From assembly GCF_018200035.1 (NCBI RefSeq), contig NZ_CP073581.1, positions 926,501 through 990,500 on the forward strand: a stretch of 64,000 nucleotides of DNA, in the 5' to 3' direction. Shown here piece after piece: positions 1 to 64,000 of the stretch. The translations under genes were made by a program, and so were the position numbers. Source of the stretch: Sulfitobacter albidus. GTDB taxonomy: Bacteria; Pseudomonadota; Alphaproteobacteria; Rhodobacterales; Rhodobacteraceae. The notes beneath the pieces are model-generated. The model searched no databases and had not been told where the DNA came from. It was given only the letters and a program-made list of their open reading frames with translations. Each line of letters starts with the position of its first letter. Position 1 is the first letter of the stretch.

Positions 1-118
1 CAAGCTGCGTGTTACAAAACCTTCACTTTCAGCACGCGCGCAATTGAAATAACCCTCGGGCGTTAAAACGCGGACGCGGGGACCGTCCGGCGACATCTGC
101 GCGAAAAGGAGCCCGCAC

Positions 119-1117
119 ATGATTGTCTACGCCATCAACGGCCTTGGCCGCATCGGTAAGCTGGCGCTGAAACCGCTGTTGCAACGCGGGGCCCGCATTG
201 CCTGGATCAACGACGCCGTCGGCGATCCCGAAATGCATGCGCATCTGCTGGAGTTCGACACGGTGCACGGCCGCTGGCAGGCTGAGTTTGCCTACGACAG
301 CGACAGCATCACCATCGACGGCACGAAGATCCCCTTTTTCGGGACACGCGACATTGCCGCGCTGCCGCTCGACGGTGTCGACGTGGTGATCGACTGTACC
401 GGCGTGTTCAAAACGCAAGCCAAGCTTGCGCCCTATTTCGACGCGGGCGTGCGCAAGGTCGTGGTCTCGGCGCCGGTCAAGGACGGCGGTGCCGCCAACA
501 TCGTCTACGGGGTCAATACCGAGCTCTACGACCCCGCGCAGCACGACATCGTGACGGCGGCGAGCTGCACGACCAATTGCCTCGCCCCCGTCGTCAAGGT
601 GATCCACGAGGCGCTCGGGATCAAACACGGCTCCATCACGACGATCCACGACGTGACCAACACGCAAACCATCGTGGACCGCCCGGCCAAGGATCTGCGT
701 CGCGCCCGCTCGGCGCTGAATTCACTGATCCCCACGACCACCGGCAGCGCGACGGCGATCACGCTGATCTACCCGGAATTGGCGGGCCGGTTGAACGGGC
801 ACGCGGTCCGGGTGCCCTTGCTCAACGCATCGTTGACCGACTGCGTGTTCGAAGTCGCACGCGAAACGAGCGTGCAGGAGGTCAACGCCCTCTTCGCGGC
901 CGCAGCCGATGGCCCGTTGCGCGGTATTCTGGGGTATGAGACCCGCCCGCTGGTGTCAGCCGATTACACCAACGACACCCGCTCCGGCATCGTCGACGCG
1001 CCCAGCACCATGGTCATCAACGGCACACAGGTGAAAATCTATGCCTGGTACGATAACGAGATGGGCTATGCGCACCGGTTGGTGGATGTGGCCTGCATGG
1101 TCGGGGACAGCCTGTGA
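119..1117 (+). CDS. gap: Glyceraldehyde-3-phosphate dehydrogenase, ArsJ-associated type
   Basis: The 332-residue protein has the complete GAPDH fold: an N-terminal Rossmann motif (INGLGRIG, residues 6-13), the catalytic cysteine at 150 in AASCTTNC, and the partner histidine at 177 in TIHDVTN. An AAAAGGAG ribosome site precedes the ATG. Its stop overlaps the GTG start of arsJ (GTGA), so the two are translationally coupled. Characterised GAPDHs paired with ArsJ join arsenate to glyceraldehyde-3-phosphate, giving 1-arseno-3-phosphoglycerate for export. I infer that role from the pairing; the protein could also work in glycolysis. An arsR-type regulator would be expected to the left, outside the window. 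Confidence 0.93.
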
Positions 1118-2385
1118 GCCAGCCCGCCGGGCGCCCCGAAGGGCTATCGGCCTATGTCGCGGTCACGGCGGCCTATTGGGCATTCATGCTCAGCGACGGA
1201 GCCCTGCGGATGCTGGTGCTGCTGCATTTTCACACGCTGGGGTTTTCGCCCGTCCAGCTGGCCTATCTCTTTGTCCTGTACGAAATCGCCGGGGTTGTGA
1301 CCAATCTGTGCGCGGGATGGATTGCCGCGCGCTTCGGGCTGGCCTCGACGCTCTACGCGGGATTGGCGCTTCAGGTGCTGGCGTTGCTGGCGCTCGCGCA
1401 GCTTGATCCCTCGTGGACGGTGGCGGCGTCGGTTGTTTTCGTCATGCTCGTGCAGGGGGCGAGCGGCGTTGCCAAAGACCTCGCCAAGATGTCGTCGAAA
1501 TCGGCGGTAAAGATCCTCGCACCGGCGCAGGACGGTGGCCTTTTCCGCTGGGTCGCGCTGCTGACCGGGTCCAAGAACATGGTCAAGGGGGCTGGCTTTC
1601 TTCTGGGGACGGGGTTGCTGGCGACGCTGGGGTTCGTCTGGGCGGTGCTCGGCATGGCTGCCATCCTTGCCGCGATCTTGCTGGCGGTGCTGATCGCCAT
1701 GCCATCGGGCCTGCCACGGGGGCGCAAGGGGGCGAAATTTTCCGACGTGCTGTCGACATCGGCCAACGTCAACTGGCTCAGCGCGGCGCGGGTGTTCCTG
1801 TTTGGGGCGCGCGATGTCTGGTTTGTCGTTGGCATCCCGATCTATTTCTACGCCGTGCTGTCGGATGGCACGACCGCGTCGAACCGCGCGGCATTCTTTG
1901 CCATCGGCACCTTCATGGCCGGTTGGATCATCCTCTACGGCCTCGTTCAGGCCAATGCGCCGCGCCTTTTGCGCGCCCGAACGCGGGGCCATGCGGATCT
2001 GATCGGCGCCGCGCGCGGCTGGGGTTGGGCGCTTGCGGTGGTGCCCGCCGGGCTGACCATTGCCGCGCTGATCGCCGGCGCGCCGCAGATGTGGCTGACG
2101 GCGACGCTGGTTGTCGGCCTGCTGATGTTTGGCGCGATCTTTGCGGTGAATTCATCGCTGCACTCCTATCTGATCCTGTCTTTCAGCAAGGCCGAGCGCG
2201 TGACGATGGATGTGGGCTTTTATTACATGGCCAACGCCTGCGGGCGGCTGGTGGGGACGCTTCTGTCGGGGATGACCTACCAGACCGGTGGCCTGCCTTT
2301 GATGCTGGGGACTGCGACGGGGATGGTGGTACTCTCGGCGGTGGTTGTTGGGCGCCTCCGGCCAGAGCCGCGCGAAATCGGCTAA
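1114..2385 (+). CDS. arsJ: ArsJ, MFS exporter of 1-arseno-3-phosphoglycerate
   Basis: This is a 423-residue, all-hydrophobic major facilitator protein with about 11-12 membrane segments. It carries ArsJ-family hallmarks near the N-terminus ([20 protein letters not shown]) and around residues 120-150 ([11 protein letters not shown], then [17 protein letters not shown]). The start is GTG inside the stop of gap. ArsJ exports the unstable arsenic ester made by the partner GAPDH, and the ester then breaks down outside the cell, so the pair lowers cytoplasmic arsenate. The next gene is convergent and 68 bases away, so the unit ends here. Confidence 0.9.
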
Positions 2386-2453
2386 GCGGCCTGCAACACC
2401 GCCTTAGAGGCTTCAAGATACGGCGAATGTTCGGCGTGCGGTTCTTGTGAGGA

Positions 2454-3626
2454 TCAGGCGGGACCAAGACTGCGCCCGGGCGGCGCTGCATCGAAACGGC
2501 TGAGTTCAGACGAACTGACATCCTTGAAAGACGGGATGCCAAGCTGACCCAATGCGCGGGTCAGTTCCAATTGCAATATATCGAACGCGCGCCCGGCGCC
2601 CGCGTCATCCCCGGCACCGACACCGTAGGCAAACGCGCGCCCGGCAAAGGCAAAATCGGCCCCAAGGGCTTTTGCGCGCAGGATATCCGCACCCCGCCGG
2701 ATACCACTGTCGAGGATCAGGGTCATGCGGCCCGCGACGGCTTCGGCGATGGCGGGCAGGGCGTCGATCGTCGGCGGGCCAAAGGCTACCTGACGGCCGC
2801 CGTGGTTGGACACGACAATCCCGTCGCAGCCAATGTCGGCGCAGGCCACCGCATCCTTTGCATGCAGAATACCTTTGACCAAAAGCCTGCCCCGCCAGCG
2901 GGCCCGCAAGCGTTTGAGGTCTTCCCATGTAAATCCGGGCGTAATCAGGGTTTTCTGCACCTCCGCGTAGGATGTAGCGCTTTTCAAAAGATCAGCGTAG
3001 TTCGCCACGTTCGGCGTGCCGTGTTTCAGACTGGTGAGCGCCCAACGCGGGTTCATGGCGCATTGCAGGATCACCTCGGGTGTAAACCGAAACGGCACCG
3101 CAAGCTGGTTGCGGATGTCGCGGTCACGCTTGCCCGCGGCAGGGACGTCCGCCGTGACCATCAACGTGGTGTAGCCTGCGGCCTCTGCCCGCGCGATCAG
3201 CCCTTCGGTGACATCCGCATCGCTGGACACATATAGCTGAAACCAGCCGTTTCCGTCCGCGGCTTCGGCAAGCTGTTCCAGCGTGGTCGAGGAGGCTGAA
3301 CTGGCCGTGTAGGGGATGTTTTGCGCCTTGCACAATCGCGCAAGCGTCAGGTCCGCCCCCGGCCAGAATGCGTTGAGCATGCCGATGGGAGCCATGCCGA
3401 AGGGCGCATCGAAAGTCTGTCCGAACACGGTTGCGCTTGTGTCGATGGTGGAGACATCCACCATGTAGCGGGGGGTCAGTTCGACATTCTCGAAGGCTTC
3501 GGTGTTGCGGCGCATGTTGCGTTCGTTTTCCGCCCCGCCATCCACCAGATCAAACGCAAAGCGCGGGATGCGGCGTTTGGCGCGCAGCCGCAAGTCTTCG
3601 ATAGAGGCCGCGCGGTCGAGCCCCAT
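2454..3626 (-). CDS. FMN-dependent alpha-hydroxyacid (L-lactate-type) dehydrogenase
   Basis: About 390 residues with the LldD/glycolate-oxidase TIM barrel. The catalytic His-Arg pair is in SNHGGRQ, the FMN-binding lysine in LLVKGIL, and the C-terminal phosphate-binding part in LDSGIRRGADI and FAGRAFAYG. Family enzymes oxidise (S)-2-hydroxyacids such as L-lactate to 2-ketoacids and pass electrons to quinone or oxygen. The ATG overlaps the stop of the upstream SDR (TGATG), which favours this start; a GTG at 3638 is the alternative. It is the last gene of the minus-strand arm. The hydrolase at 16371 is predicted to release a 2-hydroxyacid, which would make this the final oxidation step (inference). 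Confidence 0.87.
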   Translation of the reverse strand: MGLDRAASIEDLRLRAKRRIPRFAFDLVDGGAENERNMRRNTEAFENVELTPRYMVDVSTIDTSATVFGQTFDAPFGMAPIGMLNAFWPGADLTLARLCKAQNIPYTASSASSTTLEQLAEAADGNGWFQLYVSSDADVTEGLIARAEAAGYTTLMVTADVPAAGKRDRDIRNQLAVPFRFTPEVILQCAMNPRWALTSLKHGTPNVANYADLLKSATSYAEVQKTLITPGFTWEDLKRLRARWRGRLLVKGILHAKDAVACADIGCDGIVVSNHGGRQVAFGPPTIDALPAIAEAVAGRMTLILDSGIRRGADILRAKALGADFAFAGRAFAYGVGAGDDAGAGRAFDILQLELTRALGQLGIPSFKDVSSSELSRFDAAPPGRSLGPA

Positions 3627-4369
3627 CAGATCGACCACCCGCCATCCACGGCAAAGGCCTGGCCGGTGGTGAAGGCCGACAGGTCCCCGGCCAGATAACA
3701 GACCATTTCGGCAATTTCCGCAGGGCGGCCAAGTCGGCCCATGGGCTGGCGTTCCTTGAATGCGGCGAGAGCTTTGTCGAAGTCGCCGGTCGCGCTCAAC
3801 CGGTCGTTCAGGGACGGGCTTTGCACTGTGCCGGGGCAGATCGCGTTGCAGCGTATGCCGTCACGGACAAAGTCGGCGGCGATGGCCTTTGTCATCCCGA
3901 TGATCGCCGCCTTTGACGCGCCGTAGGCAAAGCGGCGCGGCGCGCCTTTTTCGCTGGAAACGATGGAGGAGATATTGATGATCGAACCGCACTTGTTGGC
4001 GAGCATGCCCGGCAGCACGGCCTTTGTGACGCGGTACATGGCCTTGGCGTTCAGAGCGAAGGCGCGATCCCAGACGTCCTCGTCGACATCAAGGATCGTG
4101 CCATCGTGTACCCAGCCTGCGCAATTGAGCAGGATGTCCAAGGGACCGGCGGACGCCACAAGTGCCTGCACAGCTGCCGCGTCCAGCACATCGAGTTCGT
4201 GGGCTGTGATATTCGGGGATGTGCGGGCCAATTCGGTAACGGCCGCGCTGTCCAGATCGGTCGCGATGACCTGTGCACCCCGTGCGGCAAGCGCCTCGGC
4301 ACTCGCCCGTCCGATACCTGCACCCGCCGCGGTGATTAGCGCGGTCTTGCCTGTCAGGGATTGATCCAT
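3626..4369 (-). CDS. SDR oxidoreductase, 2-keto-3-deoxy-L-fuconate dehydrogenase-like (DHRS6 family)
   Basis: A 247-residue classical short-chain dehydrogenase. The cofactor motif is TAAGAGIG near residue 14, followed by ATDLD, which implies NAD(H) preference. The active site is Ser (ISSIVSS) with YGASK. The segments CAGWVHDGTILD, ADFVRDGIRCNAICPGT and the C-terminal DGGWSI closely resemble DHRS6/BDH2 and bacterial 2-keto-3-deoxy-L-fuconate dehydrogenases. Those enzymes oxidise C4 of 2-keto-3-deoxy sugar acids to the 2,4-diketo acid. The frame stays open upstream, but the ATG at 4369 has an AGGAAG site and a family-typical N-terminus. It is 10 bases from kduD and overlaps the FMN dehydrogenase. 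Confidence 0.85.
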   Translation of the reverse strand: MDQSLTGKTALITAAGAGIGRASAEALAARGAQVIATDLDSAAVTELARTSPNITAHELDVLDAAAVQALVASAGPLDILLNCAGWVHDGTILDVDEDVWDRAFALNAKAMYRVTKAVLPGMLANKCGSIINISSIVSSEKGAPRRFAYGASKAAIIGMTKAIAADFVRDGIRCNAICPGTVQSPSLNDRLSATGDFDKALAAFKERQPMGRLGRPAEIAEMVCYLAGDLSAFTTGQAFAVDGGWSI

Positions 4370-4379
4370 AGTCTTCCTC

Positions 4380-5144
4380 CTACCGGGCGAGCCAGCCACC
4401 GTCGACGGTGACCACGCTTCCGTGGCAATAGTTGGCCGCGTCTGACGCCAGAAAAACCGCCGCCCCCGCGATTTCCGACGGGTCCGCGAAACGGCCCGCC
4501 GGAATGCGTTCGAGCAACGCCCTCGAGCGGTCGGGATCGTCGCGCAGCGCTTGTGTGTTGTCGGTAGCGGTGTAGCCCGGCGCGATGCTGTTGACGTTGA
4601 CACCGTGCGGTGCCCATTCGTTGCACAGAGCTCTGGTCAGGCCGACAACCGCGTGTTTGCTGGCGGCATACGCGGGTACGCGCAGGCCGCCCTGCGATGC
4701 GAGGACAGAGGACACGATGATGATCTTGCCAGCGCCCTGGGCAACCATGTGCGTCCCCGCCGCCTGAGATAGCAACCAGACGGAGTCGAGGTTCACCGAG
4801 AGCACGCGCCGCCAGTCCTTGAGCGGCATGTCAGTGCTCTCTTCGCGGTGGATGATGCCAGCGTTGTTGACCAAGATGTCCAGCCCGCCGAGGGCGTCGC
4901 TGGCAAAGCCTATGACCTGCTTTGCGGCTGCTTCATCCATGTCGGCAAAGTCGGCCTGCACGGCGGCGCCCTTGACGCCCAATTCCCCGATCCTGGCGAG
5001 GGTGTCGTCGGGTTGATGGCTGCGATAGGTCAGCGCCACGTTGGCCCCGGCGGCGGCAAGGCCAAGGGCGATGCCTTCGCCGATGCCGGTCGCCCCTCCG
5101 GTGACCAAGGCGCGGCGGCCTGTCAAATCAAACGGGTTGCCCAT
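4380..5144 (-). CDS. kduD: SDR, KduD-like 2-dehydro-3-deoxy-D-gluconate 5-dehydrogenase
   Basis: A 254-residue short-chain dehydrogenase with TGGATGIGEG for cofactor binding, the NNAG motif, and Ser plus YAASK in the active site. Long stretches follow the KduD pattern: WRRVLSVNLDSVWLLSQA, ASKHAVVGLTRALCNEWA, INSIAPGY-type NSIAPGYTATDNTQALR, LLERIPAGRFADPSEIAGAA, and the C-terminal VDGGWLAR. KduD normally interconverts 2,5-diketo-3-deoxygluconate and 2-keto-3-deoxygluconate. Here it sits beside a second sugar-acid SDR in a cluster with no pectin or alginate genes, so the real substrate may differ. The stop of the M24 gene is two bases upstream. Confidence 0.85.
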   Translation of the reverse strand: MGNPFDLTGRRALVTGGATGIGEGIALGLAAAGANVALTYRSHQPDDTLARIGELGVKGAAVQADFADMDEAAAKQVIGFASDALGGLDILVNNAGIIHREESTDMPLKDWRRVLSVNLDSVWLLSQAAGTHMVAQGAGKIIIVSSVLASQGGLRVPAYAASKHAVVGLTRALCNEWAPHGVNVNSIAPGYTATDNTQALRDDPDRSRALLERIPAGRFADPSEIAGAAVFLASDAANYCHGSVVTVDGGWLAR

Positions 5145-5145
5145 G

Positions 5146-6456
5146 TCAGTACCGGTTCGCGATCGGCAACTCTTCCGCGGGGAAGAGGCTGATGACCTCG
5201 CAGCCGGTTTCGGTCACGACGACTTCTTCCTCGATCCTTGCGGCGGAATAGCCATCGGTCGCAGGGCAGTAGGTTTCCAGTGCAAAGACCATGCCTGTCT
5301 TGATCTCCATCGGGTGATCCATCGACACGGCGCGCGAAATGATCGGTCGCTCGTGCAGGGCAAGTCCGAGTCCGTGGCCAAATTGTAGCCCAAAGGCCTG
5401 ATCTTCATTCGCAAAGCCAAGCGATTGCGCGGTCGGCCAGACCTCGGCCACCTTGTCGGTAGACACGCCCGGTTTGATCATCGCGATGGACGCATCAATC
5501 CATTCGCGTGCCTTGGTATAGGCGTCGTTCTGCGACGGGGTTGCGCGGCCCACGTTGAAGGTGCGGTAGTAACAGGTGCGATAGCCCTGATAGGATTGCA
5601 GGATGTCAAAGAAGGCCTGATCGCCGGGCCGGATCAAACGGTCCGTGAAGTTGTGCGGGTGCGGATTGCAGCGCTCACCGGAAATGGCGTTGATCGCCTC
5701 CACATCGTCCGATCCCATCTCGTAGAGCATCTTGTTGGACAGCGCGACGATATCATTCTCGCGCACACCCGGTTTCAGCTCTTCGTAGATCATGTGGTAC
5801 ACGCCATCGACCATTGCAGCCGCTTGGGTCAAAAGCTGGATCTCATCGGTGTTCTTGATCTCGCGCGCGGCCAGCATGATCTGTTGGCCGTCGACAACGT
5901 TCAGGCCTTCCTGTTGCAGCGCGTGGAACATCGCCGTTTCAGCATAATCCACACCAACGGGCATGTCGGCCATGCCGGCGTCGCGGATCAATCCGGCGAT
6001 CTGCTTGGCGTATTTCTGCATCAAGCCGAATTCAGGCGGGATCGTGCCGCGCATCCCGACGACGCCAGCAAGGCAATGGCTGGGCTCCAGCCAGTCGGAA
6101 TGCCGCTTGTGGTGTTCGGCGGCGGATCCGAAATCCCAGACATAGGGGCTGTCGTCGCCTGTCAGCAAACAGAAACGGCACATCTTGTCTCGCTCCCATT
6201 CGCCGATCTTGGTCGCCGAGACATAGCGGATGTTGTTCACATCGAACAAAAGCAGCGTGCCCGCATTCGACGCCTTGAGCGATTGCCGTGTCCGCGCGAG
6301 GCGGTAGCGGCGCAGGCGGTCATGATCGATGCGGCGCTCAAAATCCACGGACATGTGACCATGCGCCGGCAGCTTTTCGCGCCATTCCCAGTTCGGTTCG
6401 AGGTCCTGCGGTGTAAGCAGGTTCGGCATAAGGGCATTGCCCGGACGTTCTGACAT
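5146..6456 (-). CDS. M24 (creatinase/DddP-like) family hydrolase with an altered metal site
   Basis: A 436-residue two-domain pita-bread protein. The N-terminal domain includes FDVNNIRYVS (about 71-80); the catalytic domain spans about 205-430. By alignment with the five M24 metal ligands I read Asp284, His361 (in GHGLG), Glu394 and Glu409. The second Asp, normally 11 residues after the first, is Cys295 (in GYRTCYYRTF). His368 (in LHE) is kept. The family covers aminopeptidases, prolidases, creatinases and the DMSP lyase DddP, so the substrate cannot be named. The start at 6456 has an AAGGAGA site; an upstream extension would overlap the neighbouring SDR. Cotranscription with the sugar enzymes suggests cleavage of a sugar-linked or amide substrate (inference). 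Confidence 0.8.
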   Translation of the reverse strand: MSERPGNALMPNLLTPQDLEPNWEWREKLPAHGHMSVDFERRIDHDRLRRYRLARTRQSLKASNAGTLLLFDVNNIRYVSATKIGEWERDKMCRFCLLTGDDSPYVWDFGSAAEHHKRHSDWLEPSHCLAGVVGMRGTIPPEFGLMQKYAKQIAGLIRDAGMADMPVGVDYAETAMFHALQQEGLNVVDGQQIMLAAREIKNTDEIQLLTQAAAMVDGVYHMIYEELKPGVRENDIVALSNKMLYEMGSDDVEAINAISGERCNPHPHNFTDRLIRPGDQAFFDILQSYQGYRTCYYRTFNVGRATPSQNDAYTKAREWIDASIAMIKPGVSTDKVAEVWPTAQSLGFANEDQAFGLQFGHGLGLALHERPIISRAVSMDHPMEIKTGMVFALETYCPATDGYSAARIEEEVVVTETGCEVISLFPAEELPIANRY

Positions 6457-6520
6457 GGAAGTCTCCTTCGGGGCGCGCTGGGCCCCGTTCTGAAGTTCAG
6501 GTTGGAAAAGGGGGGGTGCG

Positions 6521-7330
6521 TTACTGGATGCACCAGCCGCCATCGACGTGGATCATCTGGCCGGTCATGTAGTCGCTGTCATCGGACGCGAGGAAGGATG
6601 CGGTCCCGACGATGTCCTTTGGGTAGGACACACGTTTGATCTGAAGTGCGTCGCGCACGATATCGTCGTAGGCCTGGCCTTCCTTTTCCTTGAAGCCGAT
6701 ATCGACGAGATCCTTGTCGAGCTGTTCCCAAAGCGGCGTCACAACGACGCCGGGCGCGTACCCGTTCACGGTGATGCCATGCTCCGCAAGACCGATGGCG
6801 CCGCAATGGGTCAGGGCAAGGCAGCCGTATTTCGACGTGCAGTAGACGGTGACATCCACCAGCGGTTTGCGCGACGCGATGGAGCCGACATTGATCAGCT
6901 TGTAGGGGTGATCGTCCATCGGGCCCTGGGCGATCATCTGGCGGGCGGTTTCCTGCATGCCCAGCCACATCGCCTTCGTATTGACGTTCATGATGAGATC
7001 CCAGTTGTCCTCGTCGATATCCATGAAGAACCGGGGCTTGTTCAGGCCTGCATTAAAGACGCCGACATTGATGGACCCGAACGCCTCGACCGTTGCGGCC
7101 ACGGCTGCGGCATTGTCCGCACGTTTGGTGACATCCATTTTCACGGCAATCGCCCTGCCGTTTCCGGCTGCGTTGATCTCGTCTGCGACGGTCTGAGCCG
7201 TGTCGGCATCAAGATCACCAAGGCACACGTTTGCCCCTTGCCCGGCAAAGGATCGCGCGTTGGCCTCACCCATGCCGCGCGCGGCACCTGTGATGAGAAT
7301 ATTCTTACCTTGAAGGCGTTTGGGGTCCAT
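6521..7330 (-). CDS. SDR family oxidoreductase (polyol/sugar dehydrogenase-like)
   Basis: 269 residues with TGAARGMGEA as the cofactor loop, an acidic residue after beta-2 (LGDLD, NAD preference), NAG, Ser (VGSIASRK) and YCTSK. The C-terminus ends in DGGW. It is a clear relative of the SDR at 10442-11239 in the opposite arm: both have GMQE.ARQMIAQG, FAPGVV or YAPGVV, WEQ.D..L..IG, and SDYMTGQ near the end. Relatives act on polyols, acetoin or sugar alcohols. In this cluster it could oxidise C1 of a free sugar or another hydroxyl, which is inference. It starts 24 bases after the regulator stop, so the regulator gene heads this operon. Confidence 0.8.
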   Translation of the reverse strand: MDPKRLQGKNILITGAARGMGEANARSFAGQGANVCLGDLDADTAQTVADEINAAGNGRAIAVKMDVTKRADNAAAVAATVEAFGSINVGVFNAGLNKPRFFMDIDEDNWDLIMNVNTKAMWLGMQETARQMIAQGPMDDHPYKLINVGSIASRKPLVDVTVYCTSKYGCLALTHCGAIGLAEHGITVNGYAPGVVVTPLWEQLDKDLVDIGFKEKEGQAYDDIVRDALQIKRVSYPKDIVGTASFLASDDSDYMTGQMIHVDGGWCIQ

Positions 7331-7354
7331 GGGTGTCTCCTCCTGACGTCATGA

Positions 7355-9184
7355 CTACGGTGGTGATAAAGTTGCGTCCGCCCGTTGCTGGGCGCGGCGC
7401 AACGCGTCCTGCGGGCTGATGATGCCGCGCAGCATGTCGTGAAACTCTTCTCCGCAAATCTGGATGACTTCGTCGATTTCGGGGATCGGCGGCCGTGGCC
7501 AGAACTGCAGCTCATCGCGCCAGCACATCCCGTCGACGGCTTCGAATATCGGGGACAGACGTCGCACGTCGGGATCCGAGGCGACGGAATAGCGCGGATT
7601 GGTCCGGCTGCCATTTTGTACATACAGCTTTTGCGCGGAAGGAGAGGTGAAGACCAGCAAGGCCTCAACCGCTGCGGCGACGCGTTCCTTGGGCAGGTTG
7701 GCCGGTATTCCCATGATATAGCCGCCTACCGGGGCGATGGCCGCCCCGTTCGGCCCTGCCGGGTGCGGCAGGTAGCCGGTCTGGTCCTTGGCGGGCGATG
7801 CATCATCGAGCTCAAAATAGGGAGCGAGCAGGGTGTAGCCGTAAGCCATCGCGATCTGCCCGGCGGCATAGGGCCGGATGCGTTCGTACCACGACATCGA
7901 CAGGATATCGGGCGGCGAATAGTTCAGCAGCTCCTTGAGGAATTCCGCCGCTTGCAATCCTGCCGGGGTGTCGATCGTGAAGCGGTAATCGCGGTTGGCG
8001 AGATGTTGCGTCTCGTAGCCCCCTGCAATCGGCTTCAAATCCAAAATGGGTTGTCCGAAATCCGCCAGTGTCATGAGAACCGTGTGACCCAATGCCGTCC
8101 CGCGCGCCGCGTTCCAGGCAATGCCGTGCAGGCCGCGCTGCGGATCGTGCAGCGCTCTTGCGGCGGTCAGCAGATCCTGTGTCGTTTGCGGCGGCTTCAG
8201 GCCCGCCTGCGCAAAAAGATCCTTGCGGTAGAAAAGCAATTCCGGGGTCGTCTGTGCCGGGATACCGTACGCGCGTCCGCCCCAATGGGCGGCTTGCCAG
8301 CCAGCCGTGTGAAAATCCGATGGATCAATGCGAGCAATGTCCATGGCTTCATCAAGCGGCATCAGGACGTCATTTTCGGCAAAGCCTCCGACCCAAGGCA
8401 GATCAACGGCAACGATGTCATAGGTGCTGGACTTGCGCGCGGCATTGCGCATCGTTTCTTCCCGCAGACGATCAATTGAAAAGGCCCGTTGGTGGATTTG
8501 CGTGCCGATTGTCTGTTCGAACTGGCGCTTGAGATTGTCCATCACCATGAAAGTCGGATCGCCATGCACCAGAACACGCAGCCCACCCGCGAGCTTCAGC
8601 GGCTCGGAAAGGACCTTCATTGGCGGGATCGACTTGGCGCTGAGATAGGATTCACCAAAATAGTATTCTGATGTCTCATCTGCTGCAGCCCCGCCAAACT
8701 GGGCGTGTGCAAGGCGCTGTACGCGGCTGGTCAATCGCGTCCATTGATCGAGCAACTCAACACTTGGGTGCAGCGAAAAGCTTTTTCCCGTGTCTGTGCG
8801 TGGCCGCTGATCAATCAGGCCCGCCAGCTGCATGTCCTTTATGCGGCGATTTGCCGTTGCGTAGGGGGCGCGGCTTGCACCGATCAGGGACGACATCGTG
8901 GTAAGCCGCCCTTCGAGATGTCCGCGGATCAGGTGCATCGTAATGCGCAGGTTCGGCGTGGCGGCAAACAGCTCGGACGTGCTTTCAAGCTCATCGCCGA
9001 GATTTTCCAGAAAGGAGAGAACGCTCAGCACATCTGCTTTTGCCTGAGGCGGCATCAGGTGATTGAAACTCTCTCCCCTCATCGCGTTCATACCCTCAGC
9101 CGTTGCCTTCCGTTTCTTTGAGCGTGGGTCCGATTGGTCTCGGCTCCGCGGATTGTTCACTTTGGATGATTTTTGACTCACCAC
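7355..9184 (-). CDS. Transcription regulator: winged helix fused to a family-1 solute-binding-protein fold
   Basis: About 609 residues, read from a GTG at 9184 that follows TGAGGT; TTG at 9232 is a weaker alternative. Residues 1-45 are charged and probably disordered. Residues about 75-160 form a MarR-like winged helix-turn-helix (TTMSSLIGASRAPYATANRR, then a wing). From about 200 to the end the sequence is a SBP_bac_1 fold, with GWQAAHWGGRAYGIPAQ and FYRKDLFAQAGLKPPQT typical of maltose-type binding proteins. There is no signal peptide or lipobox, so the binding domain should be cytoplasmic. I infer a one-component sensor of an imported sugar or metabolite. It heads the minus-strand operon and faces the transporter operon. 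The architecture is unusual and I know no characterised example. Confidence 0.82.
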   Translation of the reverse strand: MVSQKSSKVNNPRSRDQSDPRSKKRKATAEGMNAMRGESFNHLMPPQAKADVLSVLSFLENLGDELESTSELFAATPNLRITMHLIRGHLEGRLTTMSSLIGASRAPYATANRRIKDMQLAGLIDQRPRTDTGKSFSLHPSVELLDQWTRLTSRVQRLAHAQFGGAAADETSEYYFGESYLSAKSIPPMKVLSEPLKLAGGLRVLVHGDPTFMVMDNLKRQFEQTIGTQIHQRAFSIDRLREETMRNAARKSSTYDIVAVDLPWVGGFAENDVLMPLDEAMDIARIDPSDFHTAGWQAAHWGGRAYGIPAQTTPELLFYRKDLFAQAGLKPPQTTQDLLTAARALHDPQRGLHGIAWNAARGTALGHTVLMTLADFGQPILDLKPIAGGYETQHLANRDYRFTIDTPAGLQAAEFLKELLNYSPPDILSMSWYERIRPYAAGQIAMAYGYTLLAPYFELDDASPAKDQTGYLPHPAGPNGAAIAPVGGYIMGIPANLPKERVAAAVEALLVFTSPSAQKLYVQNGSRTNPRYSVASDPDVRRLSPIFEAVDGMCWRDELQFWPRPPIPEIDEVIQICGEEFHDMLRGIISPQDALRRAQQRADATLSPP

Positions 9185-9235
9185 GGTATTGACCTCATTG
9201 TGATGTGGGACTGGCTTTGAGATGTATCGCAAAAA

Positions 9236-9271
9236 TATCCATAATGGATAATTTTCTATCCAAATTGGATA
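9236..9271. promoter_or_regulatory. Twin 15-bp palindromic operators between the divergent arms
   Basis: Two near-identical perfect inverted repeats occur at 9236-9250 (TATCCATAATGGATA) and 9257-9271 (TATCCAAATTGGATA). Each has 7-base arms around a central A. Their centres are 21 bases apart, two helical turns, so two dimers would bind the same DNA face. The site lies 52 bases before the regulator start and 132 bases before the binding-protein start. I infer that the regulator at 7355-9184 controls both operons from here. The AT-rich block also probably contains the promoters, but I cannot assign -10/-35 boxes with confidence. Confidence 0.72.
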
Positions 9272-9402
9272 CTATTCGGGAGGTTATGTTGCCGAGCGCA
9301 ATGCAACGTGGGGGAGATCCCGTCGGTCAGCCGATGGTGATTCCCCCCTGCGGGAGGGCGGGGAGAAGAGAAAAAGCCTGAATACTCTTGGAGGAGATCA
9401 AA

Positions 9403-10371
9403 ATGACACTACGCACAACCCTTACGGCAACCGCCGCAACGACAGCACTGACGCTTGCCGGGGCAGCCTATGCAGATGGCCACAGCCCGATGCGCATCGG
9501 CATCACGCAAAACAACGTGGGCGTCGACAGCTACCAGACGACGTATGAAAAGGCGTTCATTGCTGCTGCAGAAGCAAACGAGAACGTCGAGGTCGTCGTT
9601 CTAGATGCAGGTGGCGATGTGGCCCGGCAGATCGCGCAGATGGAAGATCTGATCCAGCAGGAGGTCGACGCCATCATCATCTGGCCCACAAACGGTGAGG
9701 CCGTGATCCCAGCAGTACGCAAGGCGCATTCCGCCGATATCCCGGTCGTCGTGACCAATTCAAACATCGCTGAGGCCGGTTTCGATTTTGTCGCGACCTT
9801 CTCTGGCCCCGACAACGTCACGCAGGGGGCGCGTTCTGCCGAGATCATGTGTGATCGCTTCAAGGCGCTGGGGATCGAGACCGAAGCACGCGTTGTGCAG
9901 ATTTCGGGTCAACCCGGCTACACGACTGCCATCGAGCGTCAGCAGGGTTTTGATGATCGTCTGCCGGAAGTGTGCCCGGACGTTACGTTGGTCGAGACAC
10001 AGCCGGGCGACTGGAACCGTGAAAAATCCCAGCAGGTCATGGAGGCATTCCTGGTCAAATACGATGACATCGATGGCGTTTACGCCGGCGATGACAACAT
10101 GGGTGTCGGTGCCCTGAACGCGGCTCTTGCGGCCGACCGTGCCGAAGGCATCACCTTCGTTGGCGCGACCAACTTTGCGGTTGGGTATGAGGCCATGGAA
10201 CGGGGCGAGTATTGGGGGTCGATCTACCAGTCGCCCGTTGATGATGCGGAAGCGGCGCTCAAGTCCGCGATTGACCTGATTAGCGGTGAAGACCTTCCGT
10301 TTCTGAACTACTTCGACACGCCGAAGATCACGCAGGACAATATGACGGAATTTACAAAGCCTGTGTTCTAA
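9403..10371 (+). CDS. Sugar ABC transporter periplasmic substrate-binding protein (ribose/LacI-like fold)
   Basis: 322 residues. A Sec signal peptide (MTLRTTLTATAATTALTLAG, likely cleaved after AYA) is followed by a Peripla_BP_4 type-I binding protein, with RIGITQNNVG as the first strand and VDAIIIWPTNGEAVIPAV and GVYAGDDNMGVGAL as the usual hinge-side motifs. The ATG is preceded by GGAGGAG. Proteins of this class bind pentoses, hexoses or deoxy-sugars for BPD_transp_2-type importers, which are encoded downstream. It is the first gene of the plus-strand arm. The ligand is unknown; the enzymes around it suggest a deoxy-sugar or sugar acid (inference). Confidence 0.9.
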   Translation: MTLRTTLTATAATTALTLAGAAYADGHSPMRIGITQNNVGVDSYQTTYEKAFIAAAEANENVEVVVLDAGGDVARQIAQMEDLIQQEVDAIIIWPTNGEAVIPAVRKAHSADIPVVVTNSNIAEAGFDFVATFSGPDNVTQGARSAEIMCDRFKALGIETEARVVQISGQPGYTTAIERQQGFDDRLPEVCPDVTLVETQPGDWNREKSQQVMEAFLVKYDDIDGVYAGDDNMGVGALNAALAADRAEGITFVGATNFAVGYEAMERGEYWGSIYQSPVDDAEAALKSAIDLISGEDLPFLNYFDTPKITQDNMTEFTKPVF

Positions 10372-10385
10372 GCACTTCCCGTGGT

Positions 10386-10409
10386 GCGGGGCGCCTCGTG
10401 GCTCCCCGC
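10386..10409 (+). terminator. Intercistronic hairpin after the binding-protein gene
   Basis: GCGGGG-c-GCC-tcgt-GGC-t-CCCCGC forms a GC-rich stem with one mismatch and a four-base loop, 14 bases after the stop. There is no T tract, so it is more likely a partial attenuator or 3' mRNA stabiliser than a full terminator. Such hairpins commonly let a binding protein be made in excess over the permease subunits encoded downstream. Confidence 0.55.
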
Positions 10410-10441
10410 TGAACAACTGCTCAAAAACGGGGAGATACATC

Positions 10442-11239
10442 ATGGGACGTGTGAACGGTCGATCCTGTATCGTCACAGGTGCCGCCCAAGGTATCGGTCG
10501 CGCAATTGCCGAAGCGTTACTCGATGAAGGCGCTGACGTCTGTTTTGCGGACATCAACGGCGACAAGGTCGCGCAGGTCGCGGCTGCGAACGTTGACCGG
10601 GCCGCGCAATACGGCGGCAAGGTGACGCATCGGCAGGTCGATGTCACCGATCGCGCATCCGTCAAGGCGATGATTGCTCAGGCGGTCGATCACTTTGGCA
10701 AACTTGACGTCAAATTCAACAATGCCGGTGTGAACCGGCCAATGAATTTCCTTGAAGTCACCGAGGACAACTGGAATTTCATCATGGGGGTCAACGGCTT
10801 GGGCTGCATGATCGGTATGCAGGAAGCGGCCCGTCAAATGATCGCCCAAGGGACGGGCGGCAAGATCATCAACACGGCCTCGATCGCGAGCCGTCAGGGA
10901 TTTGACAATGTCGCTCCGTATTGCGCCAGCAAATTTGCGGTCGTGGCGCTGACCCAATCGGGCGCGCGCGATTTGGCAAAGCACAACATCACAGTTACCG
11001 GATTTGCCCCCGGGGTCGTTGCGACGGAAATGTGGGAGCAGGTCGATCAGAACCTGATGGAAATCGGCGCCGCAGACCGGCCGGGACAGGCGATGGAGGA
11101 GTTTTCGTCGGAGATCCTGCGCGGTCGCGTCGCGACAACCGAGGATATCACCGGCACAACGACGTATCTGGCGTCGCGCGACAGCGACTACATGACCGGG
11201 CAGATCGTCATGATCGACGGCGGGATGACACTGGTCTGA
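10442..11239 (+). CDS. SDR family oxidoreductase within the transporter operon
   Basis: 265 residues with TGAAQGIGRA, ADING (acidic after beta-2, NAD-type), NNAG, Ser (TASIASRQG) and YCASK, ending in DGGMTLV. It is paralogous to the SDR at 6521-7330. It lies between the binding-protein and permease genes, which is unusual for an ABC importer operon and suggests it acts early on the imported compound, for example as a sugar or polyol dehydrogenase (inference). A ribosome site (GGGGAG) precedes the ATG. The specific substrate cannot be read from sequence. Confidence 0.82.
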   Translation: MGRVNGRSCIVTGAAQGIGRAIAEALLDEGADVCFADINGDKVAQVAAANVDRAAQYGGKVTHRQVDVTDRASVKAMIAQAVDHFGKLDVKFNNAGVNRPMNFLEVTEDNWNFIMGVNGLGCMIGMQEAARQMIAQGTGGKIINTASIASRQGFDNVAPYCASKFAVVALTQSGARDLAKHNITVTGFAPGVVATEMWEQVDQNLMEIGAADRPGQAMEEFSSEILRGRVATTEDITGTTTYLASRDSDYMTGQIVMIDGGMTLV

Positions 11240-11262
11240 CGCCGGGCACTTGGGAGGGAACT

Positions 11263-12236
11263 ATGGCAGAGATGTCCAAATCAGACATTGGCCGGTTTTT
11301 GGCACGGCAGGGCATTTTGATTGCTTTTGCGGTGTTCATCATCGGATTCACGCTCGCGAACGAACGGTTCTTGAGCCCTGACAATGTGATGGGCGTTCTG
11401 CGGTCGTCCGCGATCCTGGGTGTCATGGCGCTAGGGGTGACATTTGTCGTCATCAGCGGGAACCTCGATCTGTCGGTCGGCTCAATGATGTCGTTCTCGA
11501 CGATCGTGGTTCTGGATCTGCATGACAAGATTGGCCCCGCCCTTGCCATTCCTGCGATGTTTGGCATGACGCTGTGTCTGGGGGCTTTCATCGGGTTTCT
11601 GGTGGGGTATCTGAAGCTCAATTCCCTGATTGTCACCCTGGGCATGTTGTCGGCCATTCACGGCCTGACACTGACATACTCGGGGGCCAGAACATGGATC
11701 TGGCTGACAAGGAAGGCACGTGGTTCGGCGTTTTCGGGCAGGGAACTGCGCTCGGAATTCCGGTGCCCATCCTCATTTTCGTGGCTTTGGCTGCCCTTCT
11801 GGGCATCATTTTGGCAAAGACGCCCTTCGGGCGCAAAGTCTATGCGGTTGGTGGCAACGGGACGGCCGCGACCTTCTCGGGGATCAAGCGCGCGCGTGTG
11901 GTTTTCCTGTGCTACGTGATGTCCGCGTTCTGTGTGGCCGTCGCGGGGCTTATTCAGGCCAGCCGCTCCCTTGGCTCGCAAAACACGGTTGGCCAGGGGC
12001 TTGAACTTGATGTTCTGGCGGCGGTGATCCTGGGTGGCGCGTCCTTGCTTGGCGGGTCGGGCACAATCTTCAAAACCGTGATTGGCGTGCTGATCCTTGG
12101 GTTCATCCAGAATGGCCTCCTGTTGGTCGGCCTGCAATTTTACGTCCAATTCGTGGTGACATGGGTGATCATCATTCTTGCGGTCTGGCTCGATATCGCG
12201 GCCAAGCGCGGTAAGCTTTGGTCAAGCATCGCGTAA
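11263..12236 (+). CDS. Sugar ABC transporter permease (frame broken at a G run)
   Basis: A BPD_transp_2 (RbsC/AraH-type) permease of about 324 residues if one base is restored. From the ATG the frame gives the first membrane helices and ISGNLDLSVGS, then fails after LTLTYSG. The rest continues in another frame as GGQNMDLADKEG through FGRKVYAVGGN, LLGGSGT and the final helices. The break is at the five-G run 11682-11686; a sixth G restores TCG-GGG-GGC-CAG. All other operon genes are intact, so a base-call error is more likely than a real null mutation. It pairs with the permease at 12249-13250 to form a heterodimeric channel. Confidence 0.85.
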
Positions 12237-12248
12237 GGGAGCGGAAGA

Positions 12249-13250
12249 ATGGAAGCCGGAAAACTGTCCAAATTTCTCAAGAATGGCGCGATCTGGGGCT
12301 TTATCGTGCTTGAGCTGATCTTTTTCAGCGTGGCGGGTGAATTCCTGTCCCTGTCCGACAAGGCGTTCATGGATCTCGACAACATGCTGCTGTTGCTCAA
12401 GCAGTCGGCGCCCATCGGCATTATCGCCATGGGGATGACGATCATCATGGTGAACGGAAACATCGATCTGAGCGTGGGTGCGATTTTTGCGCTCTCGGCG
12501 GTGATCCTGCTCGACAGTATGACGTGGGCGGCGTTTGCGGGGCTGGGCGATTGGGTCATCCCCGTATCCTGGGGTCTGGCCTTGCTGACGGGCGTCGTCC
12601 TGGGGGCGATCAACGGGTTGATCGTGTGGAAAACGGGGGTCGATGCCTTCATCGTCACGCTTGGGTCGATGCTGGGCTTTCGCGGGCTGGTGTTCATGTA
12701 CAACGGTGAAAATCCGACATCGAGCCTGAACTGGACCTTGGTGGATTTTGCCGAAGCGCAGTTTCTGGGGCTGCACACCGCGACATGGTTTCTGGCCGTC
12801 GTTACGCTGGTCATCTGGTACGTGATGACGCGCACCATCCACGGGCGCAACGCCTACGCCATCGGCGACAACCGCGAGGCGGCGGTGAATGCGGGCATCA
12901 AGGTCGGACCGCACATGCTGATCAATTTCATGATCATCGGCTTTCTTGCGGCCTTGTCGGCGGTGGTTTTCTATTCCGAATCCGGCTCGGTCAATCCGAA
13001 TGACGGCCAGCTCTACGAGCTTTGGGTCATCACTGCGGTGGTCCTTGGCGGAACCAAATTGACGGGTGGCTCGGGATCTATCGTTGCGACCCTGGGCGGG
13101 GTTTTGGCCATTCAACTCCTGCGCAAGGGTTTGGGCCACATTGGTGCGGATACCTCGACCGTCAATCTCGTGATCGGACTGATCCTGATCGCCGTGCTGT
13201 TTCTTGACCGCCAGTTGAACGCCAAGGGCAAAGAGGAGTTGAAGATATGA
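12249..13250 (+). CDS. Sugar ABC transporter permease
   Basis: 333 residues, about 8-10 membrane helices, BPD_transp_2 family. It carries the same landmarks as its partner: MVNGNIDLSVGAIFALS, an EAA-like cytoplasmic loop with RNAYAIGDNREAAVNAGI, and the glycine-rich GGTKLTGGSGS. It forms the membrane channel with the protein at 11263-12236. Its stop overlaps the ATPase ATG (ATGA). Two different permease genes in one operon are normal for part of the CUT2 family. Confidence 0.9.
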   Translation: MEAGKLSKFLKNGAIWGFIVLELIFFSVAGEFLSLSDKAFMDLDNMLLLLKQSAPIGIIAMGMTIIMVNGNIDLSVGAIFALSAVILLDSMTWAAFAGLGDWVIPVSWGLALLTGVVLGAINGLIVWKTGVDAFIVTLGSMLGFRGLVFMYNGENPTSSLNWTLVDFAEAQFLGLHTATWFLAVVTLVIWYVMTRTIHGRNAYAIGDNREAAVNAGIKVGPHMLINFMIIGFLAALSAVVFYSESGSVNPNDGQLYELWVITAVVLGGTKLTGGSGSIVATLGGVLAIQLLRKGLGHIGADTSTVNLVIGLILIAVLFLDRQLNAKGKEELKI

Positions 13251-14761
13251 CCAAACAAACACCTGCCTTGCGTCTTGAAGGGATCGTCAAAACCTTCCCC
13301 GGTGTGCGCGCGCTTGATGGCGTTTCCTTTTCGGTGATGCCGGGCGAAGTCCACGCGCTGATGGGGGAGAACGGGGCCGGAAAATCGACATTGATGAAGG
13401 TTCTGGGCGGTATTTACCAGCCCGAGGAAGGCCAGATCATCGTGGAGGAAGTCCCGACCGTCATGACGTCCCCGTTGCAGGCCAAGTCAAAGGGGATCGT
13501 CTTTATTCATCAGGAACTCAGCCTGGCCGAAGAGCTGACAGTCGCCGAAAATATCTATCTGGGGGAGCTGCCGCGCCGCTCGTTCGGGCGCGTCGATTGG
13601 GCCACGCTCTATGCGCAAACCGACGCAATCCTGAAGAAGTTGAACGTCGGCTTCGACGCAAAGACGATTGTCGGTGATCTGTCCATTGCCAACCAGCAAA
13701 TGGTCGAGATTGCCCGCGCGCTGACGGTGGATGCCAAGGCGGTGATTTTTGACGAGCCGACGGCGTCGCTGACCGACGCGGAAAAGGTCGTTTTGTTCGA
13801 TGTCATAGCCGACCTGCAAAGCCGGGGGGTGGGCATCATCTACATCTCTCACCGAATGGAAGAGATTTTCAAGATCACCGACCGGATCAGCGTCCTCCGG
13901 GACGGCTCTTATCGCGGAACGCTGGAAACCCGTGCCACCAGCGAGGAAGAAATCACGCAACTGATGATTGGCCGCGCGCTTGATTTGTCGCGTGAACCAA
14001 GCCGTCACGCGCTGGGTGATGTCGCTCTTGAAGTGCGTGGGCTGTCGTGCGGAGACCTGTTCACGGATGTCAGTTTTGAGGTCCGCCGCGGCGAGGTGCT
14101 GGGGTTTTACGGTCTGGTCGGGGCAGGGCGCACCGAAATCGCAGAGACGCTCTTTGGTTTGCGCGACCCGAGTGCGGGGCAAATTCTGCTGGACGGCGAG
14201 GAGGTTCGAATCTCCTCCCCCGCCGATGCCATCGCCAAGGGCATTTCGCTGGTGCCGGAGGATCGCAAAGGTCAGGGTCTGGTCCTGGGCATGAACTGCC
14301 GTGACAACATGACCCTGCCTCAGGTGGGTGATCTGTCATCCAGCCCGTTTGTCGCGACCGGTGCCGAGACAGAGATCTTTGATACGTACAAAGACAAGCT
14401 GGATATCCGAACGCCGGGCTGGAAGCAGACGGTGGGCAACCTTTCCGGTGGCAATCAGCAAAAGATCGTCATTGGCAAATGGCTGTCGATGCACCCCAAG
14501 GTCCTGATCGTGGACGAGCCGACCCGCGGGATCGACGTGGGATCAAAGTCCGAAATTCACAACCTGATCCGATCGTTGGCCGCCCAGGGCTATGCTGTCA
14601 TCGTGGTCAGCTCCGAGATGCCCGAAGTGCTGCACGTCAGCGACCGGATCGTCGCGATGTTCTCGGGCAGGGTCATGCGGACCTTCACCTCCGAAGAAGT
14701 CACCGAAGAGAGCCTCATTCAGGCGATTTCAGGGATCACAGCCAGCGACAAGGTCGCCTGA
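13247..14761 (+). CDS. Sugar ABC transporter ATP-binding protein (RbsA/XylG type)
   Basis: 504 residues with two fused nucleotide-binding domains. Domain 1 has Walker A GENGAGKST, LSIANQQM in place of the signature, and Walker B VIFDEPTASL. Domain 2 has the degenerate Walker A (GLVGAGRTE) usual in this CUT2 class, then LSGGNQQK and LIVDEPTRGIDVG. It powers import through the two permeases upstream. The start overlaps the preceding permease stop and the following gene begins one base after its own stop, so the operon is tightly packed. Confidence 0.93.
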   Translation: MTKQTPALRLEGIVKTFPGVRALDGVSFSVMPGEVHALMGENGAGKSTLMKVLGGIYQPEEGQIIVEEVPTVMTSPLQAKSKGIVFIHQELSLAEELTVAENIYLGELPRRSFGRVDWATLYAQTDAILKKLNVGFDAKTIVGDLSIANQQMVEIARALTVDAKAVIFDEPTASLTDAEKVVLFDVIADLQSRGVGIIYISHRMEEIFKITDRISVLRDGSYRGTLETRATSEEEITQLMIGRALDLSREPSRHALGDVALEVRGLSCGDLFTDVSFEVRRGEVLGFYGLVGAGRTEIAETLFGLRDPSAGQILLDGEEVRISSPADAIAKGISLVPEDRKGQGLVLGMNCRDNMTLPQVGDLSSSPFVATGAETEIFDTYKDKLDIRTPGWKQTVGNLSGGNQQKIVIGKWLSMHPKVLIVDEPTRGIDVGSKSEIHNLIRSLAAQGYAVIVVSSEMPEVLHVSDRIVAMFSGRVMRTFTSEEVTEESLIQAISGITASDKVA

Positions 14762-14762
14762 C

Positions 14763-15629
14763 ATGCGCGTTGGCTTTGCAGGGCTGGGCCGCATGGGCCA
14801 GCACATGGCGCGCAACCTGATCGCGGCCGGTCATGAGGTGTACGTCTGGAACCGGACCGCGGAAACGGCAAAGGATTTTGCGAAAAACGAGGCGTGCATC
14901 GCCGTGGTAGATCCTTCCGATCTGATCGCGCAGGCGCAGATCGTCATCACCATGCTGGCCGATGACAGTGCATCCGATGCCGTGCATCTGGGCGAAGGCG
15001 GATTGTTTGCCTCAACCAGCGGCGCAACCCTCGTCGAGATGGGTACGATGAGCCCGGACCACATCAGCGAACTTGTCGCTAGGGCCCCTGACAAAATTCG
15101 GGTGATCGATGCGCCCGTTTCGGGCGCGACAAAAGCCGCCGAAGATGCGGATCTGCTGATAATGGCGGGATGTCGTCATGCCGATCCAGATCTGGCGGCC
15201 GTCTTCGATGCGCTTGGACGGCAGACCATCTACCTGGGGCAATCCGGCGCGGGGGCGGTGATGAAACTGGCGGTGAATTCGCTGATCCACGGGATCAATC
15301 AGACGCTTGCCGAAGCAATGACCTTGGCCGAAGCCTCCGGCATTGCGCCCGCTCTCGCTTTCGATGTGATAGAAGCCTCCGCTGCCTGTGCGCCGATGCT
15401 CAAATATCGGCGTTCGCTTTATCTCAATGAGGCGGAGCACGATGTCACGTTCACGGTAGCGCTGGCGCGCAAGGATATGGAAGTGACGGCAGGGCTTGCA
15501 GATCGGCTTGGCACCGCGATGCCACAAGGCCGTGCGACCCTGGCCAAATTGATCGACGCGGAAAAGGCGGGCTACGGCGCCCGCGATATGGCGTCAGTCC
15601 TGGATTTTATGCGAAAGGAAAGACCATGA
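14763..15629 (+). CDS. NAD(P)-dependent beta-hydroxyacid dehydrogenase (3-hydroxyisobutyrate dehydrogenase-like)
   Basis: 288 residues. The N-terminal Rossmann motif GLGRMGQHMARNL, substrate motif DAPVSGATKAAED, and catalytic lysine in GAGAVMKLAVNSLIHGINQT define the family. Members act on 3-hydroxyisobutyrate, tartronate semialdehyde, threonate, or sulfolactaldehyde; the sequence does not separate these. It begins one base after the ATPase stop and overlaps the ThuA gene by four bases. In a sugar-acid pathway it could reduce or oxidise a C3-C4 intermediate, which is inference only. Confidence 0.85.
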   Translation: MRVGFAGLGRMGQHMARNLIAAGHEVYVWNRTAETAKDFAKNEACIAVVDPSDLIAQAQIVITMLADDSASDAVHLGEGGLFASTSGATLVEMGTMSPDHISELVARAPDKIRVIDAPVSGATKAAEDADLLIMAGCRHADPDLAAVFDALGRQTIYLGQSGAGAVMKLAVNSLIHGINQTLAEAMTLAEASGIAPALAFDVIEASAACAPMLKYRRSLYLNEAEHDVTFTVALARKDMEVTAGLADRLGTAMPQGRATLAKLIDAEKAGYGARDMASVLDFMRKERP

Positions 15630-16333
15630 AAGCAGCGCTTTTTGTTGGCGGCTGGGAAGGCCACACGCCGACCGATTTTGCGGGGTGGTACAAAGATTTG
15701 CTGGAAGAAAACGGTTTTGGCGTCGAGGTCTACGACACGCTTGAACCGCTCTCGCAGCCTGAAGACTTGGCGGATGTCGATCTGATCACGCCGATCTGGT
15801 CCTCTGCGCGCTCGGGCCACCGTGAAGAGTTCGGCAATATGACAAAGCCGCAGGAGGACGGTCTGTTGCAGCTGATCGCGAATGGCTGCGGGATCGCGGG
15901 CTGGCACGGGCACATGGGGGACGCGTTTCGCGACCGCCCGACCTATCATTTTCTGATCGGAGGCCAGTTCGTCGCGCACCCGCCCGGATGGCCCGACAAT
16001 CTTCAGCCGCGCGAAGACTACATTGATTATGATGTGACGATCTGCAAGCCGGACGATCCAATCGTGCAAGGCATCAAAAGCTTCCGGCTGACGAGCGAGC
16101 AATACTACATGCTCGTCGATCCCTCGAACGAGGTTCTGGCGACCACGACATTTTCGGGCGATCACCTGTGGTGGATCGAAGGCACCGTGATCCCGGTCGT
16201 CTGGAAGCGCCGCTGGGACAAGGGGCGCGTCTTCTATTGCTCGATAGGCCATGAACTGGATGACCTGAAGGTGCCGCAGGTGACCGAGATCATTCGCCGT
16301 GGGGCGCTGTGGGCGGCACGCGACACAGCCTGA
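15626..16333 (+). CDS. ThuA-like domain protein
   Basis: 235 residues matching the ThuA-like, glutamine-amidotransferase-like fold: FVGGWEGHTP at the N-terminus, DLITPIWSS, the GCGIAGWHGHMGDAF segment (residues about 90-104), SEQYYMLVDPSNEVLATT, and a final VFYCSIGHELDD. ThuA proteins occur in disaccharide and modified-sugar catabolic operons, often with oxidoreductases, and their chemistry is not well settled. The ATG overlaps the preceding stop. I cannot assign a reaction; cotranscription ties it to the imported carbohydrate. Confidence 0.82.
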   Translation: MKAALFVGGWEGHTPTDFAGWYKDLLEENGFGVEVYDTLEPLSQPEDLADVDLITPIWSSARSGHREEFGNMTKPQEDGLLQLIANGCGIAGWHGHMGDAFRDRPTYHFLIGGQFVAHPPGWPDNLQPREDYIDYDVTICKPDDPIVQGIKSFRLTSEQYYMLVDPSNEVLATTTFSGDHLWWIEGTVIPVVWKRRWDKGRVFYCSIGHELDDLKVPQVTEIIRRGALWAARDTA

Positions 16334-16370
16334 TGCCAACAAAATCTCCGATCAAACACGAGGATACGCT

Positions 16371-17225
16371 ATGAAACTTCTCCGCTATGGTGCGCCCGGC
16401 GCAGAAAAACCAGGCCTTCTGGATGCATCGGGCCGGGTCCGCGATTTGTCAGGCGTCGTGCCGGACATCTCCGGGGACGCATTGCGCCCCGCCGGTCTGA
16501 AGACCTTGCAGGCGCTGGATCCCGAGACGCTGCCCCTTGTCGATGGGACGCCGCAAGACGATCTGCGCCTTGGGGCCTGTGTTGCGAATATCGGCAAATT
16601 CGTCTGCATCGGCCTGAACTATGCCGATCACGCCGAAGAGGCGGGCATGCCAATCCCCGAAGAACCCATCATCTTCAACAAGTGGACCTCTGCGGTGGTC
16701 GGCCCGAACGATGATATCCGGGTCCCGCGCGGCTCGGTCAAGACGGATTGGGAGGTCGAATTGGGCGTCGTGATCGGCGAACCGGGGTCGTATATCGACG
16801 AGACCGATGCGATGGATCATGTCGCGGGTTTTTGTGTCATCAATGACGTGTCCGAGCGTGATTTTCAGCTTAACCGTGCCGGTACGTGGGACAAGGGCAA
16901 AGGCTGCGACACCTTTGGCCCGACAGGTCCGTGGCTTGTCACACTTGATGAGATCGCGGACATGGACAACCTGGATATGTGGCTGGATGTGGATGGCAAG
17001 CGGATGCAGACCGGATCAACGTCGACACTGATCTTCAAGATCCCGCACCTCGTGTCCTATTGCAGTCAGTTCATGAGCTTGCAGGCAGGCGATGTGATTT
17101 CGACCGGGACGCCGCCGGGCGTTGGCATGGGCCAGACCCCCCCGCACTATCTGCACGGTGGTGAGGTTGTCACCCTGGGCATTGCCGGGTTGGGCGAACA
17201 ACGCTCAAAGGTAGTGCCGGGCTGA
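16371..17225 (+). CDS. FAH-family hydrolase, 2,4-diketo-3-deoxy-L-fuconate hydrolase-like
   Basis: 284 residues with a complete fumarylacetoacetase-family domain. CIGLNYADHAEEAG (from about residue 80), the metal-binding DWEVELGVVIG, INDVSERDFQ, GKGCDTFGPTGPWLVT and VISTGTPPGVGMG are visible. These match the subfamily that hydrolyses 2,4-diketo-3-deoxy-L-fuconate or -rhamnonate to pyruvate and L-lactate. It is the last gene of the plus-strand arm, while its predicted partner dehydrogenase (3626-4369) and lactate-oxidising enzyme (2454-3626) close the other arm. The split supports joint control by one regulator. The exact sugar remains open. Confidence 0.85.
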   Translation: MKLLRYGAPGAEKPGLLDASGRVRDLSGVVPDISGDALRPAGLKTLQALDPETLPLVDGTPQDDLRLGACVANIGKFVCIGLNYADHAEEAGMPIPEEPIIFNKWTSAVVGPNDDIRVPRGSVKTDWEVELGVVIGEPGSYIDETDAMDHVAGFCVINDVSERDFQLNRAGTWDKGKGCDTFGPTGPWLVTLDEIADMDNLDMWLDVDGKRMQTGSTSTLIFKIPHLVSYCSQFMSLQAGDVISTGTPPGVGMGQTPPHYLHGGEVVTLGIAGLGEQRSKVVPG

Positions 17226-17595
17226 CGGAGGAGAGCAGCCTCTTCGGCTTGCGCCGCCGGTCTGCTTGCGCGTTTTGTGTGATGGCCCAGGCCTGGTCGT
17301 GCAAAGCCAGCGGCTCAATCTTTTCCGCCGATAAGAAGGGGCTCGCCACGAACGCAGTTTAATGCGCTGGGCCGCATCTGGATGCCTTGCGTTTCGCCGA
17401 CCCTCGCGCAATACCGCATTTTGTGGTGACTAGGGGGGTGCGGGTTTTGTGCGGCCGCGGTATCTACGGCAGGAAAGAGCCCTATCTTGGCGATGTCCTA
17501 TGCGCCTCGTCGTCGCAAAGGGCTGGACCAGGAGTTATCGGGGCGTACTTCGCGTGGCGACGGTGCGGCGCAACAGATTGAATGTATCGAACACT
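17226..17595. other. Non-coding gap of 370 bases
   Basis: I see no credible gene, tRNA, repeat or strong terminator in this stretch between the catabolic operon and dusA. Short open frames exist but lack ribosome sites or recognisable products. It should hold the dusA promoter, but I cannot assign boxes. Confidence 0.5.
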
Positions 17596-18597
17596 ATGCA
17601 ATTGAATCAAAACGCCCGCCTGTCCGTGGCCCCCATGATGGACTGGACCGACCGGCACTGTCGCTATCTTCACCGGTTGATGAGCGCGCATACGCTTCTC
17701 TACACCGAAATGGTGACCGCGCCGGCCCTTGTGCGCGGGGGGGCGCTGCATTTGCTTGATCACCACCCCGCCGAGCATCCGGCGGCCTTGCAACTGGGCG
17801 GCTCCGATCCACATGAATTGGCGCAAGCCGCACGGCTGGGCGCGCGGGCGGGCTATGGGGAGATCAATCTCAACGTAGGTTGCCCGTCCGACCGGGTGCA
17901 ATCGGGCGCGTTTGGCGCGGTGCTGATGAAGGACGCGGCGCTGGTCGCGCGCTGCGTGTCCGAGATGATCCACGCAACCGATGCCGAGATCACCGTGAAA
18001 TGCCGCATCGGCGTGGACGACCAAGACCCCGAAACCGTACTGCCCGAATTTCTGGCCCAGATCATTGCCGCCGGTGTGACCCGGGTGACGATCCACGCGC
18101 GCAAGGCGTGGCTTGACGGGCTGAGTCCCAAGGAAAATCGCGATATTCCCCCGCTCGACTACCCGCTCGTACACCGGATGAAAGAGCTGTTTCCAAATCT
18201 GCATCTGTCGATCAACGGTGGGATTACCTCGCTGGATCAGGCGCAGGCGTTTCTGGGCGGCGGGCTGGACGGGGTGATGATCGGGCGGGCGGCCTATCAC
18301 CAGCCCGCCGACATTCTTTGTGCGGCGGATGCGCGGATCTTTGGCGACGGACCCGTCACCACCGCCGAGGACACCGTGCACGCCATGCTCCCCTATATCG
18401 AGGCGCATGTGGCCGAGGGCGGCAAGCTGGGCCAGATCACGCGGCACATGCTGGGCCTGTTTGCCGGTCGCCCCGGTGCGCGCGGCTGGCGGCGGGTGCT
18501 GTCGGAGGGCGCGCATCGTCCCGGCGCCGGCACCGATCTGGTGCTGGAGGCGCTGGCAGAGGTCACCGCACTGGATGCCAGCCCCGCGCCCGTGTAA
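17596..18597 (+). CDS. dusA: tRNA-dihydrouridine synthase DusA
   Basis: 333 residues of the Dus FMN TIM barrel. VAPMMDWTDRHCRY opens the domain, as in DusA, and the catalytic cysteine lies in NVGCPSDRVQSGAFGAVLM. Further landmarks are TVKCRIGVD, HARKAWLDGLSPKENR and SINGGI. DusA reduces uridines 20 and 20a in the tRNA D-loop. The reading frame is open upstream, but the ATG at 17596 gives the family-typical short N-terminus. It stands alone ahead of the TauE/SafE gene. Confidence 0.92.
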   Translation: MQLNQNARLSVAPMMDWTDRHCRYLHRLMSAHTLLYTEMVTAPALVRGGALHLLDHHPAEHPAALQLGGSDPHELAQAARLGARAGYGEINLNVGCPSDRVQSGAFGAVLMKDAALVARCVSEMIHATDAEITVKCRIGVDDQDPETVLPEFLAQIIAAGVTRVTIHARKAWLDGLSPKENRDIPPLDYPLVHRMKELFPNLHLSINGGITSLDQAQAFLGGGLDGVMIGRAAYHQPADILCAADARIFGDGPVTTAEDTVHAMLPYIEAHVAEGGKLGQITRHMLGLFAGRPGARGWRRVLSEGAHRPGAGTDLVLEALAEVTALDASPAPV

Positions 18598-18624
18598 AGA
18601 GCCGCAAACCTTTAGGAGAGTGCC

Positions 18625-19449
18625 ATGCCCGAGACGATGCTGCTGATCCAGATGGGGGTGATGCTCTTGGTCATCGGGGCCTTTGCCGGCGTGCTGGCAG
18701 GGCTGCTGGGCGTGGGCGGTGGCATCGTATTGGTGCCCGCATTTTTCTACGCCTTCCAGACGCTTGGTTATGGTGGGGCGGACCTGATGCAGATGTGTCT
18801 GGCGACGTCGCTGGCGACGATCATCGTGACCTCCGTGCGTTCGGTGATGAGCCATAATAGAAAGGGCGCGGTCGATTGGGAGATCCTGCGCGCCTGGGCG
18901 CCCGGCATCGTGATCGGCGCCGTTATCGGGATGCTGGTGGTGGCACAGCTGCGCTCGACCACGTTGCAGGCGATCTTCGGGGTGCTGGCACTGGTCGTCG
19001 GGCTCTACATGGGATTTGGGCGCAGCGACTGGCGGCTGGGGGCGGCCATGCCGCGCGGCCCGCTGCGCGCCGCGCTGTCGCCTGCCGTGGGGTTCCTGTC
19101 GGTGCTGATGGGCATCGGGGGGGGCAGCTTTGGCGTGCCGTTGATGAGCCTTTACGCCGTCCCCATCCACCGCGCGGTTGCAACGGCGGCGGGGTTTGGC
19201 GTGCTGATCGCGGTTCCTGCGGTTATCGGTTTCCTGCTCACCCCGCTTGATCCCGCAACGCGCCCGCCCTTCACGTTGGGCGCGGTCAACGGGGTGGCCT
19301 TTGTGCTGGTGATCGCGATGACGCTGATCACGGCGCCCTATGGCGCGCGGCTGGCCCATGCGATGGACCCCAAACCGCTCAAACGGGTGTTTGCGGTGTT
19401 CCTGATCCTCGTGGCGCTGAACATGCTGCGCAAAGCGCTGTGGGGATGA
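18625..19449 (+). CDS. TauE/SafE family sulfite/anion exporter
   Basis: 274 residues with about eight membrane helices and the duplicated glycine-rich motif of the family: GLLGVGGGIVLVPAFF near the N-terminus and MGIGGGSFGVPLMS mid-protein. Family members move sulfite, sulfoacetate or other small anions across the inner membrane; the substrate is not evident here. An AGGAGAG site precedes the ATG. Its run of eight Gs (19117-19124) is in frame, which is useful when judging the frameshifts elsewhere. The stop overlaps the next ATG (ATGA). Confidence 0.88.
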   Translation: MPETMLLIQMGVMLLVIGAFAGVLAGLLGVGGGIVLVPAFFYAFQTLGYGGADLMQMCLATSLATIIVTSVRSVMSHNRKGAVDWEILRAWAPGIVIGAVIGMLVVAQLRSTTLQAIFGVLALVVGLYMGFGRSDWRLGAAMPRGPLRAALSPAVGFLSVLMGIGGGSFGVPLMSLYAVPIHRAVATAAGFGVLIAVPAVIGFLLTPLDPATRPPFTLGAVNGVAFVLVIAMTLITAPYGARLAHAMDPKPLKRVFAVFLILVALNMLRKALWG

Positions 19450-20204
19450 GGGCAGAGGGCTTTGTCCTCTATCCGCACGACCCTTCTGTGGCGCGCTGGG
19501 CGCAGGCGGCAGGGCGGGTGGCCCGGCGCATCGCGCGCGATCCCGCGTGGCACGGACCCGACAATCTGAGGCACGGGGGCACGTGGTTCGTCGGCGTGGA
19601 TGCGCTGCCCAACGCGTCGGATGGTGCCATCGACGGGGTGCCGCTGCTGGGGCCCTGGCGCGGCGCCGTGCCCGACATCCCACTGCACCCCGCACAGCTG
19701 TCGATCGTCTATCCCGGTTACCCGCAACAGGACGCGGGCGAGAGCGACGCCAACCACCGCTTTCGCCGCGACAGGATGGCCGCGCACGTGGATGGGTTGC
19801 TGCCCATCGGCCCGCAGCGCCGCCGTTTTGCGCGGGAATTTCACGCCTACATCCTCGCGCTGCCGCTGACGGACGTTCGGGCTGCGGCGACAGTGGTCTG
19901 GCCCGGCAGCCAGCGGATCATGCAGACCGCCCTGCAAGAGGCGGTTGGGGCGCGCCCGGTCGCGCAGGTTGACCTGACCGACGCGTATCAGGCCGCGCGG
20001 CGTGAGGTATTCGCCTCGATTGATCCGGTCCGGTTATTGATCGGACCGGGCCAAAGCGCCCTGCTGCACCGCTTCCTGCTGCACGGCACGGCGCCTTGGG
20101 AAAATCGGATCGCGGACAAGGCCGGCCATGGCCGCATGACTGCCTTCTTGCGCCCCGAGATGCCCGGCGGCGGATCGGATTGGCTGGCCAGCGACCCCGT
20201 GTGA
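19446..20204 (+). CDS. Conserved unknown, possible 2-oxoglutarate/Fe(II) oxygenase fold
   Basis: 252 residues, soluble, no signal peptide. An HVD triad (in MAAHVDGLLP) followed about 110 residues later by LLHRFLLHGTAPWE and then GRMTAFLRPEM is the HxD...H...R order of Fe(II)/2-oxoglutarate oxygenases. I offer this as a fold guess, not an assignment. The ATG is embedded in the stop of the TauE/SafE gene, so the two are translated together. I do not recognise a named family. Confidence 0.6.
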   Translation: MRAEGFVLYPHDPSVARWAQAAGRVARRIARDPAWHGPDNLRHGGTWFVGVDALPNASDGAIDGVPLLGPWRGAVPDIPLHPAQLSIVYPGYPQQDAGESDANHRFRRDRMAAHVDGLLPIGPQRRRFAREFHAYILALPLTDVRAAATVVWPGSQRIMQTALQEAVGARPVAQVDLTDAYQAARREVFASIDPVRLLIGPGQSALLHRFLLHGTAPWENRIADKAGHGRMTAFLRPEMPGGGSDWLASDPV

Positions 20205-20312
20205 TGCCGTTTCGCCATGGCACACAATAAACTTGGACGCGCCATATTGTTGCCACGGCCCCGGGCGAGCATCATCCCCGGAGATCTCCGTCAAAGAGGG
20301 ATCACCGGAAAG

Positions 20313-20555
20313 ATGAGGCAGAGCATGAAACAGGTCATTACCGGACCCTACGGGTTGATCGCCTACCACGCGCCACGACAGGCGGCGGCGTGCTATCCTG
20401 CGCTCAATATCCCCGATTGCGGGTTTGCGCGCGGGCAGGAGAGTGCGGCAGCGAACAGCCCATCGGCGCCGGGCGTGGTGCAGTTGCCCCGCCGTCGGCG
20501 CGCTCGGGCGGCGGTAGAGTTGTTCGGAACGCCGGGCAGGCGCGGCGAAAGCTAG
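20313..20555 (+). CDS. Small possible ORF, unknown
   Basis: An open frame of about 80 codons (ATG at 20313, or 20335 after GAGG) with a basic, proline- and arginine-rich C-terminus. It ends tail-to-tail with the DUF1289 gene, sharing the stop region. I see no domain. It may be spurious, since GC-rich DNA carries many such frames. Without it, 20205-20551 is empty. Confidence 0.25.
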   Translation: MRQSMKQVITGPYGLIAYHAPRQAAACYPALNIPDCGFARGQESAAANSPSAPGVVQLPRRRRARAAVELFGTPGRRGES

Positions 20556-20788
20556 GAGCGGTCGGCCAATCGCGCCGCGCGCCCGCCGCGGCGCACCTTG
20601 AAGGCATCGGCGCGCGCCGGCAGATCATCCATCACTGCGCGGCGCGCCTCGGGTGTCATGCGCGACCATGCACCGATTTCGTCGATGGAGCGTAGACATC
20701 CCGTGCACAGGCGCGCCTGCGGGTGCACCACGCAGATCTTGATGCAGGGGCTTTCGATCTCGTTGCGCTTCCAGACCTGATCGCTCAT
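20552..20788 (-). CDS. DUF1289 domain protein
   Basis: 78 residues with the cysteine pattern of DUF1289: SPCIKICVVHP, then LCTGCLRSIDEI, then WSRMTPEARRAVM. The cysteines suggest a small metal or Fe-S site. The function of the family is unknown. It lies 20 bases downstream of ruvX on the same strand and is probably cotranscribed with ccmI and ruvX. Confidence 0.88.
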   Translation of the reverse strand: MSDQVWKRNEIESPCIKICVVHPQARLCTGCLRSIDEIGAWSRMTPEARRAVMDDLPARADAFKVRRGGRAARLADRS

Positions 20789-20808
20789 CTCATTTCCATT
20801 CTCATTTC

Positions 20809-21282
20809 TCAGGAGCGCAGCACGCGCAGACGGTCCAACACCCCTTGCAGGATATAGCCGGCCGCGACGTGGTCGATCACTTCAGCGCGACGCTTTCGGG
20901 TCGTATCCGCCTCCAGCAGGGCGCGTTCCGCTGCGACGGTGGACAAACGCTCGTCCCAGAACGTGATCGGCAGATCCGGGTGCAGGCGTTCGAAGTTGCG
21001 CGCGAACGCCCGTGTCGACTGGCAGCGCGGCCCTTCGGATCCGTCCATGTTCAGCGGCAGGCCCAGCACCACACCGGCGACGCGCCGCTCTGCGATGATC
21101 TCGCCCAGCCGCGCGGCGTCCAGGGTGAATTTGCGGCGCTTTACCGTTTCCATCGGTGTCGCGACAGACAGCAGGCTGTCGGAGACAGCGACGCCGATGG
21201 TCTTCTCGCCCAGATCCAGCCCGATCAGCGCGCGCATGGGCGGCAGGGCCGCTGCCAGCTCGGGGATGCCGGGCAGGATCAA
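20809..21282 (-). CDS. ruvX: RuvX/YqgF, pre-16S rRNA nuclease (Holliday-junction-resolvase fold)
   Basis: The RNase H-like fold is clear: GLDLGEKTIGVAVSD, LGLPLNMDGSEGPR, FWDERLST and the terminal IDHVAAGYILQ hold the expected acidic residues. The ATG at 21237 gives 142 residues. The TTG at 21282 overlaps the ccmI stop (TTGA) and adds IPELAAALPPM, an extension I recall from other Rhodobacteraceae RuvX proteins, giving 157 residues; I prefer that start. YqgF matures 16S rRNA 5' ends in E. coli. Confidence 0.88.
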   Translation of the reverse strand: MILPGIPELAAALPPMRALIGLDLGEKTIGVAVSDSLLSVATPMETVKRRKFTLDAARLGEIIAERRVAGVVLGLPLNMDGSEGPRCQSTRAFARNFERLHPDLPITFWDERLSTVAAERALLEADTTRKRRAEVIDHVAAGYILQGVLDRLRVLRS

Positions 21283-22505
21283 TCGACCACACCCGCGTCC
21301 TGGCCCGCGCGATTGATCAGGTCGATCGCTTGCGGGTTGCCCGCAAACACCTCCAAGGCATTGGCATGGATGGCCTGTGCCTGTTGCCAGCGCCCCAGCA
21401 CGCCCAGTGACGAGATCAGGCGCGCCCAATCGGTCGCGGGTCCGCCCTCTGTCGCGAGGCGGTTCGACAAGCCCTCGACCATGGATCCGATCATCTCCAT
21501 CCGCTCCTGCGGGCTCATGTCCTGTGCGGCGGCGATGTCGTCCTCCGACGGGCCGGGCGCGCCTGAGCCTATCGACGGAATGGCGTAGCGCACGCCGGCC
21601 AGATCCGCCATCTCTTCGATCTGCGCGAGGATCGGCGGGATCCATGGCGCGTCCTCGGGGCCCTCGCGCAGAAGCGCATCCCAGATGCGGAACGCCTGAT
21701 CCGGCCGCCCCGTCTGCGACAGCATCAGGCCGATGTAATAGCGCGCGGTGCCATTGCGGCGATCCTGTGCGAGGGCCGCGCGCAGGGGCATTTCTGCCTC
21801 GGGCGAGACATAGCCGCCGGCCGCCAGCACCTGAAGCTCGCCCAGCTCGGCCAGCTCGGTCGCGCTGACGTCCTCACCGCGCAGGGCCACCACCCGCAAT
21901 TGCGCATCGCGCGCGGCGGCAAAATTGCCGATCCGCCGTTCCTGCTGCATCAGCAGCGTGTGGCCCTGCAGATCATTTGGACGCCCGGCCACGGTGCTGC
22001 GCAGCTGGTCAAGCAGACGGGCGTAGTCCTCGCCCAAATCCTCGGGCGGGGCAAAGGGGGGCAGGGAGCGTTCGGCGACCTCTTGGGCCGGGCGCGACGT
22101 GCGTACCTCTTCGGCAAAGGCGATACGGTCCGCGAGGGCCATGTCGCCATAGCCCGGCGCACCGAGGCGCAGATAGGCGCCCAGACTGCCAAGCACCCCG
22201 ATCAGCACGACGACGACGGCAACGACCGCGGGCGCGCGTCCCGTGCGGATCTCTTCGCCGCGCGCGGCGCGGTCGGCGGCGATCAGGCGGCGGGCTATTT
22301 CGGCGTGCACACGTTCCGCATCCGCAGGCTCGATCACGCCGCGCGCAACGTCGCGGTCCACCTCATCCAGCTGCGCGCGGTAGACGGCCACATCGGAGGC
22401 CGCGCGCGTCGCACCCGGCGTGTCGCGACCGCGCAAGAGTGCGCGCAGCAGGATTGCGGCAACCAGCGCAGTGATGACGGCCACGGTGGCCCAGAACACG
22501 AACAT
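21279..22505 (-). CDS. ccmI: c-type cytochrome biogenesis protein CcmI
   Basis: 408 residues. An N-terminal membrane helix (FVFWATVAVITALVAAILL) is followed by a cytoplasmic region with YRAQLDEVDRDVARGVI typical of CcmI. A second helix (VVAVVVVLIGVLGSLGAYL, about 90-110) leads into a periplasmic TPR-rich part that chaperones apocytochrome c for heme ligation. The true start is the ATG at 22505; a longer frame upstream lacks the family N-terminus. It is unlinked to ccmABCDG at 51-54 kb, and its stop overlaps ruvX. Confidence 0.9.
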   Translation of the reverse strand: MFVFWATVAVITALVAAILLRALLRGRDTPGATRAASDVAVYRAQLDEVDRDVARGVIEPADAERVHAEIARRLIAADRAARGEEIRTGRAPAVVAVVVVLIGVLGSLGAYLRLGAPGYGDMALADRIAFAEEVRTSRPAQEVAERSLPPFAPPEDLGEDYARLLDQLRSTVAGRPNDLQGHTLLMQQERRIGNFAAARDAQLRVVALRGEDVSATELAELGELQVLAAGGYVSPEAEMPLRAALAQDRRNGTARYYIGLMLSQTGRPDQAFRIWDALLREGPEDAPWIPPILAQIEEMADLAGVRYAIPSIGSGAPGPSEDDIAAAQDMSPQERMEMIGSMVEGLSNRLATEGGPATDWARLISSLGVLGRWQQAQAIHANALEVFAGNPQAIDLINRAGQDAGVVD

Positions 22506-22737
22506 GCCTGTCTCCCTCAACTGGATCTGATCTAGTCGCTTGCGTCGGCCTGCAAAAGGCCCAAAAGACCGGCCCGCGACGAATGGACACCGCCACAGGC
22601 TCCCCCCTTGCGGGGCATGTCGCAAAATTGATACGGAGTGCCGCGCGGAGTATCCTCTTTTCCGGCCACTCCCCCATGAAGAACCCAGCGCCGCCAGCCC
22701 GCGCCGAATCCACGCCAGCCAATCCCGGGGACGTCAG

Positions 22738-23982
22738 ATGAGAAAATACTCTGCCTTTGCCATCGCACGCGAAGCGATGCGCCATCACACCGGCTGGACC
22801 CGCGCATGGCGCGATGCAGCGCCCAAGAAACGCTATGACGTGATTATCATTGGCGCCGGTGGCCACGGGCTTGCGACGGCCTACTACCTTGGCAAGAATT
22901 TCGGCATCACCAACGTCGCCATCCTTGAAAAAGGGTGGCTGGGCGGCGGCAATACCGGTCGTAACACCACCATCATCCGCTCGAACTACCTGCAGGACCC
23001 CTCGGCCGCGATCTACGAGAAATCCCGCAGCCTGTACGAGACGATGAGCCAGGATCTCAACTACAACGTCATGTTCTCCCCGCGCGGGGTCATCATGCTG
23101 GCGCAGACCGAACATGAGGTGCGCGGCTACAAGCGCACGGCCCACGCCAACGCGCTGCAGGGTGTGACGACCGAATTCATCGGCCCGCAAAAGGTCAAGG
23201 AGCTGTGTCCGATCATCAACCTCGACGGGCCGCGCTACCCGGTTCTGGGCGGGCTCTGGCAGGCGCGCGGCGGCACCGCGCGCCATGATGCGGTGGCCTG
23301 GGGCTACGCGCGCGCGTGCTCTGACATGGGCATGGACGTGATCCAGCGCTGCGAAGTCACCGGTATCACGCGCGACGGGGGCAAGGTCACGGGGGTGAGC
23401 ACCAACCGTGGCGACATCGGCTGTGACAAGCTCGGGATCGTAGTGGCGGGTCACTCCGGGCACCTGGCGGATATGGCGGGCTTCCGTCTGCCCATCGAAT
23501 CCGTGGCGCTTCAGGCGCTGGTGTCAGAGCCGATCAAACCCTGCATGGATGTGGTCGTGATGGCCAACACCGTGCACGGCTACATGAGCCAGTCCGACAA
23601 GGGCGAGATGGTCATTGGCGGCGGCACGGACGGCTATAACAACTACACCCAGCGCGGATCGTTTCACCACATCGAGGAAACCGTGCGCGCGCTGGTCGAG
23701 ACCTTCCCGATGGTGTCGCGCCTCAAAATGCTGCGCCAGTGGGGCGGTATCGTGGACGTGACCGGCGACCGCTCCCCGATCCTCAGCAAAACGCCGGTGG
23801 AGGGTGTCTTCATCAACTGCGGCTGGGGCACCGGCGGGTTCAAGGCGATCCCCGGCTCCGGCTGGGCCATGGCAGAGCTGATGGCCAAGGGCTATTCGCC
23901 GCTCACCGACGCCTTCGGGCTGGAACGGTTTACCGAAGGCCGCTTCATCGACGAGAGCGTGGCGGCGGGGGTGGCGCACTGA
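22738..23982 (+). CDS. soxB: Heterotetrameric sarcosine oxidase, beta subunit
   Basis: 414 residues, a DAO-type FAD protein with IIIGAGGHGLATAYYLG (residues about 36-52) as the dinucleotide loop and GNTGRNTTIIRSNYL after it. GWGTGGFKAIPGSG at the C-terminal end closes the FAD site. It carries the sarcosine-demethylating flavin of the alpha-beta-gamma-delta complex, which yields glycine, peroxide and a folate-bound C1 unit. First gene of the operon; a small unrelated gene separates it from soxD. Confidence 0.95.
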   Translation: MRKYSAFAIAREAMRHHTGWTRAWRDAAPKKRYDVIIIGAGGHGLATAYYLGKNFGITNVAILEKGWLGGGNTGRNTTIIRSNYLQDPSAAIYEKSRSLYETMSQDLNYNVMFSPRGVIMLAQTEHEVRGYKRTAHANALQGVTTEFIGPQKVKELCPIINLDGPRYPVLGGLWQARGGTARHDAVAWGYARACSDMGMDVIQRCEVTGITRDGGKVTGVSTNRGDIGCDKLGIVVAGHSGHLADMAGFRLPIESVALQALVSEPIKPCMDVVVMANTVHGYMSQSDKGEMVIGGGTDGYNNYTQRGSFHHIEETVRALVETFPMVSRLKMLRQWGGIVDVTGDRSPILSKTPVEGVFINCGWGTGGFKAIPGSGWAMAELMAKGYSPLTDAFGLERFTEGRFIDESVAAGVAH

Positions 23983-24073
23983 TGCGGTTTGAAATCACAT
24001 CTTGCACGCGGAACAACTTTGACGGCTCGGGGGTTTCATCAGCAAACGCGCCCAGTCAAAAAAGGATTTCTGC

Positions 24074-24376
24074 ATGGCCGACGAACAAAAACCCGTTGTC
24101 GAACGTCACACGACCACAACCACCACGACAAACGGCGGTGGAGGGCTTGCCTTTATCGTCGGCATCCTCGTCGTTGTTGTCGCGGGTCTGGCGTATTTTG
24201 TCTTTAGCGGTGCATCCGGCGGCGGTGACAGTGCCGACGGCGGATCCGGCAACGTCAGCGTCACGGTCGAAGGTGGCGGTGACGCCGTCGAAAGCGCGGG
24301 CGACGCTGTCGAGAGCGCCGGCGATGCCGTCGAAGGTGCGGCGGACGCTGTCGAAGGCGCTGCCGAAACCGAGTAA
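24074..24376 (+). CDS. Small single-pass membrane protein with GDAVES repeats, inside the sox operon
   Basis: 100 residues. A short cytoplasmic start with a run of threonines is followed by one membrane helix (LAFIVGILVVVVAGLAYFVF, about 25-44) and a glycine/serine tail. The tail ends in four tandem units of GDAVES or ADAVEG, highly acidic and alanine-rich, with helical periodicity. An AAGGA site precedes the ATG. It is not a sarcosine oxidase subunit and I recognise no family. The repeated DNA (GACGCTGTCGAAAGC-type units) suggests recent slippage expansion. Confidence 0.7.
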   Translation: MADEQKPVVERHTTTTTTTNGGGGLAFIVGILVVVVAGLAYFVFSGASGGGDSADGGSGNVSVTVEGGGDAVESAGDAVESAGDAVEGAADAVEGAAETE

Positions 24377-24463
24377 TATCACTCTCCACTATGACAGAAC
24401 GCAGGTCGGCGCCCTCCGGGGCGTCGGCCTTGTCGTGTTTGCGAGCATGAAAGGCGCGGCACC

Positions 24464-24801
24464 ATGCTGATCGTTACCTGCCCCAACTGCGGCGTGACCG
24501 CCGAGGAAACCGAATTCCACGCCCATGGCGAGGCACATATCACGCGCCACACGGTCGGCGCCTCAGATGACCAGATGGAAGAATATCTGTTCATGCGCAA
24601 AAACCCCAAAGGGGTGCATTTTGAACGCTGGCGGCACCAATACGGCTGCGGGAAGTGGTTCCATATGGCGCGCGATACCATGACGCTTGAGGTGTTCGGC
24701 ACCTACAGCGCGCAGACCTACGGACCCCCGAGGATCTGCTGACCCACATCGACAACCGCCGCCCCGGCTGGCGCGACAGCGCCGAGGAGTCCCGGACATG
24801 A
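24464..24801 (+). CDS. soxD: Sarcosine oxidase, delta subunit (frame broken near the 3' end)
   Basis: As read, the protein stops after 92 residues. The core is intact: zinc ligands Cys6, Cys9, His58 and Cys62, with the HYGCGKWFH-type segment reading HQYGCGKWFH. After YSAQTYGPP the frame ends at 24742. Adding one C to the five-C run 24725-24729 extends it as EDLLTHIDNRRPGWRDSAEE and ends in a TGA overlapping the soxA ATG (ATGA), the coupling expected in this operon. I therefore read the gene to 24801, about 112 residues. A base-call error is the likely cause. Confidence 0.85.
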
Positions 24802-27800
24802 GCACGCGTCTTGCCACCGGTGGTCGTCTGATCGACACCGCCAAACAGGTGAAATTCCGCTTCAACGGCAAACACATGACCGGGTTCGAGGGCGACACGC
24901 TCGCCTCCGCGCTGCTGGCCAATGATCAGGTCATGGTGGGCCGGTCCTTCAAATACCACCGCCCGCGCGGCATCGTGGCGGCAGGCCCGGAGGAGCCCAA
25001 CGCGCTGATGAACCTCGGGCGCGAGGGCCAGTTCGAGCCCAACGCCCGCGCCACCACGACCGAGCTGTTTGACGGTCTGCGCGCCGAGAGCCAGAACCAC
25101 TGGCCCAGCCTCGAATTCGACGTGGGCGCGATCAACAAGCATCTCAGCCGGTTTTTGCCCGCGGGCTTTTACTACAAGATGTTCATCCACCCACGGCCCT
25201 TGTGGAAGCACGTGTATGAGCCGTTTATCCGCCAGTCGGCGGGCCTTGGCCGCGCGCCCAAGGCACGGGATGTCGACACCTACGAGCATTTCTACAGCTT
25301 TTGCGATGCGCTGATCATCGGCGGCGGTGTTGCGGGGCTTGAGGCCGCGCGGGGCCTCGCACTTACCGGCGCGCGCGTGATGCTGATCGAGCAGACGGCC
25401 CATTGGGGCGGACGCGCGCCCGTGGACGGCGGTGAGATCGACGGCAAGCCCGCGCAGGACTGGATCGACGCCACCGTGGCCGAGCTGGAGGGGATGGAGA
25501 ACGTCACCCTGCGCACGCGCACCATGGGCGCGGGCGTCTATGATCACGGCTACGTGCTGGGCTACGAGCGGCTGACCGATCACGCGCCCGAGGCGGACGG
25601 GCCGCGCCAGCGCCTGTGGCGCATCCGGGCGGGGCACATCATCACCGCGACGGGGGCGATTGAAAGGCCGTTGAGCTTTGCGGGCAATGACGTGCCGGGC
25701 GTGATGCTGGCCGCCGCCGTCCGCGATTACGTGGTCAACTACGGCGTCTCGGTCGGGGACCGCACGGTGGTCGTGACCAACAACGACGACGCCTATCTCA
25801 CGGCGATTGCGCTGAAACACGCGGGGCTCGACGTGCCCGCGATCCTCGATGCGCGGGTGCTGGCCGAAGACAGCCCGCTGATGACACAGGCCAAGGCGCT
25901 CGGCGTGCGGGTGCTGATGGGCCACGCGGTGGCCTCTGTGAAGGGCACCAAACGGGTGACCGGCGTCGCCGTGTGCAGCCAGGCGGGCGAGGGCGCCGTG
26001 ATCGAAGAGATCGCCTGCGACGCGGTCGCCATGTCGGGCGGCTGGTCGCCGGTGGTCCATCTGTGGTCGCATTGCGGTGGCAAGCTGGTTTGGGACGAGG
26101 CGCAGGCGTGCTTCTCGCCGGACGTGAACCGCCCGCCCACCGGCGCGGACGGGATGCAGTTCGTCTCCACCGCCGGGGCGGCCTCGGGGATGTTCGCGCT
26201 GGATGATGTGCTGGGCGATGCCTTTGCCGCCGCCGATGGCGTGTCGCGCTGTCTGGGGCGCAAGCTGCCGAAAACCGCCCGCGCCAGCCAGGGCGAACGG
26301 GTGGAAGAGGCCGCGATGGCGCCGGTCTGGCTGATGCCGCAGGGCGCCAGCGTCAAGCTGCGCGAAAAGGCGTGGCTGGATTATCAGAACGACGTCAAAG
26401 TATCCGACGTGCGGCTGGCCGCGCAGGAGGGCTTTGTCTCGGTCGAGCATGCCAAGCGCTATACCACGCTGGGCATGGCAACGGATCAGGGGAAGCTGAG
26501 CAATATCAATGGTCTCGCGACACTTGCTCATGCATTGGGTGAGCAGATCCCGAGCGTGGGCACGACCACCTTCCGCCCGCCGTACCACCCCATCTCGATG
26601 GCCGCGATCGCCGGGGAGGCGCGCGGCGACGTGTTCCAACCGATCCGCCGCACGCCCATGCACGCATGGCACGAGGCCAACGGCGCAGAGTTCGAACCCG
26701 TAGGCGCGTGGCGCCGCCCCTACGCCTACAAACGCAGCGGCGAGAGCATCCATCAGGCGGTCATGCGCGAGACAAAGAACGTGCGTGAAAACATGGGCTT
26801 GCTCGACGCGTCGACACTGGGCAAACTGGTGGTGAAGGGGCCGGACGCGGGCAAATTCCTCGACATGCTCTACACCAATATGATGAGCACGCTGAAGCCC
26901 GGCAAATGTCGCTATGGTCTCATGTGCAACGACAATGGCTTCCTGATCGACGACGGGGTTGTGGCGCGCATCGACGACGATACCTTCCTATGTCACACCA
27001 CCACCGGCGGGGCCGACAGCATCCACGCCCATATGGAGGAATGGCTGCAGACCGAATGGTGGGACATGAAGGTCTATGTGGCCAATGTGACCGAGCAATT
27101 CGCGCAGATCGCCGTGGTTGGGCCCAATGCCCGCAAGGCGCTGGAGAAGCTCGGCGGCATGGATGTGAGCGCAGAGGCACTCGGCTTCATGGAGTGGGCG
27201 GATGGCGAGATCGGCGGCTTCAAGGTCCGCGTCTACCGCATTAGTTTTTCTGGGGAATTGTCCTACGAGATCGCGGTGGATGCCGGGCAGGGGCAGGCAT
27301 TCTGGGACGCGCTGATGACGGTCGGCAACGATCTGGGCGTGATGCCCTACGGCACCGAAGCGTTGCACATCCTGCGCGCCGAGAAGGGCTTTATCATGAT
27401 CGGGGATGAAACCGACGGAACGGTGATCCCGCAGGATCTGGGCCTGCACTGGGCCCTGTCTAAAAGGAAGGAAGACTACCTCGGCAAGCGCGCACAGCAG
27501 CGCAGCCACATGGCCGATCCCGACCGTTGGAAGCTGGTCGGTCTGGAAACCGAGGATGGATCGACCCTGCCGGACGGTGCTTATGCCGTGGGCGAGGGCA
27601 CCAACGCCAACGGCCAGCGCAACGTCATCGGGCGCGTGACGTCGAGCTATCATTCCCCCAACCTTGACCGGGGGATCGCCATGGGTCTGGTGTTGCACGG
27701 GCCCGACCGAATGGGCGAGACGCTGGAATTCCCCGGCACCGATGGCAAAACCTACCGCGCACGGATCGTTGATCCGGTGTTCTATGACAAGCAAGGGGCA

Positions 27801-27815
27801 AAGCAGAATGTCTGA
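24798..27815 (+). CDS. soxA: Sarcosine oxidase, alpha subunit
   Basis: 1005 residues. The N-terminal Fer2_4-like domain (about 15-100) includes the FEGDTLASALLAN and GRSFKYHRPRGI segments. A pyridine-nucleotide oxidoreductase domain follows with LIIGGGVAGLEAARG (about 170) and GHIITATGAIERPL. The C-terminal third is a GcvT-like folate-binding domain with NMGLLDASTLGKL, GLMCNDNGFLIDDGVV and SFSGELSYEI. The subunit binds NAD, FMN (with beta) and tetrahydrofolate, and forms methylene-THF. Its 3' end overlaps soxG by eight bases. Confidence 0.95.
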   Translation: MSTRLATGGRLIDTAKQVKFRFNGKHMTGFEGDTLASALLANDQVMVGRSFKYHRPRGIVAAGPEEPNALMNLGREGQFEPNARATTTELFDGLRAESQNHWPSLEFDVGAINKHLSRFLPAGFYYKMFIHPRPLWKHVYEPFIRQSAGLGRAPKARDVDTYEHFYSFCDALIIGGGVAGLEAARGLALTGARVMLIEQTAHWGGRAPVDGGEIDGKPAQDWIDATVAELEGMENVTLRTRTMGAGVYDHGYVLGYERLTDHAPEADGPRQRLWRIRAGHIITATGAIERPLSFAGNDVPGVMLAAAVRDYVVNYGVSVGDRTVVVTNNDDAYLTAIALKHAGLDVPAILDARVLAEDSPLMTQAKALGVRVLMGHAVASVKGTKRVTGVAVCSQAGEGAVIEEIACDAVAMSGGWSPVVHLWSHCGGKLVWDEAQACFSPDVNRPPTGADGMQFVSTAGAASGMFALDDVLGDAFAAADGVSRCLGRKLPKTARASQGERVEEAAMAPVWLMPQGASVKLREKAWLDYQNDVKVSDVRLAAQEGFVSVEHAKRYTTLGMATDQGKLSNINGLATLAHALGEQIPSVGTTTFRPPYHPISMAAIAGEARGDVFQPIRRTPMHAWHEANGAEFEPVGAWRRPYAYKRSGESIHQAVMRETKNVRENMGLLDASTLGKLVVKGPDAGKFLDMLYTNMMSTLKPGKCRYGLMCNDNGFLIDDGVVARIDDDTFLCHTTTGGADSIHAHMEEWLQTEWWDMKVYVANVTEQFAQIAVVGPNARKALEKLGGMDVSAEALGFMEWADGEIGGFKVRVYRISFSGELSYEIAVDAGQGQAFWDALMTVGNDLGVMPYGTEALHILRAEKGFIMIGDETDGTVIPQDLGLHWALSKRKEDYLGKRAQQRSHMADPDRWKLVGLETEDGSTLPDGAYAVGEGTNANGQRNVIGRVTSSYHSPNLDRGIAMGLVLHGPDRMGETLEFPGTDGKTYRARIVDPVFYDKQGAKQNV

Positions 27816-28383
27816 TCCGGTTACCCCCATGAACGGTGCCGTCTACACCCATGGAATCGCAAAGATTTCCGAAGTTATCCCCACGGGGATGATTACACTG
27901 CGCGGCGCGCTTGCGGACAAGGGCTTTGCCAAGGCCCTGCGCGCCGCCACGGGTCTGGACGTACCCGGGACGCGCGAAATCCTGCACGACGGCGATCTCT
28001 CGCTTGCGTGGATGTCATCGGATGAGCTGTTGTTGATCTGCCCACATATGCAAGCGCTCGACCGGACGCAGCAGCTTGCCGATGAGCTTCGGGATTTCCA
28101 CGCGCTGGCGGTCAATGTTTCGGATGCACGCGCCCTGTTCGAGGTCAGCGGTCCGCACGCGCGGGAGGTTCTGGCCAAGCTTGCGCCCGTGGATCTTGCC
28201 CCCGGCCAGTTCGGCCCCGGCGACATGCGCCGCACGCGGCTTGCGCAGGCTGCGGCGGCGCTCTGGATGCCTGCACCGGATGTATTTCGCATCATCTGTT
28301 TCCGCTCGGTCGCGCAGTATACGTTTGATGTGCTCAAGGTCGCGGCGCAGCCCGGCTCGCAAGTCGGTGTCTTTCACGGCTAA
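27808..28383 (+). CDS. soxG: Sarcosine oxidase, gamma subunit
   Basis: 191 residues of the SoxG family, related to the GcvT fold: VIPTGMITLRGALAD, LAWMSSDELLLICP, NVSDARALFEVSGPHAREVLAKL and FRSVAQYTFDVL. The ATG lies within the soxA coding end. It completes the soxB-D-A-G set, so this organism should demethylate sarcosine derived from glycine betaine or choline. Confidence 0.92.
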   Translation: MSDPVTPMNGAVYTHGIAKISEVIPTGMITLRGALADKGFAKALRAATGLDVPGTREILHDGDLSLAWMSSDELLLICPHMQALDRTQQLADELRDFHALAVNVSDARALFEVSGPHAREVLAKLAPVDLAPGQFGPGDMRRTRLAQAAAALWMPAPDVFRIICFRSVAQYTFDVLKVAAQPGSQVGVFHG

Positions 28384-28441
28384 CCGATTGACGCGGCTGG
28401 CGCGTTCGCGCAAATTGGCTCCTCAACCGAGGAAATAAACC

Positions 28442-28876
28442 ATGCCGATCAAAAACTTGCTTGCCGCCGCCTCCCTGATCACCGTTCTGGCCACATCCGT
28501 GGCCGCAAAGGGCACGTTCTACGATTGCGACATGAATGTGGATGTCCCCAATGGATGGGTGTCGCCCAAGATCGGGATTGTCGTGGATGAGGCTGGCAAG
28601 GCGACAGTTCTCGACAATATCATCCTCACACTGCTGGAAAAGCCACTTCAGGTGCGCGCCCGTGCCCGGGGCGACAGTCTGCGGTTGAGCTGGCAGATTG
28701 CCGGTGCCATCGATTCAGCTGGGCAGCGCGTCCCGACGTTCTCCTACCAGGCGTGGCTCGACACGAAAAACCTCGGACTGTCTGTGGTGGCCAAGCCCGT
28801 AGGGTTTCCGCAGCGGTTCTCGGGCAAGGGGCGCTGCCAGATCCGCAAGAACTTCAACGGTTTTCCGCGCAGCTGA
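28442..28876 (+). CDS. Secreted protein of unknown function
   Basis: 144 residues. A clear signal peptide (MPIKNLLAAASLITVLATSV, cleavage likely after VAA) precedes a small mature domain with two widely spaced cysteines (YDCDMN and GRCQIRK) that could form a disulfide. No family is recognised. It is 58 bases after soxG and 97 before sodB, on the same strand as both, and may be independent of them. Confidence 0.7.
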   Translation: MPIKNLLAAASLITVLATSVAAKGTFYDCDMNVDVPNGWVSPKIGIVVDEAGKATVLDNIILTLLEKPLQVRARARGDSLRLSWQIAGAIDSAGQRVPTFSYQAWLDTKNLGLSVVAKPVGFPQRFSGKGRCQIRKNFNGFPRS

Positions 28877-28973
28877 CGCCTGCTGGCACAAGAAGTCAGC
28901 CCGCGCCCCTTGACGCCGCGCCCGCCCGCGCTTCATTTGCATGAACCGGAACTTAATGCAGGAGGCCCGACCC

Positions 28974-29573
28974 ATGGCTTTTCAACTCCCCGATCTTCCC
29001 TACGCCCACGACGCCCTCGCCGCAAAGGGCATGAGCGCGGAGACGCTCGAATACCACCACGACAAGCACCACAATGCCTATGTCGTCAACGGCAACAAGG
29101 CGATCGAAGGAACCGAGTGGGAGGGCAAATCCCTCGAAGAAATCATCAAGGGCACTTACGACGCGAACGCCGTTGCCCAGTCCGGTATCTTCAACAACAT
29201 CAGCCAGTTGTGGAACCACAATCAGTTCTGGGAAATGATGGGGCCGAACAGCTCTGCCATGCCCGGCGAGCTCGAAAAGGCCATCGTGGAAAGCTTTGGC
29301 TCCGTCGACAAGTTCAAGGATGATTTCAAGGCTGCAGGCGCGGGTCAGTTCGGCTCGGGCTGGGCGTGGCTGGTCAAGGATACTGACGGCGCACTGAAAG
29401 TCACCAAGACCGAAAATGGCGTGAATCCCGTCTGCTTTGGCCAGACTGCCCTGTTGGGCTGCGATGTGTGGGAGCATTCCTACTACATCGATTTCCGCAA
29501 CGCGCGTCCCGACTACCTGTCGAACTTCCTCGACAATCTGGTGAACTGGGAAAACGTCGCCTCGCGCATGTGA
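28974..29573 (+). CDS. sodB: Superoxide dismutase, Fe/Mn type
   Basis: 199 residues of the Fe/Mn SOD fold. LPDLPYAHDALAAKGMS opens the helical hairpin and YHHDKHHNAYV gives the first histidine ligand. WNHNQFWEMM and DVWEHSYYIDF supply the remaining His, Asp and His ligands. AGAGQFGSGWAWL is typical of iron-type bacterial enzymes. A GGAGG site lies eight bases before the ATG. It disposes of superoxide in the cytoplasm. The last part of the gene is duplicated just downstream. Confidence 0.95.
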   Translation: MAFQLPDLPYAHDALAAKGMSAETLEYHHDKHHNAYVVNGNKAIEGTEWEGKSLEEIIKGTYDANAVAQSGIFNNISQLWNHNQFWEMMGPNSSAMPGELEKAIVESFGSVDKFKDDFKAAGAGQFGSGWAWLVKDTDGALKVTKTENGVNPVCFGQTALLGCDVWEHSYYIDFRNARPDYLSNFLDNLVNWENVASRM

Positions 29574-29684
29574 TTGGACCGGTGCTCTCCCAGCCACCGA
29601 CGCGCCCCGCTGATGCGGGACGCTTGGTGAACTGGGAGAACGTCGCCTCGAGCATGTGATTGGACCCGTGCGCTCCCAGCCACC
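29540..29684 (+). repeat. Imperfect direct repeat duplicating the 3' end of sodB
   Basis: A 59-base unit at 29540-29598, covering the last 11 sense codons of sodB, its stop and 25 bases beyond, recurs at 29626-29684 with four mismatches. The spacing between copies is 27 bases, so the period is 86. The second copy still reads VNWENVAS followed by SM and a TGA. It may be a slippage or recombination relic, or a worn integration footprint at a gene 3' end. Confidence 0.85.
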
Positions 29685-29753
29685 TAGGCGCGCGGGCCGT
29701 CTGGGGAGCCGACAAGATATAGCTTCCAGGATGTGAGGCTCGGAGTCTGGGTA

Positions 29754-29785
29754 TGCCCCCGCCGGTGAAGGTGGGGGCGTTTTCA
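29754..29785 (+). terminator. Likely rho-independent terminator after sodB
   Basis: The stem GCCCCCgCC / GGtGGGGGC with a short loop is followed by GTTTTCATTTT. It lies between convergent genes sodB and the LOG-like gene and could serve the plus strand. It slightly overlaps the LOG-like stop codon. Confidence 0.6.
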
Positions 29786-30339
29786 TTTTCCGCCGAACGT
29801 ATCTTCCAAAAGAGCAAGGGCGTGGGCGGAGTCGGTGGCCCAGTGCACAAAGCCCAACAGGCTCTCATCGGCAAATCCGCGCGCGACCACGCTGTCGAGC
29901 AATGCGCGCAACGGATCCCAGTAGCCGTCGGTGTTTACAATCACCACGGGCTTTGCGTGCAGACCCAGCTGACGCCATGTCAGCGCTTCGAAAAATTCAT
30001 CGAGGGAGCCCGCCCCCCGGGCAGCATCACGACGGCATCGCAGTTCATGAACATCACCTTTTTGCGCTCATGCATGGTTTCGGTCACGATGTAGCGGGTC
30101 AGATCGGTCTTGCCGACTTCCCAGTCAACGAGGTGCTGGGGGATGACGCCAAAAGTGTCCCCACCGCCTACCTGCGCCGCGTTTGCGACGGCACCCATCA
30201 ATCCGACATCGCCCGCACCGTAGACCAATCGCCAGCCGCGGGCGGCGATGCCGGCACCCAGATCTGTCGCAGTTTGGCCGAATACAGGTCGGTCGCCCGT
30301 GCGGGAGCCGCAAAAAACGCAGACGGACTTGGTCAACAT
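29783..30339 (-). CDS. LOG-family (cytokinin riboside monophosphate phosphoribohydrolase-like) protein, frame broken
   Basis: About 185 residues if one base is restored. The N-terminal SVCVFCGSRTGD and YGAGDVGLMGAVA match the LOG/TIGR00730 Rossmann family. The key PGGxGTxxE motif is split: the frame reads VVMLPGGRAPS, but one more base in the six-C run 30013-30018 gives LPGGAGSLDEFFEALTW and continues to LLEDTFGGK at 29783. LOG proteins cleave AMP-type nucleotides to base and ribose-5-phosphate. The break is probably a base-call error. Confidence 0.85.
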
Positions 30340-30462
30340 GGCAAAAACCTCTCGAATAACGGAAAAACTATCGGTCGGCAGACAGACGGTTTTGACCGCA
30401 GATAGCCCGCCGGCTACAAGGTCTCAACGCGCGTGCGCGATTTTGGCCTTGGGGATGGTCCG

Positions 30463-31725
30463 ATGAGTAAGATTTTGGCAGGTTTGGGCGGCAACGCCGG
30501 TCTGGTAGCGGCCGGTGGCGTTCTGGTGCTGGCCGTTGGTGTCGGCGCCTACCTGAGCTTTGGCGGCCAGCCCCAACCCGGTGCGGGGACGGCAACGCCT
30601 GCCACAGCCACCGCGCCGCAGGTTGCGGCAGCGCCCGCAGTGTCGATAGCGCCGCCCGCGCAAAGTGAGGCCGCCACGCCCGTCCCCGTTGCGGAGCCGA
30701 CCGCGCCCACCTTCGACGAGCTGCGCCGCGAAACCGATGGGAGCACCGTGATTGCGGGCCGCGCCGCACCGCTGAGCGAGGTCAAGATCCTCGTTGATGG
30801 TGTCGAAGTCGCAAAAACAACTGCAGACAGCGGTGGTGGGTTTGCGGCCTTTGCAGCGCTCCCGGCGGCAGATGCGCCGCAGGTCGTCACCCTTTCCGCC
30901 CGTGAGGGGGAAACGGATGTCCGCTCGGACGATCAGATCATCCTTGCTCCCGTGGCGCCGCGCGATCCCGTCGCGCTGAGCGAGACAGCCCCCGAAGCGC
31001 CCGCGCCGGCGCCGACCACCGCGCAGCCCGAAGCCGTCGCAGAGGTTGAGCCGACGGGGGACACGCCTCCGCAGGACGTGCGCGCCGAGCCGGATACACC
31101 CAAGGCGGCCGCGCCGGACGACAGCTCCGCGGAACCGGCCCCGACCGTGACCGCAGCGGTCGATGACGCGCAGGCGCCGCAGACATCCGCGCCCGTTGCC
31201 GTGCTCAAATCCGACGCGGACGGCGTGCGCCTGTTGCAGGCTGCGCGACCGGAGGCAATGACCAGTGTCGCGCTCGACACCATCGGCTATAGCGCGGTGG
31301 GCGACGTGCAACTGGCCGGCCGGGCGCAGGACAGCGCGGCGGAGGTCCGCATCTACCTGGACAACCGCGCCGTTGTCAGCCTGCCAGTCGACACGCAGGG
31401 TCGTTGGCAGGGTGATCTGCCGAATGTGGACGAAGGCGTTTATACCCTGCGCGTCGACGAGGTGAGCGCGGGCGGCGATGTCTCCAGCCGGGTCGAGACA
31501 CCGTTCAAACGCGAAGCCGCCGACGTTCTGGCCGAAGCGGCGGCGCAATCCGACCGCCCGATTGCAGAGATCACGGTGCAGCAGGGTGCCACGCTTTGGG
31601 CGATTGCGCGCGACCGTTACGGCGACGGCACACTTTACGTGCGGGTGTTCGAGGCCAATGCAAAGTCGATCCGCGATCCCGATCTGATCTATCCCGGTCA
31701 GGTTTTCGATCTGCCCGAGGACTGA
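30463..31725 (+). CDS. LysM-domain cell-envelope protein
   Basis: 420 residues. One N-terminal membrane helix (GLVAAGGVLVLAVGVGAYLS) is followed by a long alanine/proline-rich, low-complexity stretch (about 40-260) and two regions resembling Ig-like/carboxypeptidase-regulatory folds (GSTVIAGRAAPLSEVKILVD and GDVQLAGRAQDSAAEVRIYL). The C-terminal LysM runs from ITVQQGATLWAIARDRYGDG to IYPGQVFDLP. The LysM should bind peptidoglycan, with the protein spanning the periplasm. A predicted operon partner is not evident. Confidence 0.85.
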   Translation: MSKILAGLGGNAGLVAAGGVLVLAVGVGAYLSFGGQPQPGAGTATPATATAPQVAAAPAVSIAPPAQSEAATPVPVAEPTAPTFDELRRETDGSTVIAGRAAPLSEVKILVDGVEVAKTTADSGGGFAAFAALPAADAPQVVTLSAREGETDVRSDDQIILAPVAPRDPVALSETAPEAPAPAPTTAQPEAVAEVEPTGDTPPQDVRAEPDTPKAAAPDDSSAEPAPTVTAAVDDAQAPQTSAPVAVLKSDADGVRLLQAARPEAMTSVALDTIGYSAVGDVQLAGRAQDSAAEVRIYLDNRAVVSLPVDTQGRWQGDLPNVDEGVYTLRVDEVSAGGDVSSRVETPFKREAADVLAEAAAQSDRPIAEITVQQGATLWAIARDRYGDGTLYVRVFEANAKSIRDPDLIYPGQVFDLPED

Positions 31726-31804
31726 GGGCAATAAACCGCGTCGCCTGACTGGCGGTCGGGGGCCCCGAGGGCTATGTCGTGTAGCAACGAGAACAGGAAG
31801 CTAC

Positions 31805-33646
31805 ATGGCCACCGATACAGCCGCCGACACGACGACCGAAGATCCCTCCCAGACGCCACAGGTTGATGCGGACGCGGCAGAGCGGCAGTCCGCCCTGCGT
31901 GTGCTGCGCAAGGTAGCGCCCTACCTGTGGCCCGCCGACAAGCCGTGGGTGCGCCGCCGTGTGGTCTGGGCCATGGTGGCGCTGCTGATGTCCAAGGTGG
32001 TGGCGACGATCATGCCGCTGTTCTACCGCGATGCCACGAACGTCCTGGCGGGCGAGGGCACGCCGATGATCGCCGTGGGCGCCATCGGCCTCACAATCGC
32101 CTACGGCATGGCGCGCGCGATGAACGTAGGCTTTCAACAGCTGCGCGACGTGATCTTTACCCGTGTGGCGCAGCGTGCGCTGCGCACGCTGGCGCTCGAG
32201 ACGTTCCAGCATATCCACCGCCTTTCGATGCGCTATCACATCACCCGCAAGACTGGCGGGCTGAGCCGCATTATCGAGCGGGGTGTGAAGGGGGTCGAGT
32301 TCCTCCTGCGCTTCTTGCTGTTCAACATCGGACCCCTGATCCTAGAGCTGCTGATGATCGGCGCGATGCTCGCCTATCTCTTCGATGTCAGCTACTTGCT
32401 GGTCGTGGCCGTCACCATCGCCATCTACATCTGGTTCACCTTCAAGGTCACCGAATGGCGCGTGAAACTGCGTCGCCAGATGAACGATCAGGATACCGAC
32501 GCCAACCAAAAGGCCGTCGACAGCCTGCTGAATTACGAGACGGTGAAATATTTTGGCGCAGAAGAGCGCGAGGCGGGCCGCTATGACACAGCCATGGAAG
32601 GTTATGAGGCGGCCGCGATCAAGACGAACTATTCGCTGGCCTTTCTGAACTTTGGGCAGTCGTTGATCATCACCACCGGGCTGGTGGCCGTGATGATCAT
32701 GGCAGCGATTGGCGTGCAGAACGGCGATCTCACTGTCGGGGATTTTGTGCTGGTCAACGCCTATATGATCCAGATCACCGTGCCGCTGAACTTCCTTGGC
32801 ACCGTCTACCGCGAGATCCGGCAGGCGCTGGTGGACATGGGCGAGATGTTTGACCTGCTCGAACAGCCGGCGGAGATTACTGACAAGCCGGACGCCCGCC
32901 CGCTGAAAGTGACGGGCGGCGAGGTGCAGCTGGAAAACGTGCATTTTGGCTACAATCCCGATCGCAAGATCCTCAAAGGGGTGAGCCTGACCGCCAAGCC
33001 GGGGGAGACGGTGGCGATCGTGGGCTCCACCGGGTCGGGCAAATCGACCATCGGGCGGCTGCTTTTTCGGTTCTACGATGTGGGGTCGGGCAGCTTGCGG
33101 ATCGACGGGCAGGACGTGCGTGACGTGACGCAGACATCGCTACACCAACAGATCGGCGTGGTGCCGCAGGATACGGTGCTGTTCAACGACACGATCCGCT
33201 ACAACATCGCCTACGGACGCGATGGCGCCACGCAGGAGGAGATCGAAGAGGCCGCGCGCGCCGCACAGATCCACGATTTCATCGAACGGCTGCCCGAAGG
33301 GTACGAGACCGCCGTGGGCGAGCGCGGACTGAAGCTGTCGGGTGGGGAAAAACAGCGCGTGGGCATCGCGCGCACCTTGCTCAAGGATCCGCCGATCCTG
33401 TTGCTGGACGAGGCGACATCGGCGCTGGATAGCGAGACCGAACATGAGATCCAGGACGCGCTGCGCCGCGCGGGGCAGGGGCGCACTGTGCTGACCATCG
33501 CGCACCGGCTGTCGACCGTGGCGGAGGCGGATCAGATTATTGTGCTGGAGCAGGGCGAGGTGATGGAGCGCGGCACACACGACGAATTGCTGGAGGCCAA
33601 CGGACGCTATGCCCAGCTCTGGCAGCGCCAGCAATCCGAGGAATGA
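31805..33646 (+). CDS. ABC exporter of the ATM1/HMT1 type (fused permease-ATPase)
   Basis: 613 residues. After a 40-residue soluble start come six membrane helices, with SMRYHITRKTGGLSRIIERG on the first cytoplasmic coupling stretch and VDSLLNYETVKYFGAE, both hallmarks of ATM1-like transporters. The C-terminal ATPase has Walker A GSTGSGKST, signature LSGGEKQR and LLLDEATSALD. Bacterial Atm1 exports glutathione-conjugated metals or persulfides. The stop overlaps the next ATG. Confidence 0.9.
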   Translation: MATDTAADTTTEDPSQTPQVDADAAERQSALRVLRKVAPYLWPADKPWVRRRVVWAMVALLMSKVVATIMPLFYRDATNVLAGEGTPMIAVGAIGLTIAYGMARAMNVGFQQLRDVIFTRVAQRALRTLALETFQHIHRLSMRYHITRKTGGLSRIIERGVKGVEFLLRFLLFNIGPLILELLMIGAMLAYLFDVSYLLVVAVTIAIYIWFTFKVTEWRVKLRRQMNDQDTDANQKAVDSLLNYETVKYFGAEEREAGRYDTAMEGYEAAAIKTNYSLAFLNFGQSLIITTGLVAVMIMAAIGVQNGDLTVGDFVLVNAYMIQITVPLNFLGTVYREIRQALVDMGEMFDLLEQPAEITDKPDARPLKVTGGEVQLENVHFGYNPDRKILKGVSLTAKPGETVAIVGSTGSGKSTIGRLLFRFYDVGSGSLRIDGQDVRDVTQTSLHQQIGVVPQDTVLFNDTIRYNIAYGRDGATQEEIEEAARAAQIHDFIERLPEGYETAVGERGLKLSGGEKQRVGIARTLLKDPPILLLDEATSALDSETEHEIQDALRRAGQGRTVLTIAHRLSTVAEADQIIVLEQGEVMERGTHDELLEANGRYAQLWQRQQSEE

Positions 33647-33993
33647 GCCGCAAGGTCTATCCCCGCACCCCCGACGGCCGCTATTTTGTCAGCCGGTCGC
33701 GGCTGTGGCGCTGTACGGATCCGGCCTTGGAAGACAGCGAAAGGCGCACGGCGGTCAAGGCGCTGATGCAGGCCCGCCGCGCGGTCCAACTGGCGAAAGA
33801 CGCGGACGAGACGGCAAAGGCCCGTACGGCAGTCGACGCGGCCAAGCGCAGATTGGGAGAACGCGGCCCGGTCTGGTGGGACGACGGGGCGCCCGATGAG
33901 GGTGGCAAACACCCGAAGAATTCAAGCTATGCCGATTGGTGGGACGCTCTGGGTCAAGAGGATCGCGACGCCGCCACCAGAAAGAAGCCGTGA
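33643..33993 (+). CDS. Small conserved protein of unknown function
   Basis: 116 residues, highly charged and soluble, no signal peptide. The N-terminus (YPRTPDGRYFVSRSRLWRC) and a helical AVKALMQARRAVQLAKD region are followed by GPVWWDDGAPDEGG and a tryptophan pair (YADWWDAL). The ATG overlaps the ATM1 exporter stop (ATGA), so it is translated with it. I recognise no characterised family. Confidence 0.7.
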   Translation: MSRKVYPRTPDGRYFVSRSRLWRCTDPALEDSERRTAVKALMQARRAVQLAKDADETAKARTAVDAAKRRLGERGPVWWDDGAPDEGGKHPKNSSYADWWDALGQEDRDAATRKKP

Positions 33994-34001
33994 CCCGTAT
34001 G

Positions 34002-34024
34002 TCAAAGCCCCCCGGGGGCTTTGA
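34002..34024. terminator. Perfect hairpin between convergent genes
   Basis: TCAAAGCCCCC-C-GGGGGCTTTGA is an 11-base perfect inverted repeat lying between the exporter operon (plus) and the DUF302 gene (minus). It has no T tract on either side, so termination is plausible but not certain. The remaining 110 bases of this gap show nothing else I can name. Confidence 0.5.
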
Positions 34025-34138
34025 TGCGATGTTTCATTGGCGCGTGGGGCCGGCTGGTGTGCGTTTATCGCGCCGTCGAGAGGGTATTGCGCGATGCAAA
34101 ATGCGTATTTTTGGCACAATGAAGCGGGCGTGTGGTCC

Positions 34139-34588
34139 TTACTCTTCTGCCGTTGCCTTTGTCGTGAGCTTGTCGAGGGCGCCCGTCATCATCGCGATGT
34201 AGTCGGCATCTGCGGGAAGGCCGTGGGTCTCTGCCAGCGCAGCGGGCGCATGGTAGACAACATGCACCACCCCTTCGCCATCGGCGTAGGCGAGCACGCG
34301 CAGCGGCAGGTCAAGACCGGCGGTTTGGTTTTCGATCATCGCCGGTGTCCCGAGCTTTGGGTTGCCGAAGATCAGGGTTTGCGTTGGGCGCAGCTCCATA
34401 TCGACGTTCGCGGCCCCGGCGGCGTGATCGACGCGGGCGAAGACCGTGGCGCCTGCGCCTTCGACGGCGGCTTGCAGGCGGTCGATGGTCACGGTGACCG
34501 AATGGGGGCTGGTTTTTGCGATCATTTCGGCCTGCGCGATGGTCGCGGCGACTGTGAGGGCGGCGGCGGTTGTGAGGGCGCGGATCAT
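34139..34588 (-). CDS. DUF302 domain protein, exported
   Basis: 149 residues. A signal peptide (MIRALTTAAALTVAATIAQ, cleavage after AQA) precedes a DUF302 fold: VTIDRLQAAVEGAGATVFARVDHAAGA, then LRPTQTLIFGNPKLGTPAMI and LDLPLRVLAYADGEG. Function of the family is unknown; members bind small molecules or metals in some reports. The start is the ATG at 34588; the longer frame upstream lacks a signal peptide. Confidence 0.85.
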   Translation of the reverse strand: MIRALTTAAALTVAATIAQAEMIAKTSPHSVTVTIDRLQAAVEGAGATVFARVDHAAGAANVDMELRPTQTLIFGNPKLGTPAMIENQTAGLDLPLRVLAYADGEGVVHVVYHAPAALAETHGLPADADYIAMMTGALDKLTTKATAEE

Positions 34589-34676
34589 AGTGGGGTCCTT
34601 CCTGTTGGGTCCCCGAAAGCTTAGTGCCCCGTCGCCGAAAGGCGAGGGGGCGTTGCTCACGTTGCGGTGAGGGGCA

Positions 34677-37600
34677 TTATTCCGCTGGTGTGGTGCTGCG
34701 CGGGATGTCGAGGGCTTCGTCGGTCCAGATGACTTCGTGATTTGCGGCGCGGCGGGATTCGCGTTGCAGGGCCCAGTCGCGTGCGGCGCGGCTTGCCCGG
34801 CCCATGGACATGCGCGCCATGAGCCGTGCGATCCAGCGCAGGTAGGTCGTAGCCCAGACCCGGATCGCGAGCATCGAGGGCGTCACCATCAATGTCAGTA
34901 CCGTCGCCACGCCAAGGCCGAACACCACGGCTGTGGCGAGCTGTTTCCACCACAGGGCTGTCGGGCTGTCGATGGTATAGCCGCCTTCGGCGAAATCGAG
35001 GCTGAGGCCGAACATCATCGGCGCGAGCCCCGCCATCGTCGTGATGGTGGTCAGCAGCACCGGGCGGATGCGCGCCTGAGCGGTGCGGATGATCGCTTCG
35101 ATCCGGGGCATGTATTGGCTGAACTCCTGATAGGTGTCGATCAGGATGATGTTGTTGTTCACCACAATGCCCGCGAGGGCCACGATCCCCGTGCCGGTCA
35201 TGATGATCGAGAAGGTCTGATCCATCACCAACATCCCGATCAGTACCCCTGTCGTGGACAGGATCACTGCCAGCAGCACGAGGATCGCGTTGTAAAAGCT
35301 GTTGAACTGCGCCAGCAGGATGATGAACATCAGTCCAAGCGCTGCGGTGAAGGCAGAGCTGAGGAAGGCCTGGCTTTCGGCCTGATCTTCCTGATCGCCG
35401 GTCCATTCATAACCGATGCCGTCGGCAAATTCCGCCGTTTCGACCCATTTGCTGATCTCGGCGATCCGTTCGTTGGCGTTGATCGGCACCGCGCGGATTT
35501 CCTGCGCGTCAAAGGCGGCTTGCAGGTCCATCCCCTCGGCGGCCTCGGTGCGGTCGGTCAGCTTGTAGCGCGCGCCGTCGGTGCCGGTGAAATCGGCATC
35601 CTGGCCCGCGGGGCGCAGGGTGGCGAGGGTGGGCATGGCCGCCAGTTCCGCACCGGGGGGCGGGGTTTCGACCAGTTTGACGAGACCGGGGGTCACATCG
35701 GCCTTCACGTCCATATAGCGTTTCTGGTCGATGCGGCTGATCTCGGCCAATTTGGGGACCGGGGTGCGGGTGATGAAATTCGACAGCGGGATCAGCCCGT
35801 CGGGCGTGCGTACTTTCAGCGAATCGAGGGTTGAGAGCACCCGATCCTGTTCTGGCAGGCGGACGCGGATGTCGATTTCCTCGTCCGAGGTGTCCACGCG
35901 CATGGTGTCCAGGAGGATGCCGCGCGTGACAAGTTGGACCATTGCCCCCACGGCCACCACATCGGCGCCGTATTGGCCGGCTTTTTCGACGTCGACGTCG
36001 ATCTGCCAGTCGATGCCGGGCAGGGGGCGGGTGTCTTCGATCAGGGTGAGGCCGGGCACGGTTTCGAAATGGGCGCGTGCCTGTGCGACGGTGGCTACCA
36101 GATCGTCAAAGGAATTGCCGGTAAAGCGCAGGTGCACGGGCTTGGCCGAGGCCGGGCCCTGGCTGAGCGGTGTGATCTCGATCCTGATACCGGGCAGGGC
36201 GGAGAGTTGCTCGGTCAGCTCTGCCACCACGACATCGCCATCGAGTTCGGGCTGGCCTGCGCGGTCTTCCCAGCGGATGGTTTCGAACTGGACCTGGCCG
36301 ATGGTGTCTTTTGGCGCCGTGCCGCCGCCGGTGTTATTGTCCAGACCGCCCTCACCGGCAAAGGCAAAGGCGGTGGAAACGCCGGGATGCGCGCGCACGA
36401 TGTCCTCGGCGCCGCGCAGCAGCGTGTCCTTTTCGGACAACGACAGGTTGCCGCGCGCCAGCACGTAGACAATGGCCTGCTCGGGCTCGGTCTCGACGAA
36501 GAATTCGGTGCCGCGTGAATTATTCGAGAAGTGGATCAGCACGGATCCGACAAAGACGAACACAATGCCCGCCGTGACCAGCGGCATGACGGGATTGGCG
36601 GTCATCGCCTCGATCAGGTAGCCGAACCCGTTGCGGCGGTAGCCCGAGCGTACGCCCTCGCGGCTTTTGGGGGTGAGGCGGGCAAGAACCCAGCGGCCGC
36701 CGCGACCCAGCCGGGTCAGCAGGGCAAGTGCGGCAAGCGCGCAGACCACGGCCAGCGCCAGCACGATCCCGATCACGGCGGCGGTGGCGGCCAGCACGGC
36801 GAACACGAGGGCAAAGGTCGGCACCACGGATTCAAGGATCATGGTGCTGTCCATCTGCGCGAACTGCGCGGAGATGAAGCTGAACGGGAAGGGCGGCGCG
36901 CTGGGCTCTACCACCGCTTCGGTGGCGAGTGCGGGATCGACCGGGGGGGCGCCGATCAGGATCGTGATCAGCAGCATTGCAAGCGCGTAGATCAACCCGG
37001 CCCAGATCAGGACACCCGGAATCGCGAGCGGCAGGTGCAGGTACCACTTGAGATTGGCAAACCGCTCCATCATCGAGGTGATCCAGTTTTCCAGCCGCCC
37101 GGTCACGCCGCCCATAACGGGCAGGTAGATCAGCGCCACGACCAGTGAGGCCGACAGGACGAAAATCAGTGTCACGGGAAGCATCCCCATGAACTCCCCC
37201 GGCACACCGGGCCAGAAAAGCATCGGCAGGAATGCACAGAGTGTCGTCGCCGTGGAGGAGATGATCGGCCAGAACATACGCTTGGCCGCTTCGGTGTAGG
37301 CCTTCATCGGGCGCTCGCCCTGTTGCTGGCGCGCGTCGGCGTATTCCACCACCACGATCGCACCGTCCACCAGCATCCCCACGGCGAGGATCAGACCGAA
37401 CATCACGATGTTCGAGATCGAGATCCCCATGAGCGCCAGAAGTGCAAAGCACAAAAGGAACGAGGTCGGGATCGCAAAACCCACCAGCAGGGCCGCCCGG
37501 ATACCCAGTGCTGCCAGTACCACGATCATCACCAACGCCACCGCCGTCAGCACCGAGCCGACAAGCTGGTTGACCATGCTCTCGACCGACGGGCTTTGGT

Positions 37601-38570
37601 CGTTCGAGGTGCCGACCTCGACGGCGGTGCGCAGCTCTTCGGGCCAGTCGGCGCTCGCCTGTGCCACCGTTTGTTTGACCAGATTGGACGTGTCGATCAG
37701 GTTGAAACCCTTGCGCTTGACCACTTGCAACGCCACCGTCGCATCGCCATCAAAGCGCGCCGTGCCCAGACGATCCTCGAAGGTAAAGTTGATCTCGGCC
37801 AGATCGCCCAGGGTCACGACGCGGTCGCCATTTGTCTTGACCGGCAGGTTGTAGACGTCCTGCGGTTCGTCAAAGCTTGATGGGATCTTGACCGCGAAGG
37901 TGCCGTTGTCGCTTTCCACTTCGCCGGCGGCGATCAGCTGGTTGTTGTTCTGCACGACCGAGATCAGCTCGTTCGCGGTGACATTGTACGCTTCGAGCTT
38001 GAGCGGATCGATCAGCACCTCCAGCATCTCGTCGCGGTTGCCGGCGATCCCTGCCTCAAGCACGGCATCGAGCCCTTCAAGGTCTTCCTGAAGCTGTTTG
38101 GCGTAGCGGTTCATCGTGCGCTCCGGCACGGGGCCGGTGAGGTTCACGATGATGATCGGGAATTCCGAGAAGTTGATCTCGTTGATCGAATAGGTCTCGG
38201 CGCCGGTGGGAAAATCCGCCTCTGCCGTGCCCATGGCGTCGCGCACGTCGGCGATGATCTTGGTCTTGTCCCAGCCGAATTCAAACTCCAGCGCGAGGCC
38301 CGCGTAGTTTTCGGCGGCTGTGCCGGTCATCTTCTTGAGCCCGTCAAGATCGCTCAGCTCCGTCTCCATCGGCTTGAGCAACAGCGTTTCGGCATCGGTC
38401 GCCGAAATGCCGGGGAAGGGGACAGAGACAAAGAGCGCAGGGATTTCGATGTCCGGCTCGCCCTCTTTGGGCAGGGTCGAATAGGAATAGCCGCCGACGA
38501 CAAGGCTCAGCAGAATGAACGCCAGCACCATGCGGGCGCGCGTGGCGGCCCAGTCGACGATTCCGGTCAT
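34677..38570 (-). CDS. RND family efflux transporter, inner-membrane subunit (oversized)
   Basis: 1297 residues, about 250 more than AcrB. Both RND halves are present. TM4 reads GMLVDGAIVVVEY, so the second Asp of the usual VDDA pair is Gly. TM10 reads LAGIVVNNNIILID and lacks the Lys of AcrB. The extra length is a central insert (about 510-660) holding additional membrane helices (AIPGVLIWAGLIYALAMLLI and FALVFAVLAATAAVIGIVLA). It should export drugs, lipids or bile-like compounds by proton antiport with the adaptor at 38567. No outer-membrane channel gene is adjacent. Confidence 0.9.
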   Translation of the reverse strand: MTGIVDWAATRARMVLAFILLSLVVGGYSYSTLPKEGEPDIEIPALFVSVPFPGISATDAETLLLKPMETELSDLDGLKKMTGTAAENYAGLALEFEFGWDKTKIIADVRDAMGTAEADFPTGAETYSINEINFSEFPIIIVNLTGPVPERTMNRYAKQLQEDLEGLDAVLEAGIAGNRDEMLEVLIDPLKLEAYNVTANELISVVQNNNQLIAAGEVESDNGTFAVKIPSSFDEPQDVYNLPVKTNGDRVVTLGDLAEINFTFEDRLGTARFDGDATVALQVVKRKGFNLIDTSNLVKQTVAQASADWPEELRTAVEVGTSNDQSPSVESMVNQLVGSVLTAVALVMIVVLAALGIRAALLVGFAIPTSFLLCFALLALMGISISNIVMFGLILAVGMLVDGAIVVVEYADARQQQGERPMKAYTEAAKRMFWPIISSTATTLCAFLPMLFWPGVPGEFMGMLPVTLIFVLSASLVVALIYLPVMGGVTGRLENWITSMMERFANLKWYLHLPLAIPGVLIWAGLIYALAMLLITILIGAPPVDPALATEAVVEPSAPPFPFSFISAQFAQMDSTMILESVVPTFALVFAVLAATAAVIGIVLALAVVCALAALALLTRLGRGGRWVLARLTPKSREGVRSGYRRNGFGYLIEAMTANPVMPLVTAGIVFVFVGSVLIHFSNNSRGTEFFVETEPEQAIVYVLARGNLSLSEKDTLLRGAEDIVRAHPGVSTAFAFAGEGGLDNNTGGGTAPKDTIGQVQFETIRWEDRAGQPELDGDVVVAELTEQLSALPGIRIEITPLSQGPASAKPVHLRFTGNSFDDLVATVAQARAHFETVPGLTLIEDTRPLPGIDWQIDVDVEKAGQYGADVVAVGAMVQLVTRGILLDTMRVDTSDEEIDIRVRLPEQDRVLSTLDSLKVRTPDGLIPLSNFITRTPVPKLAEISRIDQKRYMDVKADVTPGLVKLVETPPPGAELAAMPTLATLRPAGQDADFTGTDGARYKLTDRTEAAEGMDLQAAFDAQEIRAVPINANERIAEISKWVETAEFADGIGYEWTGDQEDQAESQAFLSSAFTAALGLMFIILLAQFNSFYNAILVLLAVILSTTGVLIGMLVMDQTFSIIMTGTGIVALAGIVVNNNIILIDTYQEFSQYMPRIEAIIRTAQARIRPVLLTTITTMAGLAPMMFGLSLDFAEGGYTIDSPTALWWKQLATAVVFGLGVATVLTLMVTPSMLAIRVWATTYLRWIARLMARMSMGRASRAARDWALQRESRRAANHEVIWTDEALDIPRSTTPAE

Positions 38571-39811
38571 TGGCTGACCTCCTGATAGGTCGGCGCGACG
38601 CGCACCCCGTCGATCACGTATTCCTGTCCCACGACGATCAGATTGGTGGTCTCGGGCAGGCCGGACACCCAGGTGCCGTCCGCCGTGTCGCGGATGATCG
38701 TCACCGGCTTGAAGCTGACGGTATCCTCATCCACCACCGTGCGCACGCCCAGTGTCCCTTCGGAATTGAGCGTCATGGCGCTTGGCGGGATCAGATGCGC
38801 CTGCGTGCTGTCCGACGCGATCAGGATCTCGGCGGTCTGCCCGTCGCGGATACGCAGGTCCGGGTTTGGCACTTCGATCTCGACCTCGAAGGTGCGGGTC
38901 TGCGGATCGGCGGAACGTGACAGGAAGGTCACGCGACCGCGCACATCGTCGCCGCCCGCGGCCAGACGGGCACCGGCCATGGCGCCGACCTCGACCCGGT
39001 TCACTTCCGTTTCGGGCACAAAGCCCACCAGTTTCACGGGATCAAGCTGGATGATCGTGCCGCACAGCGCGCCGGGTTGCAGCAGGCTGCCCAACTCGGC
39101 GGTATCGCTTTCCAGCTGCCCGGCAAAGGGCGCCTTGATCACCAGCCGGTCCAGCTCGGCCTCGGCGCTGGCGACGGCGGCCTCGGCGGCCTCGATGCCC
39201 GAGCGCGCGGCGCGCAGGCCCGATTGCGCTGAGCTGACGGCAGCCTCTGCGCTGGCGACGGCGGCATCGGCTCCGGCCAGACGCGTGGTGGAGGCGAAAC
39301 CGTCGGCGTTCAGCCGCGATGACGCGTTCTGATTGATGCGGGCCTCTTCAAGCCGGGCGCGGGCCTCTTCCACGCGCGATTCGGCTTCGGGCACCCGCGA
39401 TTGCGCTTCGGCCAGCTGCGCCTGCGCCTGTCTCAGCGCCGCGCGGCGGGTGCCTGCGTCCAGCTCGCACATGATCTCGCCTGCCTCGACCCGCGCGCCC
39501 TTGCGCAACGGCTCCGACACGACGACGGCGGAGGTTTCCGCGCGTACCTCGACCTGCCGCATCGCGGCGGTCTGGCCGCGCAGCACCACCGCGCTGTCGA
39601 TACCCTCTGCCTCAAGCTTGCGCACGACGACCTTGACCAGATCGGGATCGGCGGCGGCGACGGGGGCCTGCTCGGCGATCACTTCTTCCTCGGGCTGGGC
39701 CGCCTGCGCGGGATCCACGCCAAAAAACGCCAAAAGCGCGGGGCGCTGGATCACGGTCATATACAAAAGCACGGCCATCGCCGCGGCAGCGAGGATTGAG
39801 AGAAAGCGCAT
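38567..39811 (-). CDS. RND efflux periplasmic adaptor (HlyD/MFP family)
   Basis: 414 residues. An N-terminal signal-anchor (FLSILAAAAMAVLLYMTVI) is followed by a lipoyl half-motif (PLRKGARVEAGEIMCELD), a long heptad coiled coil of RQAQAQLAEAQSRVPEAESR type, the second lipoyl half, and a beta-barrel domain. The ATG at 39811 follows GAGGT; a longer upstream frame is less likely. The stop overlaps the pump start by four bases (ATGA), so they form one operon. Confidence 0.9.
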   Translation of the reverse strand: MRFLSILAAAAMAVLLYMTVIQRPALLAFFGVDPAQAAQPEEEVIAEQAPVAAADPDLVKVVVRKLEAEGIDSAVVLRGQTAAMRQVEVRAETSAVVVSEPLRKGARVEAGEIMCELDAGTRRAALRQAQAQLAEAQSRVPEAESRVEEARARLEEARINQNASSRLNADGFASTTRLAGADAAVASAEAAVSSAQSGLRAARSGIEAAEAAVASAEAELDRLVIKAPFAGQLESDTAELGSLLQPGALCGTIIQLDPVKLVGFVPETEVNRVEVGAMAGARLAAGGDDVRGRVTFLSRSADPQTRTFEVEIEVPNPDLRIRDGQTAEILIASDSTQAHLIPPSAMTLNSEGTLGVRTVVDEDTVSFKPVTIIRDTADGTWVSGLPETTNLIVVGQEYVIDGVRVAPTYQEVSQ

Positions 39812-39906
39812 GGATCGACCTCGTTCCATTCGGATAGGTTTGCAGGCGGATACGGCGCGGGGCGCCGGATGGATCAACCTGAGCACTATGTAGTATCATA
39901 AAACTA

Positions 39907-39918
39907 AACTGACCAGTT
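39907..39918. promoter_or_regulatory. Palindrome upstream of the RND operon, possible regulator site
   Basis: AACTGACCAGTT is a 5+5 inverted repeat with a two-base centre, 96 bases before the adaptor start in an AT-rich patch. Its size and position suit a TetR-type operator, but no regulator gene lies next to the pump, so this is a weak call. The rest of the 220-base gap to 40031 shows nothing else identifiable. Confidence 0.3.
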
Positions 39919-40031
39919 CAGAAGCAGGTTTTTTTGACCTGGGGTCATCCACACCCCTGTGGCGGGGGTCTTGGCTTGGCCCGCGGGTTTCGCTAACAGG
40001 GGCAAAAGACCGGATCACGAGAGGCTGCCGC

Positions 40032-40721
40032 ATGAGCGATACCGATGGTTTCATCGACGAGGTGAACGACGAACTGCGGCGCGACCGGATGATGGGCACG
40101 CTGAAACGCTACGGCTGGATTGCGGTGGCAGTGGTGGTGCTGATCGTGGGCGGGGCTGCGTTTTCGGAATTCCGCAAGGCGCAGGCGCGGGCCGAGGCCG
40201 AGGCGCTGGGCGATGGCATCACCGCCGCATTGGCGACGGAGGATGCGGCGGCACAGCTTGCCACGCTTGAAGCTGACGATCCGACGGCACGCGCGGTACT
40301 CGACCTGTTGACCGCATCCGAACATCTGGCCGCCGAGGATCGCGCGGCGGCGGTCGAGACCCTGAATGCCGTGGCAGTGAACGGGGACGCACCGCAGATC
40401 TACCGCCAGATCGCGCAGTTCAAGGCGCTGACCCTTCAAGCCGACACACTGCCCGCCGACGCGCGTGCGCAGGGCTTCGAGGCGCTTGCGGCGGCCGGCG
40501 GCACCCTGCGGCTGCTCGCACAGGAACAGATTGCGCTGATCGCCATCGAAGAGGACGATACCGCCACGGCCATTGAGCGCTATCAGGCGCTCCTGACCGA
40601 TGCGGAGGTGACACCGGACTTGCAACAGCGCGCGTTGCAGGTGATTGTGGCGCTGGGCGGGGAGCCTGATCTGGGCGGGGCGCCGACGCTTGACGATACG
40701 GCGCCGCTGGATACTGAATAA
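40032..40721 (+). CDS. YfgM-like TPR membrane protein (SecYEG ancillary)
   Basis: 229 residues. A short cytoplasmic start (DTDGFIDEVNDELRRDR) precedes one membrane helix (WIAVAVVVLIVGGAAFSEF, about 34-53). An alanine-rich helical periplasmic part with TPR periodicity follows. In many proteobacteria yfgM precedes bamB and der, exactly as here, and the protein assists periplasmic chaperones at the translocon. Confidence 0.82.
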   Translation: MSDTDGFIDEVNDELRRDRMMGTLKRYGWIAVAVVVLIVGGAAFSEFRKAQARAEAEALGDGITAALATEDAAAQLATLEADDPTARAVLDLLTASEHLAAEDRAAAVETLNAVAVNGDAPQIYRQIAQFKALTLQADTLPADARAQGFEALAAAGGTLRLLAQEQIALIAIEEDDTATAIERYQALLTDAEVTPDLQQRALQVIVALGGEPDLGGAPTLDDTAPLDTE

Positions 40722-40768
40722 ACCGCATAAATGCGGATGCACGAACGGCACAGGGGTGTGAACAGGCC

Positions 40769-42129
40769 ATGACACAAATGATCCGCGCAGCGCGCCCGCG
40801 TGCCTTGACCCGCTGGACGCTTGGCGTCCTTGGCCTGACATTGATCGCCGCCTGCACCGAGCCCGACGTGATCCTTCCGGGCAAACGCGAGGGCGTGCGC
40901 GCGGTCTTGCAGGACGGCGGCGGCGTGCAGGAAAACGCGGCCGAGTTTGTCGAAAATACATCGCGTCCGATCTCGCTGCCCGCGCCACGCGTCAATGCCG
41001 CGTGGAGCCAGACGACAGGCTCCGACGCCAACCGCGTCCCGCACGCAGCACTCTCAAGCGCGCCGCGCCTTGCCTGGGCGGCCAATATCGGCGCAGGCGA
41101 CAGCCGCAAATTCCGCATTACCGCCGATCCCGTGGTTGCCGATGGCCGCGTCTTTACCCTCGACGCGCAATCCATCGTGACGGCGACGGGCACCTCCGGA
41201 CAAACGCTCTGGCAGGTCGATGTGCGCCCCGCCCGCGATCAGGAGGGCGATGCCTCGGGCGGTGGTCTGGTGGTGGCGGGCGACACGGTCTACGTCTCCG
41301 TCGGTTTCGGTGAACTCTCGGCGCTGGATGCGTCGACGGGTGCCGTGCGCTGGCGCCAGCAGTTGGACGCAAGCGGGTCAGGCACGCCGACGGTTTCGGG
41401 CGATCTGGTCTATGTCACGGCCGGCGACAGCACCGGCTGGGCGGTCAACCGCCGCGACGGCAAGGTTGCGTGGCAGATCTTCGGCTCCGAGGCGACAAAG
41501 AACGTGCTGGGCGCACCCGCGCCCGCGTTGACCGACGATTTGGCGATCTTTGCCTTCGGGTCGGGCGAGGTGCAGGCGGTCTTTCGCCGGGGTGGGTTGA
41601 ACCGGTGGGATGCGTCGGTGCTGGGCAAACGCCCGGGGCGCGCGCTGGCGAATGTCTCCGACGTGACGTCGGCGCCGGTGGTCTCGGGTGATCGTGTCTA
41701 TGTGGGAAACCAGTCCGGGCGCATCGCGGCGCTCTCGCTGGGGTCGGGTGCGCGGCTGTGGTCGGCACGTGACGGGGCCATTGGTCCGGTCTGGCCGGTG
41801 GGCGGCAGTGTCTTTGCGCTGAGCGATCTCAATGAACTGGTCCGCCTCGATGCCGATACGGGGGCCAAGATCTGGGGCGTGCCGCTCCCGAATTTCACCG
41901 AACGCAAACCGCGCAAGCAAAGCCGCGTCGTGCCGCACCATGGCCCCATCCTTGCGGGGGGCGGATCATCGTGGCGTCGGGCGATGGGGTGTTGCGCAGT
42001 TTTGATCCGCGCGACGGGCGCCTTGTCGGGTCGGTCGAAATTCCGGGTGGTGCCACCACGGCGCCGATCGTGGCGGGGCAGACGCTGTACGTTGTGTCCG
42101 CCAACGGACAATTGCTCGCCTACCGCTGA
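40769..42129 (+). CDS. bamB: Outer-membrane assembly lipoprotein BamB (frame broken near the 3' end)
   Basis: About 453 residues if restored. The lipobox LIAAC follows a signal peptide, and then come repeated PQQ-like beta-propeller blades (LWQVDVRPARDQEGDASGGG, VYVSVGFGELSALDASTGAV, YVGNQSGRIAALSLGSGARL). After HHGPILAGG the frame shifts. One more G in the six-G run 41956-41961 gives RIIVASGDGVLRSFDPRDG through VVSANGQLLAYR with a stop at 42127-42129. BamB scaffolds the Bam complex that inserts outer-membrane barrels. It sits between the YfgM-like gene and der. Confidence 0.9.
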
Positions 42130-42189
42130 CCCTTTCGCCCGCCGGGCGATTGCGCTATGGCGCGTGTTCAGCACTGACGGAGCACGCAG

Positions 42190-43659
42190 ATGTCGTTCAC
42201 CCTCGCCCTTGTGGGGCGCCCGAATGTCGGGAAATCCACCCTGTTCAATCGCCTTGTGGGCAAACGCCTGGCCTTGGTCGACGACCAACCAGGCGTGACG
42301 CGCGATCTGCGCGAAGGGGCGGCGCGTCTGGGCGATCTGCGGTTTACCGTGATTGATACGGCCGGGCTGGAGGAAGTCACCGACGACAGCCTTCAGGGCC
42401 GCATGCGCCGCCTGACCGAACGCGCCGTCGACATGGCGGATGTCTGTCTGTTCATGGTGGACGCGCGGGTGGGCGTCACGCCGTCCGATCTGGTATTCGC
42501 CGACATCCTGCGCAAACGCGCCAAGACGGTAATCCTGGCCGCCAACAAGGCGGAGGGCCACGCGGGCGAGGCCGGCGCGCTGGAGGCCTATTCGCTGGGT
42601 CTGGGCGAGCCGCTGCGCTTGTCGGCAGAGCACGGCGAGGGCATATCAGAGCTTTATTCCGCGCTGATGCCGCTGGCGGATGGGTTTGCCGAGCGCGCGC
42701 AGGATGATACGCCCGAAACGGATGTGGATATCGACGAGGACGATGAGGACATCGTGCCCGTGCCGACCCGCGCCAAACCCCTGCAGGTGGCGGTTGTGGG
42801 GCGGCCCAACGCCGGTAAATCCACGCTTATCAACCAGATCCTCAAGGAAGACCGCCTGCTGACCGGGCCCGAGGCCGGGATCACCCGCGACGCGATCTCA
42901 TTGACGACCGACTGGGTCGGGCCCGAGGGCGACGCGGTGCCGATGCGCATCTTTGACACCGCCGGCATGCGTAAAAAGGCCAAGGTGCAGGAAAAGCTGG
43001 AAAAACTCTCGGTCAGTGACGGGCTGCGGGCGGTGAAATTCGCCGAAGTCGTGGTTGTGTTGCTGGATGCCGAAATCCCGTTCGAGCAGCAGGATCTGCG
43101 CATCGCTGATCTGGCCGAACGCGAGGGCCGCGCGGTCGTCGTTGCGGTCAATAAATGGGACATCGAAGAGAACCGGCAAGAAAAGCTCAAGGAACTCAAG
43201 GAAAGCTTCGAGCGGTTGCTGCCGCAACTGCGCGGCGCGCCGCTGATCACCGTGTCGGCCAAGACGGGGCGTGGCCTTGACCGGCTGCACAGCGCGATCA
43301 TGCGCGCCTATGAGGTGTGGAACCGCCGTGTCACCACCGCGCAGCTCAACCGCTGGCTGTCGGGCATGATGGAGGCGCATCCGCCCCCCGCGCCGCAGGG
43401 CAAGCGGATCAAGCTGCGCTACATGACCCAGGCCAAAACACGCCCGCCGGGGTTTGTGGTGATGTGCAGCCACCCCGACAAGGTGCCCGAAAGCTACAGC
43501 CGCTATCTGGTGAACGGGCTGCGTCTGGATTTCGACATGCCCGGCGCACCCATCCGCCTGTGGATGCGCGGCCAGAACGATGCCAACCCCTACAAGGGGC
43601 GCAAGAAGGCCGCGCCGTCAAAGCTGCGCAAACACACCGACGGGCGGCGCAAGGACTGA
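42190..43659 (+). CDS. der: Ribosome-assembly GTPase Der (EngA)
   Basis: 489 residues with two tandem G domains: [12 protein letters not shown] (from about 9) and [12 protein letters not shown] (about 205). DTAGLEE and [19 protein letters not shown] are the G3 and following regions. The first G4 is NKAE rather than NKxD; the second is NKWD. An acidic linker ([12 protein letters not shown]) joins the domains, and a KH-like C-terminus carries [14 protein letters not shown]. Der matures the 50S subunit and is essential. Confidence 0.95.
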
Positions 43660-43671
43660 TGCCGGGCGCCA

Positions 43672-43718
43672 CAAAGTCTCTGCAGAGACTTTGGGCCCAA
43701 ACTTTGGTGACAAAGTTT
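43672..43718. terminator. Two stacked palindromic hairpins between convergent genes
   Basis: A perfect 22-base palindrome CAAAGTCTCTG/CAGAGACTTTG lies at 43672-43693. A second hairpin AAACTTTG-gtga-CAAAGTTT lies at 43699-43718, with GGGCCC between them. They follow the der stop and precede the stop of the TspO-like gene, so they could terminate both transcripts. Both arms share CTTTG/CAAAG, suggesting a dispersed repeat family. Confidence 0.65.
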
Positions 43719-43725
43719 GCGGCGC

Positions 43726-44430
43726 TCAGCTGCGGGCGGCGCGCACTGTGGGGAAGATGAGCGCAATGGCGCCCCCGGCGGCAAGGGCTGCAACAGTGCT
43801 GTTGGTGGCGTAGTTCTGGACCACCACCGCAATCAGCGCCCAGATCACCGCGATGCCGTAGCTTGGCGCGCGGCGCAGCTGGCTTTGCACCGCGGAGGCG
43901 ATCACCAGCGCCAGAAAGATCGCACCAAGCGCGGCGGTCGTCTCCTCGACAAAGCCGTAGCCTGCGGCCAGCAGCCCCAGCGACACGCAGGAGGCGGCAC
44001 TGAGCCACCCGGCGTAGAGGCCGACGGGCAATGCGGCAAACCAGCTGTCCTGCACCGGGCTGCGAAAGAGCGCGACCAGCGCGCTGATCAGCATGACCCA
44101 GATCAGCACTGACGCCCACACCGGGCTTGCCACCGCCACAGCCAGCCACGCCGCCCCCACCGCCAGCGAAACGATCAGCGGCAGGCGCATCGCGTGCCAT
44201 GCGCCGTCCTCCGCCCGCCGGAGCGCGCCGTAGCCCAGCCCGGCGATGAGCCATAGATAGATCACCCCCCAGATCGAGAATGCGTAGCCCGCGGGTTGCA
44301 CCGGCGGATCCTCCTGCGGGACGGGGAATTGTTCGGCGTCAAACCCGCCGAAGTCAGGCACGAAAAACGGCGAGGCGGCAAAAAGGACCGCGAGCGCGAG
44401 GGCAAGATAGGCGGTAAGGGGGCGTGACAT
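43726..44430 (-). CDS. TspO/tryptophan-rich sensory protein-like membrane protein
   Basis: About 234 residues, seven predicted membrane helices. QPAGYAFSIWGVIYLWLIAG near residue 45 is the recurrent tryptophan-rich motif of this relative of TspO/MBR proteins, and further Trp residues line the later helices. TspO binds porphyrins and steroids, but this longer family is less characterised. I prefer the ATG at 44430; 44451 is possible. Confidence 0.75.
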   Translation of the reverse strand: MSRPLTAYLALALAVLFAASPFFVPDFGGFDAEQFPVPQEDPPVQPAGYAFSIWGVIYLWLIAGLGYGALRRAEDGAWHAMRLPLIVSLAVGAAWLAVAVASPVWASVLIWVMLISALVALFRSPVQDSWFAALPVGLYAGWLSAASCVSLGLLAAGYGFVEETTAALGAIFLALVIASAVQSQLRRAPSYGIAVIWALIAVVVQNYATNSTVAALAAGGAIALIFPTVRAARS

Positions 44431-44511
44431 CGGGCTCACTTTGTTGAACATTCACGGCGCGGCACGCATTGGCCGCCCCGACGCTACTTAACCCAAAAAG
44501 GATTCCCGCCA

Positions 44512-45711
44512 ATGGCCCGGATCGCGATTTTCTGCGATGGCACGTGGAACAACCCCGCCATGACACAGCCGACCCATGTGGTCCGGCTGTCTGACAAAAC
44601 CCCAAAAACACCCCAGCAGGACACCGCCTATGTCGAGGGTGTCGGCGCGGGCGAGGCGCCCAACGCGCTGTCGCGCGGCATCCTCAAGATCGGCGGCGGC
44701 GCCTTCGGCTGGGGGTTGAACGCGAATATCAAACGCGCCTACGCGGAGCTGTGCCGCCGCTACCAGCCCGGCGATGACATCTTTATCTTCGGGTTTTCGC
44801 GCGGGGCCTATACCGCGCGCTCGCTTGCGGGGATGGTGCGCAAATGCGGGATCATCGAGACGATTGACGATGAGGCGCTCGACGCGGCGTTCCGGCTGTA
44901 CCGCAAGCCGGGGGTGGCCAATCATCCCGACGCGCTGCGCATCCTCAAACAGCGCCGCCGCCTGTCGCCGCGCGCGGCCACCTCGCAGGCGGATCTGGAT
45001 TGGCGGACGGTGACGCCTTCCGATGACGATCCGGCCGAGGGGTTTCACCGGGTGCAGATCGCCTATCTGGGCATCTGGGATACCGTCGGCGCTTTGGGAA
45101 TCCCGGCGCCACTGCTGGGGCCTGTCGCGACGCTGTGGAACGCGCGCTACCAGTTTCACGACACGAAACTCAGCTCGATGGTGCGGGCCGCGCGCCATGC
45201 GGTCGCTCTGGACGAGCGGCGGGTGTTCTACAAACCCAGCCTTTGGGACAATCTGGAGGCCAGCCGCGAGGGGCCGGGCCTGAACCACGGCGACCGGAGC
45301 CCCGGTCGCCCCTATCAACAGGTGTGGTTCACCGGTACCCACGCGATTGTCGGCGGCTCTGCCCCCAAGGCGCGCAAGCTGACGGGTCAATCGCTGCGCT
45401 GGATCGCCGAAGGGGCCGTGCAGGCGGGGCTTGAGATCGACATGGCGGATCTGCTTGACGCCGATCCTGATCCGCTGGCGGAAAGTGCAACGCTGAGCCA
45501 GCCGCCGCTTTTGTACGAAATCACCGGCAATCTGCTGCGCTGGCGGGCGGGGCCGGGGCATCCGATCGATCTGCACGAAAGCGCGCATTCCCGCGTGGCC
45601 AAACGGCGCGACTACCGGCCGCGCTCGCTGAAAAATCTGATGCCAGAACTGTTCGGCGAGCCGCCTATCGGGACGCAGACGCGCCCCGACCGGCCGGAGC
45701 CGGGGCGCTGA
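44512..45711 (+). CDS. DUF2235 alpha/beta-hydrolase (phospholipase-like)
   Basis: 399 residues. IAIFCDGTWNN at the N-terminus, the nucleophile elbow GFSRGAYTARSLAGM (Ser near 99), IWDTVGALGIP and VWFTGTHAIVGG define DUF2235. Relatives include Tle1-type type VI secretion lipases, in which the last motif supplies the histidine. There are no secretion genes, VgrG or immunity gene nearby, so a housekeeping or unknown hydrolase role is as likely. Confidence 0.82.
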   Translation: MARIAIFCDGTWNNPAMTQPTHVVRLSDKTPKTPQQDTAYVEGVGAGEAPNALSRGILKIGGGAFGWGLNANIKRAYAELCRRYQPGDDIFIFGFSRGAYTARSLAGMVRKCGIIETIDDEALDAAFRLYRKPGVANHPDALRILKQRRRLSPRAATSQADLDWRTVTPSDDDPAEGFHRVQIAYLGIWDTVGALGIPAPLLGPVATLWNARYQFHDTKLSSMVRAARHAVALDERRVFYKPSLWDNLEASREGPGLNHGDRSPGRPYQQVWFTGTHAIVGGSAPKARKLTGQSLRWIAEGAVQAGLEIDMADLLDADPDPLAESATLSQPPLLYEITGNLLRWRAGPGHPIDLHESAHSRVAKRRDYRPRSLKNLMPELFGEPPIGTQTRPDRPEPGR

Positions 45712-45715
45712 TCGC

Positions 45716-47007
<1,292 letters not shown>

Positions 47008-47207
47008 GATACTGTCCTCCAGGGTGTGAATCAGATGGCCGGGTTATGGCCCATCTTGGCGCGCGGGGTAGGGGGCTGATGCGGGCGCGCGCGCGGTCAA
47101 ATAAGCCGCCGCCGCGCCTTGCAAACCCCCCGGTCGCCGCATAGGTTCTGCCAAATTCAAACGCCCGGCGCGCCCGCGTGCCGCGACCTGCCGCAAAGGA
47201 CTTCACC

Positions 47208-47486
47208 ATGGGTGGTATCGAGCAATTTATCCCGCTGATCCTGATCTTCGCGATCATGTATTTCCTGCTGATCCGTCCCCAGCAGAAAAAGCTCAAGGAC
47301 CATCAGGCGATGGTCGCCGCGCTGCGCCGGGGTGATCAGGTCGTCACGCAGGGCGGCATCGTCGGCAAGGTCGTCAAGGTCAAGGACGACGGTGAGATCG
47401 AGGTCGAGATCGCCGATGGCGTCAAGGTCCGCGTGATCCAGAACACCATCGCCACGGTCATCAACAAAACCGAACCGGCGAAGTAA
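47208..47486 (+). CDS. yajC: Preprotein translocase accessory subunit YajC
   Basis: 92 residues. One membrane helix (FIPLILIFAIMYFLLIRP) leads to the conserved RPQQKKLKDHQAMVAALRRGDQVVTQGGIVGKV region, quoted here only as its family pattern (RPQQKK, LRRGDQVVT, GGIVGKV). It works with SecD and SecF, whose genes follow 35 bases downstream. The gap of 200 bases to serS should contain divergent promoters. Confidence 0.93.
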   Translation: MGGIEQFIPLILIFAIMYFLLIRPQQKKLKDHQAMVAALRRGDQVVTQGGIVGKVVKVKDDGEIEVEIADGVKVRVIQNTIATVINKTEPAK

Positions 47487-47521
47487 CCACCCCCTCGGAT
47501 TCCAAGACAAAGGCGGGCGGC

Positions 47522-49171
47522 ATGCTCCAGATCGGTCTGTTCAAACGTATCGCCATCGTGCTGACCTGTGTGGCGGGGCTGCTGTTGGCGATGCCAAATG
47601 CGTTCTACACGGTGGTCGAGGGCCACAATGACGCCGTGCAGGAGATCGAGCAGGCGGGCAGCACCGCCGCGCTTGAGGCGCAGCGCGATCTGTGGCCCGA
47701 ATGGTTGCCAAGCGGTTTGGTCAATCTGGGCCTCGACTTGCGCGGCGGCGCGCATCTGCTGGCCGAGGTCCGCGTGCAGGATGTCTATGCCGCCCGGCTT
47801 GAGGCGATGTGGCCCGAGGTGCGCGACAGCCTGCGCGCGCTGACGCCCGTGCGCCGCCAGCAGGCCCCCTCGGATGAGCTGCGCCTGCGCCTCAATGAGC
47901 CGGAAAAGACCGCCGAAGCGTTGCAGATCGTGCGCGGTCTGGCGCAGCCGGTGCAAACGCTCACCGGGGTGGGGGCCAACGACATCGAAGTTTCCGCCAC
48001 TGACGGCATCCTTACCATCGTGCTGTCGGAGGCCGAGAAATCCGCCACCGACGAGCGCACGATGCAGCAATCGCTCGAAATCATCCGCCGCCGTATCGAC
48101 GAGGTCGGCACGCGCGAGCCGACGATCCAGCGTCAGGGCACCGACCGTATCCTCATCCAGGTGCCGGGCATCGGCTCGGCGGCTGAGCTGAAGGCGATCA
48201 TCGGCACGACCGCGCAGCTGACGTTCAGCCCCGTGGTGCGCCGCACCAATGATGGCTCAGACAACGCAGGGATCGGGAATGAAACGATTCCCTCGCTCGA
48301 CGAGCCGGGCGTGTTCTACGTCATCGAAAGCGCCCCCGTCGTGACCGGCGAAGAGCTGGTCGATGCGCAGCCCGCGTTTGACCAGAACGGCAACCCGGCG
48401 GTGAACTTCCGGTTCAACACCACTGGCGCGCGCAAATTCGGGGATTACACGGCCGAGAATATCGGCGCGCCCTTTGCCATCGTGCTCGACGACGAGGTGG
48501 TAAGCGCCCCCACGATCCAGAGCCATATTCCAGGCGGATCGGGCATCATCACGGGGAATTTCACGGTCGAGGAATCGACGCGGCTTGCCGTGCTGTTGCG
48601 CGCGGGCGCGCTGCCCGCCGAGCTGGACTTCCTCGAAGAGCGCACCATCGGCCCCGAGCTGGGCCAGGACAGCATCGACGCAGGCAAGGTGGCCACCATC
48701 GTGGCCTTTGTCGCCGTGCTGTTTTTCATGTTCGCCAGCTACGGGCTGTTCGGGATTTTCGCCAATGTGGCCCTGATCGTGAACGTCGGGCTGCTGTTCG
48801 GGCTGCTCAGCCTCATCGGCGCCACGCTGACCCTGCCGGGCATCGCGGGCATCGTGCTGACCGTCGGCATGGCGGTGGACGCAAACGTGCTGATCTTCGA
48901 GCGGATCCGCGAAGAGGCGAAATCGGCCAAGGGGCCGGCGCGCGCGATCCAGCTTGGCTATGAAAAGGCGCTCAGCGCGATCCTTGACGCCAACATCACG
49001 ACGTTCATCACCGCCGTGATCCTCTTTGCCATGGGGTCTGGCCCGGTGCGCGGGTTCGCGATTACGCTGGGCATCGGCATTGTAACTTCCGTCTTCACCG
49101 CGATTTTCGTCACACGCCTGATGGTCGTGATCTGGTACGAACGCCGCCGCCCCAAAACAATCGAGATTTGA
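47522..49171 (+). CDS. secD: Protein translocase subunit SecD
   Basis: 549 residues. An N-terminal helix and the LGLDLRGGAHLLAEV motif precede the large periplasmic P1 domain, including RRRIDEVGTREPTIQRQG. Five further helices form the RND-like channel, with TLPGIAGIVLTVGMAVDANV and FERIREE. SecDF uses proton flux to pull exported proteins through SecYEG. Its stop is one base before the secF start. Confidence 0.95.
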   Translation: MLQIGLFKRIAIVLTCVAGLLLAMPNAFYTVVEGHNDAVQEIEQAGSTAALEAQRDLWPEWLPSGLVNLGLDLRGGAHLLAEVRVQDVYAARLEAMWPEVRDSLRALTPVRRQQAPSDELRLRLNEPEKTAEALQIVRGLAQPVQTLTGVGANDIEVSATDGILTIVLSEAEKSATDERTMQQSLEIIRRRIDEVGTREPTIQRQGTDRILIQVPGIGSAAELKAIIGTTAQLTFSPVVRRTNDGSDNAGIGNETIPSLDEPGVFYVIESAPVVTGEELVDAQPAFDQNGNPAVNFRFNTTGARKFGDYTAENIGAPFAIVLDDEVVSAPTIQSHIPGGSGIITGNFTVEESTRLAVLLRAGALPAELDFLEERTIGPELGQDSIDAGKVATIVAFVAVLFFMFASYGLFGIFANVALIVNVGLLFGLLSLIGATLTLPGIAGIVLTVGMAVDANVLIFERIREEAKSAKGPARAIQLGYEKALSAILDANITTFITAVILFAMGSGPVRGFAITLGIGIVTSVFTAIFVTRLMVVIWYERRRPKTIEI

Positions 49172-49172
49172 T

Positions 49173-50141
49173 ATGCGCCTGAGACTGGTCAAACAGAATA
49201 CGAATTTCGATTTCTTCAACCGTTGGAAGATGTGGCTGGGGATCTCCGGCATCATGATGGTGGTGGCGCTGGTGTCGTTCCTGTTGCAGGGGCTGAACTT
49301 CGGCATCGACTTCCGCGGCGGCACGACGATCCGCACCGAAAGCCCGCTGCCGGTCGAAATCGGCCTGTACCGCGATGCCATCGCGCCGCTGGAGCTAGGC
49401 GATATTTCGATCACCGAAGTGTTCGATCCGCAGTTCCGTGACGACCAAAACGTGGCGATGATCCGCATTCAGGCCCAGGACGGGCAGGAGGCGGTCACGA
49501 CGGATGTGATCGAAGCGGTCGAGGCAGCGCTGGTCAAGGTGCGCCCGGACATCAAGTTCGTGTCGGTCGAATCCGTGGGGCCAAAGGTGTCGGGGGAGCT
49601 GATCAATACCGCGATCATCGCCGTCGCCTTGGCGATCGGGGCGGTCCTGATCTACATCTGGCTGCGGTTCGAATGGCAGTTCGCCGCCGGTGCCGTGCTG
49701 GCGCTGGTGCACGATGTCGTCCTGACCATCGGCGTCTTTTCGGAGCTTCAGATCCGGTTCGATCTCGCGATCATCGCGGCCTTGCTGACAATCGTGGGTT
49801 ATTCGCTGAACGACACCGTGGTAGTTTTTGACCGGGTCCGCGAGAACCTGCGCAAATACAAGAAACGCCCGCTGAAAGAAGTGCTTAACGTCTCGATCAA
49901 CGAAACGCTGAGCCGGACCTTCATGACCTCGGTCACGACACTGCTGGCGCTGATTTCGCTGTTTGTGCTGGGTGGGGACGTCATTCGCGGCTTTGTCTTT
50001 GCGATGATCTGGGGTGTGATCGTGGGCACCTATTCGTCGATCTTCGTGGCCACGGCGGCGCTGCTGTATTTCGGGGTCAAGCGGGACTGGTCCAAGCCCG
50101 ACGCGAACGCTGGCAACCAATACGCCAATATCGATGCCTGA
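49173..50141 (+). CDS. secF: Protein translocase subunit SecF
   Basis: 322 residues, six membrane helices. GLNFGIDFRGGT is the family D-motif, SVGPKVSGELI follows, and the TM4 segment reads GYSLNDTVVVFDRVREN. Partner of SecD. The 3' end overlaps the next gene by eight bases. Confidence 0.95.
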   Translation: MRLRLVKQNTNFDFFNRWKMWLGISGIMMVVALVSFLLQGLNFGIDFRGGTTIRTESPLPVEIGLYRDAIAPLELGDISITEVFDPQFRDDQNVAMIRIQAQDGQEAVTTDVIEAVEAALVKVRPDIKFVSVESVGPKVSGELINTAIIAVALAIGAVLIYIWLRFEWQFAAGAVLALVHDVVLTIGVFSELQIRFDLAIIAALLTIVGYSLNDTVVVFDRVRENLRKYKKRPLKEVLNVSINETLSRTFMTSVTTLLALISLFVLGGDVIRGFVFAMIWGVIVGTYSSIFVATAALLYFGVKRDWSKPDANAGNQYANIDA

Positions 50142-50889
50142 AACGCTGATCGCAGCTCTGGCGGTGCCGGGGCTGCATTGGCTGGTTCTGGCGGTCTTTG
50201 TCGCGGGGCTGGTGCGCGGCTTTGCGGGATTTGGCTCTGCGATGATCATCATGCCGGTGGCGTCCTCGGTGCTCAGCCCGGTGGAGGCGGTGATTTTCCT
50301 TGTCGCGGCTGAGCTGATCGGCCCGCTGCCCAACCTGCGGTCCGCATGGCGCGAGGGCGCGCCGCGTGACGTAGGCCTGCTGATCGCGGGCGCCGTGCTG
50401 GCGTTGCCCTTTGGGGTCTGGATGCTCAGCGTGATGCAGCCCGCTGCCTTTGGCTGGATCGTCTCAATGACCGTGCTCGCCCTGCTGGGGCTGATGATGA
50501 CGGGCTGGCGCCTGCGCGGCGCGCTCACCCGGCGGCTGACGATCTTCACCGGCGCCGTGGGCGGCTGGATGACCGGTTTTGCGGGCATCCCCGGACCGCC
50601 TGTCATCATGCTGTACATGGCGTCGACGCTGCCGATCTCGGTCATTCGGGCGAATTTTCTGCTCTATCTTCTGGCGCTCGACCTGCTGCTGGTGCCGCTG
50701 CTGTGGATCCTCGGGCTGATGAACTGGTCGATCGCCGTGCTGGGCCTTTTGGTAGGCATCCCCAACCTTGTGGCCAACGTCATCGGCGCGCGCCTGTTCG
50801 ATCCGGGCGCGGAGCGACTTTTCCGCAGCGTGGCCTATATCGTCATCGCGGCGTCGGCTATCATCGGCCTGCCGATCTGGAAGGGGTGA
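50134..50889 (+). CDS. TauE/SafE family permease (second copy in the window)
   Basis: 251 residues, about eight helices. The first family motif reads GFAGFGSAMIIMPVASSVLS and the second GFAGIPGPPVIMLYM, both looser than in the protein at 18625-19449, so they are distant paralogues. Substrate unknown; an anion exporter is likely. It is overlapped by secF and followed four bases later by the Mth938-like gene. Confidence 0.87.
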   Translation: MPETLIAALAVPGLHWLVLAVFVAGLVRGFAGFGSAMIIMPVASSVLSPVEAVIFLVAAELIGPLPNLRSAWREGAPRDVGLLIAGAVLALPFGVWMLSVMQPAAFGWIVSMTVLALLGLMMTGWRLRGALTRRLTIFTGAVGGWMTGFAGIPGPPVIMLYMASTLPISVIRANFLLYLLALDLLLVPLLWILGLMNWSIAVLGLLVGIPNLVANVIGARLFDPGAERLFRSVAYIVIAASAIIGLPIWKG

Positions 50890-50893
50890 ACAC

Positions 50894-51247
50894 ATGCGAT
50901 TGAACGAAGTGGTCTTTAACGACGCCAAACCGGTCGAGGGGTATGGCCCGGGCTTTTTCCGCATCGGGGGGCAGGTGATCCACGGCCCTGTCATCACGGC
51001 GCAGACGGGGACGCAGACGTGGGGCGGGCTTGGCGATACCGACCCTCTGGTGGCCCTTGCCGGTCAGACGGACGTGATTTTCATCGGCACCGGGGCCGAG
51101 ATCGCGCATCTGCCGCCCGAGATGATCGCGACCCTGGAAGCGGCCGGTGTGGGGGTCGAGGCGATGGCCTCCCCGGCGGCGGCACGCACCTACAACGTGC
51201 TGCTGAGCGAGGGGCGGCGCGTGGCGCTGGCCCTGTTGCCGATCTAG
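50894..51247 (+). CDS. Mth938-like (DUF498/NDUFAF3-type) domain protein
   Basis: 117 residues. GYGPGFFRIGGQVIHGPVI, IFIGTGAEIAHLPPE, GVGVEAMASPAAARTYNVLL and VALALLPI match the family that includes the complex I assembly factor NDUFAF3. The same order (secF, permease, Mth938, ccmA) is common in Rhodobacteraceae. A role in respiratory assembly is inference. Confidence 0.88.
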   Translation: MRLNEVVFNDAKPVEGYGPGFFRIGGQVIHGPVITAQTGTQTWGGLGDTDPLVALAGQTDVIFIGTGAEIAHLPPEMIATLEAAGVGVEAMASPAAARTYNVLLSEGRRVALALLPI

Positions 51248-51865
51248 GTGAGCCTGCGGCTGAGAGATGTGGCCGTCGCGCGCGGCGGCGTGCCGGTGCT
51301 CAGCGGTGTCAACCTGCGGGTGGAACCGGGTAACACGCTGATCCTGCGCGGCCCCAATGGTGCGGGCAAGACGACGCTGCTGCGCACCATCGCCGGGCTG
51401 CAACCCCCGCTGACGGGGCGGATCGCCGGGGCAGAGGATACCGTCGCTTACGCGGGCCACGCCGACGGGCTAAAGGCGATGCTGAGCGTCGCGGAAAACC
51501 TGTCGTTCTGGGCGCGCATCTACGGGCAGCATGATATCGGTGCGGCGCTGGATGCCTATCACCTGACGCAGCTACAGGACCGGCTGGCGGGCTCGCTTTC
51601 GGCGGGGCAGAAACGCCGCGCGGGGCTGGCGCGGTTGCTGGTGACAGGGCGGCCCCTGTGGGTGATGGATGAACCCACGGTGTCGCTGGACCGCGAGGCC
51701 GTGGGGTGGTTTGCGGATTGTTTGCGCGCGCATCTGGCGGGCGGTGGCATGGCGGTGATCGCCACCCACATTGATCTGGGCCTTGAGGCGACGGTATTCG
51801 ACATCACCGATCTGCGTGCCGCCCCCACCGAATTGCTGGGCGCCAGCGACGAGGCGTTCCTGTGA
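51248..51865 (+). CDS. ccmA: Heme exporter ATP-binding protein CcmA
   Basis: 205 residues, single ATPase domain: Walker [10 protein letters not shown], signature LSAGQKRR, Walker [13 protein letters not shown]. The start is GTG immediately after the preceding TAG. CcmA with CcmB and CcmC powers release of heme-loaded CcmE for cytochrome c maturation. It overlaps ccmB by four bases. Confidence 0.93.
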
Positions 51866-52518
51866 TCGCGCTGCTGGTGCGGGATCTGCGGCTGGCGCTG
51901 CGCGCGGGCGGCGGCTTTGGTCTGGGTCTTGCGTTCTTTTTGATCCTCACGGTGCTGGTGCCCTTCAGCGTCGGCCCGCAAAGCACGCTTTTATCGACCA
52001 TCGCACCGGGCGTGCTGTGGCTGGGCGCGTTGCTGGCGTGTCTTTTGTCGCTCGACCGGCTGCTGGCGCTGGATTATGAGGACGGCACGCTGGATGTGCT
52101 GGCCACCGCTCCGCTGCCGTTGGAGGCCGCACTGGCGGTCAAGGGCGTGGCCCATTGGATCACCACGGGCCTGCCGCTGGTGGTGGCCGCCCCCGCGCTT
52201 GGCGTGTTGCTGAACCTGCCCGCGCAGGGGTATGGCTGGCTGGTGGTCTCGCTGGCGCTCGGCACGCCCGCGTTGTCGATGATCGGCACCTTCGGTGCGG
52301 CGCTGACGGTGGGGATCAAACGCGGCGGACTGCTGTTGTCGCTTCTGGTGCTGCCGCTTTACGTGCCGACGCTGATTTTCGGCGCCGAGGCCGCGCGCCG
52401 GGGGGCTGTGGGCATGAGCGTCGAGACGCCGCTGATCCTGCTGGCGGGGATCTCGCTGGGCTGCGTGGCGCTCTTGCCCTTTGCCGCCGCCGCCGCGCTG
52501 CGGATGACGATCAGGTGA
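51862..52518 (+). CDS. ccmB: Heme exporter membrane protein CcmB
   Basis: 218 residues, six helices. [20 protein letters not shown] begins the protein, and [21 protein letters not shown] and [19 protein letters not shown] are family segments. Membrane partner of CcmA. The ATG overlaps the ccmA stop. Confidence 0.93.
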
Positions 52519-52568
52519 GCGACGCTTTGTCCATTGAGCCTGCGCTGGCGGAGCATTAGATACCCCTC

Positions 52569-53300
52569 ATGTCGATCTGGGAATACGCAAATCCGGTCAG
52601 GTTTCTGGCCCTGAGCGCCAAGGTGCAGCCCTATGCCTGGGGTCTTGCCGCCGTGGGGATTGTCGTGGGCCTTGTCTGGGGCTTTTTCGGCACGCCGGAT
52701 GATTTCCGGCAGGGATCGACGGTCAAGATCATCTATTTGCACGTGCCCTCCGCCTGGATCGCGATCAACGCGTGGATCATGATGCTGGTCGCCTCGCTCA
52801 TTTGGCTGGTGCGGCGGCACCACGTCAGCGCGCTGGCCGCCAAGGCGGCGGCACCCGTGGGGCTCGTGATGACGGTGATCGGCCTGCTGACCGGCGCGAT
52901 CTGGGGCCAGCCCATGTGGGGGACGTGGTGGGCGTGGGATCCGCGGCTGACCTCGTTCCTGATCCTGTTTCTGTTCTATCTGGGCTACATCGCGCTTTGG
53001 GCGGCGATTGACGATCCCGACACCGCTGCCGATCTGACATCTGTGCTGTGCCTCGTCGGGTCGGTCTTTGCGCTGATGTCGCGCTACGCGGTGTTGTTCT
53101 GGAGCCAGGGATTGCATCAGGGCGCGAGCCTGAGCCTCGACAAGGAAGAGAACATCTCTGACGTGTTCTGGCTGCCGCTTGTGATCTGCATCGCGGGCTT
53201 CACGCTGCTGTTTCTGGCGCTGGTGCTTTACCGAACGGGCACTGAGATCGCGCTGCGCCGGGCGCGCGCGCTGACGGCCCGGCAGGAGCGGGTGGCATGA
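52569..53300 (+). CDS. ccmC: Heme-handling membrane protein CcmC
   Basis: 243 residues, six helices with the tryptophan-rich WWD heme-binding segment GTWWAWDPRLTSFLILFLFY, flanked by the histidines expected for heme ligation (YLHVPSAW and the later QGLHQGAS). It transfers heme to CcmE. A 50-base gap separates it from ccmB, and its stop overlaps ccmD. Confidence 0.94.
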   Translation: MSIWEYANPVRFLALSAKVQPYAWGLAAVGIVVGLVWGFFGTPDDFRQGSTVKIIYLHVPSAWIAINAWIMMLVASLIWLVRRHHVSALAAKAAAPVGLVMTVIGLLTGAIWGQPMWGTWWAWDPRLTSFLILFLFYLGYIALWAAIDDPDTAADLTSVLCLVGSVFALMSRYAVLFWSQGLHQGASLSLDKEENISDVFWLPLVICIAGFTLLFLALVLYRTGTEIALRRARALTARQERVA

Positions 53301-53455
53301 TGCCGGATCTGGGAAAATACGCGGGCGAAGTGCTGAGCGCCTACGGGATCTCGCTGGCGCTGATTGCGGTGTTGCTGATCGTGACCCTGCGCGCCGGGCG
53401 CCGGGCGCGTGCGGCGCTGAAACACATCGAACGGGAAGGGAGCCCGGATGCCTAA
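53297..53455 (+). CDS. ccmD: Heme exporter small subunit CcmD
   Basis: 52 residues. The sequence begins MMPDLGKYAGEVLSAYGIS, then one helix (LALIAVLLIVTL) and a basic tail (RAGRRARAALKHIER), as in CcmD. It overlaps ccmC by four bases and ccmG by eight. CcmD is needed for release of heme-bound CcmE. Confidence 0.9.
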   Translation: MMPDLGKYAGEVLSAYGISLALIAVLLIVTLRAGRRARAALKHIEREGSPDA

Positions 53456-53996
53456 ATTAAGCCCCCTCATGATCGCCCCGCCGCTGATCTTTGCCGCCTT
53501 TGTCGGGCTGGCCGCAGTCGGGATGTACCGCGATGACCCCGACGCGCTGCCCTCGACCCTTGTGGGGCGCGCGGCCCCCGCCGTGCCCGAACGCGCGCTC
53601 AGCGATTTCCCGCAAGCCAGCGACGCCATGCTGGCAAGCGGGGAGGTGACGCTGGTGAACTTCTGGGCCAGCTGGTGCCCGCCCTGCCGGGCAGAGCATC
53701 CGCGCCTTTTGCGCATGGAGGCCGAAGGCATCCCCATCGTCGGCATCAATTTCAAGGATACCGAAGGGGCGGCCTCGCAATACTTGCGTGAGGATGACAA
53801 CCCGTTTGTCGGCGTGGGGTTCGACCCGCAGGGGCGTACCGCAATCGAATGGGGGGTGACGGCGCCGCCAGAGACGTTCATCGTCGGCGCCGATGGCACG
53901 GTCCTTTACCGCTTTGCCGGGCCGCTGGTGGGCAGCGCCTATGAGCAGCGGTTTCTGCCCGCGCTTGAAAAAGCGCAGGCAGAGGCGGGCGGCTAG
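53448..53996 (+). CDS. ccmG: Thiol:disulfide interchange protein CcmG (DsbE)
   Basis: 182 residues. A membrane anchor near the N-terminus (IAPPLIFAAFVGLAAVGM) leads to a periplasmic thioredoxin fold with active site FWASWCPPCRAEHP and the cis-proline region TAPPETFIVG. It keeps apocytochrome c cysteines reduced for heme attachment. Last gene of the ccm operon here; ccmE, ccmF and ccmH are not in the window. Its stop overlaps that of atoE. Confidence 0.94.
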   Translation: MPKLSPLMIAPPLIFAAFVGLAAVGMYRDDPDALPSTLVGRAAPAVPERALSDFPQASDAMLASGEVTLVNFWASWCPPCRAEHPRLLRMEAEGIPIVGINFKDTEGAASQYLREDDNPFVGVGFDPQGRTAIEWGVTAPPETFIVGADGTVLYRFAGPLVGSAYEQRFLPALEKAQAEAGG

Positions 53997-55299
53997 AGGA
54001 ACGACAGCCCCAGCGAGATGATCACACCGCTGATCACCAGATGGATCACGCAAAAGCCCATGATATCCTTGGCGCGCAGGCCCGCGATGCCGAGGATGGG
54101 CAGTGCCCAGAACGGCTGCACCATGTTCGTCCACGCATCGCCCCAGGCCACGGCCATCGACGCCTTGGCAAAATCAACGCCAAGCGCTTCGGCAGCGGGC
54201 AGGATCACGGGCGCCTGTACGGCCCATTGACCACCCCCGAGGGCACAAAGAAGTTCACGATGCCCGCCGACAGGAAGGCAAAGAACGGCAACGTCGCCTC
54301 AGAGGCGAGGTTGACCAGCCCGGTCGAGACGGTCGCGGCCAACCCGGTTTCGACCATGATCGCCATGATGCCCGCGTAGAACGGAAACTGGATCACGATC
54401 CCCGCGCCGCCCTTCACCGCATCGGTGAGCGAATTGAGCAGGTTGCGCGGCGTGCCGTGCAGTAGGATCGCCAGCGTCAGAAAGACAAAGTTGATGACGT
54501 TCAGCGACAATCCGTTCCCGGCCATGAAATACTGGATCAGCCAGGCCACACCGGCGGCTCCGATCAACATTGACAGCACCGGCGTCGTCTCCAGCCACTC
54601 GGCGGGGGTGCGGTTTTCGGGAACCTCGGGGGCGTCCTCTTTCAGCAGGGCTGGGTCGATGTAAATGCTGTCCTCCTCCTTGGGCAGCATGCCGCGATTG
54701 ACCAGCGGCACCGCGATAAACAGCGCCACCACGATGGCGAGGTTGAAGGGGCTAAAGATCGTCTCGGACGTGGGAATGATGCCCGTGATATCGGCAAAGG
54801 GATGCCCTTCGGTAGCGATCGACAACGGGACGGAGCCCGCCAGACCGCCGTGCCAGACGATGAAGCCTGAATAGGCGGAAGCCACCAGCAGGCGGTAATC
54901 AACGCGCACCAGCCGCGCGAGCTCCTTGGCGAACAGTGCTCCGACCACAAGGCCAAAGCCCCAGTTGATCCAGCTCGCCGCAAGCGAGACGAAGCTCACC
55001 AGCAGGATCGCGCCACCGGGGGAGGTGGCCATGCCCGCAAGCGTGGCAAGCCCGCGTTTCACCAGCGGGGTCGAGGCCATCATATAGCCCGTGACCAGCA
55101 CCAGCAGCATCTGCATGGCAAATTGCAACAGCGCCCAGAAGCCATCGCCCCAGGCGGTGACCACTTCCATCGGGCTGGACCCCTGCACGGCCATGGCGGC
55201 CACGGCGGCGATCAGGGTGAGGGCGGTGACAAAAACGAACGGGTCGGGCAGATATCGGTCGACGATCCGCACCATGGGGCGGGAAATTGCGTTGAGCAT
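53993..55299 (-). CDS. atoE: Short-chain fatty acid transporter AtoE (frame broken)
   Basis: About 435 residues if restored, close to E. coli AtoE. Ten or more helices, with WGDGFWALLQFAMQMLLVLV, FASWINWG-type ASWINWGFGLVVGALFAKE and GLAGSVPLSIATEGHPF as landmarks. The frame fails at FFVPSG. One more base in the five-C run 54234-54238 gives GGGQWAVQAPVILPAAEALG and the terminal helices. An ideal GGAGGA site precedes the ATG. It should import butyrate or acetoacetate. The break is probably a base-call error. Confidence 0.88.
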
Positions 55300-55398
55300 G
55301 AAGATCCTCCTCTGATACTCGAATTGTAGCGCTTGCGCGTCAATTGCCCAGGGACATGCCGGAAATTATCAATAATCGCAAACAGGTTTGCAAAACCC

Positions 55399-56088
55399 CT
55401 ATAAACGGTAGCCGCCAGAAACGGTTATGATCTCTCCGGTGATCCAGCGCGCGGCGTCCGAGGCGAGGAATCGCACCACGGGTGCAATGTCTTCGGGCAC
55501 GCCGATGCGCCCCAGCGCCGTCATCTCGACGAATTTTGCAGTGAGCGCTGCGGGGCGTTCGTTTTCGGGGGTGTTGATGCCCCCCGGCGCCACGGCATTC
55601 ACGCGGATGCCCCGCGCGCCCAGCTCGCGGGCCATGCCCCGGGTCCAAGTATTGAGCGCGGCTTTGCTCGCTGAATAGCTGCTCGCGCCAAGGGCCGGCA
55701 GCACGGCGTTCACCGAAGAGACGCTGATGACCCGCGCGCCGGGGCGCAGATGGGGCAGGGCCGCACGCAAAAGCGCCGCAGGGGCGGCAGTGTTGACGGC
55801 GTGATTGCGCCCGTCGTCCTCTTCGTCGGTCAGCAGGGCGCCCGCGTTGTTGACGATCACGTCAAGCTGCCCATGACGGGCGATGATCTCTTCCACGATG
55901 TGCGCAGGTGCGTCCGGGTCGGTGAGGTCAGCCCGGATCGCGTGCACCTCAGGGTACGCGGCCAGCAGCGCGTCGGGCGGGGTGCTGTTGTAGGTGATGA
56001 CCACGGTGCAATCCCCGGCAAAGGCGTCGGCGATGGCGCGCCCGATGCCACGGGCCGCACCTGTAATCAAAACGACGTCTTTCATCAT
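55399..56088 (-). CDS. SDR family oxidoreductase
   Basis: 229 residues. TGAARGIGRA, NNAGALLT, Ser (SVSSVNAV) and YSASK are all present, and the end reads TVSGGYRL. No acidic residue follows beta-2 clearly, so NADP(H) use is possible. No operon partner; substrate unknown. The start is one of two adjacent ATGs after GGAGGG. Confidence 0.82.
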   Translation of the reverse strand: MMKDVVLITGAARGIGRAIADAFAGDCTVVITYNSTPPDALLAAYPEVHAIRADLTDPDAPAHIVEEIIARHGQLDVIVNNAGALLTDEEDDGRNHAVNTAAPAALLRAALPHLRPGARVISVSSVNAVLPALGASSYSASKAALNTWTRGMARELGARGIRVNAVAPGGINTPENERPAALTAKFVEMTALGRIGVPEDIAPVVRFLASDAARWITGEIITVSGGYRL

Positions 56089-56114
56089 GGCCCTCCGTTT
56101 CCGCCAAGCTGCGC

Positions 56115-56153
56115 ATAAAAAAGCCCGCGCCACAATCGGCGGCGCGGGCTTTT
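56115..56153 (-). terminator. Rho-independent terminator of acnA
   Basis: On the minus strand, AAAGCCCGCGCC and GGCGCGGGCTTT form a 12-base stem followed by a T run (TTTTTTAT). It lies 18 bases after the acnA stop. This is the clearest intrinsic terminator in the window. Confidence 0.88.
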
Positions 56154-56170
56154 GTCTTGTTTGGGCGGGC

Positions 56171-58956
<2,786 letters not shown>

Positions 58957-59154
58957 ATGTGGCTCCTTTGGCATGGTGGCTACGAGGGCGAAACTCTGCT
59001 TTAGATGGCGGATCGCAGGGCGAAATTCAACCTGAAACAGACCCTTTGGCTCCTTGCCCGGCGGGGCGGGGCACACGCGGCTCTCGCGAAACCTTGATTG
59101 GTTTTTCGTGCCGATGCGCTCTAGGTAAGAGGTGCCAACGGAATTAGGAATCAC

Positions 59155-59850
59155 ATGCGCAGTCTGTTCACCACGCTTTTCGGCACCGCCCTCGCAGTCG
59201 CCCTATCGATGCCCGCATCTGCGCAGCAGCGCCCTGTGGTGGTCGAGCTTTTCACGTCGCAGGGCTGCTCCAGTTGCCCGCCTGCCGACGAGTTGCTTCA
59301 CGCGCTGTCCGAGCGCGACGATGTGATCGCCATCGCGCTGCACGTGGATTACTGGGACTACATCGGCTGGAAGGATGAATTCGGCGATCCCGCCCACGCC
59401 GAGCGGCAGCGCAGCTATGCCAACTTTGCCAATCGCCGCGCGATTTACACGCCCGAGATTCTCGTCAATGGTCAGACGGATATCGTGGGCGCGAAGCCGA
59501 TGAAGCTGTCAAAGGCGATTGCGGAGCACAAGGAGATGGGCCCCGAGATCACGCTTGATATCCGCCGCGACGGCACCACGCTGGATCTGCGGGCCGAAGG
59601 CGCGTCCGGGCCGGTCGAGGTGCATGTCCTGCGCATCCTGCCCACCCATACCACCAAGATTACGCGCGGTGAGAACCGTGGGAAAACAATTACCTACAGC
59701 AATATCGCACAGGATCTGCGCACCGTCGATCAATGGGATGGCACGGGCAGCTACACGCACAGCCTCACGGTCGATGGGGATGCGCCGATTGTGGTGCTGA
59801 TGCAGACCCCCGACGGCGGGCCGATCCTTGCCGGTGCGCGCATCGACTAG
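59155..59850 (+). CDS. DUF1223 thioredoxin-like exported protein
   Basis: 231 residues. A signal peptide (FTTLFGTALAVALSMPASA) precedes VVVELFTSQGCSSCPPADELL with a CxxC motif, then HVDYWDYIGWKDEFG and RAIYTPEILVNG, all DUF1223 hallmarks. A periplasmic redox role is inferred. Divergent from acnA. Its 3' end overlaps the acyltransferase stop on the other strand. Confidence 0.88.
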   Translation: MRSLFTTLFGTALAVALSMPASAQQRPVVVELFTSQGCSSCPPADELLHALSERDDVIAIALHVDYWDYIGWKDEFGDPAHAERQRSYANFANRRAIYTPEILVNGQTDIVGAKPMKLSKAIAEHKEMGPEITLDIRRDGTTLDLRAEGASGPVEVHVLRILPTHTTKITRGENRGKTITYSNIAQDLRTVDQWDGTGSYTHSLTVDGDAPIVVLMQTPDGGPILAGARID

Positions 59851-60737
59851 TCGCTGTCGGGTCGCCAGCGTCGGTGCACCCAGAACCATTGTTCCGGTCG
59901 GGCCCGCACCCGCGCGGCAAGGCTGTCGGTGATGGCTTGCGTCATGGTGTGGGCGTCGCTGTGCGGGATCGGCGCCTCCAGCACGGTCTCGAAACTGAGC
60001 CCGTCGTCCTGTCGTATTCCGTAGAATGGGATCAACTCCGCGTTATAGCGCAGCGCAAGCTCCGCCGCCGACAGCGCCGTGTGGGCGGGATGGCCCAGAA
60101 AATCGAAGGTTGGCGCGCCAAAGACATGCTGATCGAACAGCAGCACCAGCTGACCGCCATCCTTGAGATGACGCACAAAACCGGCGGTGCCACGGCGTCC
60201 CTGGGGGAAAACCGGGCCGCCGAAGGCTTCCATCGTCTTGACGTAATGGGCGTTGAAATAGGGGTTTTTCATATCGCGGTAGAGCCCGCCGATGTGATAT
60301 CCGCGCGCCACCAGTGCGGCGCGCGTGGCCTCGTAATTCCCGTAGTGCCCCGTGACCAGCACCACCGGTCGGCCCTCAGCCGCCGCCGCCTGCAAGTCGT
60401 CGACCCCCGCGCCGGTGAGTGGGTTGTCGGCCAGCCGTTCGGGGAAATCACGGGTTGAATAATTCTCGATAAATGTGCGGCCCACGTTGTTGAGGCAGGC
60501 CCGCGCGATGCGCTGCCGCTCGGCCAGCGGTTTGTCGGCCCAGACCATCGCAAGGTTGCGCAGCGCGCGGCGCCGGTAGCCCGCGACGGGGCCGATCACA
60601 TGCTGCACGATCCGTCCCATCGCGCGCACCCGCAGTCCGTAGGGCAGGGCGCGCATCGCGCCGATCAGACCGACGATGACCGCATTGCTGATGTAGTGCC
60701 CGGTGCGGCGACGCAGGGTATCGGGTTTGGGGGGCAT
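59847..60737 (-). CDS. LpxL/HtrB-like lysophospholipid or lipid A acyltransferase
   Basis: 296 residues. One N-terminal helical segment, then the catalytic HX4E in TGHYGNYEATRA and GGLYRDMKNPYFNAHYVKTM with PQGRRGT-type motifs, and VLLFDQHVFGAPTFDFLGHP. The family adds the secondary acyl chains to lipid A or acylates lysolipids. Which one it does here cannot be read. No neighbouring lipid A gene. Confidence 0.83.
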   Translation of the reverse strand: MPPKPDTLRRRTGHYISNAVIVGLIGAMRALPYGLRVRAMGRIVQHVIGPVAGYRRRALRNLAMVWADKPLAERQRIARACLNNVGRTFIENYSTRDFPERLADNPLTGAGVDDLQAAAAEGRPVVLVTGHYGNYEATRAALVARGYHIGGLYRDMKNPYFNAHYVKTMEAFGGPVFPQGRRGTAGFVRHLKDGGQLVLLFDQHVFGAPTFDFLGHPAHTALSAAELALRYNAELIPFYGIRQDDGLSFETVLEAPIPHSDAHTMTQAITDSLAARVRARPEQWFWVHRRWRPDSD

Positions 60738-60808
60738 GCAGGCGCGCTCCGCTCTGGGTTCGCCCCCGTGATAAACCGCGGGCGGGCGCGCAACAAGGGA
60801 GCGGCGTG

Positions 60809-61885
60809 TCAGGCCGCGTCGCTGTCGTCCTCCTCGGGCTCGTTCAGGACCAATTCCCCGCGTTCTTCCATCGCGCGGATGGCGGCGACGACGGTGGACA
60901 TGGCGGCATCGGCTTCGGCGGCTTTGACTTTGCCGCTTTCCTCGATCTCTTCGCGCAATTGGTCGGCCATGCGGCTCGACATATTCTCGAGGATGTAGTC
61001 GCGCGCGGTGGCAAATCCCATCTCCTCGGCCCCGGCCATGGCGATGCGCAGGCTGTCGGGATCGACCTCGCGCAGAATGCGGGGGATGTCGCGCGGGCTC
61101 ACACGCTCTTCGATGTTGCCGAAGGTGAAAATCGCGCGGCGCACCGCGTCGGCCAGCACCTCATCGGTTTGCTGCAACCCGTCGAGCATGTCGTCGCGCG
61201 TCGGCGTGGAGGAGGAGTTGAGGATCGCGCCCAATCGCTCGGCCGCGCCGGTGTCAAAGGCGGGCGTGCGCCGTTCGTCCAGCTGTGTGGCCAGCGACAG
61301 GCCGATGCAGTCGACGGCGTCTGGCGTGATATCGGCGGTCAGCGAGACCGCATAGGTGATCTGGCGCGCTACAGGGCCGGGCAATTGCCCCAAAAGCGCT
61401 GCCGCCTTGGGCACGTCAAGCTTTGACAGCAGGACGGCGGCGACTTCAGTGCTTTCCGCGGTGATGATGGCGCTCAGTGCATCCGCATCCAGCGCGCGCA
61501 GCCGCTTCCACGGATCGCCCGCCGCGCGCACGCCAGCCTCTTTGCGCAGGCGTTTGGCGGTCTCCCGGCTGATCCGCCCCTCCAGCGCGTCCAGCGCGCC
61601 CGCGATGCCACCGGGGAACGACAGGCCAATCGCGTCAAGCGCATCGGCGAATTCCTCGACCACATGGGCGAGGGTCGCACGGTCGATGACCCGCATCGCG
61701 CCCATCTGTCGCGTCAACTCTGCCTGCAAGCTTTCGGGCAGCTCTTCGAGCGGAATGTCAGCGCCCTCGTTGATGAGCAGGCGCACGACGATTGCCGCCT
61801 TTGCGCGCTGACTGATCGTGGTGTCGGGCACCAGATGTGCCAGCGGGGCGTCGGGGGAGAGGGGCATGGGGGAAAGGGCGTTCAT
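60809..61885 (-). CDS. fliG: Flagellar motor switch protein FliG
   Basis: 358 residues, soluble and helical. The middle domain shows TEVAAVLLSKLDVPKAAALL and LPGPVARQITYAVS (ARM-like). The C-terminal domain, FGNIEERVSPRDIPRILREV, then LRIAMAGAEEMGFATARDYI and NMSSRMADQLREEIEE, matches the FliG torque-generating domain. It stands alone: no other flagellar gene is in the window. The ATG follows AGGATT. Confidence in the fold is good; a motor role depends on the rest of the flagellar genes. Confidence 0.82.
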   Translation of the reverse strand: MNALSPMPLSPDAPLAHLVPDTTISQRAKAAIVVRLLINEGADIPLEELPESLQAELTRQMGAMRVIDRATLAHVVEEFADALDAIGLSFPGGIAGALDALEGRISRETAKRLRKEAGVRAAGDPWKRLRALDADALSAIITAESTEVAAVLLSKLDVPKAAALLGQLPGPVARQITYAVSLTADITPDAVDCIGLSLATQLDERRTPAFDTGAAERLGAILNSSSTPTRDDMLDGLQQTDEVLADAVRRAIFTFGNIEERVSPRDIPRILREVDPDSLRIAMAGAEEMGFATARDYILENMSSRMADQLREEIEESGKVKAAEADAAMSTVVAAIRAMEERGELVLNEPEEDDSDAA

Positions 61886-61969
61886 CGGAATCCTGCCAGT
61901 TGCGCACGGTTGACGCAGATGTGGCGCAATTTCGTGAACAAGCGGCTAAGACCGCGCAATCAAAACGCA

Positions 61970-61997
61970 AAACGGCGCCCGCATCGGGGCGCCGTTT
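61970..61997 (-). terminator. Hairpin terminator after the TPR gene
   Basis: AAACGGCGCC and GGCGCCGTTT form a perfect 10-base stem with an eight-base loop, 21 bases after the stop at 62018. The T run on the minus strand is short and interrupted (TTTTGCGTTTTG). Confidence 0.75.
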
Positions 61998-62017
61998 CAG
62001 TCAATTCGGGGCGGGGT

Positions 62018-62539
62018 TTACCAGCTGAAGGTCTTGCCCGTGGCAATCGCCGTGCGCAGCGACGCTTCGGCCCAGGTCCCGGTGCCGCCGTGGGCGCGGA
62101 TCGCGCGCAGCTGGGCCAGTGCGCCCTTCATGTCGCCTGCGTCGACCATGCCCTGACCCATGTAGGACCGGGCCAACACGTTGCCGGGGTTCCGGGCAAG
62201 CGCGCGGCTATAGTAGGTCATCGCCGCCTCTGTCTGGCCCATCTTGCGGGCGGTAAAGCCCATGTAGGTCAGCGTGCGGTCATCGTCCTGCGGCATGGCC
62301 GCCAGCACGACCTGTGCGGCGTCGTACTGCCCGTCGTGGGCCAGCGAGCGCACGGTCTGGTACAGCGTGTCGACGTCGAGCGTGTTGTTGTTGGCGTTTA
62401 CGCAGGTCTTGGTCGATTTGTCATAGACCAGACCGTCGGCGCACTTGGGCTTTGACGGGGCTTTTTCTTCGCCGCCGCCGGCGGCGAGGGCGGCCATGGG
62501 GAGTGAAAGGGCCAGGGTAGTCGCGAGAAGAAGACGCAT
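62018..62539 (-). CDS. Exported TPR protein
   Basis: 173 residues. A signal peptide (RLLLATTLALSLPMAALAA) precedes a short linker with CADGLVYDKSTKTCV, then helical TPR repeats (about 60-160) including AAMTYYSRALARNPGNVLAR. A periplasmic scaffold is likely. The cysteine motif recurs in the next small gene. Confidence 0.8.
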   Translation of the reverse strand: MRLLLATTLALSLPMAALAAGGGEEKAPSKPKCADGLVYDKSTKTCVNANNNTLDVDTLYQTVRSLAHDGQYDAAQVVLAAMPQDDDRTLTYMGFTARKMGQTEAAMTYYSRALARNPGNVLARSYMGQGMVDAGDMKGALAQLRAIRAHGGTGTWAEASLRTAIATGKTFSW

Positions 62540-62678
62540 GGGAAAATTCCTGTAATTGATACGAGTGACGCGGGGTGCGTGCCCTGAGACTTACGTCAAA
62601 ATCGTCCGCGGTAAAGGGCCGGAGCCGCCGCGAACGATCACTTTAAATTTGCCGGAATGGATCGAATAAATCCGCCCG

Positions 62679-62840
62679 TCAGGTTGTTGTGGCCACGCAG
62701 CTGTTGCTGTCGGCGTCATAAACGGTGCCCGCCGCGCAGGACATCGCTTGCGTCGAATGGCTGCCGGAGCAGCCCATGGCAAGTGCCAGCGAGGGGGCCA
62801 GCATGAGGGCGGTGGTGGCGAGTGCGATCTTCAGTTTCAT
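62679..62840 (-). CDS. Small exported protein with the CxxGxVYD...CV motif
   Basis: 53 residues. A signal peptide (MKLKIALATTALMLAPSLAL, cleavage after ALA) leaves about 30 mature residues including CAAGTVYDADSNSCV. The ATG at 62840 has AAAGGAG upstream; longer frames are less likely. It shares its motif with the TPR protein just downstream on the same strand. Function unknown. Confidence 0.65.
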   Translation of the reverse strand: MKLKIALATTALMLAPSLALAMGCSGSHSTQAMSCAAGTVYDADSNSCVATTT

Positions 62841-62954
62841 TTGACTTACTCCTTTTGAACGTGACGTAAGGGTAGCGTCCCGCGCGGGGCTTGCAAAAGA
62901 AAATTGCGCGCCCGCGCGGTTTGTCGCAGTCAAATTGCCAAAAATGCCGCCGGT

Positions 62955-64000
<1,046 letters not shown>

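Follow-up and report, generated by a model that had tools for sequence, protein, structure and literature searches.

Next to the genes of a CUT2 importer, Sulfitobacter albidus carries a gene whose product combines a sugar-binding domain with an N-terminal extension. Does this gene encode one more component of transport, or a regulator that senses with a borrowed binding-protein fold? We addressed this question in a window of 64,000 nucleotides, namely, the whole stretch of DNA that was analysed. The product is almost certainly a transcription regulator of the one-component type that resides in the cytoplasm; databases file it as a secreted sugar-catching protein. To the main reading, in which this cytoplasmic regulator acts on two dyads at 9236-9271, we assign a probability of about 0.86. 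The features of the gene are as follows.

7355..9184, minus strand: wHTH-SBP_bac_1 regulator, 609 aa from GTG 9184, or 578 aa if the start is ATG 9091
8696..9049, minus strand: MarR-like winged helix flanked by long helices (P0002 residues 15-132; structure models and fold matches)
about 8825-8863, minus strand: recognition helix of the regulator, as modelled
8636..8695, minus strand: disordered linker (P0002 residues 133-152, pLDDT under 50)
7373..8581, minus strand: SBP_bac_1 type II binding-protein domain, the proposed sensor (Pfam, phmmer, model and fold matches)

The minus-strand frame from 9184 to 7355 contains no internal stop and offers three possible starts, namely, TTG 9232, GTG 9184 and ATG 9091, of which the ATG is used by the database protein of the S. 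albidus genome (P0002, 578 aa). The GTG start, which adds a basic 31-residue tail, is also plausible, because several relatives with 86-90% identity measure 605-610 aa and cover 99-100% of the query in the protein search, and because a GAGG is placed 8 nt ahead of GTG 9184. The domain order is a MarR-like winged helix, a disordered linker and a full SBP_bac_1 domain, without a signal peptide; judged by model and sequence, the DNA-binding and sensor domains lie in one soluble chain, which is what defines a one-component regulator.

At E up to 0.1, SBP_bac_1 (97.6 bits; Pfam cut-off 26) and SBP_bac_8 were the only Pfam families found on the regulator, and structure comparison identified the sensor as a full-size MalE-type domain of about 400 residues. 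Export was assessed on the first 45 aa, from the length of the longest run free of charged residues and of N, Q, H and P. This run does not exceed 9 residues (median 5) in 360 family proteins, and reaches at least 16 in 78 secreted controls, consisting of the importer binding protein of the window, 76 of its orthologues and the secreted relative L025; by this test, a hydrophobic leader core was found in none of the 360 family proteins and in all 78 controls. For the protein of the window, the run measures 3 residues in P0001, 8 in P0002 and 4 in the TTG form. A hydropathy window did not discriminate, with values of 1.32 for the exported-looking binding protein of the importer, 1.45 for the regulator and 2.02 for L025.

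Modelled alone, the winged helix has a pLDDT of 94, and the model and its fold matches display the helices, the wing and the long terminal helices of the MarR fold, the matches themselves being moderate (Foldseek best E 1.1e-3, TM about 0.5). The recognition helix, as modelled, contains an invariant R82 and a nearly invariant T79. No Pfam HTH family, MarR included, matched the regulator's own winged helix, and five N-terminal domains tested, this one among them, stayed below the cut-offs of MarR_2 (best 19.8 bits; cut-off 27) and MarR (best 19.3; cut-off 24.6). MarR_2 matched 12 of 39 whole members at E up to 0.05, and the paralogue L020 passes the HTH_IclR cut-off. The original prediction was of a cytoplasmic one-component regulator with a winged helix in residues 60-165, followed by an SBP_bac_1 domain without a signal peptide. 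Pfam, the structure models and the run-length test bear out this architecture, with the MarR-like winged helix modelled at residues 46-163 of the 609-aa form and no hydrophobic core before the binding domain, and they support the cytoplasmic assignment.

The putative operator lies between the regulator and the divergent importer, and consists of two 15-bp dyads (TATCCANNNTGGATA) exactly 21 bp apart.

9236..9250, no strand: operator dyad 1, TATCCATAATGGATA, a perfect dyad; comparative evidence
9257..9271, no strand: operator dyad 2, TATCCAAATTGGATA, a perfect dyad centred 21 bp from dyad 1
9272..9402, plus strand: leader of the transporter operon, with candidate hairpins in many relatives

Conservation was scored in 80 named loci (L026-L105) out of 144 confirmed. 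At a spacing of 21 bp, the dyad pair shows no more than 6 mismatches out of 24 in 79 of these loci, and no more than 5 in 72, all 80 being related and hence not independent; the best other spacing between 15 and 31 bp gives 10 of 80 loci at up to 6 mismatches. No pair at up to 6 mismatches appeared in 1600 shuffles, which keep base composition only. The palindromic positions are conserved across loci, and the spacer and the centre vary; that the latter drifted while the dyad positions held is characteristic of a protein site under selection. In its own genome the exact dyad occurs twice, both times at this operator, with two single-mismatch sites elsewhere, and the pair is seen at 6 mismatches in the Phaeobacter inhibens plasmid locus, whose protein is 76% identical. 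The comparative evidence thus argues strongly for the DNA at 9236-9271 as the operator, as had been proposed from the sequence at the outset, and the conserved operator suggests that the winged-helix regulator beside it would be the protein that binds the dyads. Further conserved intergenic columns flank the operator in L026-L105, at about -48 to -33 and +41 to +73.

The genes on both sides point to uptake and breakdown of a small compound. In the counts given below, presence means at least 50% identity, some contigs end early, and the SDRs can be mistaken for one another.

2454..3638, minus strand: FMN-dependent 2-hydroxyacid dehydrogenase, LldD-like, under the NCBIfam cut-off
3626..4603, minus strand: third SDR, domain from near ORF residue 80
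4380..5144, minus strand: KduD-like SDR, under the NCBIfam cut-off
5146..6543, minus strand: M24-family (DddP-like) hydrolase, 75/80 loci
6521..7330, minus strand: SDR dehydrogenase SDR1, next downstream of the regulator, 78/80 loci
9403..10371, plus strand: CUT2 importer binding protein (Peripla_BP_4, by Pfam), 79/80 loci
10442..11239, plus strand: SDR dehydrogenase (upstream SDR), 71/80 loci
11262..12236, plus strand: CUT2 permease (BPD_transp_2), frame interrupted in this assembly
12249..13250, plus strand: CUT2 permease (BPD_transp_2); the two permeases are kept in 75/80 and 74/80 loci
13247..14761, plus strand: CUT2 ATPase, 73/80 loci
14592..15629, plus strand: ORF of a 3-hydroxyisobutyrate-dehydrogenase-like enzyme, domain from ORF residue 59
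15626..16333, plus strand: ThuA-domain protein
16299..17225, plus strand: FAA-hydrolase family enzyme

The first permease is split over the frames 10921-11919 and 11574-12236, an apparent frameshift in the assembly or the strain. Next to the operon, the segment 119-2385 encodes an ArsJ-associated GAPDH and ArsJ organoarsenical efflux pair, of ordinary arsenate detoxification. No CUT1 permease stands beside the regulator in the window, its neighbours being BPD_transp_2 permeases and a Peripla_BP_4 protein. The suggestion that the sensor did not come from its own importer therefore holds, since the binding protein of the importer is of the Peripla_BP_4 class and the sensor is SBP_bac_1.

With regard to the substrate, the solved relatives of the importer binding protein are CUT2- and ribose-type sugar binders, and among curated models SDR1 is best matched by acetoin reductase and L-iditol dehydrogenase, in either case under cut-off. 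Downstream of the M24 hydrolase, the 64 loci (from L026-L105) with at least 6 kb of sequence carry either an LldD-like dehydrogenase module (26 loci) or a pyruvate-dehydrogenase-like E1 module (38 loci), the latter often with an E2 and an aldehyde dehydrogenase; none has both and none has neither. Since the same regulator and operator stand before both modules, the ligand is more likely to be the substrate, or a product formed early, than an intermediate formed late. The members from Rhizobium WL3 and Skermanella (L192, L193) lie near intradiol dioxygenase and maleylacetate reductase genes, and these ring-cleavage neighbours are a hint of a cyclic compound in those hosts. Our guess is that the ligand is a sugar or polyol, linear or cyclic, and it may be either the imported compound or, as suggested at the outset, an intermediate made inside the cell; a search of the literature on the pathway and on Phaeobacter found nothing of use. 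As for divergence, the M24 hydrolase is 93-99% identical to that of the window in six loci (L026, L044, L060, L062, L075, L090) whose regulators are 67-89% identical, which indicates that the regulator evolves much faster than the enzyme.

Related dyads adjoin members that are only 32-48% identical, and in places they also precede enzyme genes. In subfamily D, TGTCAGANNTGGACA is found at up to 2 mismatches, 84-92 bp before the regulator, in seven of eight loci and in 0 of 400 shuffles, the motif having been derived from the same loci that were then scored; in L133, L134 and L135 another copy follows after 49 bp, and the motif was not found in L136. L017 holds TGTCCGGAGNGGACA twice, as TGTCCGGAGTGGACA and TGTCCGGAGCGGACA. 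In each of two small f30 genomes from another family (L123 and L124), one perfect TATTCANNNTGAATA precedes the regulator and another stands directly ahead of SDR1-M24. In L114, the gap that separates the importer genes from a divergent SDR1 holds two sites, each one mismatch off the degenerate pattern. Rhizobium WL3 carries two TATCCGNNNYGGATA sites, namely, TATCCGAAACGGATA ahead of the regulator's operon of two genes and TATCCGCTTTGGATA in another gap, and Skermanella has one site at one mismatch; a 21-bp dyad pair was found in neither (best 10 and 8 mismatches, respectively). No site was found upstream of the Agrobacterium member, and no dyad just upstream of the regulator in the subfamily F loci L018 and L019, which have one single-mismatch site each before a two-gene operon (L120 10692 and L122 7744), weak sites that are among five and four such in 18 kb. 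Searching the distant subfamilies for 21-bp dyad pairs by palindromicity alone gave nothing useful. R82 and T79 of the recognition helix would fit the GGA-type half site that the subfamilies have in common.

Past the operator, by about 45 nt, many leaders of L026-L105 contain a hairpin, ATCGTYCG-loop-CGRAYGAT, together with another hairpin that is rich in G/C, and the changes among them look compensatory. A stem of 8-of-8 was seen in 40 of 80 leaders and in 14% of shuffles, and the folding z of 76 leaders averages -1.1. Alignment folding of 79 leaders returned no structure (0.0), and no Rfam match was obtained in 9050-9450 at E up to 1; a riboswitch was considered and set aside on these two results, though single leaders share the hairpin. 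The operator is far from the importer gene: over 79 loci, the binding-protein match begins at a median distance of 135 bp. One promoter-like site was found, at 9217-9245, with its second hexamer inside dyad 1 and its first hexamer mostly not conserved, at a frequency near chance (1 found, 0.5 expected). No promoter could be placed with confidence, and by eye the conserved columns flanking the operator fit none.

Based on these results, we infer dimerisation of the regulator, its binding to DNA, repression over activation and the class of ligand, and propose the following mechanism. The MarR-like winged helix would form dimers that read the 15-bp dyad, and two dimers, separated by two helical turns, would occupy the same face of the DNA in the gap that divides the regulator from the CUT2 operon. 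The SBP_bac_1 domain, a secreted-type sugar binder by descent, would close on a small sugar- or polyol-like compound of the cytoplasm, its hinge motion would pass via the linker to the winged helices, and the ligand, as substrate or early intermediate, would free the dimeric repressor from the operator. Within this reading, it is reasonably likely that such release is what turns on the importer, two SDRs and the M24 hydrolase. In many marine bacteria, the regulator probably controls the adjoining operon for uptake and breakdown. The position of the operator between divergent starts, together with the overlap of the promoter-like site with dyad 1, makes occlusion plausible; since this site is near chance and its first hexamer is mostly unconserved, repression by occlusion rests on analogy.

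The sign of the regulation could also be the opposite. The same DNA-bound regulator may be an activator, with ligand-bound dimers recruiting RNA polymerase to the importer promoter, a possibility that rivals the mechanism above on sign only and is compatible with the core claim. We regard an activator as doubtful, in that MarR-like winged helices are mostly repressors and that the promoter which it would serve is not placeable with confidence; yet the distance from the operator to the importer gene is as long as an activator might have it, the conserved positions on both sides of the operator could be promoter elements, and positive control of sugar uptake is reported for DsvR in the available passage of its description (PMC13060122).

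Two further explanations would remove the regulator from its operator, or regulation from the protein. That the dyads belong to another transcription factor, the regulator acting elsewhere or via protein contacts, gains something from the fact that a footprint does not name its protein, and from the further conserved positions in the intergenic region, but related dyads adjoin members of several subfamilies and no other regulator is encoded among the window genes scanned (2454 to 17225), which makes this explanation improbable. More improbable still, to the point of being hardly tenable, is the annotated function, in which the protein would serve an ABC importer as a conventional substrate-binding protein whose N-terminal extension is unusual. 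The full SBP_bac_1 domain, the secreted relative L025 and the name substrate-binding protein, used by sources that name members among the matches listed, all agree with it. However, the run-length test finds no leader, the modelled winged helix has a near-invariant recognition helix, and the adjoining CUT2 genes bring their own binding protein in nearly every locus; a secreted binding protein was rejected on these grounds.

The protein belongs to a large alphaproteobacterial family, with at least 1708 relatives at E up to 1e-10 in the protein search. Members that bear a name are known from Rhodobacteraceae, Roseobacteraceae, Stappia, Hoeflea, Rhizobium, Agrobacterium, Shinella and Skermanella. 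In 17 of 100 genomes of the host's family, its own genome counted, a member was found at an E value of 1e-60 or lower; a subfamily D query against a larger draw of the same family gave 44 of 248 genomes, with up to three members per genome; and a class-wide draw, which scored at most four candidates per genome, gave at least 6 of 289 genomes at E up to 1e-80, including the host's own and one of the same genus. Among the matches listed, the sources call these proteins 'extracellular solute-binding protein', 'multiple sugar transport system substrate-binding protein' or similar, and once 'hypothetical protein'. Both domains are kept in members with 33-54% identity (alignment A1), which the tree divides into several subfamilies, and SBP_bac_1 and SBP_bac_8 matched all 39 members scanned.

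A fused subfamily D query returned 58 matches, 56 of which start within its first 28 residues, the exceptions being G420 (a 473-aa frame) and the secreted L025. A search with L025 likewise gave 58 matches; apart from L025 and G420, all 56 lie in frames of 561 aa or longer. Both searches indicate that close relatives of the sensor are nearly all fused. L025 (L121 7743-9092), which bears a signal peptide and is a secreted binding protein 39% identical to the sensor, is the only clearly unfused one of the 58; in a tree with one outgroup it falls inside the fused family, on a long branch and with weak support (80/59), and it is possibly a regulator turned back into a transport protein.

On balance, we lean towards a broader view, in which these proteins are a family of unrecognised regulators that about a sixth of the genomes in the host's family carry and that are filed as 'extracellular solute-binding proteins'. 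Each would be a MalE-type protein brought into the cytoplasm and joined to a MarR-like winged helix, and the subfamilies would recognise differing forms of a single dyad (T-R-T-C-C ... G-G-A-Y-A) and respond to compounds that resemble sugars, polyols or cyclitols. Since these probable regulators are annotated as transport proteins, regulon maps of marine Rhodobacteraceae and rhizobia likely miss them, and transporter surveys likely miscount. The operator is defined well enough for immediate testing and for regulon prediction, and the identity of the ligand would reveal the substrate of a conserved importer and M24-hydrolase pathway.

How does this build relate to known systems? Sugar regulators of the LacI/GalR type join an HTH to a type I binding-protein fold; at this locus that fold is found in the binding protein of the importer, not in the regulator. 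LysR-type regulators, such as CysB, combine a winged helix with a type II periplasmic-binding-protein-like sensor, whereas the regulator described here has a MalE-type domain of about 400 residues and matches neither HTH_1 nor LysR_substrate at E up to 0.1, so that membership of the LysR type was rejected on Pfam. MarR proteins, which are about 140-150 aa long and bind their ligand within that domain, have a similar DNA-binding fold, the 400-aa sensor being extra in the regulator. Secreted CUT1 sugar-binding proteins, such as 5iai Arad_9887 and the 1eu8 trehalose/maltose-binding protein, share the sensor fold (5iai, TMt 0.91, 26% identity; phmmer E 6.6e-29), but these are exported for transport, whereas the regulator lacks a signal peptide and has a winged helix.

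The general plan has precedents. According to the available part of one article, SgrR of E. coli and DsvR of V. cholerae are DNA-binding proteins with an N-terminal HTH and a C-terminal solute-binding domain (PMC13060122), and a survey, in the portion accessible, notes SBP domains in transcription regulators generally (PMC9602780). The present regulator resembles SgrR and DsvR in this domain order and in the lack of an export signal. The original prediction that no characterised regulator has this build was thus too broad, since both proteins, as far as those excerpts go, share the plan with another sensor family: the sensor of DsvR is SBP_bac_5, whereas here SBP_bac_1/8 is combined with a MarR-like winged helix, 21-bp-spaced dyads and a neighbouring CUT2 operon. 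Neither SgrR_N nor SBP_bac_5 was found on the regulator (Pfam E up to 0.1) or among the 12 families matched in 39 members (E up to 0.05), and with both Pfam features absent, membership of the SgrR family was rejected. No description of an SBP_bac_1 domain with a MarR-like winged helix was found among the literature matches listed, most subscription journals lying outside the search. Judged from these excerpts, what appears to be new is this pairing of sensor and winged helix, the plan itself being known. The same join has been made by engineers, as in 3woa, where lambda repressor(1-45) is fused to MBP, and in biosensor libraries that join an HTH to a binding protein (PMC6079105, in the part available). 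The regulator described here is natural, and its family would be the natural form of the engineers' goal, namely, a MalE-type binding protein wired to a DNA-binding domain.
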